Shown one piece after another: positions 1 to 60,407 of a stretch of 60,407 nucleotides of DNA; position 1 is the stretch's first letter; every line of letters begins with the position of its first letter. Below the pieces are notes generated by a model that did not search any database, was not told the DNA's origin, and worked only from the letters and a program-made list of their open reading frames with translations. The translations under genes and the position numbers were made by a program. The stretch is from Pelagibacteraceae bacterium AG-426-P20 (GTDB taxonomy: Bacteria > Pseudomonadota > Alphaproteobacteria > Pelagibacterales > Pelagibacteraceae). Location: the NCBI GenBank assembly GCA_003210015.1, contig QCNX01000003.1:1-60407 (forward strand), given 5' to 3'.

Positions 1-1228
1 TGTTTGTTCCTTGAATATGACAATTGTCATACACCTCGATAAGACTAATAGTATTTTCAAGTCTAAATTTTTTGGAAATTTCATCAAGCAACTTCCTATT
101 ATTTTGATTTTCGTATAAATTTCTATTTAAACTATTTTTAGCATTTTTAATTGCCAGGTTAATAACTTTAAGTTTTGATCCTTTTTTGGCAATAGAAATA
201 TTTATTTGCTTATTTTCTTTTTTTGAGAGTGTTTTTTCAATCAATTTTTTTTCTTTAATTTCTTCACTAAGAATAATTGATCGTGGAACAGCTTTGTTTT
301 CATAAAATTGTGATACAAAAGAATTTAATATATTGCTAAATTTTTCATCAGGGTCATGTTTTGGAAAAAAAGCTTGATTACCCCAATTTTGTTTTGACCT
401 ATAGAAAAATACCTGAATGCAAGTTTTGCCTGACTCTTTATATCCAGCGATTACATCTGCCTCAGTCAAATTTACATCACTAATTGTTAAAGACGATTGG
501 ATAATATTTAAAGATTTAATTTTGTCTCTTACTATCGCAGCTTTCTCAAAATCTAATTCTTCACTTGCATTTTCCATTTGTGATGAAAGTGTTTGTTGTA
601 TCTTTCTAGAACGTCCTTTGCTTAAAAAGTCGTCAGCTGCTTCAACCAATTTAGCATAGTCCTCTTTATTAATCTTTCCACCACAAGGACCAGCGCATCT
701 TTTTAAAAAATAATTAAAACAGGTTTTATCTCCTGCTTCTACTTGTTTATCAGTGCAAGATCTTAGTAAAAAAATTCTTTGAAGAGTTTTGATTGCACTA
801 TTAACAGCAAGTGAACTTGCAAAAGGCCCATAATATTTTCCTGGTTTGTTTTTTGCCCCTCTATGTCTTTCAATACGAGGGAACTCATGTTTAGAAATAA
901 ATATATAAGGAAAAGACTTATCATCTTTAAGCAATATATTAAATTTAGGTTTGTGTTTTTTAATTAAATTAGCTTCTAATAATAATGCCTCACTTTCATT
1001 TGTAGTAGTAGTAATTTCAAGCCTAACAGTTTGAGACAACATTCTTTCAGTCCGAATAATATGATTTTTTTCAGAGACATAACTTTTAAGTCTGTTTGGT
1101 AGATTTTTTGCTTTTCCAACATAAAGTATGTCACCTTTATCATTCAACATTCGATAAACGCCAGGTAGTTTAGGAATTAAAGGAAGTTCTTTTTTTATTA
1201 CTTCTTTTCCAACTTCAGAACTTATCAT
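1..1228 (-). CDS. uvrC: Excinuclease ABC subunit C (UvrC), 3'-truncated by window edge
   Basis: UvrC makes the dual incisions of nucleotide excision repair after UvrB has loaded on the lesion. It is absent from the ORF track because it runs off the window; I translated it from the ATG at 1228. About 409 residues are visible. The N-terminus carries the GIY-YIG nuclease core (PGVYRML, then [16 protein letters not shown]). A cysteine cluster ([15 protein letters not shown]) follows, then a UVR-like UvrB-binding stretch ([14 protein letters not shown]) and the start of the RNase H-like domain ([12 protein letters not shown]) just before the edge. The start overlaps the folB stop by 14 bases, so it is the last visible gene of the uvrB-SDR-folB-uvrC chain. 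The C-terminal HhH region lies outside the window. Confidence 0.93.
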
Positions 1229-1640
1229 GACTTTTTTTTTTGGTAATTTGAATACCAACTGATGAACATTCTTTTAAAATTTCCAACTTTTCAATTTTTA
1301 ACATTATTTTACCTATTCTCTTATCTTTAAAAAGTTCATCAAAAACGGCTTCGGCTAAAGTTTCTAAAAAATTATAGTGCTTCTTTTTAATTAGTTTTTT
1401 TATTAATTTAACAATAGTTGCATAGTTTACTATTGATTTAAGATCTTTATCATTTGAAGGCTTTTTATCTTGATAATCAATTTCCAAACTAAATTTTACT
1501 TTTTGTGATTTCTCTTTCTCAAAATCATAATAGCCAAGCTTTAAATCTAAAATAAGTTCATTAATTAGAATTTTTTTCTCATAATTAAATAAGCTTTTAT
1601 TTTTATCTATTTTTACTACTTTAAGATTATTTTTTTTCAT
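1215..1640 (-). CDS. folB: Dihydroneopterin aldolase (FolB)
   Basis: FolB converts 7,8-dihydroneopterin to 6-hydroxymethyl-dihydropterin and glycolaldehyde in folate synthesis. The 141-residue protein shows the family pattern: [17 protein letters not shown] near residue 30, a central [14 protein letters not shown] segment, the conserved [14 protein letters not shown] helix with the catalytic-region Glu, and a closing [10 protein letters not shown] strand. A lysine-rich N-terminal extension of about 25 residues precedes the fold, and a shorter start inside it cannot be excluded. It overlaps the upstream SDR gene by 4 bases (ATGA-type) and uvrC by 14 bases, which suggests translational coupling. 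The pairing with a FolM-like SDR supports the pterin assignment. Confidence 0.85.
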
Positions 1641-2373
1641 TCTTTGCCTTTAATTATATCTGGTGTCTGCCAATTTAAGCTTTGACCACTATCTATTGCC
1701 AAAATTTGACCTGTAATAGAACTGTTTTTTATAAAAAAGTCAACTGCATTACAGACCTCATTAACATCAACTTGTTTTTTAAGTGGTGTAGCTAAATATT
1801 GATTTTTGAAATGTTTTTCTGATTGTCTTTTATTTTTGATTGTCGGGCCTGGAGCTATCCCATTAACTCGTATATCTGGTGATAGGCTCATCGCACTAGT
1901 TTTAGTTAAAGTATATAGACCTGTCTTACTTAAAGTGTAGGAGAAGAAATATGGAGTTAATTTAAATATTCTTTGATCAATTATATTAATAATATTGTTA
2001 TTTTTACCTCTGACATTTTTTGAAAATTCTTTTGATAAAAGAGCAGGGGCCTTCAGATTTGTAGAAATATGATCTTCCCAGCTCTTAGAGGTAAAATTTT
2101 CCAATTTATCGTTTTCAAATAATGAGGCATTATTTATTAAGCAATCAAAGAATTTCATTTTTGATTTAGAAAATTTAATTATTTTTTGTATGTCTTTCTC
2201 TTTACTTAAATCACCACTGACCAAATAGACCGCAGCTCCAAATTTTTGTAATTTTTTCTTTAAAGTTTTTGCTTTAGATTTTGATTTGTTGTAATGGATG
2301 GTAATTTCTATATTTGGACCAGATAATTTCTCAGCAATTGCAGCACCTATTCTAGTAGCTCCACCAGTAATAA

Positions 2374-2392
<19 letters not shown>
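1637..2392 (-). CDS. Short-chain dehydrogenase, FolM/pteridine-reductase-like
   Basis: This is a classical SDR of 251 residues. The Rossmann motif TGGATRIG sits at residues 9-16, the NNAS motif lies near 87, and the catalytic Tyr and Lys are in [13 protein letters not shown] near 150. PGPT follows the active site, as in NAD(P)H-using pteridine reductases. Its overlap with folB suggests it reduces a pterin or dihydrofolate (FolM-type activity). That role is inference from motifs and context, because SDR substrates are hard to predict. The start lies 19 bases inside the end of uvrB, so the gene depends on read-through from uvrB. A generic 3-oxoacyl-ACP reductase-like activity is the main alternative. 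Confidence 0.78.
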
Positions 2393-5772
<3,380 letters not shown>

Positions 5773-6717
5773 TTAATGAGATAAAAATTTTTCTGCTTCA
5801 AGCGCTGCCATGCATCCCATGCCAGCAGCAGTTACAGCTTGTCTAAAAGTTTTATCTTTAACATCTCCAGCTGCATAAACACCAGGGACATTAGTTTCAG
5901 TAGAATCAGGTTTTGTGATTAAATAACCTTCCTTATCCATTTTCAATTGATCTTTAAATAGTTGAGTAGCTGGATCGTGCCCAATTGCAATAAATAATCC
6001 ATCTAATTTAATTTCATCAATCTTATTAGTTTTTAAATTTTTAATTTTAATTCCTTTAACATTTTTAGGTTTATTTTCTCCAATGACATCCTCCACAATA
6101 GAATCCCAAATAATTTCAATTTTTTTATTTTCCATTAATTTTTTTTGAAGTAATTTTTCAGCTCTTAAGCTGTCTCTTCTGTGAATTAACTTTACTTTTG
6201 ATGCAAATTTAGTCAAAAACATTGCTTCTTCAACGGCCGCATTACCACCTCCAACCACAGCAACTTCTTTATCCTTAAAGAAAAAGCCATCACATGTAGC
6301 ACAAGCAGAAACACCAAAACCTCTAAACTCTTGTTCAGATTTTATATTTAACCACCTTGCTTGAGCACCAGTTGAAATGATTATGCTATCAGCAGTATAC
6401 CTTTGACCACTATCACCAGTTGCCTCAAATGGAGTAGATTTTAGATTTACTGATGAAATGTGATCTTCAATTAAATCAGTGCCTACAGCTTTTGCTTGAT
6501 CACGCATCTGATCCATTAACCAAGGACCTTGAATCACATCTGAAAATCCCGGGTAATTTTCTACATCAGTCGTTGTTGTTAACTGTCCACCTGGTTGAGC
6601 TCCATAAACTAAAATTGGATTTAACATTGCACGTGCAGCATAAACTGCAGCCGTATATCCGGCGGGACCGGATCCAATTATTAACACTTTTGTGTGTTTA
6701 GTTGGATTTTGACTCAT
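5773..6717 (-). CDS. trxB: Thioredoxin-disulfide reductase (TrxB)
   Basis: This flavoenzyme passes electrons from NADPH to thioredoxin. The 314-residue protein has an N-terminal FAD motif (VLIIGSGPAGYTAAVYAARA), the GGQLTTTTDVENYPGF segment, the redox-active CATC in SACATCDGFFF near residue 138, and the NADPH motif VVGGGNAAVEEA. A second FAD motif closes the protein (GVYAAGDVKDKTFRQAVTAAGMGC). Length and order are those of bacterial low-molecular-weight TrxB. It is divergent from the ELM1-like gene across 21 bases and convergent with aspC. The related TrxR-fold enzyme at 57130 lacks CxxC, so the two are not duplicates. Confidence 0.96.
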   Translation of the reverse strand: MSQNPTKHTKVLIIGSGPAGYTAAVYAARAMLNPILVYGAQPGGQLTTTTDVENYPGFSDVIQGPWLMDQMRDQAKAVGTDLIEDHISSVNLKSTPFEATGDSGQRYTADSIIISTGAQARWLNIKSEQEFRGFGVSACATCDGFFFKDKEVAVVGGGNAAVEEAMFLTKFASKVKLIHRRDSLRAEKLLQKKLMENKKIEIIWDSIVEDVIGENKPKNVKGIKIKNLKTNKIDEIKLDGLFIAIGHDPATQLFKDQLKMDKEGYLITKPDSTETNVPGVYAAGDVKDKTFRQAVTAAGMGCMAALEAEKFLSH

Positions 6718-6738
6718 ATCAAAGCTATATAGTGATTA

Positions 6739-7680
6739 ATGACTAAATTAAAAGGCATATTATTAACTCAGGGAATGCACGGCATGATTAGTCAAGTTGA
6801 AGGTTTAGCGAAAGCTTTAGATTTAGATTTTACTCACCACACAGTTGAACTAAATAATTTTTGGAAAGTGATTCCTCCCAAGCTAACACCTATTTCACAA
6901 AATGTTTATAAAAAAATTAATCAAAATGATTTCGATGTGATTATTTCTTGTGGTCGTAAAAGTGTTATTCCATCAATTCATTTGAAAAATAAAGCTAATA
7001 AAAAAATATTTAACATTCATATTCAAGATCCAAAAGTAGATTTAAATCATTTTGATTTTATTGTCGCTCCAGAACATGATGCTTTAGAAGGTCAAAATAT
7101 AATTAGCACTAAAGGTGCTATACACTATCTTACCGAGAAAGAGATTGATGACCATAAAGATTATTTGAAAAATAGATTAGATTTAAATAAAGATTATTTT
7201 TTAATGATATTAGGTGGACCAACAAAACACTACGACTATTCGGAAAAAAATATTCTGAATATTTTAAATTTATTTAATAATTTAGTCATTGAAAATAATC
7301 TTCAAGGAATTGTTGTCCCATCAATGAGAACACCAAAAAATATCATCAAATTAGCTAAAAATAAACTTGAACATAATAGTTTTGTTATAGAGTCTATTGA
7401 TAAAAAAGCTTATTTGTCTGCTTTGTCTTTATCTAAATATATTTGTGTTACATGCGACTCAACCTCAATGATTTCTGAAGCTGCTTTGACTGGAAAACCA
7501 ATTTATTTTGCAGATATTCCAACAAACAAAAACGATCAAAGAATTAGAAAATTTAGAGAATTATTTAGTAAATTAAATATTATTAAAAAATTAAATAATA
7601 ATTTAGAAAATTGGAACTACCAAAAACTTGATGAAACAAATAGAGTAGCTGATATAATCAAGCAGAAAATAAATTCATAA
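6739..7680 (+). CDS. ELM1/GtrOC1-family protein (DUF1022), glycosyltransferase-like fold
   Basis: This 313-residue protein resembles the ELM1 (mitochondrial fission factor) family found in plants and Alphaproteobacteria. The signs are an N-terminal TQGMHGMISQVEGLAKAL in place of the usual QGHxxNQxxGLA. The CGRKSVIPSIHL and HIQDPKVDLNHFDFIVAPEHD segments follow, then a STKGAIHYLT motif and a late VTCDSTSMISEA loop like a GT-B nucleotide-sugar site. The bacterial role is not firmly known, and a cell-envelope or lipid-sugar function is inference. It is coupled by a TAATG overlap to the following dioxygenase, so both are probably co-expressed. Confidence 0.72.
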   Translation: MTKLKGILLTQGMHGMISQVEGLAKALDLDFTHHTVELNNFWKVIPPKLTPISQNVYKKINQNDFDVIISCGRKSVIPSIHLKNKANKKIFNIHIQDPKVDLNHFDFIVAPEHDALEGQNIISTKGAIHYLTEKEIDDHKDYLKNRLDLNKDYFLMILGGPTKHYDYSEKNILNILNLFNNLVIENNLQGIVVPSMRTPKNIIKLAKNKLEHNSFVIESIDKKAYLSALSLSKYICVTCDSTSMISEAALTGKPIYFADIPTNKNDQRIRKFRELFSKLNIIKKLNNNLENWNYQKLDETNRVADIIKQKINS

Positions 7681-8345
7681 TGTCATTTTTAGATTCAATT
7701 AAAAATCAATCAAAAAAACATAAATTTCCTTTCGATCATTGGGAGTACGATAACGCACTTACAAATGGTGCAATAGATGAAATAGTTAAAGCTGATATTC
7801 CTGATGTAAGCAAACATAATATTCATTATGATGGAACAAGAGCAATCGATGGTGGTGCTGCTGAATTTAGAAAAGGAATTGCTTCGGGTGGTGAAGCAAT
7901 AAAATTTAGATGTTTTGTAACAAAAAAAAATGAAAATAAATTTCCAAATTTAGTTAAGTTTATTAACGAACTTCAATCTAAAGAAGTGCATCAAACTATT
8001 TCAAAGATGATAGATAAAGATTTATCAAATTCATATGTTAGAGTTGAGGTAATTTGTGATAGGGAGGGTTTTTGGTTAAAGCCTCATTGTGATATTAAGG
8101 AAAAACTAATGTCAGGATTAATATTTGTTAATAATGCCAATGAGTCTGAAAATTTGGGTACAGATTTTTATAATGAAAAATTAGAAAAAGTTAAAACGGT
8201 TCCATATAAAAATAATTATGGCTATATGTTTACTAGCGGCCCAAATACTTGGCATGGCATGGAAAAAAAGAAAATAGTAAAGGAAAGACGCTGTATTCAA
8301 GTAAACTATGTAACTTTTGAAACAGACTGGAAAGTAAATTCCTAA
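7680..8345 (+). CDS. 2-oxoglutarate/Fe(II)-dependent oxygenase-like protein
   Basis: This 221-residue protein has the cupin oxygenase pattern. The HxD of the metal triad is PHCDIKEK near residue 140. A GTDFY segment follows, the distal His is in NTWHGM near 192, and the 2OG-carboxylate Arg is in [14 protein letters not shown] near the end. The substrate is unknown; proline-, sugar- or lipid-modifying relatives exist. It shares one base with the stop of the ELM1-like gene (TAATG), and its stop overlaps the carB stop on the other strand by 4 bases. Coupling to ELM1 suggests a shared envelope or glycan pathway, which is inference only. Confidence 0.7.
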
Positions 8346-11300
8346 ATATCCTGAAGTGAAATAACTTCTAATTTCTTAGTTTTAAGTGATTTGATTGCTT
8401 CTAAACAAGCTTGAGCAGTCGACATGTTTGTACAGTAAGGAACTTTGTTTTTTAAGGTTGCTCTTCTAAGTGCTATTGCATCATTAAGTCTGTGTTCAGT
8501 ATTCCCTCCACCTGTATTAATTACAAGTGCAATTTTTTTAGAGTCAAGGACATCAACTATATGAGGGGACCCTGTACTTACTTTGTTAACAATTTTGCAA
8601 TTCATTCCGTGTTTTCTAATGTATTCTGCAGTCCCTTTAGTTGCACATAGTGTAAAATTTAATTTTATGAGCTCTTTAGCTAGGTCTATTCCCTCATCTT
8701 TATGTGAGTCTTTTAATGATATGAATGCTAATCCTTGTTTTGGCAATGAGTTAGCAGCACCAATTTGACTTTTTGCAAATGCCATTCCAAAGTTTTTATC
8801 AAATCCCATTACTTCACCAGTAGATTTCATTTCAGGTCCTAAAATTAAATCACTATTTGGAAATTTATTGAAAGGAAATACAGCTTCTTTGACAGCGTAC
8901 ATTCCTTTAGATTTATCTTTTAAGTCAAATTTAGATAATTTTTCACCTGCCATTACTCTTGATGCAATTTTGGCGAGCGGGAGACCTTTTGCTTTTGAAA
9001 CAAATGGTACGGTTCTACTTGCTCTTGGGTTTACCTCGATAACGTAAATCTCGTCTTTTTTGATTGCAAATTGAATATTCATAAAGCCTTTAACTTTTAA
9101 AGCTAAAGCCAACTTTTTTGTTTGGTTTTCAATCTCTTTAATTAAGAAAGGTTTTATTGATATTGGAGGTAAGCTACAAGCCGAGTCTCCTGAGTGAATT
9201 CCAGCTTCTTCAATGTGTTGCATAATACCTGCTACGTGTACTTGTTTGCCATCAGATATAGCATCAACATCAACTTCCATTGCATGATCGATAAATTTAT
9301 CAATTAAAATTGGATTTTCTTCTGCAGCTTTAAATGCTTCTTCGATAAATTTTTTAAGTTGACTTTTTTCATGAACAATTTCCATAGCTCTTCCACCCAG
9401 TACATAAGAAGGTCTAACCATTAATGGCAAACCAATTTTCTCTGCAATTTGAATTGCTTGCCTATATGTTTTGGCAATTCCACTTTCGGCTTGTTTTAAT
9501 TTCAATTTATTAAGAAGGTTTCTAAATCGATCTCTATCTTCTGCTAAATCAATGGATGTATATTGGGTGCCTAAAATAGGGAGCTTATTATCGCGTAAAA
9601 ATTTAGCAAGCTTAATTGGAGTTTGTCCTCCAAACTGAGCGATAATACCAACAAGGTTTCCTTTTTCTTTTTCTTTTTTAATTACATTAAAAACATATTC
9701 TTCTTTTAAAGGCTCAAAATATAATCGATCACTGGTATCATAATCTGTTGATACTGTTTCAGGGTTACAGTTAATCATAATTGTTTCAAACCCCACATCT
9801 TTTAATGAAAAACTAGCCTGACAACAGCAATAATCAAACTCAATTCCTTGACCTATTCTATTAGGTCCACCACCTAAAATGATAATTTTTTTCTTTGAAG
9901 AAGGATCTGCTTCGCATTCTGAATTTGTTGAGAAACTTCTTTGGTATGTAGAGTACATATAAGGTGTAAATGATTTAAATTCAGCTGCGCAAGTATCAAC
10001 TTTTTTAAATACTGGTAAAATTTTAAGAGCAATTCTTTTTCTCCTTACAATATCTTCAGATATATTTGTTAACTCTGCTAATTTTTTGTCAGAGAAACCT
10101 ATCGATTTAATTCTATTAAATTCGTTGAAATCTTTTGGTAAACCATGATTTTTAATCTTAGTTTCATTTTCTACTATTTCTTTAATTTGCTCAAGAAACC
10201 AAGGATCAATTTTTGATAAGTTATAAATTCTTTTTAAATTTATTCTTCTCCTAATTGCTTCAGCTACAAGTAAGAGTTTGTTTGGAATATTTTCTTTAAG
10301 CTTTTTTTCAATTTGTTTATTATTTATGTCAAATATTCTGTCTAATCCTGAAAAACCAGTTTCAAGAGATACCAGCGCTTTCTGTATAGATTCTTTAAAG
10401 TTTCTGCCTATAGCCATAGCTTCACCAACTGATTTCATTGAAGTACCTAAAGTTGCAGGGGAAGTTGAGAATTTTTCAAAAGTAAATCTTGGAATTTTTG
10501 TTACAACATAATCAATGCTTGGTTCAAATGAGGCAGGCGTTACTTTGGTAATTTCATTTTTTAATTCATCTAATGTGTAACCAATTGCAAGTTTAGCAGC
10601 AACTTTTGCAATTGGAAATCCAGTTGCTTTTGATGCAAGAGCTGATGATCTTGAAACTCTTGGGTTCATTTCAATTACAACCATTCGTCCATTTTTTGGA
10701 TTAATTGCAAATTGGACATTTGACCCACCTGTTTCAACTCCAATTTTTCTTAAACACGCAATAGAGGCATTTCTCATTACTTGATATTCTTTGTCTGTTA
10801 AAGTAAGTGCTGGGGCAACTGTTACTGAGTCTCCAGTATGAATTCCCATCGGATCAACATTTTCAATTGAGCAGATGATAATGCAGTTATCTTTTTTATC
10901 TCTTACAACTTCCATCTCAAACTCTTTCCAGCCCTCTAAACATTCTTCAACCAATACCTGATTAACTGGAGATTCGTGAAGCCCACTTTTAATTATTTTA
11001 AGGTAATCTTTTTTATTTTTAGCTATACCACCACCAAGACCTCCAAGTGTAAATGCAGGTCTAATAATTGCAGGAAGACCAATTTTTTTTAAAACCTTTG
11101 ATGCTTGATTAATATTATTTACAATTTCTGATTTAGGTAAATCTAAACCGATATCAATCATATTTTTTCTAAATTTTTTTCTATCCTCTGCATTAGCAAT
11201 TGCTTTAGAATTTGCTCCTATAAGTTCAATTTTGTATTTTTTTAAAATTCCATATTTCTCAGCTTCCATTGCAAGATTAAGTGCAGTCTGACCTCCCATA

Positions 11301-11566
11301 GTTGGAAGAATTGCATCTGGCTTTTCTTTTTTAAGAATTTTTTCTAAAACTTCTAATGTTATTGGCTCTATATAAGTTTTATCTGTAATATCTGGATCGG
11401 TCATAATTGTTGCAGGATTAGAGTTAATTAAGATTACTTTGTAACCCTCATCTTTTAATGCCTTACAAGCTTGTGTGCCTGAATAATCAAACTCGCATGC
11501 TTGACCAATGATAATGGGTCCGGCCCCTACAACTAATATTTTTTTAATATCTCTTCTTTTTGGCAT
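8342..11566 (-). CDS. carB: Carbamoyl-phosphate synthase large subunit (CarB)
   Basis: CarB makes carbamoyl phosphate from bicarbonate, ATP and ammonia channelled from CarA, feeding pyrimidine and arginine synthesis. The 1074-residue length is standard. It has two homologous ATP-grasp halves: the first opens [19 protein letters not shown], the second opens [19 protein letters not shown] near residue 560. An oligomerisation domain lies between them, and a C-terminal MGS-like allosteric domain (from about 940) contains [19 protein letters not shown]. The start overlaps the end of carA by 23 bases, so the subunits are translationally coupled. Its stop overlaps the convergent oxygenase gene by 4 bases. 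Confidence 0.97.
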
Positions 11567-12737
11567 TCTTTTTTATGTTGTTAATAAATTCTTGAAATAA
11601 GTAGACACTATCTTGGGGTCCAGGGTTTGACTCTGGATGATACTGTACTGAAAATATTGGTCTGTTCTTAAGTCTTATTCCTTCAATGGTATTATCAAAA
11701 AGAGATTTGTGAGTTACTTCAATTTTTTTGGGTAAAGTTTCTTCAACAACTACAAAACCATGATTTTGACTGGTGATTTCAACTTTATCATGCACTAAAT
11801 TTTTAACAGGATGGTTTGCACCTCTATGACCTAACTTCATTTTTTTTGTTTTCCCACCCAAAGCTAATGCTAAAATTTGATGACCTAAACAAATCCCAAA
11901 TATAGGTAAATTTTTTTTAATTAATTTATTAAGTATTTCAATTGCATATTTTCCTGTTGCCGCAGGATCACCGGGACCGTTAGATAAAAATATTCCATGC
12001 GGTTGAAGATTTAATATTTTTTCAGCAGAAGTTTTGCAAGAAACAACTGTTACTTTACATTTGAAGTCTGAAAAATATCTTAAAATATTCTTTTTAATTC
12101 CATAATCAATTGCAACAACATGAAAAGAGTTTTTTGTATTTTTTTTATATCCTGTTTCTTTCTTCCAAGTTTTAAAGCCTTTCCAAATATAGCTTTTTGA
12201 GGTTGATACAGTTTCTGCAAGATCAAGATTTTTTAATCCGCTCCATTTAATGGTGGAGTTTGTTAATTTGCTAATATTAAATTTTCCATTTTTTGAATAA
12301 GAAATTGTTCCCTTGGGCGCCCCCTTATCTCTAATAAAGTTTGTTAAATATCTAGTATCTAGCCCTGTAATTCCGACAATTTTATTTTTTTTGAGCCAGG
12401 CATCCAAATGCAAAAATGCTCTATAATTTGAAGGAGAGGTTATTTCAGAATTAAAGATCACACCTCTTGTCCAGATTTTGTCAGATTCAACATCCTCTTT
12501 GTTAGTTCCAACATTTCCAATATGTGGGAATGTAAAGTTGATAATCTGACCAGCATAAGAAGGATCAGAAATAATTTCCTGGTATCCTGTTAGTGAAGTG
12601 TTAAAGCAAATCTCGCCAGTCGCTTCTCCTTGGTATCCAATTCCAATACCTTTAAAAACTTTCTTGTTTTCAAGAACTAAAACGCCTGTAGGATTTTGAG
12701 ATTTTTTTGAGTTAGTTTTTTTTGCTTTTTTGATCAA
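11544..12737 (-). CDS. carA: Carbamoyl-phosphate synthase small subunit (CarA)
   Basis: CarA is the glutamine amidotransferase that supplies ammonia to CarB. The 397 residues comprise an N-terminal CPSase small-chain domain ([18 protein letters not shown], the usual signature) and a C-terminal class I GATase. The catalytic Cys is in GICLGHQ near residue 283, SQNHGF follows, and the His-Glu pair is in [13 protein letters not shown] lysine-rich N-terminal extension of about 15 residues precedes the fold, and the true start may be slightly downstream. It is divergent from yqeY across about 126 bases, a gap with a weak AT-rich inverted repeat but no recognisable riboswitch or pyrimidine attenuator. 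Confidence 0.96.
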
Positions 12738-12863
12738 TTACAACTCATAAGTTAAAGGTTAATACAATAATTGATTTATTATCGCAACAGAGATGTATTA
12801 TAAAATTGTAAAAAAACAATTTTTCTTTTGAAGATTTTTTTCTTTGAAGTAGATTAAAAATAT

Positions 12864-13325
12864 ATGCCATTAAAAGACACAATCGAAACTGAATATAAAA
12901 ACGCCTTAAAAGCCAAAGATAAAACAAAAATATCAACTTATAGGTTAATTTTATCATCAATAAAGGATCTGGATATTTCTAATAGGTCTGGTCCAAATAA
13001 AAAAGAAACAGATGATGAGGATATAAAAAAGCTTCTGAAAAAAATGGTCAAACAGAGAGCCGAATCGATAGATATCTACAAAAAAAACAATAGGACAGAT
13101 CTCTTAGAGGTGGAGCAAAATGAATATAATATTTTGACTGGATTTTTACCAAAACAGCTTGGCGAGGAGGAAACTAAAAAAATTTGTACAGAACTGATTT
13201 CTAAACTTGGCGCAAATTCAGTAAAAGACATGGGAAAAGTAATGGGTGAATTAAAAAAACTACATTCGGATGAAATTGATTTTGCAAAAGCAGGTCCTCT
13301 CATTAAAGAATTATTAAATAATTAA
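12864..13325 (+). CDS. GatB/YqeY domain protein
   Basis: The 153-residue soluble protein matches the YqeY family, related to the tail domain of GatB, which binds tRNA in the Glu/Asp-tRNA amidotransferase. Visible features are the N-terminal KDTIETEYKNALKAKDKTKISTYRLILSSIKD helix, the central DDEDIKKLLKKMVKQRAESIDIYKKNNR, and FLPKQLGEEE with a closing MGKVMGELKK motif. The free protein's role is not settled, but a tRNA-related function is usually assumed. The position between carA and dnaG is common in Alphaproteobacteria. The stop shares a base with the dnaG start (TAATG). Confidence 0.88.
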   Translation: MPLKDTIETEYKNALKAKDKTKISTYRLILSSIKDLDISNRSGPNKKETDDEDIKKLLKKMVKQRAESIDIYKKNNRTDLLEVEQNEYNILTGFLPKQLGEEETKKICTELISKLGANSVKDMGKVMGELKKLHSDEIDFAKAGPLIKELLNN

Positions 13326-15103
13326 TGAAATATCCTAAAGAATATCTTGATGAAATTAAAACAAGGTTAAAAGTTTCAACTGTTGTTTCAAAGACCGTTG
13401 TCTTAAAAAAAAGGGGCAAAGAGTTTGTTGGTTTGTCTCCATTTAAAAATGAAAAAACACCATCATTTACTGTAAACGATGAAAAAGAATTTTACCATTG
13501 TTTTGCAACATCAGAGCATGGAAACATTTTTGATTTCGTCATGAAAATTCAAAATCTTAAATTTGGTGAAGCAGTAAAGTATTTAGCTCAATTAGCCGGT
13601 ATGCAGCCTTATATGTTTTCAAAACAAGATGAAGAAAGAGAAAAAAAGTGGAGAGAGTACCAATCAATCTTTAGTCAATACGTAGATTTTTATCATAATG
13701 AATTATTAAAAAATCAAAATTATTCTGTTGCAAGAGATTATTTAAAAAATAGATCTTTAACTAAAGAGGAAGTTAAAAAATTTAAAATTGGGTATATAGA
13801 AAAAAATCCAAATTATTATGAAAAATTAAAAAAAGATTTTAGTGAACAAACTTTACTAGATACTGGATTATTTTATTTAGATGAAAAGAAAAAAGTTTAT
13901 GTAGAAAGATTTAGAGGAAGACTTATTTTTCCAATTAATAATATATCAGGACAACCCATTGCTCTTGGCGGAAGGATAATTGAAAAAAGTGACTTTCTTG
14001 CAAAATATATAAATTCTCCAGAGACTAACTTTTTTAAAAAGGGATCAAATTTATATAACCTTGATCAAGCAAGAAAATTGTCTAACAAACTTGATCATAT
14101 TTATTTAGTTGAAGGATATATGGATGTAGTTGGTTTGAATAAAAATGGTATTGAAAATACAGTTGCTAATCTTGGAACATCATTGACAGATAAACAAATT
14201 TTAACTTTAAATCAATTCTTTGATGATATTATTATTTGTTTCGATGGTGATGAAAGTGGTTATAAAGCTGCTTTAAGAGCAGCTGAAAATTCAATTAAAG
14301 AATTAAAACCAGAGAAACAGATCTCTTTTTTATTTTTACCAGACGGTGAAGATCCTGACAGTTACGTAAATAAAAATAGTAGAAATTTTTTTATAGATTT
14401 TACCAAGCAAAATAAAATTTCAATTCATCAATTTATTTTCAGTCATTATAAAAAACAGACAGAAAATAATCCATCTTCAATGGCAATTTTTGAAAAAAAA
14501 TTAAGATCAATAGCAAATACAATTAAAGATGACTATATTAAAAAATATGTTCTCGAATATTTTTTAGAAAAAATAGCGGAATTAACTCCACACTCAAACT
14601 ACAATAAAAAAAATTATAATTATAAAAAAACTATTAAATCTTTAGATAGCACTAAGAAAATATTTAGAGATAGCCAATCTCTCACTGGAGTTGAGCTTAA
14701 AGAATTTTCATTGTTGTATTTATTGATTAATAACTCAAATTTAATTCAAGAAAATTTACATTTAATTGAAAATATCAAATTATTTACAGAAGTTAACAGA
14801 CAGGTTTTTGAAGAATTGCTCTCAAAACTTAAATCAGGAGAAAAATTATTAATCGATGAGATGAATATTGATAAGCAATTATTGGATAAAATTGAAAAAT
14901 TTGCACCTATTAAACATATTTTAAAAAATAAATTAAAAGATGATTATGAAATAATAGAATTATTTGAAGACATTAGTCGCGATCTTATAAATTATGATTT
15001 AGAGCATAGAATCCAGGAACTAGAATCAAAATTTTCAAAAGATCTGAGCGAAGTAACTTTTAATGAGCTAAAAGAGCTTAAAAAAAAGCAAAATATCAAT
15101 TAA
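13325..15103 (+). CDS. dnaG: DNA primase (DnaG)
   Basis: DnaG makes RNA primers for DNA replication. Three parts are visible in 592 residues. The N-terminal CHC2-type module (residues 1-100) has the conserved EKTPSF and EFYHCF, but its zinc ligands are mostly gone: SPFK replaces CPFH and ATSEHG replaces GCGAHG. The TOPRIM catalytic core follows, with LVEGYMDV near residue 262 and the acidic CFDGDESGYKAALRA near 307. The C-terminal part is a helical DnaB-interaction region, lysine-rich and poorly conserved. It is coupled to yqeY by a TAATG overlap and precedes rpoD, a shortened relative of the macromolecular-synthesis operon. Confidence 0.95.
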   Translation: MKYPKEYLDEIKTRLKVSTVVSKTVVLKKRGKEFVGLSPFKNEKTPSFTVNDEKEFYHCFATSEHGNIFDFVMKIQNLKFGEAVKYLAQLAGMQPYMFSKQDEEREKKWREYQSIFSQYVDFYHNELLKNQNYSVARDYLKNRSLTKEEVKKFKIGYIEKNPNYYEKLKKDFSEQTLLDTGLFYLDEKKKVYVERFRGRLIFPINNISGQPIALGGRIIEKSDFLAKYINSPETNFFKKGSNLYNLDQARKLSNKLDHIYLVEGYMDVVGLNKNGIENTVANLGTSLTDKQILTLNQFFDDIIICFDGDESGYKAALRAAENSIKELKPEKQISFLFLPDGEDPDSYVNKNSRNFFIDFTKQNKISIHQFIFSHYKKQTENNPSSMAIFEKKLRSIANTIKDDYIKKYVLEYFLEKIAELTPHSNYNKKNYNYKKTIKSLDSTKKIFRDSQSLTGVELKEFSLLYLLINNSNLIQENLHLIENIKLFTEVNRQVFEELLSKLKSGEKLLIDEMNIDKQLLDKIEKFAPIKHILKNKLKDDYEIIELFEDISRDLINYDLEHRIQELESKFSKDLSEVTFNELKELKKKQNIN

Positions 15104-15170
15104 GAGAAGAAAATTAGTAATGGATTTTTGCTGATTTGATATTATATAAGACTTCCAAACTTATATTACC

Positions 15171-16994
15171 GTGGAAAGAATTATAACAAAATCATTTGCT
15201 AGACTAATGGGTCGAGGAACTCATAGGGGATTTATAACTTACGAGGAACTAAGCAAATCATTAGGTAAAAGAAATCTTTCTAATGAAAACTTATCTCAAG
15301 CATTTATTCATATTTTAGAAGAAGGCGTAACATTAGTAGAAAAAAAATCTGATTATAAAGTTTTAAGAAAAAAAGAAAATTCATCAAAAGAAGAGGGCAA
15401 AACTATTGAAAAAAGTGACGACCCAATTCGAATGTACCTTAGAGAAATGGGCGGTGTTGAACTTCTTTCTAGAGAAGGAGAAATTGCAATCGCAAAAAGA
15501 ATAGAGGCCGGTAAAGATGTAATGTTAATAGCATTATCACAGAGTCCGATTACTGCGCAACAATTTTTTGAATGGAATGAAAAATTACAGAAAGATGAAA
15601 TTTTAGTTAGAGAAATTATAGATATTGACACTAACTACATGGAAGATGAAAGTACAGGACCGAGCGCAAAACAAAAGAATGCAGGAGAAACAGATAAAGA
15701 AGATGGATCAAACGAAGATGATGATGATTTCAATCCTACGCTTGCTGCAATGGAGTCAGAAATTAGACCAAAAGTTCTTAAAACAGTTCATATACTTACA
15801 AAAGAGTACAATAAATTAATTAAGTATCAAAAAGAAAAGCTAGATTGTATTTTAAACTCTCAAACTTTTTCATCAACAAAAGAGAAAGGTTATGAAAAAA
15901 TAGTTAATGATATTTTGGAAAATATAAAATCCCTTCAATTATCTCCATCTGTTTTAGAAGATCTTGTACAAAAACATTATATTGAAAACAAAAAAATTGT
16001 TTCTTTAGAAGGAAACCTTTTAAGACTTGCAATGGATCATAAAATTTCAAGAAATGAATTTATTAAATTTTATATAGGAAATGAAATTAATCCTAATTTA
16101 AAAAAATTTTTAGATACTAATGTGGTCTGGAAACAATTTTTTGCTAAAAATAAAGAAGAGTTTAAAAATATAAGGGAAAGATTAATAGAAATAAGTCACA
16201 AACTGGGAATGTCGGTGACTGACTTTAAAAAATTAGTAAGCAGAGTTCAAAAAGGTGAAAAAGAATCTAGAATAGCAAAAAAAGAGATGGTTGAAGCAAA
16301 TTTGAGGTTAGTTATTTCTATTGCTAAGAAATACACTAACAGAGGCTTGCAATTTTTAGATTTGATTCAAGAAGGAAATATTGGTCTAATGAAGGCAGTC
16401 GATAAGTTTGAATACAGAAGAGGTTATAAATTTTCAACTTATGCTACTTGGTGGATTAGACAGGCAATTACAAGATCAATCGCAGACCAAGCCAGAACAA
16501 TCAGAATTCCAGTTCACATGATAGAAACAATTAATAAAATTGTTAGAACCCAAAGATTAATATTGAGTGAATTTGGAAGAGAAGCTACCCCAGAAGAATT
16601 AGCAAAAAAACTTAGAATGCCATTAGACAAAGTAAGGAAAGTATTAAAAATTTCTAAAGAACCAGTTTCACTAGAAAAACCAGTTGGGGATGAAGAAGAC
16701 AGTAGCTTAGGAGATTTTATTGAGGATACAAAGGCTCTAGCACCATTAGAACAAGCTATTAAATCAAATTTAGGTGAAGCAACTACAAAGATACTTTCAA
16801 CTTTAACACCAAGAGAAGAAAGGGTTTTAAGAATGAGATTTGGTGTTGGGATGAATACTGATCATACTCTTGAAGAAGTGGGATTACAATTTTCTGTAAC
16901 TAGAGAAAGGATAAGACAAATAGAAGCCAAAGCCCTTAGAAAATTAAAACATCCTAGCAGATCTAAGCAATTAAAGAGTTTCTTAGAAAGCTAA
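15171..16994 (+). CDS. rpoD: Primary sigma factor RpoD (sigma-70)
   Basis: The housekeeping sigma factor directs RNA polymerase to promoters. I accept the GTG start at 15171 because it gives a region 1.1-like N-terminus ([13 protein letters not shown]); a later ATG at MGRG is possible. Region 1.2 ([21 protein letters not shown]) lies near residue 85, followed by a long acidic non-conserved region. Region 2 carries [16 protein letters not shown] and [15 protein letters not shown], which recognises and melts the -10. Region 4 carries [22 protein letters not shown], which binds the -35. The 607-residue length and the presence of region 1.1 separate it from RpoH-type sigmas. Confidence 0.97.
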
Positions 16995-17043
16995 TATTTT
17001 AAAAAGTAATTATTTTTAAAAATATAAATTTTATTTAAATTTA

Positions 17044-18297
17044 ATGAGTAATTTTTTTTTATTGAAAAGATTTCAGTATAATTATTTTTTAATATTATTT
17101 ATTTTTATTCCAGTATCATTTATTATTGGTCCATTAATATCTCTTATTAATATTTTATTAATTGATATCTCTTTTGTAATCTATCTAATTTATAATAAAG
17201 AATCATCATTTTTAAAAACACAACCATTTAAATACCTTCTAATTTTATACATATATCTAATTTTTAACTCATTAATCTCATTTGACCAAAGTATAGGTTT
17301 GATGAGAAATTTAGGATTTATTAGAATGATAATTTTTTTTATAGCTGTGAATTATTTTTTTAATCAAAAACTATTTTTTGATAGAGTTTTTTTGGGCTGG
17401 TCTATTTTTTTTTCAATTATTATTACTGATGTTTTCATAGAATCTTTCTATGGTAAAAATATTCTTGGATATGGTGGTGAGGATTTTAGAAGAATAGTAA
17501 GTTTTTTTAAAGATGAACCAATAGTTGGAGGATTTATAAATGCATTCTATTTAATTTTAACTGCATATATAATGAAAAATTTTAGATTAAATTCTAAGAT
17601 TATCTTTATAATTTTATCTTTGATTATATTATTTTCTATAATTGTTACTGGAGAAAGATCAAATAGCATCAAAGCTTTTTTAGCATTGTCACTTTTCTTC
17701 TTGCTATATAAAGAATATGCTTTCAAAATCAAAATATTATTTTTCTCATTTGCTATACTGGCTGTTAGTTTAGTTATTATCAATTCTCCTTTTTTAAAAA
17801 ATAGATTTATTGATCAAATAAGTCATGACTTAAAAAATTTTAATAATAACATTTATTTCAAACTTCAACTTTCTGGATTAGAAACTTTTAATAACAACAA
17901 ACTTTTTGGAGTTGGTAACAAAAATTATCGATTAATCACTTGTCAAGAAAATAGAAAACCTGAAGGAGGAGTCTATAATGAGAAATACGCCTGCTCAACA
18001 CATCCTCATCAAATTTATTTTGATTTTTTATCAGAACATGGCTTAGTAGGTTTCTCATTATTAATGTGGATTTTTTATAAATTAATTTTTTCTAAAATTA
18101 GAATAATATTTTTAAGCAATAACTATGTCCAAATTGGAAGTTTTTGTTATCTTTTATTTACATTCACACCTCTAATTCCTAGTGGAGCATTTTTTAATGA
18201 TTATTTACTAACTTTATTTTTTATAAATTTATCAATTTTTTATGGCTCAAACCCTGATATGAATATTTATAATAAATTTTACAAAAAACGATTATAA
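17044..18297 (+). CDS. O-antigen ligase/Wzy-like polytopic membrane protein
   Basis: This 417-residue protein is almost entirely hydrophobic, with roughly ten transmembrane segments. A periplasmic loop near residues 300-330 contains HPHQIYFDFLSEHGLVGF, the hallmark of the O-antigen ligase (WaaL/Wzy_C) superfamily, and a TGERSNS loop lies near residue 202. Such proteins join or polymerise glycans on lipid carriers at the periplasmic face of the inner membrane. Ligase and polymerase cannot be told apart from sequence alone. No glycosyltransferases flank it; it sits alone between rpoD and two tRNA genes, a setting where variable envelope genes are often found. Confidence 0.78.
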   Translation: MSNFFLLKRFQYNYFLILFIFIPVSFIIGPLISLINILLIDISFVIYLIYNKESSFLKTQPFKYLLILYIYLIFNSLISFDQSIGLMRNLGFIRMIIFFIAVNYFFNQKLFFDRVFLGWSIFFSIIITDVFIESFYGKNILGYGGEDFRRIVSFFKDEPIVGGFINAFYLILTAYIMKNFRLNSKIIFIILSLIILFSIIVTGERSNSIKAFLALSLFFLLYKEYAFKIKILFFSFAILAVSLVIINSPFLKNRFIDQISHDLKNFNNNIYFKLQLSGLETFNNNKLFGVGNKNYRLITCQENRKPEGGVYNEKYACSTHPHQIYFDFLSEHGLVGFSLLMWIFYKLIFSKIRIIFLSNNYVQIGSFCYLLFTFTPLIPSGAFFNDYLLTLFFINLSIFYGSNPDMNIYNKFYKKRL

Positions 18298-18302
18298 TTT
18301 TT

Positions 18303-18377
18303 GGGCCGTTAGCTCAATAGTAGAGTACTGCATTGACATTGCAGGGGTAGTTGGAGCGTAACCAACACGGCCCACCA
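18303..18377 (+). tRNA. tRNA-Val (anticodon GAC) with non-canonical elbow loops
   Basis: The acceptor stem GGGCCGT/ACGGCCC is perfect and CCA is encoded. The anticodon arm CTGCA-TTGACAT-TGCAG gives anticodon GAC. The T-stem GTTGG/CCAAC is perfect, but the T-loop reads AGCGTAA instead of the TTCRANN consensus. The D-loop AATAGTA has seven bases and a single G rather than GG. The intact stems, the CCA end and the 75-base length argue for a real gene with unusual tertiary contacts, not a decayed copy. It begins five bases after the upstream ORF stop, so it is probably transcribed from within or through that gene. Confidence 0.88.
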
Positions 18378-18389
18378 TTAATTATTATC

Positions 18390-18420
18390 TTGATTGATAA
18401 CTCTTTAAAAATGATATAAT
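18390..18420 (+). promoter_or_regulatory. Probable sigma-70 promoter for the CAT-anticodon tRNA
   Basis: A perfect TATAAT at 18415-18420 lies 13 bases before the tRNA. Candidate -35 elements are TTGATA (18394-18399, 15-base spacer) or TTGATT (18390-18395, 19-base spacer). The predicted start is near 18427, giving a leader of about 7 bases. The spacing is imperfect, so only the -10 is strong. Confidence 0.55.
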
Positions 18421-18433
18421 TAGTTTCACATTT

Positions 18434-18510
18434 GGGCCTGTAGCTCAGTTGGTTAGAGCAGTACACTCATAATGTATTGGTCCCAGGTTCGAGTCCTGGC
18501 GGGCCCACCA
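18434..18510 (+). tRNA. tRNA with CAT anticodon, probably tRNA-Ile2 (lysidine type)
   Basis: This is a canonical 77-base tRNA with encoded CCA. The acceptor GGGCCTG/CGGGCCC has one G-T pair, the D-loop has GG, the T-loop is TTCGAGT, and the anticodon loop CTCATAA gives CAT. CAT tRNAs can be initiator Met, elongator Met or Ile2 (C34 modified to lysidine by TilS to read ATA). A paired first acceptor base excludes the usual initiator. The GGGCC acceptor and the TTGGTC variable region resemble Ile2 more than elongator Met. I lean to Ile2, which would matter in an ATA-rich genome. Confidence 0.8.
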
Positions 18511-18542
18511 AACTCAATTAAATTTATATTCAGAAATTTAAA

Positions 18543-19130
18543 TTATTCTTTAATAAAATTTTCTAAAGTTTTAAATAATGCATTAACGTCACCATTATTA
18601 GAATTAAGAACAGAGGCAAACTCCTCTTTTTGTGTTCTTGCTAGACTTAGACCTTCAATAATCAAATCTCTTATTAGAGGAGTTTCAGCATTCTTAGTAT
18701 AGATCCTCCAATTTATATTAATTTCAGGTCTTTCGTCAGTTGCTATCAAGATACTTTTAACAATAGTATAATTTTCATTTAGTTTTTCTTTATCGTAAAC
18801 ATCAATTTCAGGGTTTGTGTATTCTGCCAATCTGCTTGAAAAACTTTTTAAAAAATATTTTTCAAATAATTCTGAGTATTTTTTTTTCTCTGAATCATTT
18901 AGATTTTTTCTCACAGATCCGAGTGTGTAAAAACCAATACCTTTTATATCAACAGTATCCTTTGCAATTAATTCAAGCCTTTTTATTTTTTCTTCCTTAC
19001 TTATATTTTCAGAAAGCAATTTCGACGCTCTATTAACAGTAGATTGAACAAATATATCTGCTTCAATAGCTATAACATTATTAGATAATAATGATAAAAT
19101 AAAAATTATTGCAAATAATTTTCGCATCAT
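18543..19130 (-). CDS. mlaC: MlaC-type phospholipid-binding protein (Ttg2D)
   Basis: MlaC is the periplasmic shuttle that carries phospholipids between outer-membrane MlaA and the inner-membrane MlaFEDB transporter. The 195-residue protein starts with a signal peptide (KLFAIIFILSLLSNNVIA). A helical N-terminal part with VDIKGIGFYTLG and LNDSEKKKYSELFEKYFLKSFSSRL follows, the usual Ttg2D core. Near the end are NWRIYTKNAETPLIRDLIIEGLSLARTQKEEF, matching the lipid-pocket half. It lies directly downstream of mlaA on the same strand with an 18-base gap. The ABC transporter genes are not in this window. Confidence 0.9.
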   Translation of the reverse strand: MMRKLFAIIFILSLLSNNVIAIEADIFVQSTVNRASKLLSENISKEEKIKRLELIAKDTVDIKGIGFYTLGSVRKNLNDSEKKKYSELFEKYFLKSFSSRLAEYTNPEIDVYDKEKLNENYTIVKSILIATDERPEININWRIYTKNAETPLIRDLIIEGLSLARTQKEEFASVLNSNNGDVNALFKTLENFIKE

Positions 19131-19148
19131 ATTAATTAAAATGATTTT

Positions 19149-19931
19149 TTAATTTTCTATTTCTTCCCAATCACTGTCATTTTGAGTGCTAACAATTTTT
19201 TTGGAATTTAATATTTTTTGCTGTCTATCTTGTAAGTATAAACTCTTTACAGAGGCATAAAAATCTATTGAATTTTTCTCAAGATTTTCGATTGAGTCAA
19301 AATTTTTAGCTCTAAAATCTACTCCTGCAGTTGCTTTTGATGAATAAAAATCAAAATCACTAAAATATTGGGTATCGTTTTTAACAGAAACATTATACCA
19401 AGCATCTCCTCCCATAAAATTAGCAACAGATGAAACAGTATCTCTTGCAGTGCTTGGGCCTAAAATAGGCAAAACAAGATAACAACCTGGACCTACACCA
19501 GCAACGGCTAACGATTGGCCATAATCCTCTTTTTCATATTTTACAAAACCCATTGCCTCAGCGGCATCAGCTAAACCTAAAATTCCTATTGTTGTATTTA
19601 TCACAAAACGTCCAGTATTCACGCCTGCTTTTTTAAATTCACCTTGAAGAATATTATTCGGAATAGTTACTAAGTTTGATAAGTTGTCCAGGAAATTACT
19701 AGTTCCGTTTTTAATAGGTGAAGGAAAAGATCTATATATGTTAGCGACTGGTTTGAATATTGCTTTATCTAGTCCTTGATTTAGAGCAAAAGACGCCCTG
19801 TTAAAACCTTCTGAGCAATCTTTTATTTCAGCAGGATTATTTTTCTTTAAAACTAAATCTCCATCAGATGAAGCATTAACATTTAGAGTTAGCGTCAAAG
19901 TTGTAATTAAAATTATTGCTATTTTTTTCAT
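19149..19931 (-). CDS. mlaA: MlaA (VacJ) outer-membrane lipid asymmetry protein
   Basis: MlaA removes mislocalised phospholipids from the outer leaflet and hands them to MlaC. I use the inner start MKKIAIILITTLTLTLNVNAS, giving 260 residues, because it exposes a signal peptide; the 275-residue ORF adds a leader that hides it. The VacJ core is clear: EGFNRASFALNQGLDKAI, a SNFLDNLSNLVTIPNNILQG segment, FVINTTIGILGLADAA, and GPGCYLVLPILGPSTARD. E. coli MlaA is a lipoprotein, but here the signal ends in NVNASS with no lipobox Cys, so the protein may be released or held only by its own amphipathic ring. Confidence 0.92.
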   Translation of the reverse strand: MKKIAIILITTLTLTLNVNASSDGDLVLKKNNPAEIKDCSEGFNRASFALNQGLDKAIFKPVANIYRSFPSPIKNGTSNFLDNLSNLVTIPNNILQGEFKKAGVNTGRFVINTTIGILGLADAAEAMGFVKYEKEDYGQSLAVAGVGPGCYLVLPILGPSTARDTVSSVANFMGGDAWYNVSVKNDTQYFSDFDFYSSKATAGVDFRAKNFDSIENLEKNSIDFYASVKSLYLQDRQQKILNSKKIVSTQNDSDWEEIEN

Positions 19932-19997
19932 CGTTGAGGTTCTTATATTATACTTTAACTTAATGTAAATTAACAATTAAACCATTATATAGCATAA

Positions 19998-20729
19998 ATG
20001 TGGCCTAAAATAACAAATAACTATTCTCCAAACTTTAATTATCTAAAAAGATCAAAAAAAAAGATCAAATTTATAATTCTTCATTACACTGGAATGAGGA
20101 ACGAGTCATTAGCTATAAAAAGGTTGTGTAACCCAAAAGCAAATGTGAGTTCTCATTATTTTATTAAAAAAAATGGAAATATTTTGCAGCTCGTGCCCGA
20201 CTTGTACGAAGCATGGCATGCAGGCAAATCTTCATGGAAAAAAAATAAATATTTGAATAAAACTTCAATAGGTATTGAAATCCATAACTCTGGTCACGAT
20301 TATATTTATGAAAATTTCTCTACAAAGCAAATTAACTCACTAAAAAAATTGCTAAAGAAATTAGTAGAAATATATAAAATTGATAAAAAAAATATATTAG
20401 GGCATTCAGATATTGCTCCTAATCGTAAAAAAGATCCAGGTGAAAAGTTTCCTTGGAAAGATCTATCAAAAATTAAACTTGCAAAATGGCACAATTTTAG
20501 TGAAAAAAAAATTCGAAAATTGAGATTAATTAAATTAACTTACAATGAAGAAAATAAGTTTTTAAAAAATTTATTTAAAATTGGTTATAACTTGTCGAGA
20601 AGCTCAAAACTAAGATCTGAAAAAAAACTGATTTTTAAAGCATTTCAAAGAAGATTTAGACAAAGCTTAATTAACGGTAAATCTGATCAAGAATGTCTAT
20701 TAATAAGTAAAAACCTAATAAAATCATAG
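19998..20729 (+). CDS. N-acetylmuramoyl-L-alanine amidase, Amidase_2 (AmpD/AmiD type)
   Basis: This 243-residue zinc amidase cleaves the bond between MurNAc and the peptide stem. Zinc and catalytic motifs are ILHYTGM near residue 30, NVSSHYFIKKNG, SIGIEIHNSGHDY, and GHSDIAPNRKKDPGEKFPW. The tail (residues 190-243, with FKAFQRRFRQSLINGKSD) looks like a worn peptidoglycan-binding module of the kind fused to AmiD proteins. No signal peptide is visible, so a cytoplasmic role in muropeptide recycling fits better than AmiD's outer-membrane role; this is inference. It immediately precedes the RNase P RNA promoter. Confidence 0.87.
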   Translation: MWPKITNNYSPNFNYLKRSKKKIKFIILHYTGMRNESLAIKRLCNPKANVSSHYFIKKNGNILQLVPDLYEAWHAGKSSWKKNKYLNKTSIGIEIHNSGHDYIYENFSTKQINSLKKLLKKLVEIYKIDKKNILGHSDIAPNRKKDPGEKFPWKDLSKIKLAKWHNFSEKKIRKLRLIKLTYNEENKFLKNLFKIGYNLSRSSKLRSEKKLIFKAFQRRFRQSLINGKSDQECLLISKNLIKS

Positions 20730-20739
20730 ATAATAGTTC

Positions 20740-20768
20740 TTGAAAAAAAATTAGTTGATTATAAATAT
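20740..20768 (+). promoter_or_regulatory. Probable sigma-70 promoter for rnpB
   Basis: TTGAAA (20740-20745) lies 14-16 bases before an overlapping TATAAATAT -10 region (20760-20768). A start about seven bases later falls at 20772-20774, exactly where the P1 helix of the RNase P RNA begins. Confidence 0.5.
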
Positions 20769-20771
20769 AGA

Positions 20772-21129
20772 GAGCCAGATAAATGACTTGTCGCTTTAAT
20801 TTATATTAAAGAGGAAAGTCCGGGCTCCGCAAGGATACAGTGCCAGGTAATACCTGGCGGGGGAAACCCCAGGGATAGTGCCACAGAAAATAAACCGCCA
20901 TAACATGGCAAGGGTGAAAAGGTGTGGTAAGAGCACACCGGTTCTATTGGTAACAATGAACGCTGGAAAACCCCACTGGGAGCAAGACTAAGTAGAGGTG
21001 ACATTGTGTAAAAACTAAAAGCCATCCTTGGCTAGTCATCAGGGTTAGTTGCTTGAGCTTGAGAGTGATCTTAAGCCTAGACAAATGATAAGTTTAAATG
21101 ACAGAACCCGGCTTATAGTTTATCTGGCA
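20772..21129 (+). ncRNA. rnpB: RNase P RNA, bacterial type A
   Basis: This is the catalytic RNA that removes tRNA 5' leaders. Conserved blocks appear in order: GAGGAAAGTCCGGGCTCC near the 5' end, CAGAAAATAAACCGCC, AAGGGTGAAAAGGTG with GGTAAGAGCACACCG, GGAGCAAGACTAAGTAG, and near the 3' end ACAAATGATAAG and ACAGAACCCGGCTTATAG. The ends GCCAGATAAA and TTTATCTGGC pair to form P1, fixing the boundaries to within a few bases. The predicted 74-residue antisense ORF here is a shadow. Confidence 0.96.
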
Positions 21130-21174
21130 AGTTATTCACAATATTAAATATCAATAAATAATATGTTCACCTTT

Positions 21175-21196
21175 TGATTCACTCTTGAATCATTTT
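21175..21196 (+). terminator. Possible weak intrinsic terminator after rnpB
   Basis: TGATTCA and TGAATCA form a perfect 7-bp stem with a CTCT loop, followed by only four T residues. It lies 46 bases after the P1 end. The low GC content makes it a weak candidate. Confidence 0.4.
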
Positions 21197-21210
21197 CGTT
21201 CTATTTATTC

Positions 21211-21245
21211 AGTTCTTAATTGTAATAGATTTTAAATTAAGAATT
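21211..21245. repeat. AT-rich inverted repeat in the rnpB-mraZ gap
   Basis: AGTTCTTAATT pairs with AATTAAGAATT across a 13-base loop, 11 bp including one G-T pair. In such an AT-rich region this can arise by chance. It is the only other structure I see in the 255-base gap apart from the candidate rnpB terminator and the mraZ promoter region. Confidence 0.3.
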
Positions 21246-21313
21246 CAAATTTTAACTCAAATCAAGTACTAAAAATATAGTCATATATTGCAAAAATCAG
21301 TAAAAAAGACTAT

Positions 21314-21342
21314 TTGACTAATTCATTAAAAACCCATAATAT
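21314..21342 (+). promoter_or_regulatory. Sigma-70 promoter of the mraZ-ftsZ division cluster
   Basis: TTGACT (21314-21319) and TAATAT (21337-21342) are separated by exactly 17 bases. The predicted start is near 21349, about 36 bases before the mraZ ATG. It is the only good promoter seen ahead of this cluster. Confidence 0.65.
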
Positions 21343-21365
21343 CCCATATATTCCCAAATATTGGG
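21333..21365 (-). promoter_or_regulatory. MraZ operator: three TGGG boxes at 10-bp spacing
   Basis: On the minus strand, TGGG occurs at 21353-21356, 21343-21346 and 21333-21336, so box starts are exactly 10 bp apart (TGGGN plus five bases). This is the arrangement known for E. coli MraZ. One box lies in the spacer, one touches the -10 and one lies just past the predicted start, an ideal repressor position. A fourth TGGG on the plus strand (21362-21365) makes a CCCAAATATTGGG dyad. Autorepression by MraZ is inferred. Confidence 0.65.
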
Positions 21366-21384
21366 TATATAGAAATTATGAATT

Positions 21385-21840
21385 ATGTTTTTATCAAGTT
21401 ACGAAAACAGATTGGACAAGAAAGGAAGGGTATCGGTGCCTGCAAGTTTTAGGTCACATTTATCCAACTTAGGATATAATGGTGTAATTTGTTACCCATC
21501 ATTTAATAATCAATCTATAGAAGCATGGCCACAAGATAGAATAGAAAAAATTTCAAACACAATAGACTCATTAAATCCTTTTGAAGAGAAAAGGGATTTT
21601 TTTGCAACATCGATTTTATCTGAAAGTATTAATTTACAGTTTGATAGTGAAGGTAGAATTTCACTCACACCAAAGCTACTTAAACATGCAAAAATAAAAA
21701 ATAGCATGTTATTCGTTGGGCAAGGCAAAACATTCCAAATATGGGAACCGACAATATTTGAAAAATTTAAGGTTAATGCCAAAAAAAAAGCAAATTTGAA
21801 CCGTGCTGGCCTTAAGTGGGAGCTTCAATTAAATAAATAA
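21385..21840 (+). CDS. mraZ: Transcriptional regulator MraZ
   Basis: MraZ is an AbrB-fold DNA-binding ring that represses the division and cell-wall cluster, including itself, in E. coli. The 151-residue protein has two SpoVT-AbrB repeats. The first is [20 protein letters not shown] (residues 5-24), with KGRVSVP as the DNA-contact loop. The second is [23 protein letters not shown] (about 78-100). Length matches the family. The gene heads the cluster and has a matching set of TGGG boxes across its promoter. The next gene is ftsZ rather than rsmH, which is unusual. Confidence 0.94.
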
Positions 21841-21856
21841 ACAGGGGGATAATAAA

Positions 21857-23344
21857 ATGACAATTAACTTTAAAGCACCAGAAATAAAAGAACTGCAACC
21901 AAGACTTCTGGTTATGGGAGTTGGTGGAGCAGGTGGAAATGCAATTAATGAGATGATTGAAAATGGAATGCAAGGAGTTGAATTCATTGCAGTTAATACA
22001 GATGCACAAGACTTAAAACATAGTAAAGCAAAATCAAAAATACAAATAGGTTTAAATTTAACTAAAGGATTAGGTGCTGGAGCAAAACTTGATATTGGCC
22101 AAGCTGCAGCAGATGAATCCTTAAATGATATAGTGAATATCTTACAAGGTGCAAATATGGTTTTTATTGCTGCTGGAATGGGAGGTGGTACAGGAACCGG
22201 AGCCGCACATGTAATTGCAAGAGCTGCTAAAGAGCTTAATATATTAACAGTTGGAGTTGTAACACTTCCTTTTTTATACGAAGGTCCATCAAGAATGAGA
22301 AGAGCTCAAATTGGACTTGAGGAATTAAGAAAACACGTTGATACAATTATAGTTATTCCAAATCAAAATTTATTTAAAATAGCTAACGAACAAACAACAT
22401 TTGAAGAGTCTTTCAATCTTTCAAATAATGTTTTAATGCATGGAGTTCAAAGCGTAACAGATCTAATGGTTAGGCCAGGAATTATAAATTTAGATTTTGC
22501 TGACGTAGAAACCGTTATGGCGTCCATGGGCAAAGCAATGATGGGTACAGGAGAATCTGAAGGAGAGGGAAGAGCCATGAAAGCAACTGAAATGGCAATT
22601 AGTAATCCTTTGATAGATGATTACACATTAAAAGGTGCAAAAGGTCTCTTAGTAAACATAACAGGCGGTAAAGATCTTAAATTATTTGAAGTAGATGAAG
22701 TAGTTAATAAAATAAGATCAGAAGTTGAAGCTGATGCAGAAGTAATCATTGGTGCTATAACAGATTCAAGTTTAGAGGGTAAAATAAGAGTATCAATTGT
22801 TGCTACATCATTAGATAATCAACAACCAGAGTCAAAATCAGTGGTTAACATGGTTCACCGAATTCAGAATAGAAACCCAGGTTACTCTGATTTTTCTAAT
22901 ATTGGACCAACTCCATCTTTTAACTTTTCAACAAATAACGCCAGTCCTATATCACACGGGGCTAATGCGTTAAAACTTGAAAATGAAGTTTCATTATCAA
23001 GTGATAATGAAACAACAATTCAAGAAGATATTAATCAAATCAATCATCAGTACCATGAAGAATTATTAAAAGATCATAAAGCTGAAAGTATTGTTGATAA
23101 TACTACTAGTGAAGAAGAAGTATCCTTTGCTCATGAGGCAATTTCTGGAAATGAATCTGAAATGTCTGAAATGAAAGAGGAGGACTCAAAAAATGATTTA
23201 AGTGAATTTGGTGTAGATTCTAATTCACCAGATTTATTTAATTCTGGAACCAAGACTTCCGATTCACAGGATCTACTATCATCTAAAAATGATGAAGATG
23301 AGGATGATCTGGAAATACCTGCATTTTTAAGAAGACAAAAATAA
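21857..23344 (+). CDS. ftsZ: Cell division protein FtsZ
   Basis: FtsZ is the tubulin-like GTPase that forms the division ring. The GTP-binding N-domain has [13 protein letters not shown] (21-33), AVNTDAQDL, and the tubulin signature GGGTGTG (109-115). The T7 region [11 protein letters not shown] supplies the catalytic acids. After residue about 325 comes a long acidic disordered linker, ending in the conserved C-terminal peptide [11 protein letters not shown] that binds FtsA and similar partners. A strong Shine-Dalgarno (AGGGGG) lies eight to nine bases upstream. Canonical ftsZ follows ftsQ-ftsA at the cluster end; here it is second, right after mraZ. Confidence 0.97.
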
Positions 23345-23366
23345 TTAATGGTCTTCGAAAAAATAA

Positions 23367-24377
23367 ATGGAAGCCACCATAGTACTGGAGAATGTTAAAC
23401 ATTACCCAGTACTGCTAAATGAAGTTGTTAGCATTGTTTCCCCTCAAAATGGTGGCACATTTATTGACTGTACATTCGGACAAGGCGGATACACAAATGA
23501 AATTCTCAAGCACAAAGGCACGAAAGTAATAGGCCTAGATAGAGACAAAGATTCTGAAATTATTGGAAAAAAAATACAAGATAAATTTCCTAATCGTTTT
23601 TTATTTAGAAATTTAAGATTTAGTAATTTAAATAATCTAAAATTAAAAAATGAAAATATTAAAGGAATTGTATTTGATTTAGGATATTCTTATTCTCAAA
23701 TAAAAAATCTAGAAAAAGGGTTATCATTTCACTCATCAGGCAAACTTAATATGATGATGGGGTTGAATGACTTTTCAGCAAATGAAGCTGTAAATAATTT
23801 AGACGGGAAAGAATTAGAAAAAATACTAAAATATTTTGGTGAAGAAAATGACTCAAAGATTATTTCAAGAAATATAGTAAAAGAAAGATTATTAAAAAAA
23901 CTAAACACTCAAGATTTAGTTAAAATTATTGAACGATCTAAGAGGAAAAAAAGCTATAAAACTCACAGTGCAACCAAAACTTTTCAAGCCTTAAGAATAT
24001 TTGTTAATAAAGAAATTAGTGAATTAATTTATGGCTTAATTAATTCAGTAAAAATTCTAAAAAAAAATGGAATATTAGCAATCGTAACATTTCATTCTTT
24101 AGAAGATAAAATAGTAAAATATTTTTTTAAAAGTTTATCAGAACATAAAAGCATTTCTAGATACGAGCCAAATATAGAAAAAAAAGAAATTTTCTTTAAC
24201 ATGCCACAAAAAAAACCAATCATTCCAACTGAAAAAGAAATAGAAGAAAATCCTCCCTCAAGGTCTGCAAAACTAAGATATCTAATTAAGAAAAAAGATA
24301 TTTTTGAAGTAGAGAGCGATATATTAGAGAAGTTTAGTCATTTGTTGGAAATTGAAAATTTAGGAACTAAATTATGA
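23367..24377 (+). CDS. rsmH: 16S rRNA (cytosine1402-N4)-methyltransferase RsmH (MraW)
   Basis: RsmH methylates N4 of C1402 in the ribosomal P site. The 336-residue protein has the opening [10 protein letters not shown], the SAM-binding [18 protein letters not shown] near residue 30, and VIGLDRDKD. The catalytic-fold segments [13 protein letters not shown] and [12 protein letters not shown] follow, and [19 protein letters not shown] and the [11 protein letters not shown] end motif close it. The usual DLGVSS motif is DLGYSY here, a small deviation. It overlaps the ftsL-like gene by 4 bases. Start: the ATG of [17 protein letters not shown]; the extra nine residues before HYPVLL are tolerable. 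Confidence 0.94.
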
Positions 24378-24685
24378 TAAGATCTTTAGCTTTTCTAATA
24401 TTATTATTTTTGATTATTAGTACTTCGATAGTAAAAAACTCAACTAAAAAAATAGAGGACAAAACTTACATTATTAAAGAAAATTTATTATTCTTAGAAA
24501 ATAGATTAATGGATTCAAAATTAGAATTCGATTATTTAAGCTCATCTGAGAAATTACTAGAATATCAAAGATTATACTTTGAAAATTTACTACAAAAAAA
24601 AACACTTAATGAAATAAAGATTTTAGAAATTTCAAATAAAAAAGTGAATATCAACGATCTAACAATATTGAATAAAAATGAGTGA
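24374..24685 (+). CDS. ftsL: FtsL-like small bitopic division protein
   Basis: This 103-residue protein has one transmembrane helix at residues 3-20 ([17 protein letters not shown]). A long charged coiled-coil-like stretch (about 25-80) follows, with a short tail. Sequence identity to FtsL is not recognisable by eye. The call rests on architecture and on its place between rsmH and ftsI, where FtsL always lies. FtsL forms the FtsQLB complex with FtsQ and FtsB and activates FtsWI. It overlaps rsmH by 4 bases and ftsI by 8 bases. A separate FtsB is not in this window. Confidence 0.7.
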
Positions 24686-26363
24686 TAACTCAAATAGATT
24701 TATACTCTATAATAATAACTCTGAATTTAAATATAATAAGAAGAAGACAGACTTAGATATTAGATTTAACAGAATAGCATTTATATTTTTTCTTTTTTTT
24801 ATTATCTCAATAATTTATACAATTCATTTAATTAAGCTTGGTTCAACAAAGACTAATAAATTAATTAGCAATCAATCAAAAATTCTTAATAAACTTCATC
24901 GTGCAAACATTATTGATAGAAATGGAAGTTTTTTGGCCAAAACAGTTAGTTCCATTGACATTGGAATTAATCCAGTAGAAGTAATTGATAAAAAAAAATT
25001 ATTATTAAATTTAGGATATATATTTCCTAACAAAGATTATGAATTTATTTTAAATCAATTAAAAAAAAATAAATTTTTCTGGTTTGAAAAAAAAATTTCA
25101 GCTGAAAATTACGAAAAAATAATGATGCTTGGAGACAAATCCATTAAAGCTGAAGAAAAACTTTCAAGAGTTTATCCTCAAAAAAATTTATTTAGTCATA
25201 TTATAGGGCAAATTGATGATGATAATTTTGGTATTTCAGGACTCGAAAAATCTCTTGATGAAAAATTAAAAGACAATAAAAAAATGATCCAATTAACTGT
25301 TGATAAGGACATACAATTTTTAATTCGAAAAGAATTAATGAAGTATAATAAAATTTTTAGAACAAAAGGAAGTGCCTCAATATTAATGAATGTAAATAAT
25401 GGAGAAATTATCTCGATAGTTTCTCTTCCAGACTTTAATCCAAATCAAAGAATTAACATAACTGATACAAATTTTATAAATAGAGCTACAAAAGGTGTTT
25501 ATGAATTTGGATCAGTTTTTAAAACATTCACATTAGCGGCCGGTATCCATGAGGGTACTGTAGAGCCAGAAACAGAATTTAAAAATTTAGAAAAAAGTAT
25601 TAAGTGTGGAAAAAATACTATTAGTGAATATGATAAAAAAATTCCGTCCACTTTAACCGCCGAGCAAATACTTATAAGATCAGGCAATATAGGATCAGTA
25701 AGAATTGGCCAAGCGATTGGATTAGAAAAATTCAAAAAGTTTTTGAGCGAATTGGGGTTGTTAAATCCAATTGAATTTGACATTGAGGAAGTCGGAGTGC
25801 CTTTATCTTTTAAATGGGGGAAATGTAAATTAGCAACAGCCTCATACGGACATGGAATAACAACTACTATTCTTCAGTTAGCAAACGCTTATTCAATAAT
25901 TGTAAATGGTGGTTATAAAATAAAACCAACATTGATCAAAAATTATAAAAAAACAAACAATAAAAACATTCTTAAAAATGAAGTTTCAAAAAAAATAAAT
26001 CCAATTTTAAGAAAAATTGTGACTACTAAGGAGGGAACAGCATCACTGGCAAATATAAACGGATATGAAGTTGGAGGTAAAACAGGAACAGCTCAAAAAA
26101 GTGCAGTTGGTGGATATTCAAATAATAAAATTAATACTTTTGCATCAGTATTTCCTATTTCAAATCCTAAATTTGTATTGGTTATTATGCTTGATGAGCC
26201 AAAAACTAATAGCGAATATATTTATAATTACAGAGATGGTTCAGATATCAAGTATAAAGGCACACCTTTTAATACTGCAGGATGGACTACAGTTGAAGTT
26301 ACCGGACAAATTATAGAAAAAATTGGGCCTATTTTAGCCACAAAATATAATGAAGTTTATTAG
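24678..26363 (+). CDS. ftsI: Septal peptidoglycan transpeptidase FtsI (PBP3)
   Basis: FtsI crosslinks septal peptidoglycan in partnership with FtsW. The 561-residue protein has a cytoplasmic N-terminus, a transmembrane helix near residues 32-50, and a pedestal domain starting at RANIIDRNGSFLAKT. The transpeptidase domain shows all three active-site motifs: SVFK (Ser about 278), SGN in LIRSGNIGS, and KTG in VGGKTGTAQK near 468. It starts inside the ftsL-like gene and ends two bases before the murE-murF fusion. Confidence 0.96.
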   Translation: MSDNSNRFILYNNNSEFKYNKKKTDLDIRFNRIAFIFFLFFIISIIYTIHLIKLGSTKTNKLISNQSKILNKLHRANIIDRNGSFLAKTVSSIDIGINPVEVIDKKKLLLNLGYIFPNKDYEFILNQLKKNKFFWFEKKISAENYEKIMMLGDKSIKAEEKLSRVYPQKNLFSHIIGQIDDDNFGISGLEKSLDEKLKDNKKMIQLTVDKDIQFLIRKELMKYNKIFRTKGSASILMNVNNGEIISIVSLPDFNPNQRINITDTNFINRATKGVYEFGSVFKTFTLAAGIHEGTVEPETEFKNLEKSIKCGKNTISEYDKKIPSTLTAEQILIRSGNIGSVRIGQAIGLEKFKKFLSELGLLNPIEFDIEEVGVPLSFKWGKCKLATASYGHGITTTILQLANAYSIIVNGGYKIKPTLIKNYKKTNNKNILKNEVSKKINPILRKIVTTKEGTASLANINGYEVGGKTGTAQKSAVGGYSNNKINTFASVFPISNPKFVLVIMLDEPKTNSEYIYNYRDGSDIKYKGTPFNTAGWTTVEVTGQIIEKIGPILATKYNEVY

Positions 26364-26365
26364 CA

Positions 26366-29203
26366 ATGTATCTTGGAAATTTAATAAAAAAACTTGATAA
26401 AAAATACGATAAAGTTTTTTTTTCGGGAATAGCTTTTAACAGTTCTAATGTAAAAAAAAATTATATTTTTTTTGCAATCAAAGGAAATAAATTTGATGGA
26501 AACAATTATATTAAAGACGCAATTAAAAAAGGTGCAAAAATAATTATTTCAGAAAATAAAATTGATTTTAAAAATAAAGGAGTGATTTTTTTAAAATTTA
26601 AAAATCCAAGAAAACTATTAGCTGAATTATCTTATAAGTTTATTAAAGTGAATATAAAGAAATTCGTTGCGGTTACAGGAACAAATGGTAAATCTTCAGT
26701 AGCAGATTTTTATTATCAAATCTTAAATTTAAATAAAAAAAAAGTTGCATCAATAGGGACTATAGGTGTTCAGTCAAATAATAAAAAAAAAGAAATAGAA
26801 AATACCACACTAGATCCAATAAGATTATATAAGATTATTAATGAACTTGGTCTTAAAAAAATTGACCATATTATTTTAGAAGCATCAAGTCATGGATTAA
26901 AACAAAATAGATTAGATGGACTATCTTTTGATTTAGGAATTTTTACAAACTTATCCCATGACCATTTGGACTATCATAAAAGCTTAAAAAGTTATTTGAA
27001 ATCAAAATTATATTTATTCGAAAATTTGATAAAAAAAAATGGTCAAATAATTTTAGACTCAACTATTCCACAATTTGATAAAATCAAAAAAATATCGAAT
27101 AAAAAAAAAATAAAATTAGCAACTGTATTCGGAAAAAATTCTGATTTAGAATTAATCACACATATTTATGATAATGAACAACAGATTTTAAAAATACGAT
27201 ACAAATCTAAAATATTTAATATCAAATTAAATCTTATTGGAAAAATTCAAATAAAAAATATTTTGATGGCAATTTTAGCGGCTATCAACAGTAATTTAGA
27301 TATAAACAATATCACAAAAATAATACACAAAATCAAACCAGTTGAGGGGAGATTAGAAAAAATAGGTACATTAAAAAACAAAAGCAAAGTTTTATTAGAT
27401 TATGCGCATACACCTGATGCTTTAGAAACTGTTTTAATAAATATCAAAGATCAATTTCCATTGAGTAAGATTTGTCTTGTTTTTGGATGTGGAGGTGATC
27501 GGGACAAGAATAAAAGATTTAAAATGGGTAAAATCGCATCAAAATATGCTGATAAAATTTATTTAACAGATGATAATCCAAGAAGTGAAGATCCAAAAAA
27601 AATTAGAAATAAAATTAAAAAGGGAATCAAAAATAAAAATGTTCAAGAAATTCCCAAAAGAAGAGAGGCAATCTTAAAATGTGTTAACGATCTTTGTTCG
27701 GGTGATATTGCAATTATTGCAGGCAAAGGACATGAGAAGACTCAAGATTATAAAGAAAGAAAAAGTTTTTTTTCAGATAGAAATGAAATTCTGAAATCTA
27801 TTACTAAAAAAAATAAATCTCTATACAATGATTTGCGATTAAATATTATTCAAGAAAAAACAAAATTTTTACCCAAAAATTTAAATTTTAATAAAGCTTG
27901 CATTAACTCGAAAGAAATAAAAAAAAATGATATTTTCTTTGCTATTAGAGGAAAAAAAAAAGATGGAAATAACTTTGTTGATCAAGCTTTTAAAAAGAAA
28001 GCATCATTAGCTATTGTTAATAAAATTAGTAAAAAAAATAATATTTCTCGTCAGATTAAAGTAGATGATACTTTAAAATTTTTAACACAAAGTTCCAAAA
28101 TTTTTAGAGAAATTATTAATTCAAAGATTATTGCTATAACTGGAAGTTGTGGAAAAACTACCTTAAAGGAACTATTGGGCAGTTTATTAAGAAAAATATC
28201 AAAGGTAACTATTTCACCAAAATCGTATAACAATAAATATGGTGTTCCCTTAAGTCTTTTTAATTTAGATCAAAAAAATCATTATGGAGTTTTTGAACTT
28301 GGCATGGATAAAAAAGGTGAAATTGATACTCTTTCTAAAATCGTCCATCCAGATGTTAGTGTAATTACTAATATTAATTATGCTCATGCTAAAAATTTTA
28401 AGAATTTAAAACAAATTGCGTTAGCCAAAGCTGAAATTATAAATAATACAAAAAATAACGGGTTTATTATTTTGAATGCAGATGATAATTTTTTTTCTTT
28501 ACACAAAAGAATAGCTATAAAAAAAAATCTTCAGGTTTTATCGTTCAGTATCAAAAATAAAAGTTCAGACGTAAAACTTATAGATATTAAAAAAGTTGGT
28601 AAAAAATTTAAAATCAGTATTAGAGTTAATAATTTTAAAACTTATTTTTTTATTTCTAATAATTTTCAAAGCAATATTTTAAATATTTTAGCTGCATTGA
28701 CTGTAGTTAGTATATTCTTCGATGTTTCGAGAATGAATAAGAATATTTTCTTGAATTTTAAAATTCCTAACGGTAGAGGGGATATTTCAAAAATTAAAAT
28801 TAACAATAAAAAATTAAATTTGATTGATGAAAGCTATAATTCAAACCCTCTATCTCTTAAATCTGCAATTCTAAATTATGATAAACTTGATTTAAAAAAG
28901 TCAAAAAAATATTTATTATTGGGTGATATGCTGGAACTTGGAAAATATTCTGAAAAACTTCATCACTCTATGGGATTAATAATTAATCGAACTAAAATAG
29001 ATAAAGTGTTTGTTAAGGGAGATAAAGTTTTATCTATTTTTAATTCTATTTCAAAATCAAAAAGAGGCAGAATATTGAGCAATAACTCTCAAATTATTGA
29101 TTTGATTAAAAACGATTTAAATAATAATGATTATCTTATGGTAAAGGCCTCAAATGCGACAGGATTTAATAATATAATAAATAATTTAAAAGGTTTTAAA
29201 TAA
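26366..29203 (+). CDS. murE-murF: Fused UDP-MurNAc-tripeptide synthetase and tripeptide-D-Ala-D-Ala ligase (MurE-MurF)
   Basis: One uninterrupted 945-residue frame carries two Mur ligases. Residues 1 to about 475 are MurE: the P-loop TGTNGKSS lies near 105, TTLDP and EASSHGL follow, and DDNPRSEDP is the DNPR motif that selects meso-diaminopimelate. From about 485 to 945 is MurF: a second N-domain with FFAIRGKKKDGNNF, the P-loop TGSCGKTT near 591, and the late DESYNSNPLSLKSA and GDMLELG motifs. There is no stop, start or frame change at the junction. The fusion should add meso-DAP and then D-Ala-D-Ala in sequence. MurE-MurF fusions are known in other bacteria such as Bordetella. Confidence 0.93.
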   Translation: MYLGNLIKKLDKKYDKVFFSGIAFNSSNVKKNYIFFAIKGNKFDGNNYIKDAIKKGAKIIISENKIDFKNKGVIFLKFKNPRKLLAELSYKFIKVNIKKFVAVTGTNGKSSVADFYYQILNLNKKKVASIGTIGVQSNNKKKEIENTTLDPIRLYKIINELGLKKIDHIILEASSHGLKQNRLDGLSFDLGIFTNLSHDHLDYHKSLKSYLKSKLYLFENLIKKNGQIILDSTIPQFDKIKKISNKKKIKLATVFGKNSDLELITHIYDNEQQILKIRYKSKIFNIKLNLIGKIQIKNILMAILAAINSNLDINNITKIIHKIKPVEGRLEKIGTLKNKSKVLLDYAHTPDALETVLINIKDQFPLSKICLVFGCGGDRDKNKRFKMGKIASKYADKIYLTDDNPRSEDPKKIRNKIKKGIKNKNVQEIPKRREAILKCVNDLCSGDIAIIAGKGHEKTQDYKERKSFFSDRNEILKSITKKNKSLYNDLRLNIIQEKTKFLPKNLNFNKACINSKEIKKNDIFFAIRGKKKDGNNFVDQAFKKKASLAIVNKISKKNNISRQIKVDDTLKFLTQSSKIFREIINSKIIAITGSCGKTTLKELLGSLLRKISKVTISPKSYNNKYGVPLSLFNLDQKNHYGVFELGMDKKGEIDTLSKIVHPDVSVITNINYAHAKNFKNLKQIALAKAEIINNTKNNGFIILNADDNFFSLHKRIAIKKNLQVLSFSIKNKSSDVKLIDIKKVGKKFKISIRVNNFKTYFFISNNFQSNILNILAALTVVSIFFDVSRMNKNIFLNFKIPNGRGDISKIKINNKKLNLIDESYNSNPLSLKSAILNYDKLDLKKSKKYLLLGDMLELGKYSEKLHHSMGLIINRTKIDKVFVKGDKVLSIFNSISKSKRGRILSNNSQIIDLIKNDLNNNDYLMVKASNATGFNNIINNLKGFK

Positions 29204-30289
29204 ATGCTTTATCAATTTCTATTAAATTTTGTGGACATTTTTGGATTTTTAAATGTTTTTAAATACATAACTTTTAGAACAGGTTTATCTTTATTTACTT
29301 CATTGATTATTGTTTTGTTAGTTGGAGGACCTTTTATCAAATATTTTTCAAATAAAAAAATAACAAACCCTATACGTAATGATGGGCCAGAAGATCATAT
29401 AATAAAAAAAATTGGCACTCCAACAATGGGTGGGTTAATCATTTTATTTGGATTGCTAGTTTCAGTTTTATGCTGGGGAGATTTATCAAATATTAGTATA
29501 CTTTTTTGTATTTATATTTCAATCTCATTTGGTTTGCTTGGAGCTATGGATGATTATAAAAAAATTAAATACAATAATTCCTCAGGGATTTCATTTAAGT
29601 TTAAAATATTATCACAAATTTTTTTAGCAGTTTTGGGAGTTAGTTTTTTTGTTTATTTTGTTGATTATCAAGAAATTACCAATTTATATTTTCCTTTTTT
29701 TAAAAATTTAGTATTTAATCTAGGATGGTTCTTTATCCCTTTTTCAGTATTTGTCATTATTGGATCATCAAATGCAGTAAATTTAACTGATGGTCTTGAT
29801 GGTTTAGCTACAGTGCCAGTAATTTTAGTAGCTGGTTGTTTTGCTTTTATAAGTTATGTAACTGGAAATATTGTTTTTTCTGAATATTTAAAAATTCCTT
29901 ATATTGAAGGTACAGGTGAGGTGTCAATCTTTTGTGGTGCTATAATAGGATCTTGTTTAGGTTTTTTATGGTTTAACGCACCACCAGCAAAAATTTTTAT
30001 GGGAGACACAGGCTCTTTAGCTCTTGGAGGATCTTTAGGTGCAGTAGGAATAATTTCTAAGCACGAAATTGTTTTAGCTATTACAGGAGGATTATTTGTT
30101 TTAGAAGCTATTTCAGTAGTGGTTCAAGTAATTTCTTTTAAACTTACAGGTAAAAGATTTTTTAAAATGGCTCCAATTCACCATCATTTTGAAAAAAAAG
30201 GTTGGCCTGAGTCTACGGTGGTAATAAGATTTTGGATAATTTCAATCATATTAGCAATGATCGGCTTAGCTACACTTAAATTAAGATAA
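29204..30289 (+). CDS. mraY: Phospho-MurNAc-pentapeptide transferase (MraY)
   Basis: MraY transfers phospho-MurNAc-pentapeptide to undecaprenyl phosphate, making lipid I at the inner membrane. The 361-residue polytopic protein shows GTPTMGGLIILFG near residue 70, the first catalytic Asp pair in GAMDDYKKI (about 114), NAVNLTDGLDGLA near 195, and the GDTGSLALGG motif near 270. The conserved PIHHHFEKKGWPE loop closes it. Its ATG abuts the murF stop (TAAATG), and its own stop shares a base with the murD start. Confidence 0.97.
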   Translation: MLYQFLLNFVDIFGFLNVFKYITFRTGLSLFTSLIIVLLVGGPFIKYFSNKKITNPIRNDGPEDHIIKKIGTPTMGGLIILFGLLVSVLCWGDLSNISILFCIYISISFGLLGAMDDYKKIKYNNSSGISFKFKILSQIFLAVLGVSFFVYFVDYQEITNLYFPFFKNLVFNLGWFFIPFSVFVIIGSSNAVNLTDGLDGLATVPVILVAGCFAFISYVTGNIVFSEYLKIPYIEGTGEVSIFCGAIIGSCLGFLWFNAPPAKIFMGDTGSLALGGSLGAVGIISKHEIVLAITGGLFVLEAISVVVQVISFKLTGKRFFKMAPIHHHFEKKGWPESTVVIRFWIISIILAMIGLATLKLR

Positions 30290-31590
30290 TGAACGAAAAT
30301 TCTAATATTTTTTTGAATAAAAAAATTTTAGTTTATGGACTTGGGAAAAGTGGTATTTCAACTTTTAATTTTTTAAAAAAATATAACAAAATTTCACTTT
30401 TTGATGACTCAAAAATTATCAAGTTAAAAAAAAAATTTAAAAATAAATTAATATCAATTAATAAAGCTAGAAAACTTAAGTTTGATTTAATAATTTTAAG
30501 TCCTGGAATTAACATTAATAAGTGCAAGCTTAAAAACTTTTTAAAAAAAAATTCAAAAATTATTTACACAGATTTAGACGTTTTTTATTCATTTTATAAA
30601 AATAAATGCGTCACTATTACAGGCACAAATGGTAAATCCACATCTTGTCAATTATTATACGAAGTTTTGAAAAAACATGGACTCGATGTTAAACTTGCAG
30701 GTAATATTGGATATCCAATTTTATCTGTAAAAAATATAAAAAAAAAATCTATTTTTGTAATAGAAGCCTCGTCATATCAATTAGCTTATAGTAAATTTTT
30801 CACATCTAGATATGCAGCTATATTAAATATATCGCCAGACCATTTAGAAAGACACGGATCATTGAAAAATTATATCTCAGCTAAATTTAAATTGGTCAAA
30901 AATCAAAACAAAGATGCAATCGCATTTATTAATAAGCATGATAAATTTTTGCTCAAAGAAATTAAAAAAAAAATTCATAAATGCAAAATTATTAAAGTAG
31001 AAACAAAGTTAAATAGTAAAATTGTAAATTCTTTTAAAAATGAATATTTTTTATCAAAATCTAATAAAGATAACTTGGCATTTGTTATCGAAATAGCTAA
31101 AAAATTTAAGGTCAGTTATAATAATTTGTTAAAAGCAATTAAAAATTTTAAAGGTCTAAAATATCGACAACAAGTTATTTTTGATAACAAAAATATTTCA
31201 GTAATTAATGACTCAAAATCAACAAGTTATGCTTCTTCAATTGAATTACTTAAAAAATTAGAAAATATTTATTGGTTGTTAGGTGGTATACCAAAAAAAG
31301 GTGATAAATTTACTTTATCTAAAAAGTACTGCCAAAACATAAAAGGGTTTATATTTGGAAAAAAATTTAAAAAGTTCTCAACAGATTTAAAAAATAAAAT
31401 TGAATTAAGAAAATTTTCTAATTTAAAACAAGCATTAATTGGTATTTTAAGTGATATCCAGCAAGATAATTCTATAAAAAAAACTATTTTATTAAGCCCA
31501 GCTGCAGCTTCATTTGATTCTTTTAAAGATTTTGAAGATAGAGGATATTATTTTAATAAGTTAATTGAAAAGTATTTAAATGCTAAATAA
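30289..31590 (+). CDS. murD: UDP-MurNAc-alanine-D-glutamate ligase (MurD)
   Basis: MurD adds D-glutamate to UDP-MurNAc-L-Ala in the cytoplasm. The 433 residues begin with a Rossmann-like uridine domain (ILVYGLGKSGIST). The ATP P-loop is TITGTNGKSTSCQLL near 108. EASSYQLAYS, ISPDHLERHGS and the C-terminal INDSKSTSY and LLGGIPKKGDKF motifs are all MurD signatures. It is lysine-rich, like the neighbouring genes. It is coupled to mraY by TAATG, and its 3' end contains the likely ATG of ftsW, an 11-base overlap. Confidence 0.95.
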   Translation: MNENSNIFLNKKILVYGLGKSGISTFNFLKKYNKISLFDDSKIIKLKKKFKNKLISINKARKLKFDLIILSPGININKCKLKNFLKKNSKIIYTDLDVFYSFYKNKCVTITGTNGKSTSCQLLYEVLKKHGLDVKLAGNIGYPILSVKNIKKKSIFVIEASSYQLAYSKFFTSRYAAILNISPDHLERHGSLKNYISAKFKLVKNQNKDAIAFINKHDKFLLKEIKKKIHKCKIIKVETKLNSKIVNSFKNEYFLSKSNKDNLAFVIEIAKKFKVSYNNLLKAIKNFKGLKYRQQVIFDNKNISVINDSKSTSYASSIELLKKLENIYWLLGGIPKKGDKFTLSKKYCQNIKGFIFGKKFKKFSTDLKNKIELRKFSNLKQALIGILSDIQQDNSIKKTILLSPAAASFDSFKDFEDRGYYFNKLIEKYLNAK

Positions 31591-32702
31591 ATTATTTAAT
31601 TACTTTTCTTACTATAAATGGTGGAAAAATTTAGATAAATTTATTCTTAGTTTAATTATTACATTATTTTTGATTGGGTTATTTTTTTCTTTAGTATCAA
31701 CTTCTTTAATCGCATCTGATAAACTAGATACTAATAATTATTTTTTTTTTCTTTAAACACTTAATTTTTGTTACAATTGGATTAGTGTTAATTTTTGTCT
31801 TCTCTTATATGGATCAAAAAATTCTTTATAAATCCTCAATTTATATATTCTGTTTATCTTTTTTATTATTGCTTTTAGTTCCAATAATTGGAACAGAGGT
31901 TAAAGGATCAAAAAGATGGTTAGATTTATTTTTTATTCCAAGATTACAGCCAATAGAGTTAGTCAAACCTTTTTTTATTATTATATTAAGCTTAATTATC
32001 TCCTACGAAAAATTATCTAATTATACTCTCAAATTCATTTTTTCTCTTTTATTAACATTATTAATTGTAACTCTTTTAATTATTCAGCCAGACTTAGGAC
32101 AAACATTATTGATAGGTTTTAGTTGGGCAATTCTAATTTTAATTTCAGGTATTAATCTACCATTTTTAGTTTTTATTTTGAGCACCGGTATCGTTTCAAT
32201 ATTATATGCTGCATTTCATATTCCTAAATTTGAATATATTAAAAATAGATTAATTTCTTTTTTTGACTCAGAAAGTGGAACACATAACTTTCAATCAGAT
32301 AAAGCAATAGAGTCAATTACTAGTGGTGGTTTTTTTGGAAAAGGAATTGGAGAAGGTACACTTAAAAACAGAGTTCCTGAGGCACATACAGATTATATAA
32401 TTTCAGTCATATCTGAAGAATTTGGTGTTATTGCAATTATATTAATCTTAGTTTTGTTTTTGGTTTTTATTTTTTCAATTTTAAAGAAAGTTAACAAAGA
32501 GACTGACAATAAGATAAAGTTAATCTTAGTGGGTTCAGCAAGTTTGATATTATTACAGGCAATGATACATATTGGTGTTAATATTCGATTATTTCCAACA
32601 ACAGGCATGACACTTCCATATTTAAGTTATGGTGGATCATCCATACTTAGTATTTCAATATTATCAGGAATAATCTTAAACTTAACAAAAAGAAGAGTTT
32701 AG
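31580..32702 (+). CDS. ftsW: Lipid II polymerase FtsW, frameshifted at a T10 tract
   Basis: FtsW is the SEDS glycosyltransferase that polymerises septal glycan with FtsI. The sequence shows two frames. A 58-residue 5' frame (31580-31756, MLNKLFNYFSYYKWW then one membrane helix) is too short for the ORF track. The second frame resumes inside T10 (31741-31750). Dropping one T gives a continuous 373-residue protein reading NYFFFFKHLIFVTIGLVLIF across the joint. The rest is typical: GSKRWLDLFFIPRLQPIELVKP, QPDLGQTLLI, PEAHTDYIISVISEEFG, TGMTLPYLSYGGSS. The ORF-track ATG at 31785 is not the true start. Sequencing error, a real mutation and slippage rescue are all possible. Confidence 0.88.
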
Positions 32703-32709
32703 TAATAAA

Positions 32710-33774
32710 GTGAAAAAAATATTAATTTCAACTGGAGGAACAGGAGGCCATGTAATACCGGCAGAGATTATTGGTGAACATCTATGTGATAGCTACGAGA
32801 TATATTATTCATCAGACAAAAGAGGGCTTAAATATTTATCATTTAATAAAAAAAAAATTGTCGTAATTAATACACCAAAATTAAATTTTAATTTTTTTCT
32901 TCCATTTAAATTAATAAAATTATTTTATCTTATACTTGAGTCATTAGTCTTTTTAAAAAAAGAAAAAATTAACAAATTGATCTCCATCGGTGGATATATG
33001 TCAATACCTGTAATTATTGCTGCAAGAATTTTATGCTTAAAAGTTTATTTATTAGAACCAAACTTAACATTAGGTAGAAGTAATAAATTTTTTCTAAATT
33101 TTTCTCAAAAAATCATTTGCTATTCAGATAAATTAATTAATTTTCCAAAAAAATTTATCGACAAGATTGAACTTATAAACCCATTAGTTTTCAAAACTTT
33201 TTACGAAATTAAAAAAGATATAAATCAAAATAAAAAATTTTGTTTTTTAATTTCAGGAGGCAGTCAAGGAGCAAATATTTTTGATGAAATTATCAAAGAA
33301 GTCATGGTTAATTTAGCTAAAAAATATCCTCTAAAAGTAATTCAACAAACAAGCACACAAAACATAGAAAATTTGACTAATTTTTACAGTCTAAATAACA
33401 TTGAAAATGAGATTTTTGATTTTGAAAAAAATTTTGTTAATTTAATTAATAAATCTGATTTATGCATCACTAGAGCAGGAGCTACATCGTTGGCTGAAAT
33501 TTCGATTATGAATAAACCTTTTATAGCAATACCGCTGCCAACTTCTAAAGACAATCATCAAATGGAAAATGCTAAATATTATGAAAATTTAGGATGTTGC
33601 TGGATATTAGATCAAAAAACATTAAACAAAGAAAAATTATTAAATTTTTTATTCAAAATTTTAGACAATAAATCAGATATTGTTAGTAAAGAATCAAATT
33701 TAAAAAAATTAAATTATAAAAATTCATGGAATGATGTTAATCAGAAACTTAAAAAGATAATTAATGAAAATTGA
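32710..33774 (+). CDS. murG: UDP-GlcNAc:undecaprenyl-PP-MurNAc-pentapeptide GlcNAc transferase (MurG)
   Basis: MurG adds GlcNAc to lipid I, making lipid II on the inner face of the membrane. The 354-residue GT-B protein has the N-terminal glycine loop STGGTGGHVIPA (7-18), SIGGYMSIP, and EPNLTLGRSN. The second domain starts FLISGGSQGANIFDE, and the donor-sugar site is ITRAGATSLAEIS with PLPTSKDNHQMENA. The start is GTG at 32710, seven bases after the ftsW stop; no in-frame ATG fits better because the glycine loop begins immediately. Confidence 0.96.
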   Translation: MKKILISTGGTGGHVIPAEIIGEHLCDSYEIYYSSDKRGLKYLSFNKKKIVVINTPKLNFNFFLPFKLIKLFYLILESLVFLKKEKINKLISIGGYMSIPVIIAARILCLKVYLLEPNLTLGRSNKFFLNFSQKIICYSDKLINFPKKFIDKIELINPLVFKTFYEIKKDINQNKKFCFLISGGSQGANIFDEIIKEVMVNLAKKYPLKVIQQTSTQNIENLTNFYSLNNIENEIFDFEKNFVNLINKSDLCITRAGATSLAEISIMNKPFIAIPLPTSKDNHQMENAKYYENLGCCWILDQKTLNKEKLLNFLFKILDNKSDIVSKESNLKKLNYKNSWNDVNQKLKKIINEN

Positions 33775-35161
33775 ATTAGCAAAAAAGGAAATTATTCATT
33801 TTATAGGAATTGGAGGAATAGGAATGAGCGGCCTATCTCTAATTATGCAAGGTAAAGGATTCAACGTGCAAGGTAGTGATATCTCTAATAATAAAAATAT
33901 AGAGAGATTAAAAAAAGAAAAAATTAAGATATTCTTAGGTCATTCAAAAAAAAATTTAAAAGAAGCAACAATCGCAGTAATTTCATCTGCAATTAAAAGC
34001 AATAATCCAGAATTAATCGAAGCAAAAAGAAAAAAAATTCCAATAATAAAAAGGGGAAAAATGTTAGCAAATATCGTTTCTCTAATGAAAAATATAGTTG
34101 TTGTAGGATCTCATGGAAAAACAACAACAACTTCTTTAATAGCTTCAATTTTTCAAGAAACCAAATTAGATCCAACTATAATTAATGGTGGAGTAATAAA
34201 TTCAATTAAAAATACCGCAAAGTTAGGAAAAAGTGATTGGTCTATTCTCGAAGCTGATGAGTCCGATGGTAGCTTTGTACATATTGCTCCGACATATTCT
34301 ATAATAACCAATATTGATCGTGAGCATATGGATTTTTATAAATCTATGAATGATCTAAAAAAGTATTTTATAGAGTTCGTAAATAAAGTTCCATCATTTG
34401 GAAAATCCTTCATTTGTATAGATAATAAAATGAATAATGAATTAATTAAAGAAATTAGAAATAAAAATTTTTATACCTATGGTGAGAAAAAAAATTCAAA
34501 TTTTAGAATAAAAAATATTAAACAAAATAAAAAATATTCAGAGTTTAATGTTGATGTAAGTTTACCTAATAAAAAAATTTTAAATATTAAAAAAATAAGA
34601 ATTCCATTACTTGGTATTCATAATATAAGAAATTCTGTTGGAGCTTTAGGTGTTGCATTATCTATGGGTATTCCAGTTCAAAAAATTAAAAAAGGATTAA
34701 TGAATTTTAAAGGAGTTCAAAGGAGATTTAATAAGATATTTACTTATAATAATATTGATTTTTATGATGATTATGCCCACCATCCAACAGAGATAAAAGT
34801 TGTATTACAAGGTGTAAAAAAAGTTTTTGGAAAACACGATAAAGTATGTATTTTTCAACCTCATAGAATTTCTCGATTAAAAGATTTAAAAAAAGAATTT
34901 ACTTACTCTTTTAAGGATGCAGATACTGTAATTTTATGTCCAATTTATACTGCTGGGGAAAAAATTAATTTAGGGTTTAGTTATGATAATTTTGCAAAGG
35001 AAATTATAAAAAATTCAAAAGTTAAATTGTTTATGGTTAAGAACAACTTTCAATTGGCAAAATTTTTAAAACAAAATATGTATGGCAAAAAAATTGTTGT
35101 AGGAATGGGAGCTGGATCAATTTCCAATTGGATAAAAGAATTACCTGATTTAATGAAATGA
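33764..35161 (+). CDS. murC: UDP-MurNAc-L-alanine ligase (MurC)
   Basis: MurC adds the first L-alanine to UDP-MurNAc. The 465-residue protein opens with IHFIGIGGIGMSGLSLIM (about 11-28), the diagnostic MurC uridine loop. VVGSHGKTTTTSLIA near 112 is the ATP P-loop. EADESDGSF and NIDREHMDFY contribute magnesium and substrate contacts, and DDYAHHPTEI is the C-terminal signature. It overlaps murG by 11 bases and murB by 4 bases. Expression is presumably tied to the whole cluster. Confidence 0.97.
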   Translation: MKIELAKKEIIHFIGIGGIGMSGLSLIMQGKGFNVQGSDISNNKNIERLKKEKIKIFLGHSKKNLKEATIAVISSAIKSNNPELIEAKRKKIPIIKRGKMLANIVSLMKNIVVVGSHGKTTTTSLIASIFQETKLDPTIINGGVINSIKNTAKLGKSDWSILEADESDGSFVHIAPTYSIITNIDREHMDFYKSMNDLKKYFIEFVNKVPSFGKSFICIDNKMNNELIKEIRNKNFYTYGEKKNSNFRIKNIKQNKKYSEFNVDVSLPNKKILNIKKIRIPLLGIHNIRNSVGALGVALSMGIPVQKIKKGLMNFKGVQRRFNKIFTYNNIDFYDDYAHHPTEIKVVLQGVKKVFGKHDKVCIFQPHRISRLKDLKKEFTYSFKDADTVILCPIYTAGEKINLGFSYDNFAKEIIKNSKVKLFMVKNNFQLAKFLKQNMYGKKIVVGMGAGSISNWIKELPDLMK

Positions 35162-36069
35162 ATATTAATCAATTAAAAGTTTTACTAAAAAAGTTTGATT
35201 CAAAAGTTACATATAATGAAGATTTAAAAAAAAAAAACTGGTTTAATATTGGTGGAAAAGCAAAAGTTTTTTTTAAAGCTAATGAGTTAAAAGATTTAGT
35301 AAAGTTTTTAAAAATTTTAGATAATAAAGAAAAAATTTCTATAATTGGCGCAGGCTCTAATGTTTTAATAACTGATGATACTTACGATGGTGTCATAATT
35401 AAACTTGGAAAAAATTTTAATAGATTATCATTACTTAATAATAATATAATTATTTCAGGCACTGCAGTTCTAGATAAAAAGTTGGCTGACTACGCAGCAG
35501 ACAATAGTTTAAGTGGTTTTGAATTTTTATCATGTATTCCTGGGACCATTGGTGGTGGTATTAAGATGAATGCTGGATGTTTTGGTCAAGAAATTAAAGA
35601 TATTTTAGTGTCTTTACAAGCAGTTGATAAAAATGGAAATTTATTAACTATACCTGCTGAAAAAATTAATTTTGATTATAGAAAAAATGATCTTCCAGGT
35701 AATTTGATATTTTTAAGTGCTTCTTTTAAAGGTAAAAAAAAAAATTCTGATCAGGTAAAAGAAAAAATGTTACAATTAAAAATTAGAAAAAACAACAATC
35801 AACCTACAAAAATAAAAACAAGTGGTAGTACATTTAAAAACCCAATAACACAAACTGATAAAAAAGTATGGGAATTAATTAAAGACTCTGTTCCATTAAA
35901 CACAAGTTTTGGAGATGCTTATATTTCCGAAAAACATTCAAATTTTTTTGTAAATAAAGGTGATGCTAAGTTTAAAGATATGAAAAAATTAATTGATTTT
36001 GTTACAAAGAAAGTGTTCGAAAAAACAGGTATAAGTTTAGAAAAAGAAATAAAGGTAATAGAAAATTGA
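35158..36069 (+). CDS. murB: UDP-N-acetylenolpyruvoylglucosamine reductase (MurB)
   Basis: MurB is the FAD enzyme that reduces enolpyruvyl-UDP-GlcNAc to UDP-MurNAc. The 303-residue protein has NWFNIGGKAKVFFKA near residue 25, the FAD-pyrophosphate loop IIGAGSNVLITD, and IPGTIGGGIKMNAGCFGQEI. The late SGSTFKNP supplies the catalytic Ser, and the YISEKHSNFFVNKG region follows. It appears to be the shorter MurB type. MurA, the preceding step, is not in this window. It overlaps murC and ddl by 4 bases each. Confidence 0.95.
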   Translation: MNINQLKVLLKKFDSKVTYNEDLKKKNWFNIGGKAKVFFKANELKDLVKFLKILDNKEKISIIGAGSNVLITDDTYDGVIIKLGKNFNRLSLLNNNIIISGTAVLDKKLADYAADNSLSGFEFLSCIPGTIGGGIKMNAGCFGQEIKDILVSLQAVDKNGNLLTIPAEKINFDYRKNDLPGNLIFLSASFKGKKKNSDQVKEKMLQLKIRKNNNQPTKIKTSGSTFKNPITQTDKKVWELIKDSVPLNTSFGDAYISEKHSNFFVNKGDAKFKDMKKLIDFVTKKVFEKTGISLEKEIKVIEN

Positions 36070-36980
36070 AAAAAAAAATTTTAATAATTTCCGGTGGAAT
36101 ATCTAAGGAGCGAAAGATAAGTCTTGAAACAGGAAATCAAGTCTCAAAAGAATTAAAAAAAAATGGATATAAAGTTAAAATTTGTGAACCAAATTATAAT
36201 TTAACTAATATCATTAAAGATTTTAAACCAAATTGTGTTTTTAATGCCTTACACGGTCAATTTGGTGAGGATGGATATATTCAATCTATTTTAGAGAACA
36301 TTGGAGTACCTTACACTCATTCTGGAATAATTGCTTCAGCTCAAGCAATGGATAAAGAAATATCAAAAAAAATATTTATTAAAAATAAAATTTTAACACC
36401 AAAATATATTAAATATTGCTTTGATAAATCTAAATTTGAATTAAATAAACTTATTAAAAAAAAACTTGGATTTCCTGTGGTTATAAAACCAATTAATGAG
36501 GGATCCAGTGTAAATGTATTTATTTGTAATTCATCCAATATAAATAATAAATTAAAAATATTAAGAATTTATAAAAAGATTTTGATTGAACAGTTCATCC
36601 CAGGGCGAGAAATTCAGGCTGCAATTTTAGGTAAAAATAAGTTAGGTGCGATTGAGTTGAAGCCAAAACGTAAATTTTACGATTATAAGGCAAAATACAA
36701 TTCCAAAGCAAAAACAGAACACATTATTCCAGTTAATTTAACAAAAAAAAAATATAATGAATTAATGAGTATTTCATTAAAAGCTCATAATTTATTAGGT
36801 TGTAGAGGTGTAACAAGATCAGATTTTAAATATTATAACAATAAATTTTATCTTTTAGAAATTAATACACAACCAGGAATGACTAAACTTTCTTTAGTTC
36901 CAGAAATATCAGCTTATAAAGGTATAAATTTTATAAATTTAATTAAATTAATTTTAAAAGATGCTTCAACAAATAAATAG
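36066..36980 (+). CDS. ddl: D-alanine-D-alanine ligase (Ddl)
   Basis: This ATP-grasp enzyme makes the D-Ala-D-Ala dipeptide used by the MurF half of the fusion. The 304 residues show ISGGISKERKISLETG at the N-terminus, ALHGQFGEDGYIQSILE near 60, the central KPINEGSSVNVF, LIEQFIPGREIQ, and the C-terminal metal and ADP site LLEINTQPGMTKLS. The start is TTG at 36066, inside the murB stop region; the first in-frame ATG would delete the N-domain. The end overlaps ftsQ by 20 bases. Confidence 0.95.
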   Translation: MKKKILIISGGISKERKISLETGNQVSKELKKNGYKVKICEPNYNLTNIIKDFKPNCVFNALHGQFGEDGYIQSILENIGVPYTHSGIIASAQAMDKEISKKIFIKNKILTPKYIKYCFDKSKFELNKLIKKKLGFPVVIKPINEGSSVNVFICNSSNINNKLKILRIYKKILIEQFIPGREIQAAILGKNKLGAIELKPKRKFYDYKAKYNSKAKTEHIIPVNLTKKKYNELMSISLKAHNLLGCRGVTRSDFKYYNNKFYLLEINTQPGMTKLSLVPEISAYKGINFINLIKLILKDASTNK

Positions 36981-37632
36981 GAAAATTATTATTTATTTAT
37001 TTATTTTTTTACTACTAGGGACATATTCTAATAAAGAATTTTTAGATGATAAATTTTCAAACATAATCAATTTTAAAATTGATGGCTTAAATAAGTCAGA
37101 AACAGAAAAAATAAATAGACAATTAGGTATTCTTCAAAATGAAAATTTATTCTTTTTAGAAAAAAATAAAATTTTACAAATTATAGACTCTCAAAAAATA
37201 GTTGAGAAGTTCTTTATTTTCAAAAATTATCCTTCTACTTTAAATATCAAAATAAAAAAAACTGAATTTTTAGCTGCTACAAAAAAAAATAATCTTAGTT
37301 TTTATTTAGCTTCCAATGGAAACTTAATTCAAACAAAAGATGAAATAATTGATTTACCATTTATATCAGGAAATATTGATATAAATGAATTTTTAAAATT
37401 AAAGGAAATAATTGATGAGTCAAGTTTTGATTATAAAAACATTAAACATCTTTATTATTTTAAATCTAAAAGATGGGATATTAAGACTAAAGATAACTTA
37501 ATTATTAAATTGCCAGTCAAAAATTTAAAAGTATCTTTTGAAATATTATCAAGATTATCAGAAAGTAGTGAATTTAAGAATATGAAGATTATTGATTTAA
37601 GACAAAATAATTTGGTTATTTTAAATGGATGA
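36961..37632 (+). CDS. ftsQ: Cell division protein FtsQ
   Basis: FtsQ is the bitopic scaffold of the FtsQLB complex. The 223 residues comprise a short N-terminus and a transmembrane helix (residues 8-22). A POTRA domain opens IINFKIDGLNKSETEKI with KNYPSTLNIKIKKTEFLA, and a beta domain holds FYLASNGNLIQ and LPFISG. LPVKNLKVSFEILSRL and IIDLRQNNLVI sit in the C-terminal part, as in other alphaproteobacterial FtsQ. It lies in the canonical ddl-ftsQ-ftsA order and overlaps the following gene by 8 bases. Confidence 0.85.
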   Translation: MLQQINRKIIIYLFIFLLLGTYSNKEFLDDKFSNIINFKIDGLNKSETEKINRQLGILQNENLFFLEKNKILQIIDSQKIVEKFFIFKNYPSTLNIKIKKTEFLAATKKNNLSFYLASNGNLIQTKDEIIDLPFISGNIDINEFLKLKEIIDESSFDYKNIKHLYYFKSKRWDIKTKDNLIIKLPVKNLKVSFEILSRLSESSEFKNMKIIDLRQNNLVILNG

Positions 37633-38326
37633 CTCTAAAAAAAACAAATTTTTTTTATTAGTTGGATTTCATGAAATTAAATTTACAGCATTAAATGAAA
37701 ATAACGAAATTTTATTAGATAAAGAGTTTATATCAAACGACACTTCTTACGAACAAAATTTAAAAACATTACAAAATTTTTTAGATAAATATTTTTTTGG
37801 ATTAGAAAAAAAATTAAATGATTATATAAATGAAGTTTATTTAATACTAAATTATAAAGACTTTCTTACAGTAGATGTATCTACCATTCATGGTTTAAAT
37901 AATTTCAATGATCAATCTGATAATATTTCAAACTTTCTTATTAATATAAAAAATGATGTATTTAAAGATATTGATGGTTTTGATCTAGCACATATGATAA
38001 TTAACAAATTTATAATAAATGGAAAAGAGCATTTATCAATTCAAAATTATAAAGGATACGAAAATATTTTTTTTGAAATAAAATTTATATGTTTTAAAAG
38101 CAATATTTTGACTGATTTAAAAAAAATTTTTTCAAAATATGGAATTTTGATTAAAAATTTTTCTTGTTATGAATATATTAATAATTTTAAGAAATCTGAA
38201 GAGGATAATATCTTTGATCTTGCAGATAAATTGAGAAACGGACTTAATAAGAAAGAAATTTTATTTATCAATAGACCCCTGAAAAATAATGGTTTTTTTG
38301 AAAAGTTTTTTAATTTTTTCAATTAA
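37625..38326 (+). CDS. Reduced FtsA-like protein without ATPase lobes
   Basis: This gene holds the ftsA slot but encodes only 233 residues, against about 420 in usual FtsA. The first 75 residues resemble the start of FtsA subdomain 1A (LLVGFHEIKFTALNENNEIL, then INEVYLILNYKD), but the phosphate loop is gone. Residues from about 80 to 180 follow the pattern of subdomain 1C (AHMIINKFIINGKEHLSIQN, then LTDLKKIFSKYGILIKNF). Then, instead of the DIGGGTTD loop and lobes 2A and 2B, it goes straight to an amphipathic tail (KNNGFFEKFFNFFN) like the FtsA membrane-targeting helix. No second half lies downstream in any frame. FtsA-derived identity is inferred from position, order and tail. Confidence 0.62.
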   Translation: MDDSKKNKFFLLVGFHEIKFTALNENNEILLDKEFISNDTSYEQNLKTLQNFLDKYFFGLEKKLNDYINEVYLILNYKDFLTVDVSTIHGLNNFNDQSDNISNFLINIKNDVFKDIDGFDLAHMIINKFIINGKEHLSIQNYKGYENIFFEIKFICFKSNILTDLKKIFSKYGILIKNFSCYEYINNFKKSEEDNIFDLADKLRNGLNKKEILFINRPLKNNGFFEKFFNFFN

Positions 38327-38396
38327 ATAAGCGTATTTTCTTGTAATATTTGTTGTTTTTATTTTTAAACTATTTCCTCATATCTTAAGCTTATAA

Positions 38397-39320
38397 ATGT
38401 CTATATTTAAACAAAAAACTGTTAAAAAATCTATCTCATTAGACGGGATAGGTCTGCACTCAGGAAAAAATGTTAAAATTAAAATTTTACCGGCAGAACC
38501 TAATTCGGGGATAATCTTTAAAAGAGTGGATTTAGAAGAAGGAAAAAATTTAATTTATCCAGACATTTTTAATGTGAGCAGTGCAGTTCTATGCACAACA
38601 ATTTCTAATGAATTTGGTGCAAAAGTTTCAACTATTGAACATTTAATGGGGTCTATGTTTGGTTTAGGGATTGATAATGCATTAGTTGAAATCGATAATG
38701 AAGAAGTTCCTATACTTGACGGCTCAGGAAAAATATTTGTCGAAAAGATTTTAAATGCAGGGATTACGATTAGTAATAATCCGATTAAAGTCATCAAGAT
38801 AAATCAAAAAATTGATTTAAAAGAAAATGAAAAATTTATTTCAATTGAACCAAGCGAAATAAACTTAGAGATTGACTTTGAAATAAAATATCAAAACTCA
38901 CTAATTGGCACACAAAGAAATAAGATCAAGGTTTATGAAGACGACTTGAATGATATATATAATTCTAGAACGTTTTGCCTATATGAAGATGTTTCTAAAC
39001 TTAGAGATATGGATCTTGCAAAAGGTGGTTCTTTAGATAATGCAATTGTAGTAAAAAATAATGAGATTTTAAATGATGAAAAAATAAGGAATGATTTAGA
39101 ATTCGTTAACCACAAAATCCTAGACTGTATTGGAGATCTTTATTTATCAGGTTATAAAATTATTGGAAAAGTTATATGTTCACAAGGTGGACATAAACTT
39201 ACCAATGACCTGTTGAGAAAGGTATTTTCTAATAAATCAAATTACTCACTATTAGAAATTAACGAAAAAACTTTATCCCCTACGTTAATAAACAAGCAAA
39301 ACCTAAGGTCAATTGCTTAA
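38397..39320 (+). CDS. lpxC: UDP-3-O-acyl-N-acetylglucosamine deacetylase (LpxC)
   Basis: LpxC catalyses the committed step of lipid A synthesis. The 307-residue protein opens with KKSISLDGIGLHSGKNVKI. STIEHLMGSMFGLGIDN supplies Glu and a zinc His near residue 80. ILDGSG follows, and the second zinc pair is in NHKILDCIGDLYLSG near 240. A final SQGGHKL His is the catalytic acid. Its presence shows the organism makes lipid A. A 70-base gap separates it from the ftsA-like gene, the largest gap inside the supercluster, so an internal promoter is possible. Confidence 0.97.
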   Translation: MSIFKQKTVKKSISLDGIGLHSGKNVKIKILPAEPNSGIIFKRVDLEEGKNLIYPDIFNVSSAVLCTTISNEFGAKVSTIEHLMGSMFGLGIDNALVEIDNEEVPILDGSGKIFVEKILNAGITISNNPIKVIKINQKIDLKENEKFISIEPSEINLEIDFEIKYQNSLIGTQRNKIKVYEDDLNDIYNSRTFCLYEDVSKLRDMDLAKGGSLDNAIVVKNNEILNDEKIRNDLEFVNHKILDCIGDLYLSGYKIIGKVICSQGGHKLTNDLLRKVFSNKSNYSLLEINEKTLSPTLINKQNLRSIA

Positions 39321-39363
39321 ATAATTTTTTTCTAGTATTAAATTAATCTGTTAGAACAATAGA

Positions 39364-40227
39364 ATGAATAGATTAAAAAAAATTTTTATATTTTTTTTTC
39401 TAGTAGTAAATTTATGGTCTTGTGCTAAGGATCAAAAAAAAGTTTCAGACCTTGAAAATACTGACTTAGAAAGCCAAATGATTCAACTTTATAATGAAGG
39501 ATATAAAGAGTATCTTGAAGGCGACACCCTTTATGCTGCTCAGAAATTTAATGAAGCTGAATTGATTTTTCCTCAATCCGATTGGGCACCCAAAGCTGCA
39601 TTGATGAGTGCCTATGTATATTATGCTGATGATTATTACTCAGATGCTATTTATGAATTAGAAAGATTTTTAAAAGTTTACAAGGTGCACAAAGATATAG
39701 ATTATGCTCATTTCTTATTAGCAATGTGTTATTATGAAAATATAATTGATGAAAAAAGAGATTTGAGGCCACTGCTTAAGTCAAGAAAAGAATTTGAATT
39801 TATAATTAAGAATTACCCTTCAACAGACTTTGCAGCTGATGCACAGTTTAAAATAGATTTAATTAATGACAGGTTAGCAGGTAAAGAAATGTATATTGCT
39901 AGACATTATTTAAAAAGTAAAAAATGGATTCCCGCAATAAATAGATTTAAGAATGTTGTAGAAAATTATGAAACAACTGTTTATGTTCAAGAAGCACTGC
40001 ATAGATTAGTTGAAACTTATTATATTATCGGATTAGACTTTGAAGCAAATAAATATGCTAGCTTATTAGGTTATAATTATCAATCTAGCGAGTGGTATAA
40101 AGCCACTTATAAAGTCTTTAACAAAGATTATGAATATGATGAAAAGAAAATAAGAAATTTGAAAAAACAAGATAAAAAATCAATATTTAAAAAATTTTCT
40201 TCTAAATTTAGAAAACTATTTGAATAG
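39364..40227 (+). CDS. bamD: Outer-membrane assembly lipoprotein BamD
   Basis: BamD is the essential lipoprotein partner of BamA in inserting outer-membrane beta-barrels. A lipoprotein signal is clear: a hydrophobic stretch ending LWSC, with Cys at residue 20. The mature protein is a TPR superhelix (about 45-270), seen as repeated patterns such as QLYNEGYKEYLEGDTLYAAQKFNEAE, YYSDAIYELERFLKVY and WIPAINRFKNVVENYETT. Length 287 is normal. The lpxC-bamD-ligA order is familiar from Alphaproteobacteria. Its stop abuts the ligA ATG. Confidence 0.93.
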   Translation: MNRLKKIFIFFFLVVNLWSCAKDQKKVSDLENTDLESQMIQLYNEGYKEYLEGDTLYAAQKFNEAELIFPQSDWAPKAALMSAYVYYADDYYSDAIYELERFLKVYKVHKDIDYAHFLLAMCYYENIIDEKRDLRPLLKSRKEFEFIIKNYPSTDFAADAQFKIDLINDRLAGKEMYIARHYLKSKKWIPAINRFKNVVENYETTVYVQEALHRLVETYYIIGLDFEANKYASLLGYNYQSSEWYKATYKVFNKDYEYDEKKIRNLKKQDKKSIFKKFSSKFRKLFE

Positions 40228-42249
40228 ATGAATAAAGCAGAAATTATCAAAAACTATAAAAAAAAAATAGAAAATTTCAAAAAATTAAATGAAGCATATT
40301 ATGATAAAAATAAACCACTTATCACAGATGCTGAATATGACTCAATCAAATTTGAATTATTACAATTAGAAAAAAAATATCAATATTTAAAAGATGAATT
40401 TTCACCTAGCAATACAGTAGGCTTCAAACCTTCAAAAATTTTCAAAAAGATCACCCACAAAGAGCCCATGTTATCTTTGAGTAACGCTTTTGACGAAAAA
40501 GATTTAGAAAATTTTGAACAAAAAATTTTAAACTATTTAAATAAAACCAAAGAATTTAAAATTGAATATAGTGCAGAACCTAAAATAGACGGTATTTCTG
40601 CATCATTAACATATATAGATGGAAACTTAACCAGAGGACTGTCTAGAGGAGATGGTAAAATAGGTGAAGATATTACTGGAAACTTAAAAACTATTAAAGA
40701 TATTCCACTTCAAATAATCTCCAATGATATCCCCAAAGAAATAGAAATTAGAGGTGAAGTTTTTATACAAAACAGTGATTTTATAAAGCTTAAGAATAAG
40801 TTTGCTAATCCAAGAAATGCAGCTTCAGGCTCATTAAGACAAAAAGAGTCAGAAGAGACAAAAAAAATTCCTCTTAGGTTTATAGCTTATACATACGGAT
40901 ATGAAAAAGGATTGAAGGACAAAAATCAAAGTGATTTTCTAAAAAGTTTATCAAAGTGGGGGTTTAAGATAAATCCTCTCAATAAAGTATTAATGGGTAT
41001 AGACAATTTGACAAAAAATTATAATGAAATTGAAAAAAAAAGAAGTGAGATTGATTTTGATATTGATGGGATAGTTTATAAAATTAATGATTTTGAGTTA
41101 CAATCAAGATTAGGATATGTTGCTAACGCACCAAGATGGGCAATAGCTCATAAATTTTCATCAGACAAAGCAACATCTCAATTATTAGATATAGAAATAC
41201 AAATTGGAAGAACTGGAGCATTAACACCTGTTGCAAAAATAAAACCTGTTAATATTGGTGGTGTAGTGGTTTCAAATGCTACACTTCATAATGAAGATGA
41301 GATAAATAGAAAAGATATAAGAATAAATGACACAGTTTTAGTTGAAAGAGCTGGAGATGTAATACCACATATTCTTTCAGTAGATTTAAGCAAAAGACTT
41401 AATGACTCTAAAAAATATAAATTTCCAAATAAATGTCCATCTTGTGGGTCAAAGATAATAAAGGAGTTTAATTCAGCAGCTAAAAAATTTGATGCTGTAA
41501 GAAGATGTTCAAGTGAAGGATATGATTGTGATAAAGTTGCTATTGAAAAAATTAAACACTTTATTTCTAAAGAAGCATTGAACATTGATGGTTTTGGAAA
41601 GAAAATTGTTGAAAATTTTTGGAAATTAAAACTTATCAAATTTCCACAAGATATATTTAAACTAGATTATAATAAAATTTTAAATTTAGAGGGCTGGGGA
41701 AAACAATCTATAAATAATTTAAAATTTTCAATTGAAGAAAAAAAAACTATATCACTAGAAAAGTTTATATATTCTTTAGGCATAAGACACATTGGTCTTG
41801 AAGGCGCAAAACTAATTTCAAAACACGTTAAAACATCTCATAATTTCTCAAATATTGCTAAAGATGAAAATTTGAAAGATTTAGAAAATTTGGATGGAAT
41901 TGGAGAAATGCAAATTAAATCTATTAAAAGATTTTTATCTAACAAAACCAATAAAAAGATTGTGCAAGATCTCCAAAAAATACTCAAAATAAATGATGTA
42001 AAAAAAATAAGTTCAAAGGGTAGATTAATGAACAAAACATTCATGCTTACAGGTAAACTTACAAACATGAGTCGATCAGAGGCAAAACATTTAATTGAAC
42101 AAAATTCTGGTTCAATAATTAGCAATGTTTCAAAAAAACTTAACTATTTAATTATTGGAGAAAAACCAACAAAAAGAAAAGTTGATCTTGCAAAGGAACT
42201 TAATATTAAAATCCTAAATCAATCAGAATGGTTAAAAATGTTAAATTAA
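40228..42249 (+). CDS. ligA: NAD-dependent DNA ligase (LigA)
   Basis: LigA seals nicks using NAD+ in replication and repair. The 673-residue protein has domain Ia (residues 1-65, YYDKNKPLITDAEYD) and the adenylation domain with AMP-lysine motif EPKIDGISA (Lys about 117). EIRGEVF, NPRNAASGSLRQ, the OB fold, and a four-Cys zinc finger (CPSCGS, then RRCSSEGYDC) follow. HhH motifs and a C-terminal BRCT domain from about 595 (NKTFMLTGKLTNMSRSEAKHLIE) finish it. It ends the supercluster, and its stop overlaps the convergent aminopeptidase by 9 bases. Confidence 0.97.
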   Translation: MNKAEIIKNYKKKIENFKKLNEAYYDKNKPLITDAEYDSIKFELLQLEKKYQYLKDEFSPSNTVGFKPSKIFKKITHKEPMLSLSNAFDEKDLENFEQKILNYLNKTKEFKIEYSAEPKIDGISASLTYIDGNLTRGLSRGDGKIGEDITGNLKTIKDIPLQIISNDIPKEIEIRGEVFIQNSDFIKLKNKFANPRNAASGSLRQKESEETKKIPLRFIAYTYGYEKGLKDKNQSDFLKSLSKWGFKINPLNKVLMGIDNLTKNYNEIEKKRSEIDFDIDGIVYKINDFELQSRLGYVANAPRWAIAHKFSSDKATSQLLDIEIQIGRTGALTPVAKIKPVNIGGVVVSNATLHNEDEINRKDIRINDTVLVERAGDVIPHILSVDLSKRLNDSKKYKFPNKCPSCGSKIIKEFNSAAKKFDAVRRCSSEGYDCDKVAIEKIKHFISKEALNIDGFGKKIVENFWKLKLIKFPQDIFKLDYNKILNLEGWGKQSINNLKFSIEEKKTISLEKFIYSLGIRHIGLEGAKLISKHVKTSHNFSNIAKDENLKDLENLDGIGEMQIKSIKRFLSNKTNKKIVQDLQKILKINDVKKISSKGRLMNKTFMLTGKLTNMSRSEAKHLIEQNSGSIISNVSKKLNYLIIGEKPTKRKVDLAKELNIKILNQSEWLKMLN

Positions 42250-43932
42250 ACTAGCTAACCATTGTTTTTGTTTCTTATTTAATAATGATGAAATTTTTGA
42301 ATAAACTTCAAAATGGTAATTAAAAAGATAATCTTTTTCATTTTTTGTTAAAAGATTAAAATCAATTAAGTCTTTATCAATAGGGGCCAATGTTAAATTT
42401 TTAAAAAATAATTTTTTATTTATTTTTTTTACGTAAATTAAATTTTCAATTCTTATCCCAAAATTATCTTTTTTATAAAAACCTGGCTCGTTACTTAAAA
42501 TCATTCCTTCTTTAATCTCAACTGTGTTAAATTTTGAAATTGCCTGGGGTCCCTCGTGAACATTTAAGAAATGCCCAACACCATGTCCTGTTCCATGAAG
42601 ATAATCATATCCATTTTGTTTTAAAAATTTTCTTGCATTAATATCAATTTTTTTTCCAATTGAATCTTTTTTGAGATTTGTACTTGCAACAGCAATATGG
42701 CCTTTCAATACATAGGTAAAAATTTTTTTGATGTTTGAATTTTGTTTATCAAAACAGATTGTTCTTGTTACATCTGTTGTTCCATATTTATATTGACCAC
42801 CTGAGTCACACAAAAAAATTTCATTTTTATGAATATATTTTGTATTTTTCTTTGTAGCTCGATAATGGACTATCGCACCATTTTTTCCACTACCAGCAAT
42901 AGTATTAAAACTAGGAAATAAATAATTTTTATTATGTTTCCTAAATTTTTCTAATTGATTTTGAGCATCAACTTCTGTAATTTTTTTTTTATTAATTTTT
43001 TTAATCCAATAAATGAATTTTGTTAAAGCAGCTCCATCTAAAATATGAGATTTAATCATATTATTAATCTCAGTTTGATTCTTAATTGATTTAAATAAAT
43101 ATATTGGATCTTCTTTTTGTATTAATTTAAATTTTTTAGATAAGATTTGTTCATTATAAAAAGAACATGATTTTGAGTCTACTGATATATTTTTACCATC
43201 TAATTTATTAATCAAAGTCTCAAAATTCTGTGGATTAACTATTTCTTTTTCACTTATCCTTTTTTCTTTTATTAATCTTTTCAGTTTATTCTTATTAGTA
43301 ATAATAAATTTTTTATTATTTTTACTTATTAAAAGATTTGAATTAGGTATGGGGCTATTTGGACTGTCATGCCCCCTAATATTTAAGAGCCAAGCAACAT
43401 TTTCTGGAGCAGTAATAAATAAATAATCTAATTTATTTTTATTTAAATATCTTATTACCCTTTTAATTTTTTTTTGATGGCTTTCTCCAGTAATTTTTTG
43501 ATCTAAAGAATAGAAAGGTTTTATCTTTATTTTTTTTAAGTTTATGACTTCATTTATTAAATTTTTTTTTATAGACTTTGGGCTGTTATTAGAAAATATT
43601 TTTTTTATTTGACCAGACGTAAATAATTTAGGATCAAAGCCTATCTTTAAATTTCTAAAAACTTTGCAATTAATGATCTTGCTATAATCTAAAATTGTAA
43701 ACTTTTTTCCACTTTCTATTCTTGCTTGGATTGTATATCTTCCATCTACAAATAAATAATTTTTATTTTGTAGAATTACAGCATACCCTGCCGAACCAGT
43801 AAAATTTGATACTTCTTTCAATCGATCTTCATTTGAATACTCTGAAAAATATTCATCATTTTTTGGTATAATATATCCATCAATATCAAATTTTATAAAT
43901 TGAGATCTAAGTACTTTTATTATATTTTTCAT
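42241..43932 (-). CDS. Xaa-Pro aminopeptidase family (M24B) metallopeptidase
   Basis: This 563-residue enzyme probably removes N-terminal residues preceding proline. Two creatinase-like N-domains come first (EYFSEYSNEDRLKEVSNFTGSAGYAVI, then ENVAWLLNIRGHDSPNSP). The pita-bread catalytic domain has metal ligands in LCDSGGQYKYGTTDVTRT, HGTGHGVGHFLNVHEGPQ and GMILSNEPGFY. A C-terminal extension with LTLAPIDKDLIDFNLL matches the long type shared with eukaryotic cytosolic aminopeptidase P. It overlaps uvrD by 4 bases (ATGA type), so the two are probably co-transcribed. Confidence 0.92.
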   Translation of the reverse strand: MKNIIKVLRSQFIKFDIDGYIIPKNDEYFSEYSNEDRLKEVSNFTGSAGYAVILQNKNYLFVDGRYTIQARIESGKKFTILDYSKIINCKVFRNLKIGFDPKLFTSGQIKKIFSNNSPKSIKKNLINEVINLKKIKIKPFYSLDQKITGESHQKKIKRVIRYLNKNKLDYLFITAPENVAWLLNIRGHDSPNSPIPNSNLLISKNNKKFIITNKNKLKRLIKEKRISEKEIVNPQNFETLINKLDGKNISVDSKSCSFYNEQILSKKFKLIQKEDPIYLFKSIKNQTEINNMIKSHILDGAALTKFIYWIKKINKKKITEVDAQNQLEKFRKHNKNYLFPSFNTIAGSGKNGAIVHYRATKKNTKYIHKNEIFLCDSGGQYKYGTTDVTRTICFDKQNSNIKKIFTYVLKGHIAVASTNLKKDSIGKKIDINARKFLKQNGYDYLHGTGHGVGHFLNVHEGPQAISKFNTVEIKEGMILSNEPGFYKKDNFGIRIENLIYVKKINKKLFFKNLTLAPIDKDLIDFNLLTKNEKDYLFNYHFEVYSKISSLLNKKQKQWLASLI

Positions 43933-45968
43933 TTAATTCTTTTTTGATATCGTAACCACCCTGGGCTTCTTATTGTGTCCTCTTCATTTTCTTCAATATC
44001 TTGATTAAATTCAAAATCATCAATTGCATTTTTTTCTTCTTCAAAGAAAGAATTTTTTTCTAAATGCTCTGCTGGAAGCTCATCAATGAACCGTGATGCC
44101 ATGCTATCAATCCAGTCTCCTTGATAAAATCTATTCATAGAGAATGATATTATCACTTTTTTTTTTGCTCTTGTGACTCCAACATAAGCTAATCTTCTTT
44201 CTTCTTCGAGGCCATTTTGACCTTTTTCCTCAATTGATTTTTGATGAGGGAAAAGACCTTCTTCCCAGCCTGGAAGAAAGACAGCTTCAAACTCTAATCC
44301 TTTGGCTGCGTGCATTGTCATCATGTTTACTTTTTGTCCATCCCAATCTTGGTCAATTGATGTTGCTAGTGAAACATGTTCCAAGAAGCTTTCTAAGGTA
44401 TCAAACTCTTTCATTGCGCTTAATAATTCTTTAATGTTTTCCAGCCTATTTTCATTTTCCATATCTTTTTTATTTTTTAACATTGCAGAGTAGCCAGACT
44501 CATCCAATATTATTTGTAATAATTTAACATGATTAATTTTTTTTATATTACAATCATGTCTCCATTTATTTAGAAAATTTAAAATAAAAGATAATCCTAT
44601 TTTTGTTTTAGGTTTAATTAAATTATCCTCTATCATTTTTCTAGAAGCAAGCTCTAAACTCATAGAATTTTTTTTTGAATATTCATGAATTGACTTTAGA
44701 CTACCATCACCAACTGAACGTTTTGGGTTGTTTACTATTCTTTCAAAAGCAAGATCATCTTTGTCTTGGTGAACTATTCTTAAATAAGCAACACAATCTT
44801 TAATTTCTGCTCGTTCATAAAATTTAGTTCCTCCTAAAATTCTATATGGCATTCCTATTTTCAGAAATCTTTCTTCAAATTCTCTTGTTTGAAATATTGC
44901 TCTTACTAGAATGGCAACTTCATTTAATGAGTGTTTTTTTTTAATTTTTTCTAATTCATCAGAAATTCCAATAGCCTCATCTTTTCCATTTTTATAACAA
45001 TTAAGCTTTATTAAATCCCCATCTTCCATTGATGTTTTTAAAGTTTTTCCAACTCTATTTTGATTATTAGCTATTAATTTAGATGCTACTGATAGAATAT
45101 TTTGCGTTGATCTATAATTTTGTTCTAGTCTAATTACTTTTGTGTTTTCATAAATTTGATCAAATTCTAAGAAATTTTTAATTTCGGCTCCTCGCCAACT
45201 ATAAATTGATTGATCATCATCTCCAACACAACAGAGATTTTTATTTTCTTGAGTAAGTAAATTTAGCCATCTACTTTGAATATAATTAGTGTCTTGATAT
45301 TCATCTACTAAGATATATTTAAAATTTCTTGAATATATATCTCTTATGTCATTATTTTTTTCTAAAATTTTTACAGCGTGTAAAATTAAATCACCAAAGT
45401 CACATGCATTTAAGTCAGTAAGTTTTTGTTGATAAATTTTATAAACAGGAAGTATTGTTTTTTCGTATACATCTTTATTATTAATACGTACCTCGTTTGG
45501 ATATTGACCTTTATTTTTCCATTTATCTATAATTGCCAATACATATCTTGGTGCAAGTTGTTTTACATCAATATTTTCTGCCTTACATATATTCTTAACT
45601 AATCTTATTTGATCATCTGTATCTATTATAGTAAAATTTGAATTTAAGTTTACAGCAGAAGCATGCTTTCTTAATAGTTTTGCACAAATAGAATGGAATG
45701 TACCAAGCCATGAGAGTCCAATAGCGCTAGCGCCTAAAATTTTGCTAACTCTGTTTTGCATTTCTTTCGCTGCTTTGTTAGTAAAAGTTACAGCAAGTAT
45801 CTGGTTGGGAAATGCTTTTTTTTCAGTGATAATATGTGCAATTCTACTAGTTAAAACCTTCGTTTTGCCAGAACCAGCGCCTGCAACGATCAATAATGGA
45901 CCATCTAAGTGTGTTACAGCATCTTTTTGAGCTTCATTTAGGTTTTTTAGATAATCTGAGTTTACCAT
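43929..45968 (-). CDS. uvrD: UvrD/PcrA-type ATP-dependent DNA helicase
   Basis: This SF1A helicase unwinds DNA in mismatch and nucleotide-excision repair. The 679 residues show motif Q/I LNEAQKDAVTH and AGAGSGKTKVL (30-40), TFTNKAAKEMQNRV, LVDEYQDTNYIQ (motif II), and GDDDQSIYSWRGAE (motif III). RLEQNYRST, MTMHAAKGLEFEAVFLPG and ERRLAYVGVTRAKKK follow. An acidic C-terminus ends in GWLRYQKRIK. UvrB, UvrC and UvrD all lie in this window, although not in one operon. It is divergent from the AsmA-like gene across 30 bases. Confidence 0.96.
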   Translation of the reverse strand: MVNSDYLKNLNEAQKDAVTHLDGPLLIVAGAGSGKTKVLTSRIAHIITEKKAFPNQILAVTFTNKAAKEMQNRVSKILGASAIGLSWLGTFHSICAKLLRKHASAVNLNSNFTIIDTDDQIRLVKNICKAENIDVKQLAPRYVLAIIDKWKNKGQYPNEVRINNKDVYEKTILPVYKIYQQKLTDLNACDFGDLILHAVKILEKNNDIRDIYSRNFKYILVDEYQDTNYIQSRWLNLLTQENKNLCCVGDDDQSIYSWRGAEIKNFLEFDQIYENTKVIRLEQNYRSTQNILSVASKLIANNQNRVGKTLKTSMEDGDLIKLNCYKNGKDEAIGISDELEKIKKKHSLNEVAILVRAIFQTREFEERFLKIGMPYRILGGTKFYERAEIKDCVAYLRIVHQDKDDLAFERIVNNPKRSVGDGSLKSIHEYSKKNSMSLELASRKMIEDNLIKPKTKIGLSFILNFLNKWRHDCNIKKINHVKLLQIILDESGYSAMLKNKKDMENENRLENIKELLSAMKEFDTLESFLEHVSLATSIDQDWDGQKVNMMTMHAAKGLEFEAVFLPGWEEGLFPHQKSIEEKGQNGLEEERRLAYVGVTRAKKKVIISFSMNRFYQGDWIDSMASRFIDELPAEHLEKNSFFEEEKNAIDDFEFNQDIEENEEDTIRSPGWLRYQKRIK

Positions 45969-45998
45969 TTCAATAATTTAATTATAAGTTTTTAAATA

Positions 45999-47486
45999 AT
46001 GCTAAAAAATAAATCATTTCAAAAAAAACTTAACAAATTACTATTATCAGTAAATACAAGAATAGAAAGTTTTTTTAATAATTTAAAACTTTTCATAAAT
46101 TTAAAAAAAAAAAAAGGATTTAATTTATCGCATGTAGATAAGAAAATTTTATTAAGTATAGGATCTATTGTCATTTTAGTTTTAAGTTATTTTTTAATAC
46201 CTTCATTTTATGATAAAAAATTGATTAAAATTAAATTAGAAAATCACATACTTAAAAAATACAATTTAGAAGTTAAACTAGATGGAGAAATGACATATGG
46301 CTTTCTTCCTAAACCACATTTTTTTATTAAAGATACAGCCATAAATTATCTTGGAGAAACTTTAGCAAAAACAGATTTTACAAAGATTTATATTTCAGTT
46401 GATAATTTTTTTTCAATAGACAATCTGAAAATTAAAAATTTATTTTTTAAAAGAACAGAATTTAATATTAATTATAAAAATTATAACTTTTTTAAACAAA
46501 CTTTAAATTCAATTAATGATAAAGATAATGTTAATTTCAAAAATAGTAGATTATTTTATAATAACAAAAATGAAGATGTAATATTTTTAGCTAAAATGAA
46601 AAATTTAAATTTTTTTAAAAATGATGATTTTAATCAGCAACTTAATGCAAACTTTGAAATTTTTAATATTCCATTAAAAGTAAAAATTATAAACGATCAG
46701 TTTAATAACAATTTTTTTATTGATTTAGACTCAAATAAATTGAGAGTAAATGTTCAAAATGATGTTGACTATGGTGGGGAAAATAAAATCGGTATGATGA
46801 ATTTAAGTTTTTTTAATAAATTAAAAAAAATAAATTATGTTATTAAAAAAAATTCATTAACGTTTAAGATAGATAAAAAAGATACTTTGAAAGGCAAAAT
46901 TGATTTTAAACCTTTTTATCTATCTACTGATTTTAGACTTAAACAAATAAATTTTTTAAAAATTTTTGAAACTAATTCAATTTTTTTAAATTTATTAAAT
47001 ACAGGGGTATTAAATAATCAAAGTTTGAATGCAGTTGTTAATGTCTACATAGATAAAATCAAACACACAAATTATTTGAATAATATCGTGCTTAAAACGT
47101 ATTTTGAAGAAGGAAATATTGTTTTGAAAGACTCCTCTTTAAGCTGGAAAGATTCAATTCTTATAAACCTAGATAATGTTCAAATAAATAATGAAAATAA
47201 TAAATTAATTTTTTCTGGTATAGCAAACTTTAATTTTGATGACATCAATGAATTTTATCAACAATACCAAATTAAAAAAACTCACAGGAAAGAAATAAAA
47301 AAAATTAAGATAGATTTTTTATTTAATCTATTCGAAAATCAAATTCAAATTGATAATGTCAAAATTGATGATGTTACTAACAAAAATCTGAATAATTTTT
47401 TAAACGATTTTAATTCAAAAAAATTAGATATTTTTAATAAGGTATTATTTAAAAATTCTTTAAAAGAATTTTTTAGTAATTTTTAG
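45999..47486 (+). CDS. AsmA-like envelope protein
   Basis: This 495-residue protein has a basic cytoplasmic N-terminus of about 48 residues and one transmembrane helix ([18 protein letters not shown]). A large periplasmic part begins in the AsmA manner: [27 protein letters not shown]. The rest is beta-rich, asparagine- and lysine-rich and fast-evolving. AsmA family members are bridge-like lipid-transport proteins between the membranes; that function is inferred for this one. It is single-copy here, divergent from uvrD, and its stop overlaps the fumC stop by 4 bases. Confidence 0.72.
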
Positions 47487-48871
47487 TTAGGGTTTATCAT
47501 TTTTTTAGGATCAACAATCTTATTGTAATCTTTTTCATTTATTAATCCTGATTTTAAAGCTTCAAATTTAAGTGTAGTTTTATTTTTTAAGGCTGTTTTT
47601 GCAATTTTTGCTGAGTTATCATATCCAATGTGTGGTGCTAATGCTGTAACTAACATTAGTGAGTTATTTAAATATTCTTTTATTTTAATTTTGTCGGCTT
47701 TAATTCCTTTTATGCAATAAAGGGAGAAGTTTTTTGTACTATCAGCCAACAAATCTATTGATTGTAAAATATTGTGAGCAATTAATGGTTTAAAAACATT
47801 TAATTCAAAATGCCCATGAGAACCAGCCATTGTTATTCCATTGTGATTACCTATTACTTTTACACAAACCATTGTTACTGCTTCAGATTGAGTTGGATTA
47901 ACTTTACCTGGCATAATTGAAGAACCTGGCTCATTAGCTGGTAAAATAATCTCTCCATAACCTGCTCTAGGGCCAGAACCTAGAAACCTAATATCATTAG
48001 CAATTTTCATTAAACAAACTGCTGCAGTGTTTAAAGTACCCGAAAAGTTTACAATTTCGTCATGGGCAGCCAATGCTGCAAATTTATTTTTGGTTGGTTT
48101 AAAAGGTAGTTTGGTAATCTTTTTAATTTCATTAATAATTTTTTTATCAAAGCCTTTTTTACTATTAATTCCTGTTCCAACTGCAGTACCACCCTGGGCT
48201 AAAAAATATATTTCTTTAAGAGCGCTTTTAATTCTAAAAATACAGTCTTCTAATTGAGATTGATATCCTGAAAATTCTTGTCCCAAAGATAAGGGTGTTG
48301 CATCTTGAAGATGTGTCCTTCCAACTTTAATTATATTTTTAAATTGAGATACTTTCTTTTTTAATTCTTTATTTAATAATTCTAACGAAGGTAATAATTT
48401 ATTTTTTGTTTCAATAGCTATAGCTATATGCATCGCCGTTGGAAAAACATCGTTGGTAGATTGTGATTTGTTGACATGGTCATTAGGATGAACTGGTTTT
48501 TTTGAACCTTTTTTTCCGCCTAAAATTTCTATGGCTCTATTTGCAATGACTTCATTAACATTCATATTTGTCTGCGTACCAGACCCTGTTTGCCAAACTT
48601 TTAAAGGGAAGTGTTCATCTAATTTGCCAGATATTACCTCGTTAGATGCTCTAACGATTGCTTTAGATATATGTGGCAAAATTTGTTTTTCTTTACTATG
48701 AACAATAGCAGCAGCTTTCTTAATTATCGCAATAGATTTGATTAAAACTGGCCTTACCAAAAATTCACCAATATCAAAATATTTTTTTGATCTCTGAGTA
48801 GAAGCGCCCCAGTATTTATCATTTGGCACATTGATTGATCCAATACTATCGAATTCTTTTCTTAATTTCAT
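47483..48871 (-). CDS. fumC: Class II fumarate hydratase (FumC)
   Basis: FumC converts fumarate to malate in the TCA cycle without an iron-sulfur cluster, useful in an iron-poor ocean. The 462-residue protein has [18 protein letters not shown] near 100, [19 protein letters not shown], and [20 protein letters not shown] with the active-site His. The family signature [15 protein letters not shown] with the mobile-loop Ser is near 320. Every class II fumarase hallmark is present, which separates it from aspartase or argininosuccinate lyase. Confidence 0.97.
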
Positions 48872-48937
48872 TGATTAATAAGTAATTAATAAATTATTAT
48901 AAATATACATTAAATATATAAAACTTACAGGAGCAAT

Positions 48938-49309
48938 ATGTCAAATTTTAATAAGGTTGGAATTTTTATGAAAACCTTTGGTCAAGAAGTTAAAGATAAA
49001 CCGTCATTTAGCACAGAGAAAATCAATAAATTGAGGATCGATTTAATAAAGGAAGAGCTGGACGAGCTTTCAGAGGCAATGAAAAACAATGATTTGTTAG
49101 AGGTTGCTGATGCACTTACAGATATCCTTTATGTTACCTATGGAGCAGGACATGCTTTCGGTATCAATTTAGATAAATGTTTTGAAGAAGTTCAAAACTC
49201 AAATATGAGTAAATTAGATGAAAATGGAAAACCTATTTATAATGAGTCAGGTAAAGTTATGAAAGGTCCAAATTATTTTAGACCAAATCTTTCAAAATTT
49301 GTTAATTAA
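48938..49309 (+). CDS. MazG-like nucleotide pyrophosphohydrolase
   Basis: This 123-residue all-helical protein matches the MazG/PRA-PH superfamily, which hydrolyses NTPs to NMPs and pyrophosphate. The magnesium-binding pattern is clear: LIKEELDELSEAMKNNDLLEVADALTDILYVTYGAGHAFGI, with the EExxE and ExxD acids. The tail (GKPIYNESGKVMKGPNYFRP) resembles small phage-type and marine MazG proteins. The exact substrate is unknown; house-cleaning of non-canonical nucleotides is usual. A strong AGGAG (48929-48933) lies four bases before the ATG. Confidence 0.82.
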   Translation: MSNFNKVGIFMKTFGQEVKDKPSFSTEKINKLRIDLIKEELDELSEAMKNNDLLEVADALTDILYVTYGAGHAFGINLDKCFEEVQNSNMSKLDENGKPIYNESGKVMKGPNYFRPNLSKFVN

Positions 49310-50139
49310 ATTTCTAATTTAAGATCTATAGAGGCAGCACTATGAGTAATACTTCCAACAGAAATTCTATTTACTCCAGTTGCAGCAACTGACCTAACTG
49401 TCTTAAGTTTAATGTTTCCTGAGGCCTCAGTTTCATAATATTTTCTTGCAAGTTTAACACCAGCTTTAAGATTTTTAATACTCATATTATCAAAAAGAAC
49501 AGTATTAAATTTTAAACCCATTATTTTTTTAAGTTGCTTTAAATCCTCAACTTCCACTGTAATTTTTTTTCCTTTTTTATTTTTGATTGCTAAAGACACT
49601 ATGTCCCTTAAATTTGAACTAGCAATATGGTTATCTTTAATTAAAAATTCATCACTTAAATTAAATCTATGGTTGGTTCCTCCACCTAATTTTACAGCAT
49701 ATTTTTGAATAACTCTTAAATTTGGAATAGTTTTTCTGGTACAACAAATCTTACATCTTTTTCCTGCTAGTTTTACAAATTTATTTGTTAGAGAAGCTAT
49801 ACCCGAAATATGAGATAAAAAATTTAAAGCTACCCTCTCTGCAATTAATATATTTTGAGCCTTGCCTTTAATAGTAGCAATTAAAGAGCCTTTTTTTACA
49901 AAAGAACCATCTTTTTTTTTTACAATAAATTTAATTTTATTATCAATTAATGCAAAAGCACACTTTGCAAAGCGCAACCCACCTATAATTGCATTTTCAT
50001 TTGAAATTAGTTTAACCGTAATTATTTTATTATTTTTAATCAAATCTGAAGTTATATCTCCAGATGGGTATAAATCTTCATTAAGCGCTCGCTTAACAGT
50101 ATTTCTTATGAAATTTTCACTTAGTTTAATTTTTGACAC
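49306..50139 (-). CDS. nadC: Quinolinate phosphoribosyltransferase (NadC)
   Basis: NadC converts quinolinate and PRPP to nicotinate mononucleotide in NAD synthesis. The 277-residue protein has NEDLYPSGDITSDLI at the start and ERVALNFLSHISGIAS near 100. The PRPP/quinolinate site follows: CTRKTIPNLRVIQKYAVKLGG and NHRFNLSDEFLIKDNHI. The barrel end closes with VEVEDLKQL, FDNMS, EASGNIKL and ISVGSITHSA. It follows nadA by six bases on the same strand. The usual third gene nadB is missing from the pair. Confidence 0.96.
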   Translation of the reverse strand: MSKIKLSENFIRNTVKRALNEDLYPSGDITSDLIKNNKIITVKLISNENAIIGGLRFAKCAFALIDNKIKFIVKKKDGSFVKKGSLIATIKGKAQNILIAERVALNFLSHISGIASLTNKFVKLAGKRCKICCTRKTIPNLRVIQKYAVKLGGGTNHRFNLSDEFLIKDNHIASSNLRDIVSLAIKNKKGKKITVEVEDLKQLKKIMGLKFNTVLFDNMSIKNLKAGVKLARKYYETEASGNIKLKTVRSVAATGVNRISVGSITHSAASIDLKLEI

Positions 50140-50145
50140 AAATGA

Positions 50146-51150
50146 TTATCTACCGATAGCAACCATCTTTTCAACAGATAATCTTGCTTTATCTATTGTC
50201 TCTTGATCCATTATAATTTCACCAGTTTCATTCTCTAAACAGTCCAAGATTTTTGGTAGAGTAATTTTTTTCATATGTGGACACATATTGCAAGGTCTTA
50301 TAAATTCTACATTAGGATTTTCTACTTGAATATTGTCACTCATAGAACATTCAGTAACCATCATAACTTTTTTTGGTTGATTATCTCTTACATAATTTAT
50401 CATACCAGAAGTTGATCCTGCAAAATCACTAGCCTTAATTACATCAGGGGGACACTCTGGGTGTGCAATTATTTTTATTCCAGGATTATTTTTTCTAATG
50501 TTATTTATTTCATTTTCATTAAATTGATCGTGAACAATACAAATTCCTTTCCAAGAAATTATTTCAACATCAGTTTGTGAAGCAACATACTTCGCAAGAT
50601 AATCATCTGGTAAAAATATTACTTTTTTTACTCCTAATGATTTAACAATTTTTACAGCATTTGCAGAAGTACAACATACATCTGTCTCAGCTTTAACGTC
50701 AGCTGATGTATTAACGTACGATACCACTGGAACACCTGGGTATTTTTCTTTAAGCAATCTAACATCTTTGCCAGTTATAGATGAAGATAATGAACAACCA
50801 GCTTTCATGTCTGGTAATAAAACTTTTTTATTTGGACTCATTAATTTTGCTGTTTCAGCCATAAAGTGAACTCCAGCCATTACAATTATGTCGGCAGAAG
50901 TTTTTGATGCTTCTACTGCAAGTGCTAAAGAGTCTGCTGAAAAATCTGCGATACCATGATAAATTTCTGGAGTTTGGTAGTTGTGAGCAAGAATAACTGC
51001 ATTCTTTTCTTTTTTTAACTTATTGATTTTATGAATATATGGAGCATGCACTGACCACTCGATTTCTGGCATTACTTTAGAAATCTTTTTATAAATAGGA
51101 TCAGTTGTTTGTTTTACTTCTTGTGTAAAATCCATATTAAAATTTATCAA
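50146..51150 (-). CDS. nadA: Quinolinate synthase (NadA)
   Basis: NadA is the [4Fe-4S] enzyme that condenses iminoaspartate with dihydroxyacetone phosphate to quinolinate. The 334 residues show AVILAHNYQTPEIYHGIAD and ETAKLMSPNKKVLLPDMKAGCSLS with the first cluster Cys. TDVCCTSANAVKIV, IAHPECPPDV, and the final cluster region PCNMCPHMKKITLPKIL follow. The start at MINF or the nearby ATG of MDFTQEV are both possible. The iminoaspartate supplier (nadB or an aspartate dehydrogenase) must lie elsewhere. Confidence 0.96.
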   Translation of the reverse strand: MINFNMDFTQEVKQTTDPIYKKISKVMPEIEWSVHAPYIHKINKLKKEKNAVILAHNYQTPEIYHGIADFSADSLALAVEASKTSADIIVMAGVHFMAETAKLMSPNKKVLLPDMKAGCSLSSSITGKDVRLLKEKYPGVPVVSYVNTSADVKAETDVCCTSANAVKIVKSLGVKKVIFLPDDYLAKYVASQTDVEIISWKGICIVHDQFNENEINNIRKNNPGIKIIAHPECPPDVIKASDFAGSTSGMINYVRDNQPKKVMMVTECSMSDNIQVENPNVEFIRPCNMCPHMKKITLPKILDCLENETGEIIMDQETIDKARLSVEKMVAIGR

Positions 51151-51151
51151 T

Positions 51152-51180
51152 TTGAAACCTGCTTGTCATTGATTTAATGT
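51152..51180 (+). promoter_or_regulatory. Probable sigma-70 promoter for tRNA-Leu
   Basis: TTGAAA (51152-51157) and TAATGT (51175-51180) are separated by exactly 17 bases, with a predicted start at about 51187, five bases before the tRNA. It begins two bases beyond the nadA start codon on the opposite strand. Confidence 0.5.
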
Positions 51181-51191
51181 GGGTCATATTT

Positions 51192-51277
51192 GCGGCCATG
51201 CTGAAATTGGTAGACAGGCACGGTTGAGGGCCGTGTGGACCTAGTCCATGAGAGTTCGAGTCTCTCTGGCCGCACCA
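51192..51277 (+). tRNA. tRNA-Leu (anticodon GAG)
   Basis: This is a class II tRNA of 86 bases with encoded CCA. The acceptor GCGGCCA/TGGCCGC is perfect. The anticodon arm CACGG-TTGAGGG-CCGTG gives GAG. A long variable arm (TGGA-CCTAG-TCCA) marks it as Leu type. The T-arm GAGAG-TTCGAGT-CTCTC is canonical, in contrast to the odd tRNA-Val of this window. Confidence 0.95.
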
Positions 51278-51282
51278 AATAC

Positions 51283-52170
51283 TTATATTTTTAGCCATTC
51301 AGGTATGAGAATTTTAAATGTTGCGTTTTCGCTTTTGAATATTTGTTCTTTATCAAAATTTTTATCTAAAAATTTAATAAGGGCAAAAGGGTATTCTTCA
51401 TTAATTAAAACTTTACCAATCTCAACTTCGTTGTTATAGATTTTTTCATCTTCAGATAATTCTCCATCTATAATCTTAATTGGCAACAATCTCTTTGTAA
51501 GTTTATTTTTTAGTTTAATCCTGGCAGTGTTTTCTTGTCCAACATAACAACCTTTTTTAAAATCAATTCCATTGAGTTCTTCAAAATTACACTCAATACC
51601 AAATATTTTATTTTGTAATTTATTTAAGTTTTTTGAAACAATTCCGAGTTGATGACTTTTTATATGATAATTTTCAATTTTATCATCTTTGAGATCTAAT
51701 TTTTTAAGCGACAAATAAAGTTTTTCTAAATTTATAATTAACCTCGCACCTAAATTTTTATTTCTTGGATCTAAAATAATTGGATCCTCTCTGTATTTAA
51801 ATGTAAAACCTAAAATATCTTTTGAGTTTTCAATTGATAGATATTTTTCATAACCAAAGCTTGCAACCACAAATTCATTACTTAAATTTAATATTTCTAC
51901 TTTTGATCTAATTTTATATAAATTTAGTTGTTTAAATATCTCTTCAGATTGAGTTTTTTCACAATCAATAAAGAAGCCTGATTTGTGTTTAACTATTATA
52001 AAATCGAATAAAAATTTACCTTGTGGAGTTAGCAGGGAAGCAAAAATACTTGAACTGTCTGTAACTTTATTAATGTCGTTACTTATAAGATTTTGTAAAA
52101 AATCTGTTGCATCATCACCATTAATATAAATTATGGCTCTATCTTCTAATATGTAAACGCTATTATTCAT
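51283..52170 (-). CDS. ygfZ: YgfZ/GcvT-domain iron-sulfur assembly protein
   Basis: This folate-binding protein is related to E. coli YgfZ and mitochondrial IBA57, which help mature certain [4Fe-4S] enzymes. I use the inner ATG (MNNSVYILEDRAIIYINGDDA), giving 295 residues, because the 316-residue ORF would overlap the divergent dihydroorotase start. Marks are INGDDATDFLQNLISNDI, LLTPQGKFLFDFII, and the family signature KGCYVGQENTARIKLKNKL near residue 220. The NadA [4Fe-4S] enzyme next door is a possible client, which is inference. Confidence 0.88.
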   Translation of the reverse strand: MNNSVYILEDRAIIYINGDDATDFLQNLISNDINKVTDSSSIFASLLTPQGKFLFDFIIVKHKSGFFIDCEKTQSEEIFKQLNLYKIRSKVEILNLSNEFVVASFGYEKYLSIENSKDILGFTFKYREDPIILDPRNKNLGARLIINLEKLYLSLKKLDLKDDKIENYHIKSHQLGIVSKNLNKLQNKIFGIECNFEELNGIDFKKGCYVGQENTARIKLKNKLTKRLLPIKIIDGELSEDEKIYNNEVEIGKVLINEEYPFALIKFLDKNFDKEQIFKSENATFKILIPEWLKI

Positions 52171-52213
52171 ATTTGCATCAAAACAGATTTTAATATAATT
52201 ACTTTTTTCATAA

Positions 52214-53522
52214 ATGTTAGATCTTATAATCAAAAATGGGCAGTGTTATATTGATGGAGAACTTAAAGATGTGGATGTTTCTGTTAAGGATGGAAAAATC
52301 CATAGTATTGGCAAAATTACTGAAGATGCCAAAGATACTATTGATGCTAAAGGTTTAACAGTATTACCTGGCTGTATAGATACTCAAACACATTTTAGAG
52401 AACCTGGATCAACTGATACAGAGGATCTTCATTCTGGTGGTAGAGCGGCAATTGCCGGAGGCATAACAAGTGTTTTCGAAATGCCTAATACTAATCCACC
52501 TACTTCGAACATGAAAGAATTTCAAAGAAAATTAGACCTAGCTAAAAACAGAATGTATTGCAACTATGCTTTTTATTTTGGTGCAACTGCAGACAATGCA
52601 GATGACTTGGCAAGTTTGGAAGGTTTGGAAGGGTGCTGTGGAATTAAACTTTTTGCTGGATCTTCGACAGGTAATTTATTAGTTGCTGAAGAGGATGATA
52701 TAGATAAGGTTTTTAAAAATAGTTCAAAAGTTGTTGCAGTTCACTCTGAAGACGAAGCTATTTTAAAAATAAATAAAAAGTTAATTAAAGAAGGGGACGT
52801 TCATACTCATCCAGTTTGGAGAAGTGTAGAATGTGCAATGTCGTCTACAAGAAGAATTGTTAGAATTGCAGAAAAATATAATAAAAAAGCCCACGTTCTT
52901 CATATTACAACAAAAGATGAAATTGATTTTTTATCTCAACATAAAGGAAATATTACATTTGAGATTACACCTCAGCATTTAACAATTTATGCACCAGATT
53001 GTTATGACAAGCTGGGTACCTATGCGCAAATGAACCCGCCCTTAAGGGACAAGTCTCATTATGATAGGTTATGGTATGCAGTTAAACATAATCTAAACGA
53101 TACAATTGGCTCAGATCATGCGCCGCATTTAAAAGAAAATAAAGAAAAGAAATATCCAAACTCCCCGTCAGGAATGCCAGGTGTTCAAACTTTAATGCCT
53201 GTCATGTTAAATCATGTAAACGATGGTAAGCTTACTCTTGATCAGTTAATGAATCTTGTGTGTGAAAACCCTGTTAAGATTTTTTGGAATTCAAAACAAG
53301 GGATTTATAAAAGAAGGATATGATGCTGATTTTACAATTGTGGATATGAATAAAATAATTGAAATTAAAAATGAAAATATTGAGAGTAAATGTGGCTGGA
53401 CTCCATTTGATGGATATAAATTAAAAGGATCTCCAGTTTCGACAGTTATTGCCGGAAAAATAAAAATGCAAGATGGTAAAATTTTTGGAGATCCCGAGGG
53501 AACTCCTTTAAAATTTAATTAA
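52214..53522 (+). CDS. pyrC: Dihydroorotase-family amidohydrolase, frameshifted at a T6 tract
   Basis: Dihydroorotase closes carbamoyl-aspartate to dihydroorotate in pyrimidine synthesis. Two overlapping ORFs (369 and 88 residues) are one gene: removing one T from T6 (53280-53285) turns KIFWNS into KIFGIQNKGFIKEGYDADFT, giving 435 residues. Motifs are THFREPGSTDTED, FEMPNTNPPT, the carboxylated-lysine region GIKLFAGSSTGNLL, AVHSEDE, HVLHITT, and IGSDHAPH. The first metal motif is DTQTHFREPG, with Gln where the usual HxH has His, as I recall for an alphaproteobacterial subgroup. Genuine dihydroorotase activity is therefore likely but not certain. Confidence 0.87.
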
Positions 53523-53847
53523 GCTTCACTGTAAAGCTATTTACAAGAATAACCCCAATAACAATAAGAAACAATCCAGCAATAGCCTGCCAAGCTAAGG
53601 TTTGTTTAAAAAAGAAATATCCTAGTATTGCTATTGTAAAAACACCCAATCCACTCCATGTTGCGTATACAATCGCAATTGGAAGTTTATCCATTACAAA
53701 AGTCATTAAATAGAATGAAGTTAGATAAAATATTGCAAGACAAACAGTTGGTACAACTTTTGTGAAATTTTGTGATACTGGTAACAGCATTGTCCCAGCC
53801 ACCTCACAAAATATAGCGATAGATAAAAAGAAGTATGTTTTAAGCAT
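53515..53847 (-). CDS. SMR-family small multidrug resistance transporter
   Basis: This 110-residue protein with four transmembrane helices is an EmrE/Gdx-type exporter. The membrane-embedded Glu needed for proton coupling is in SIAIFCEVAGTMLL (residue 14 or 15). The dimer and substrate helix has YATWSGLGVFTIAILGYFFF. The last helix forms the homodimer contact. SMR substrates range from quaternary ammonium drugs to guanidinium, and sequence alone does not decide. It overlaps prpE by 8 bases and the convergent dihydroorotase by 8 bases. Confidence 0.9.
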   Translation of the reverse strand: MLKTYFFLSIAIFCEVAGTMLLPVSQNFTKVVPTVCLAIFYLTSFYLMTFVMDKLPIAIVYATWSGLGVFTIAILGYFFFKQTLAWQAIAGLFLIVIGVILVNSFTVKLN

Positions 53848-55741
53848 TATTTAAAATTTTGTTATCAATTAAGTCTTGTTTTATCTCATCAAGAATAGCA
53901 GGATCATCAATTGTTGGTGGCACTTTATATTCAACACCATCTGCAATTTTTCTGATAGTTCCTCTTAAAATTTTGCCAGATCTTGTTTTGGGAAGTCTTT
54001 TAATAACAATTACCAATTTAAATGCAGCAACTGGGCCAATTTTATCTCTAACCATTTGAACACATTCTTTTGATATCGTTTCATTATTTTTATCTACTCC
54101 AGATTTTAGAACGACTAATCCAATTGGTAATTGTCCTTTTAACTTATCTGCAATACCAAGAACCGCACATTCAGCAACAGATTGATGTTCAGATAATACT
54201 TCTTCAATTGCTCCAGTTGATAGTCTGTGACCTGCAACATTTATAATGTCATCTGTTCTAGACATAATCCAAATATAACCATCATCATCAATGTGACCCG
54301 CATCATATGTTTGGTAATAACCATCGTAATTAGACATATAGTTTTCTTTGTATCTTTGGTCCGCATTCCATAAGGTTGGAAAAGTTCCTGGAGGCAAAGG
54401 AAGTTTTACAACTATATCTCCCATTTCATTTGGTTTAGCTAATGATTGATCTGGTTTAATGATTTTTACATCATAACCAGGTACAGCCTTACAGGCAGAA
54501 CCGTATTTTGTTTCCATCATTTCAATTCCAGTACAATTCGAACTAATAGCCCAACTTGTCTCAGTTTGCCACCAATGATCGATCACTGGAACTTTAAGCA
54601 AACTCTCTGCCCATTTAATCGTATCTGGATCAGCTCTTTCTCCTGCAAGAAATAAACTTTCAAAATTATTTAAGTTATATTTTGAAAAAAATTTACCCTC
54701 AGGATCTTCTTTTTTTATTGCTCTAAATGCTGTTGGAGCAGTGAATAATGATTTTACTTTATAGTCTGAAATAATTTTCCAAAATGCACCTGCATCTGGC
54801 GTTCCAACAGGCTTTCCTTCAAATAAAACTGTTGTACATCCTTTGAATAATGGAGCATAGACAATATAAGAGTGACCAACTATCCAACCAATGTCACTAG
54901 CAGACCACCAAATATCATCTGTGTCGATGTTATATATATTTTTCATAGTCCACTTAAGAGCAACAATATGACCACCAGTATCTCTCACTATACCTTTGGG
55001 TGTTCCGGTTGTTCCTGATGTATAGAGAATGTAAGCAAACTCATTTGAATTTATCTCTACACAGTCAGCATCTTTCGCATTTGACACTACCTCTTCCCAA
55101 CTTACCTCATTAGGAGCAACTAATTTTACTTCGTGACCAGGTCTTTGATACAAAATCATTTTATCAATCTTGTGATTAGCAATTTTGATAGCTTCATCTA
55201 CCAGAGGTTTATACTCAACAGTTCTTCCAGGCTCAAAACCACATGATGCTGTCACTAATACTTTAGCTTTGCTATCATCTATTCTACTTGCCAATTCATT
55301 TGACGCAAAACCACCGAAGACTACAGAGTGGATTGCTCCAATTCTTGTGCAGGCAAGCATTGCAACCACTGCTTCAGGGATCATTGGCATATAAATGATT
55401 ACTCGATCACCTTTATTTGTGCCTTGAGCTTTTAATACACCTGCAAATTTAGAAACTTTTGATCTGAGCTCTTCATATGTGAACTTACTTTTGTTCCCCG
55501 TGATAGGGCTGTCATAGATTAAAGCAGTTTTTTTACCTCTACCTTGATCTATATGAATATCCAAAGCATTATAGCACGTGTTTGTAACACCATCTTCAAA
55601 CCATTTATAAAAAGGAGGATTAGACTTATTTAAAATTTTTGTAGGTTTTTTGAACCAAAAGATATCATTAGATGCTTCTTGCCAAAATTTTTCAGGATTA
55701 TTAATAGATTGATCGTAAATCTTTTCAAATTTTTTAGACAT
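53840..55741 (-). CDS. prpE: Propionate-CoA ligase (PrpE), acetyl-CoA synthetase family
   Basis: This adenylate-forming enzyme activates propionate (and perhaps acetate) to the CoA thioester. I use the inner start MSKKFEKIYDQS, giving 633 residues, because the extra 32 residues of the ORF are low-complexity. PrpE-like marks are TASCGFEPGRTVEYKPLVDEAI and the overall length. Adenylation motifs are YILYTSGTTGTPKGIVRD, WWQTETSW, and the hinge with the acetyl-acceptor Lys in PKTRSGKILRGTIRKIA. Acetyl-CoA synthetase is the alternative. It is divergent from proteorhodopsin across a 214-base region. Confidence 0.88.
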   Translation of the reverse strand: MSKKFEKIYDQSINNPEKFWQEASNDIFWFKKPTKILNKSNPPFYKWFEDGVTNTCYNALDIHIDQGRGKKTALIYDSPITGNKSKFTYEELRSKVSKFAGVLKAQGTNKGDRVIIYMPMIPEAVVAMLACTRIGAIHSVVFGGFASNELASRIDDSKAKVLVTASCGFEPGRTVEYKPLVDEAIKIANHKIDKMILYQRPGHEVKLVAPNEVSWEEVVSNAKDADCVEINSNEFAYILYTSGTTGTPKGIVRDTGGHIVALKWTMKNIYNIDTDDIWWSASDIGWIVGHSYIVYAPLFKGCTTVLFEGKPVGTPDAGAFWKIISDYKVKSLFTAPTAFRAIKKEDPEGKFFSKYNLNNFESLFLAGERADPDTIKWAESLLKVPVIDHWWQTETSWAISSNCTGIEMMETKYGSACKAVPGYDVKIIKPDQSLAKPNEMGDIVVKLPLPPGTFPTLWNADQRYKENYMSNYDGYYQTYDAGHIDDDGYIWIMSRTDDIINVAGHRLSTGAIEEVLSEHQSVAECAVLGIADKLKGQLPIGLVVLKSGVDKNNETISKECVQMVRDKIGPVAAFKLVIVIKRLPKTRSGKILRGTIRKIADGVEYKVPPTIDDPAILDEIKQDLIDNKILNNA

Positions 55742-55885
55742 AATTCTCGATTCGAATTCCTCAAATTTATTGATTTTTAACTTACAAATTGTATTTAATT
55801 TTAAAAAATCAATAAAATCAATGTAAATTAACGACAATTAAGTCTTCTATAAAGTGTTTTAATTTGGTAATTAACGCTCAACTTT

Positions 55886-55905
55886 GGCTTAAGGAAGCTT
55901 AAGCC
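55886..55905. promoter_or_regulatory. Perfect 8-bp dyad upstream of proteorhodopsin
   Basis: GGCTTAAG and CTTAAGCC flank a GAAG spacer, 51 bases before the proteorhodopsin ATG. It is too GC-balanced and perfect to dismiss in this AT-rich gap. It could be an operator over the -35 region or, if transcribed, an RNA hairpin. Confidence 0.55.
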
Positions 55906-55906
55906 T

Positions 55907-55920
55907 AGTTTATATAAACT
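55907..55920. promoter_or_regulatory. Palindrome AGTTTATATAAACT, possible -10 region of proteorhodopsin
   Basis: A perfect 14-base palindrome starts one base after the GGCTTAAG dyad. It contains TATATA and TATAAA, so it may be the promoter -10, putting the start near 55924 and the leader at about 32 bases. A clear -35 is not visible; the dyad occupies its place. Confidence 0.45.
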
Positions 55921-55955
55921 AAATAAGTAAAAACTAACTAAAGAGGGAGTTTTTT

Positions 55956-56726
55956 ATGAAAAAACTTAAATTGTTTGCTCTTACAGCTGTTGCTCTTATG
56001 GGTGTATCAGGTGTAGCAAACGCAGAGACCGCTATGTTAGCTCAAGATGACTTTGTTGGAATTTCCTTTTGGGTAATTTCAATGGGTATGTTGGCTGCAA
56101 CAGCGTTCTTCTTCATGGAAAGAAGCACTGTTAATCCTGCATGGAAAACATCAGTAACAGTAGCTGGTCTTGTAACTGGTATTGCATTCATACACTACAT
56201 GTACATGAGAGATGTATGGGTAAGTACTGGAGACTCACCAACAGTATATAGATATATTGACTGGTTAATTACTGTGCCACTACAGATGATAGAATTTTAT
56301 TTAATTCTAGTAGCTGTAAGAAAAGCAAACTCTGGAATTTTCTGGAGATTGTTAATCGGTTCATTAGTAATGTTAATCGGTGGATACTTAGGAGAAGCAG
56401 GATACATCAACGCTACACTTGGTTTTGTAATCGGTATGGCTGGTTGGGTATACATTCTTTATGAAATATTCTCAGGTGAAGCTGGTAAAGCTGCTAACAA
56501 GAGTGGAAACAAAGCTCTTGTAACTGCATTCGGTGCAATGAGAATGATTGTAACTGTAGGTTGGGCAATTTATCCATTAGGTTATGTATTTGGTTACCTA
56601 ACTGGTGGTGTAGATGCTAACACACTTAACGTGGTTTACAACTTAGCTGACTTCATCAACAAAATTGCATTCGGTCTAGTAATCTGGGCTGCTGCAGTAA
56701 GTTCTGGTGGCGCGAGAGCAAGATAG
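55956..56726 (+). CDS. Proteorhodopsin, light-driven proton pump, blue-tuned
   Basis: This retinal protein pumps protons out of the cell in light. A signal peptide (residues 1-23, ending ANA) and seven helices are visible in 256 residues. Key residues sit five positions after standard green-proteorhodopsin numbering: His80 (75), Arg99 (94), proton acceptor Asp102 (97) in RYIDW, proton donor Glu113 (108), and Schiff-base Lys236 (231) in DFINKIAFG. Position 110 (105) is Gln, the blue-absorbing form. An AGAGGGAG Shine-Dalgarno lies about seven bases upstream. Codons favour AAC, TAC and GAC more than the neighbours, consistent with high expression. An intrinsic terminator follows directly. Confidence 0.98.
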   Translation: MKKLKLFALTAVALMGVSGVANAETAMLAQDDFVGISFWVISMGMLAATAFFFMERSTVNPAWKTSVTVAGLVTGIAFIHYMYMRDVWVSTGDSPTVYRYIDWLITVPLQMIEFYLILVAVRKANSGIFWRLLIGSLVMLIGGYLGEAGYINATLGFVIGMAGWVYILYEIFSGEAGKAANKSGNKALVTAFGAMRMIVTVGWAIYPLGYVFGYLTGGVDANTLNVVYNLADFINKIAFGLVIWAAAVSSGGARAR

Positions 56727-56749
56727 TTACCAAATAATTAAATAATTTT

Positions 56750-56788
56750 AGGGCGAGTATGTTTTCACATACTTGCCCTATTTTTTTG
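56750..56788 (+). terminator. Strong intrinsic terminator after proteorhodopsin
   Basis: AGGGCGAGTATG pairs with CATACTTGCCCT (12 bp, one G-T pair) around a TTTTCA loop, followed by A and seven Ts. It begins 24 bases after the proteorhodopsin stop and ends about 20 bases before the ferredoxin ATG. It is the clearest terminator in the window. Confidence 0.85.
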
Positions 56789-56806
56789 CATAACTATATT
56801 ATATTG

Positions 56807-57127
56807 ATGGCAAAAATAACTTATATTACTGACGATAATCAAAATCATACTATTGAAGTTCAGAATGGTTTGTCCGTAATGGAAGGTGCAGTTCAAAATG
56901 ATATTCCAGGAATTGACGCAGATTGTGGTGGAGGCATGGCTTGTGCGACATGTCACGTATATGTAAATGATGAATGGTTTGATAAACTTCCATCAAAAGA
57001 AGATGGCGAAGAAGATATGTTAGACATGGCCTTTGAACCAAAAAAAAATAGTAGACTAAGTTGTCAAATAATAGTTTCAGATGAATTAGATGGTCTTACA
57101 GTAAACATTCCATCTAAACAGGGTTAA
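56807..57127 (+). CDS. [2Fe-2S] ferredoxin (adrenodoxin type)
   Basis: This small electron carrier has 106 residues from the inner ATG ([12 protein letters not shown]). The ORF track's longer start runs back through the terminator hairpin and is rejected. Cluster ligands follow the adrenodoxin spacing: [15 protein letters not shown] gives Cys-x5-Cys-x2-Cys, and the fourth Cys is in SCQIIV. The protein is acidic around residues 65-80 ([13 protein letters not shown]), a usual reductase-docking face. It is followed after two bases by its probable reductase. This proteorhodopsin-ferredoxin-reductase order is known from Pelagibacter. Confidence 0.95.
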
Positions 57128-57129
57128 AG

Positions 57130-58149
57130 ATGAATAAAACAGATGCATTGATTATTGGAGCAGGACCAACAGGTTTATTCACTGCTCATCAATTAAAACT
57201 AATTGGTTTAAATTGTGAGATAGTTGATAATTTGGATAAAATTGGTGGCCAATGTATAGAGCTTTATCCAGACAAACCTATTTATGATATCCCAGCTGTA
57301 CCAGAGTGTACTGGAGAGGAATTAACTAAAAACTTAATAAATCAAATAAAGCCCTTTGATATTAAATTTCATTTAAGTGAAAGAGTAGATGAAGTAAAAA
57401 GGGAAGCAGACAATTGGACTGTTAAAACAAATAATGGCACAATATTTTCAACACCAAATGTAATTATAGCAGGAGGTGTTGGTTCATTTGAGCCAAGAAA
57501 ATTTCCAGTTAAAGAATGCGAAAAATTTGAAAATAAATCAGTACTTTATTCAATAAAAGATAAAAGTATATTTAAGGGAAAAACTGTAACAATATTTGGT
57601 GGGGGTGATAGTGCTTTAGATTGGGCAGTGGAATTATCAAAAAACTCAAAAGTAAATTTAGTTCATAGAAGAGATGATTTTAGAGGTGCACAGGCAACTG
57701 TTGATACAGTAAAGGAGCTTGCAAAAGATGGAAAAATTAATCTTTTTACCAAATATCAAATAAGTTCGATTAAAGGAGAGGACAAGCTAGAGAGTTTAGA
57801 TATTAAAAATGATGATAAAGAAACTAAAACTCTTAAAACTGACTATCTATTAGGTTTTTTTGGATTGATTATGCAGCTTGGTCCAATAGCAAACTGGGGG
57901 CTAAATATTGATAAGAAAACTATTGAGGTAGATACGGAAAAGTTTGAAACAAATCAAAAAGGTATCTATGCTGTTGGTGATATATGTAGCTATCCTGGAA
58001 AATTAAAACTTATTTTATCTGGATTTCATGAAGGTGCTTTAGCAGCTAGAGCCTGTTTTAAATTAGCAAGGCCTGATGAAAAATACAGATTTGAATTTAC
58101 CACCTCATCAAAAACGATAAAAGATCGACTTGGTGTAAAAAGTGATTGA
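57130..58149 (+). CDS. Ferredoxin-NADP+ reductase, thioredoxin-reductase type
   Basis: This flavoenzyme moves electrons between NADPH and ferredoxin. The 339 residues show an FAD motif ALIIGAGPTGLFTAHQLKL and the signature GGQCIELYPDKPIYDIPA that separates this FNR type from TrxB. The NADPH motif is VTIFGGGDSALDWAVEL near 158, and YAVGDICSYPGKLKLILSGFHEGALAA closes it. No CxxC redox pair is present where TrxB has one, so it does not reduce thioredoxin. The neighbouring ferredoxin is the obvious partner. Direct coupling to light energy is inference. Confidence 0.92.
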   Translation: MNKTDALIIGAGPTGLFTAHQLKLIGLNCEIVDNLDKIGGQCIELYPDKPIYDIPAVPECTGEELTKNLINQIKPFDIKFHLSERVDEVKREADNWTVKTNNGTIFSTPNVIIAGGVGSFEPRKFPVKECEKFENKSVLYSIKDKSIFKGKTVTIFGGGDSALDWAVELSKNSKVNLVHRRDDFRGAQATVDTVKELAKDGKINLFTKYQISSIKGEDKLESLDIKNDDKETKTLKTDYLLGFFGLIMQLGPIANWGLNIDKKTIEVDTEKFETNQKGIYAVGDICSYPGKLKLILSGFHEGALAARACFKLARPDEKYRFEFTTSSKTIKDRLGVKSD

Positions 58150-58768
58150 ATTATTCTCTGCTAATACTCCAAATGGTAAAAAGATCAGTATTATGCTCGA
58201 GGAAATTGGTTATGATTATAAAGTAACTAAAGTTGATCTTGATAAAGGTGATCAATTTAAATCAGATTTTAAAAAAATAAGTCCTTTTAGTAAGATACCT
58301 GTGATCTTAGACCATGAAAATAATCAAAGTGTTTTTGAGTCTGGGGCAATACTAATTTATTTAGCAGAAAAAAGTGGAAAATTTTATAATAGCGAAGATA
58401 GGTTAGAAATTAATCAATGGCTAATGGCTCAGATGGGCTATATAGGCCCAATGCTCGGTCAACATCATCAGTTTCATCATTATAATCCCGGTAAAAGTAA
58501 ATTTGGAGAAGATAGATATTTTAAAATTTCAAAACGGATATACCAAGAACTTGATGAAAGATTAGCAATTAAAAAATTTTTATCTGGAAATGATTATACA
58601 ATTTCAGATATTGCAACATTTCCGTGGATAGCACGTCATGAGTGGCATGATATTGGATTATCTAAATTTAAAAATCTTACAAGATGGTATAATGAAATTT
58701 CTATACGAGATGCAGTAATAAAAGGTTTTTCATTTATGAATAAAAATGATTTACCACCAAAAGTTTAA
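58142..58768 (+). CDS. Glutathione S-transferase family protein (YfcG-like)
   Basis: This 208-residue GST has the N-terminal thioredoxin fold (IELFSANTPNGKKISIMLEEIGYDY, then SPFSKIPVI and SGAILIYLAEKSG). The C-terminal helical domain has MAQMGYIGPMLGQHHQFHHY and FLSGNDYTISDIATFPWIARH. The NTPNG motif and the QMG region are typical of the Nu-class YfcG/YghU proteins, which have disulfide-bond reductase activity. The start is GTG at 58142, inside the end of the reductase gene (8-base overlap), so it belongs to the redox operon. Confidence 0.9.
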   Translation: MIELFSANTPNGKKISIMLEEIGYDYKVTKVDLDKGDQFKSDFKKISPFSKIPVILDHENNQSVFESGAILIYLAEKSGKFYNSEDRLEINQWLMAQMGYIGPMLGQHHQFHHYNPGKSKFGEDRYFKISKRIYQELDERLAIKKFLSGNDYTISDIATFPWIARHEWHDIGLSKFKNLTRWYNEISIRDAVIKGFSFMNKNDLPPKV

Positions 58769-58873
58769 TTAACTCATCGAATTTAGTAATTTCATTAACG
58801 AAACAACGATGCCGTGGCCTGAAAGTTCTATAGCAAGAATGATTATTATAATTAAGATAAATTTTTTGTTCAT
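58769..58873 (-). CDS. Small hydrophobic ORF, 34 residues (unannotated)
   Basis: Too short for the ORF track. It reads MNKKFILIIIIILAIELSGHGIVVS and nine more residues: a short basic start, then one membrane helix. It begins within the stop of the 38-residue ORF (ATGA overlap), and its own stop abuts the GST stop on the other strand, just as real convergent genes do in this genome. No family is recognised. A small inner-membrane peptide is likely if translated. Confidence 0.5.
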   Translation of the reverse strand: MNKKFILIIIIILAIELSGHGIVVSLMKLLNSMS

Positions 58874-58986
58874 CTAGTAAATACAAATAATAATAAGATT
58901 ATCCAAAAAAAAGCATAATAGTAGTAAATATATTTCTTAGCAAATAGAGATGGAATTGGACTTCTTCGAGATCTATTTTTTTTCAT
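58870..58986 (-). CDS. Small membrane ORF, 38 residues (unannotated)
   Basis: Too short for the ORF track. A very basic N-terminus (MKKNRSRRSP, then LFAKKY) precedes one helix rich in aromatics (IYYYYAFFWIILLLFVF), predicting an N-in single-pass peptide. Its ATG shares a base with the PhyH stop (TAATG), and its TGA overlaps the ATG of the next small ORF. This coupling and the clear topology argue for a genuine gene. Function unknown. Confidence 0.55.
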   Translation of the reverse strand: MKKNRSRRSPIPSLFAKKYIYYYYAFFWIILLLFVFTR

Positions 58987-59813
58987 TAATAACTTCCTTT
59001 TTTAGTTGATCCTTTATAAAATATTTCTTGAAGATTATCATTCTCTTTTTTTTTTAATTCACGATCATTCTTACTCATTAGTGTGTCAGGTCTTCCAATT
59101 TTTTCATGAAAATTAAAGTTATCAACTCCTCTTGCAAGCTGAACACTGTTTTTACCCAATACTTGTTTAACGTTTGTGCTGATATAGCTCTGGATTACAA
59201 AACCTATTCTTCGATCATTGCTTTGATTCAACTCAGAACCATGAACAACAGTTGGATGATGAAGTGACATTTGTCCAGCTTCCAAAATTAAAGGCGTTGT
59301 TTCTTCTTTTGGCACATTGTTAATTGTTTGACCTCTAGTTAATAAATTACCTTCATTGAATTTTTGATCATGATCTTTTAGATTATCCTTATGTGAACCT
59401 GACCACATTCTCATGCATCCATTTTTTTCATTAGAGTCAGTTATTGCAACCCAAGCAGTTACCCAGTTATGAGGCTCCAAGCCTATATATTTAGCATCCT
59501 GATGATAGCTAACAAATCCTTTTTCATTTGGATTTTTGATGAATAAAGTTGTTCCACAAACAAGAATATTTTCACCAATTATACTTTCAACTGCATCTAA
59601 AACTTTTGAATTATGTGTTACCTCATCTAACAATGGTGATATCAAATGAGCATTATATCTACCTGATTTTTCCAACTCTTCTGGAATTTTATTTTCAATT
59701 AATTCAATTTCATTTCTTATTTCTTTTGCTTTTTCTTTAGAGAAAATATTTATTGGACATACAAACCCTTCATCATCATATTGTTTGAGTTGATTTGAAG
59801 AAAGATAAGACAT
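58986..59813 (-). CDS. Phytanoyl-CoA dioxygenase (PhyH) family oxygenase
   Basis: This Fe(II)/2-oxoglutarate oxygenase has 275 residues. The metal HxD is in SYHQDAKYIGLEPHNWVTAWVAI near residue 102. MRMWSGSHK follows, and the distal His with the 2OG-binding Arg is in SLHHPTVVHGSELNQSNDRRIG near 185-207. The pattern is close to marine PhyH proteins acting on small polar molecules, but substrates in this family vary widely (ectoine, phosphonates, lipids). Two tiny membrane ORFs follow it in coupled fashion. It is divergent from the MOSC gene across 17 bases. Confidence 0.85.
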   Translation of the reverse strand: MSYLSSNQLKQYDDEGFVCPINIFSKEKAKEIRNEIELIENKIPEELEKSGRYNAHLISPLLDEVTHNSKVLDAVESIIGENILVCGTTLFIKNPNEKGFVSYHQDAKYIGLEPHNWVTAWVAITDSNEKNGCMRMWSGSHKDNLKDHDQKFNEGNLLTRGQTINNVPKEETTPLILEAGQMSLHHPTVVHGSELNQSNDRRIGFVIQSYISTNVKQVLGKNSVQLARGVDNFNFHEKIGRPDTLMSKNDRELKKKENDNLQEIFYKGSTKKGSY

Positions 59814-59830
59814 AATATCAAAAACACTAT

Positions 59831-60407
59831 ATGAGCATATCTATTTCTTCAATAAATTATTGCCCCGTTAAATCTATTTCTTTTCAGACTATCAAAAATT
59901 GTGAAATTAGTAAAAATATTGGAATCGTTGGAGATAGAATTTTCGCATTTTCCAAAGATTTAGATTCAAATCAAGCACAGCTATTTGAAAAAAAGCTTGA
60001 AGAGAGAAGAGGAAAATGGAACAAAATTTTAACTCTTAAGAACTCACCTTCATTAAATAAGTATAATTTTACATTTAATAATAATAAATTGACATTTTCT
60101 AAAGATAACAAAGAAATATTATCCATTGACGTTAACGATACTAATGAATGTGAGTTAATTTCAAATAAAATTTTAGAATTAGAAAGTTCTCTAAAAAAAC
60201 CTATATTCTTGATGAAAAATAAAGAAGTTCCTTTTTTTGATACCTCAATATCAAAAAAAACTGTCTTAACTCATTCAATATCTCTTATAAATGATAAAAG
60301 TATTGAAGATTTTAAAAATAAAACTAACGAAATAGTTGAGCCCCAAAGATTTAGAGGCAATATACATGTTGAAGGAGCTGATGCATGGGAAGAAAGAAGC
60401 TGGATTG
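59831..60407 (+). CDS. MOSC domain protein, 3'-truncated by window edge
   Basis: Absent from the ORF track because it runs off the window. The visible 192 residues begin MSISISSINYCPVKSISFQ, the beta-barrel MOSC N-domain start (YPVKS motif). GIVGDRIFAF follows, and near the edge RFRGNIHVEGADAWEERSW matches the conserved FRxN-(x)n-W of MOSC proteins such as YcbX and YiiM. These bind molybdopterin cofactor and may reduce N-hydroxylated compounds. The catalytic Cys region is not in view. The start fits a 17-base gap to phyH. Confidence 0.85.
   Translation, partial: MSISISSINYCPVKSISFQTIKNCEISKNIGIVGDRIFAFSKDLDSNQAQLFEKKLEERRGKWNKILTLKNSPSLNKYNFTFNNNKLTFSKDNKEILSIDVNDTNECELISNKILELESSLKKPIFLMKNKEVPFFDTSISKKTVLTHSISLINDKSIEDFKNKTNEIVEPQRFRGNIHVEGADAWEERSWI

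Follow-up and report, generated by a model that had tools for sequence, protein, structure and literature searches.

A putative recoded elbow in the tRNA-Val(GAC) of SAR11 bacteria

Can a tRNA keep its elbow when the residues that normally build it have been replaced? Few parts of a tRNA are described as more strongly conserved than the T-loop and Psi55 (PMC7912444). In the elbow, residue 18 intercalates between residues 57 and 58 of the T-loop and G18 contacts Psi55, and the G19-C56 pair forms the exposed face, which the ribosome, RNase P and T-boxes recognise (PMC4810234). A tRNA-Val(GAC) gene of Pelagibacteraceae bacterium AG-426-P20 lacks several of these residues. It lies in a stretch of 60,407 nucleotides (hereafter the window), which is contig C3 of a genome of 0.91 Mb that is 76% complete.

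A conserved valine tRNA with altered loops

The gene occupies positions 18303-18377 of the forward strand with the CCA encoded, and ARAGORN and Rfam RF00005 agree on its identity as tRNA-Val(GAC) (53.6 bits against a gathering threshold of 29, with no broken pairs). Each of the four stems pairs, and the fold given by RNAfold is a cloverleaf, bearing out an earlier sequence-only reading that had described intact stems and an encoded CCA and had proposed an Infernal-type score as a check. With the GAC anticodon (18335-18337, +; ARAGORN), A73 and CCA, this cloverleaf has the features of a decoding-type tRNA. The rewritten loops, the swap at 54 and 58 and the single G of the D-loop, all noted previously, are confirmed: the D-loop AATAGTA (18316-18322, +) comprises A14, A15, U16, A18, G19, U20 and A21, with position 17 absent, and the T-loop AGCGTAA (18355-18361, +) comprises A54, G55, C56, G57, U58, A59 and A60. 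G18, U54, U55 and A58 are all replaced, with A18 (18319, +) in the place of G18 and G19 (18320, +) as the only G of the D-loop, and G19, C56 and R57 are retained. The canonical combinations of G18 with U55 and of U54 with A58 are consequently absent; G19 and C56 are both present and can still pair, as had been suggested. The Levitt pair is unusual too, being A15/A48 in the window tRNA and Y15/R48 in some canonical SAR11 tRNA-Val.

The surroundings of the gene are also shared: at 117 of 137 Val loci it is preceded by rpoD and followed by a Met anticodon loop. In the window, these correspond to rpoD (sigma-70; 15171-16994, +; Pfam and synteny), the usual immediate upstream neighbour of the Val tRNA in the genus, and to a tRNA-Met(CAT) with a canonical elbow (AGTTGGTTA / TTCGAGT; 18434-18510, +; ARAGORN and RF00005). 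An O-antigen ligase-like gene (PF04932; 17044-18297, +; Pfam) lies between rpoD and the tRNA-Val in the window genome, and in genomospecies Ib.4 O-chain clusters are reported to have moved to sites beside the tRNAs for Val and Met (PMC11898729).

A search with the 75-nt Val sequence matched 148 of 201 genomes of the same genus, 125 of them identically across the full 75 nt. At 30 of the loci with an identical tRNA (identity 1.00), the 50-nt flanks, compared without gaps, were only 0.28-0.39 identical, which is near random for AT-rich DNA. A Val(GAC) with G55 also occurs on at least 120 other stretches, many of which come from single-cell genomes of Pelagibacteraceae, and the named records with the rewritten form belong to the Pelagibacteraceae/Pelagibacterales (SAR11). 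An assembly artefact, a sequencing slip and chance are ruled out by the 125 identical copies and the single-cell genomes; a sequencing slip had already been discounted in the sequence-only reading, which proposed a comparison across SAR11. In that comparison, the tRNA proved to be fixed in the clade and its loops were not confined to one assembly.

In a complete relative (G012; a single contig of 1.34 Mb with 32 tRNAs, in which 5000 bases read N), the rewritten tRNA is the sole Val(GAC) and the sole G34 valine tRNA, the other valine tRNA being one canonical Val(TAC). Of the replacement genes that had been envisaged, a second Val(GAC) is therefore missing from this genome, while the Val(TAC) is present and might read GUU.

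Three classes of tRNA-Val were distinguished within SAR11. The canonical form occurs in the sister family (f2), in genera g2, g5, g6, g7 and g9, in most of g4 and in a few g1; A18 with a TGCRA T-loop was found at L264 and L331; and A18 with an AGCRTWA T-loop occurs in nearly all g1 and g10 and in some g3, g4 and g12. In addition, the tRNA-Val of genome G196 (L048:1047-1121), which is not called by ARAGORN, has the T-loop GGCAGCA, combining G54/G58 with A18/G55. A 56-nt 3' fragment of tRNA-Val, located 256 kb from the full gene in genome G251 (L334:71-126; G251:C1:397210-397265), looks like an integration (att) scar. Across the order, a G55 tRNA was present in 179 of 247 genomes and in none of the 53 from the sister family, with A18 in every match listed. 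A class-wide scan of 289 sampled genomes, using a pattern limited to GCTC-type D-arms with 5-nt variable loops, matched only two genomes, both of the window genus.

Paired changes across tRNA isotypes

The rewriting extends beyond tRNA-Val(GAC). For example, the tRNA-Phe of G000 and G012 (AGGAGTA / TGCGAAT) carries A18 and G55; G012 has no other tRNA-Phe, and no other was found in G000. The tRNA-Thr(GGT) of G012 (AGGTAGTA / TGCAAGT) and one tRNA-His of G209 also carry A18/G55, and the switch occurs among SAR11 isotypes in Val, Phe, Thr(GGT) and His, each in some genomes. The Phe, Thr and His forms keep U54-A58, and G19 and C56 are kept in the SAR11 elbow variants. As most tRNAs of the window genus retain G18/U55, the change is not forced.

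Among the distinct tRNAs of the SAR11 set, taken over all isotypes and with nucleotide 18 assigned by counting back from the D-loop 3' end, 104 have G18/U55, 34 have A18/G55 and none is mixed, such that A18 occurs if and only if G55 does (an earlier parse of the set gave a Fisher p~1e-25; neither the counts nor the p-value are corrected for phylogeny). The different isotypes provide independent support for this covariation; the Val and Phe A18/G55 versions may share sequence through gene conversion. Positions 54/58 are U-A or A-U only in the same set, and positions 16/59 of the rewritten SAR11 Val are either U-A (AATAGTA/AGCGTAA) or A-U (AAAAGTA/AGCGTTA), with no intermediates. Canonical and rewritten Val within the genus differ at as few as 2 of 52 non-loop positions, and the D- and T-loops therefore changed together on one backbone. 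Overall, G18/U55 has changed to A18/G55 as a unit and U54/A58 to A54/U58 as a unit, with G19/C56 kept.

With a probability of roughly three in four, we consider this tRNA to be functional, conserved and used to decode valine codons, with an elbow that was recoded rather than lost and in which A18 and G55 are predicted to pair. In such an elbow, A18·G55 would stand in for G18·Psi55: G55-C56-R57 would form a GNR-type U-turn, and A18 would insert under R57 and pair with G55 in the manner of the G·A pair in GNRA loops. The 54·58 pair would still close the T-loop, and the outer G19-C56 face that partners such as the ribosome and RNase P use would be unchanged.

Viral tRNAs and alternative explanations

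The A18/G55 combination is also found on viral contigs. In a pattern scan of IMG/VR, where some contigs could be cellular, ARAGORN identified 205 tRNAs with G55-C56, of many isotypes, on 113 of at least 120 matching stretches. On uncultivated viral contigs (L361-L480), A18/G55 occurs in at least 22 tRNA types, also in an initiator-like tRNA-Met, and contigs L379, L463, L422 and L454 carry whole sets of such tRNAs. When the pattern-selected tRNAs are left out, viral positions 18/55 are G/U in 395 tRNAs, A/G in 78 and off-diagonal in 10, mostly oddly parsed. In the viral tRNAs as a whole, positions 54/58 are U-A in 677, A-U in 24, A-A in three and U-U in none. No A18/G55 tRNA was found in 12 named cultured phages (T5, River4, phiPMW, RcXuper, S-CBWM1, vB_PpS_SYP, DSS3_MAL1, RHph_Y65, DLP_6, S-RIM8, Atu_ph07 and DSS3phi2). 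The cultured phages DLP_6 (L498), RcXuper (L491) and S-CBWM1 (L492) have the A54-U58 T-loops ATCGTTA, ATCGTAA and ATCGTTC together with U55, which would represent an independent elbow switch.

The SAR11 elbow could have been captured from phage tRNAs, an explanation that concerns its origin and not its mechanism, and that we regard as unlikely. The range of viral tRNA types with A18/G55, and the whole sets on some contigs, are consistent with capture, as is the tRNA-Thr(GGT) of G012, whose core differs from that of a viral A18/G55 Thr at 9 of 52 positions but from that of the canonical Thr(GGT) in G000 at 22. In contrast, the Val backbone differs from its closest counterpart, canonical SAR11 Val, at 2 of 52 positions and from viral Val at 17, the gene is unmatched in 50,697 phage records, and the 12 named phages do not carry the elbow. 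A phage origin of the whole Val gene is rejected on the lack of matches in these phage records and on the SAR11-like backbone.

The altered loops might alternatively form a short Watson-Crick helix of A18-U58, U16-A59 (or A16-U59) and G19-C56, with R57 bulged and no A18·G55 pair. The SAR11 Val with U58 conform to this arrangement, with 16-59 always U-A or A-U and 18-58 always A-U, and Kotlova et al. (2007) reportedly described a helix of this kind in suppressor tRNAs made in the laboratory. Nevertheless, the helix appears improbable in light of the wider set of tRNAs. Viral A54-U58 occurs with U55 in 18 tRNAs (mostly with G18) as well as with G55 in six; the switches at 18/55 and 54/58 are therefore independent, which argues that the partner of A18 is G55 and not U58. 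Similarly, A18/G55 is combined with A58 in Phe, Thr, His and two Val, showing that position 58 does not follow position 18, and a viral tRNA-Ile (L379) has A54-U58 with U16/U59. A 16:59 contact on its own also has a precedent, in tRNA-Sec (PMC7609411).

The sequence-only reading had favoured a loosened elbow of the mitochondrial kind, in which the contacts between the D- and T-loops are lost and the loss is tolerated. Two near-universal contacts have indeed changed identity, and the genome is AT-rich and streamlined, but the changes at 18/55 and at 54/58 are strictly paired and do not vary independently. They therefore have the look of preserved contacts, and with G19-C56 kept and 100% identity in 125 genomes, loosening is very unlikely. 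Least probable of all is a specialised, non-decoding tRNA comparable to the staphylococcal peptidoglycan tRNA-Gly (GUGC), in which an altered T-loop is a feature; every valine codon would then be left to Val(TAC). A canonical Val(TAC) does occur, but the sole tRNA-Phe of G012 bears the same A18/G55 elbow, so such an elbow must translate, and GUU and GUC account for 58% of the valine codons in the long ORFs of G012.

Modification enzymes and comparison with known elbows

Pseudouridine 55 is made by the synthase TruB. A search for TruB (PF01509) matched each of the 14 control genomes and the relatives G205, G209, G240 and G558, and gave no match in 11 genomes of the window genus (10 near-complete ones and G000) or in G204 of a neighbouring genus (16 SAR11 genomes searched). 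The gene order of G240 is infB-rbfA-truB-rpsO, and that of G012 is infB-rbfA-rpsO with truB cleanly missing (L514, G012:C1:1203001-1223000, 13434-15044), the rbfA stop lying ~9 nt before the rpsO start. A tblastn search of G012 found neither TruB nor a homologue of E. coli TrmA, and TrmFO had no match above the cut-off in any of the 16 genomes, the weak matches being to ORFs of 622-640 amino acids that are taken to be MnmG. The genus has thus probably lost TruB and appears to be without U54 methylases, such that U55 and U54 are probably unmodified; against this background, A·G would be a good alternative for some tRNAs. An escape of the rewritten loops from TrmA/TruB, as proposed in the sequence-only reading, does not fit these results: as the searches brought up no TruB in the genus and neither TrmA nor TrmFO in the complete G012, there is nothing to escape.

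The rewritten Val is present in all 10 of the near-complete genus genomes that lack TruB and, among genomes tested for both, G55 Phe occurs only in those without TruB. Loss of TruB is neither sufficient nor required, because G240 has both TruB and the rewritten Val; G209 similarly has TruB together with its A18/G55 tRNA-His.

As judged from these comparisons, the SAR11 elbow is a putative new natural variant, compensated and conserved, in the essential tRNA set of a free-living bacterium in which the matching modification enzyme was not found; a literature search found no paper describing A18/G55 in natural tRNAs. More tentatively, and with the odds rather against it, SAR11 and many uncultivated phages may share a second elbow code that needs no Psi55, built on A18·G55 either alone or together with A54-U58; the loss of TruB during genome streamlining would then have opened essential SAR11 tRNAs to the spread of this code, and Pelagibacter would be a natural free-living lineage without Psi55. 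SAR11 are among the commonest bacteria of the ocean, and a natural compensated elbow alongside the absence of TruB in such abundant bacteria would make the role of Psi55 and G18, a long-standing question, testable. An alternative elbow would also matter for programs that find tRNA genes and for the design of tRNAs.

The SAR11 Val shares its cloverleaf, 7-nt T-loop, G19-C56, R57, A14, A21 and identity positions with tRNAs having the canonical bacterial elbow (G18-Psi55, G19-C56, T54-A58), but has A18/G55 for G18/U55, A54/U58 for U54/A58, A60, and no uridine at 54 or 55 to modify. A likeness may also be found in the 'specific purine trap' suppressor tRNAs that were reportedly selected in E. coli by Doyon, Zagryadskaya, Steinberg et al. 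in 2004, in which purine 18 is said to be A if nucleotide 55 is G, as in SAR11. Those laboratory clones are said to have U54-A58, whereas the SAR11 Val is natural and has A54-U58; the SAR11 Phe, Thr and His, which keep U54-A58, fit the trap more fully. Their TGCRA T-loops also resemble the T-loop motifs with GNR triloops predicted in FMN and AdoCbl riboswitches (PMC2258182), with a U-A closing pair, G second and R fourth, although the riboswitch motifs are not tRNA and the SAR11 Val has A-U at the closing position. Contacts between D-loop 16 and T-loop 59 are physically possible, as tRNA-Sec has C16:C59 in E. coli and U16:U59 in eukaryotes (PMC7609411), whereas the SAR11 Val would have a Watson-Crick U-A or A-U pair there. 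Finally, metazoan mitochondrial type II tRNAs are, like the SAR11 Val, without the conserved G18 and T-Psi-C, but in these the contacts between the D- and T-loops are lost, whereas in SAR11 the changes are paired and G19-C56 is kept.
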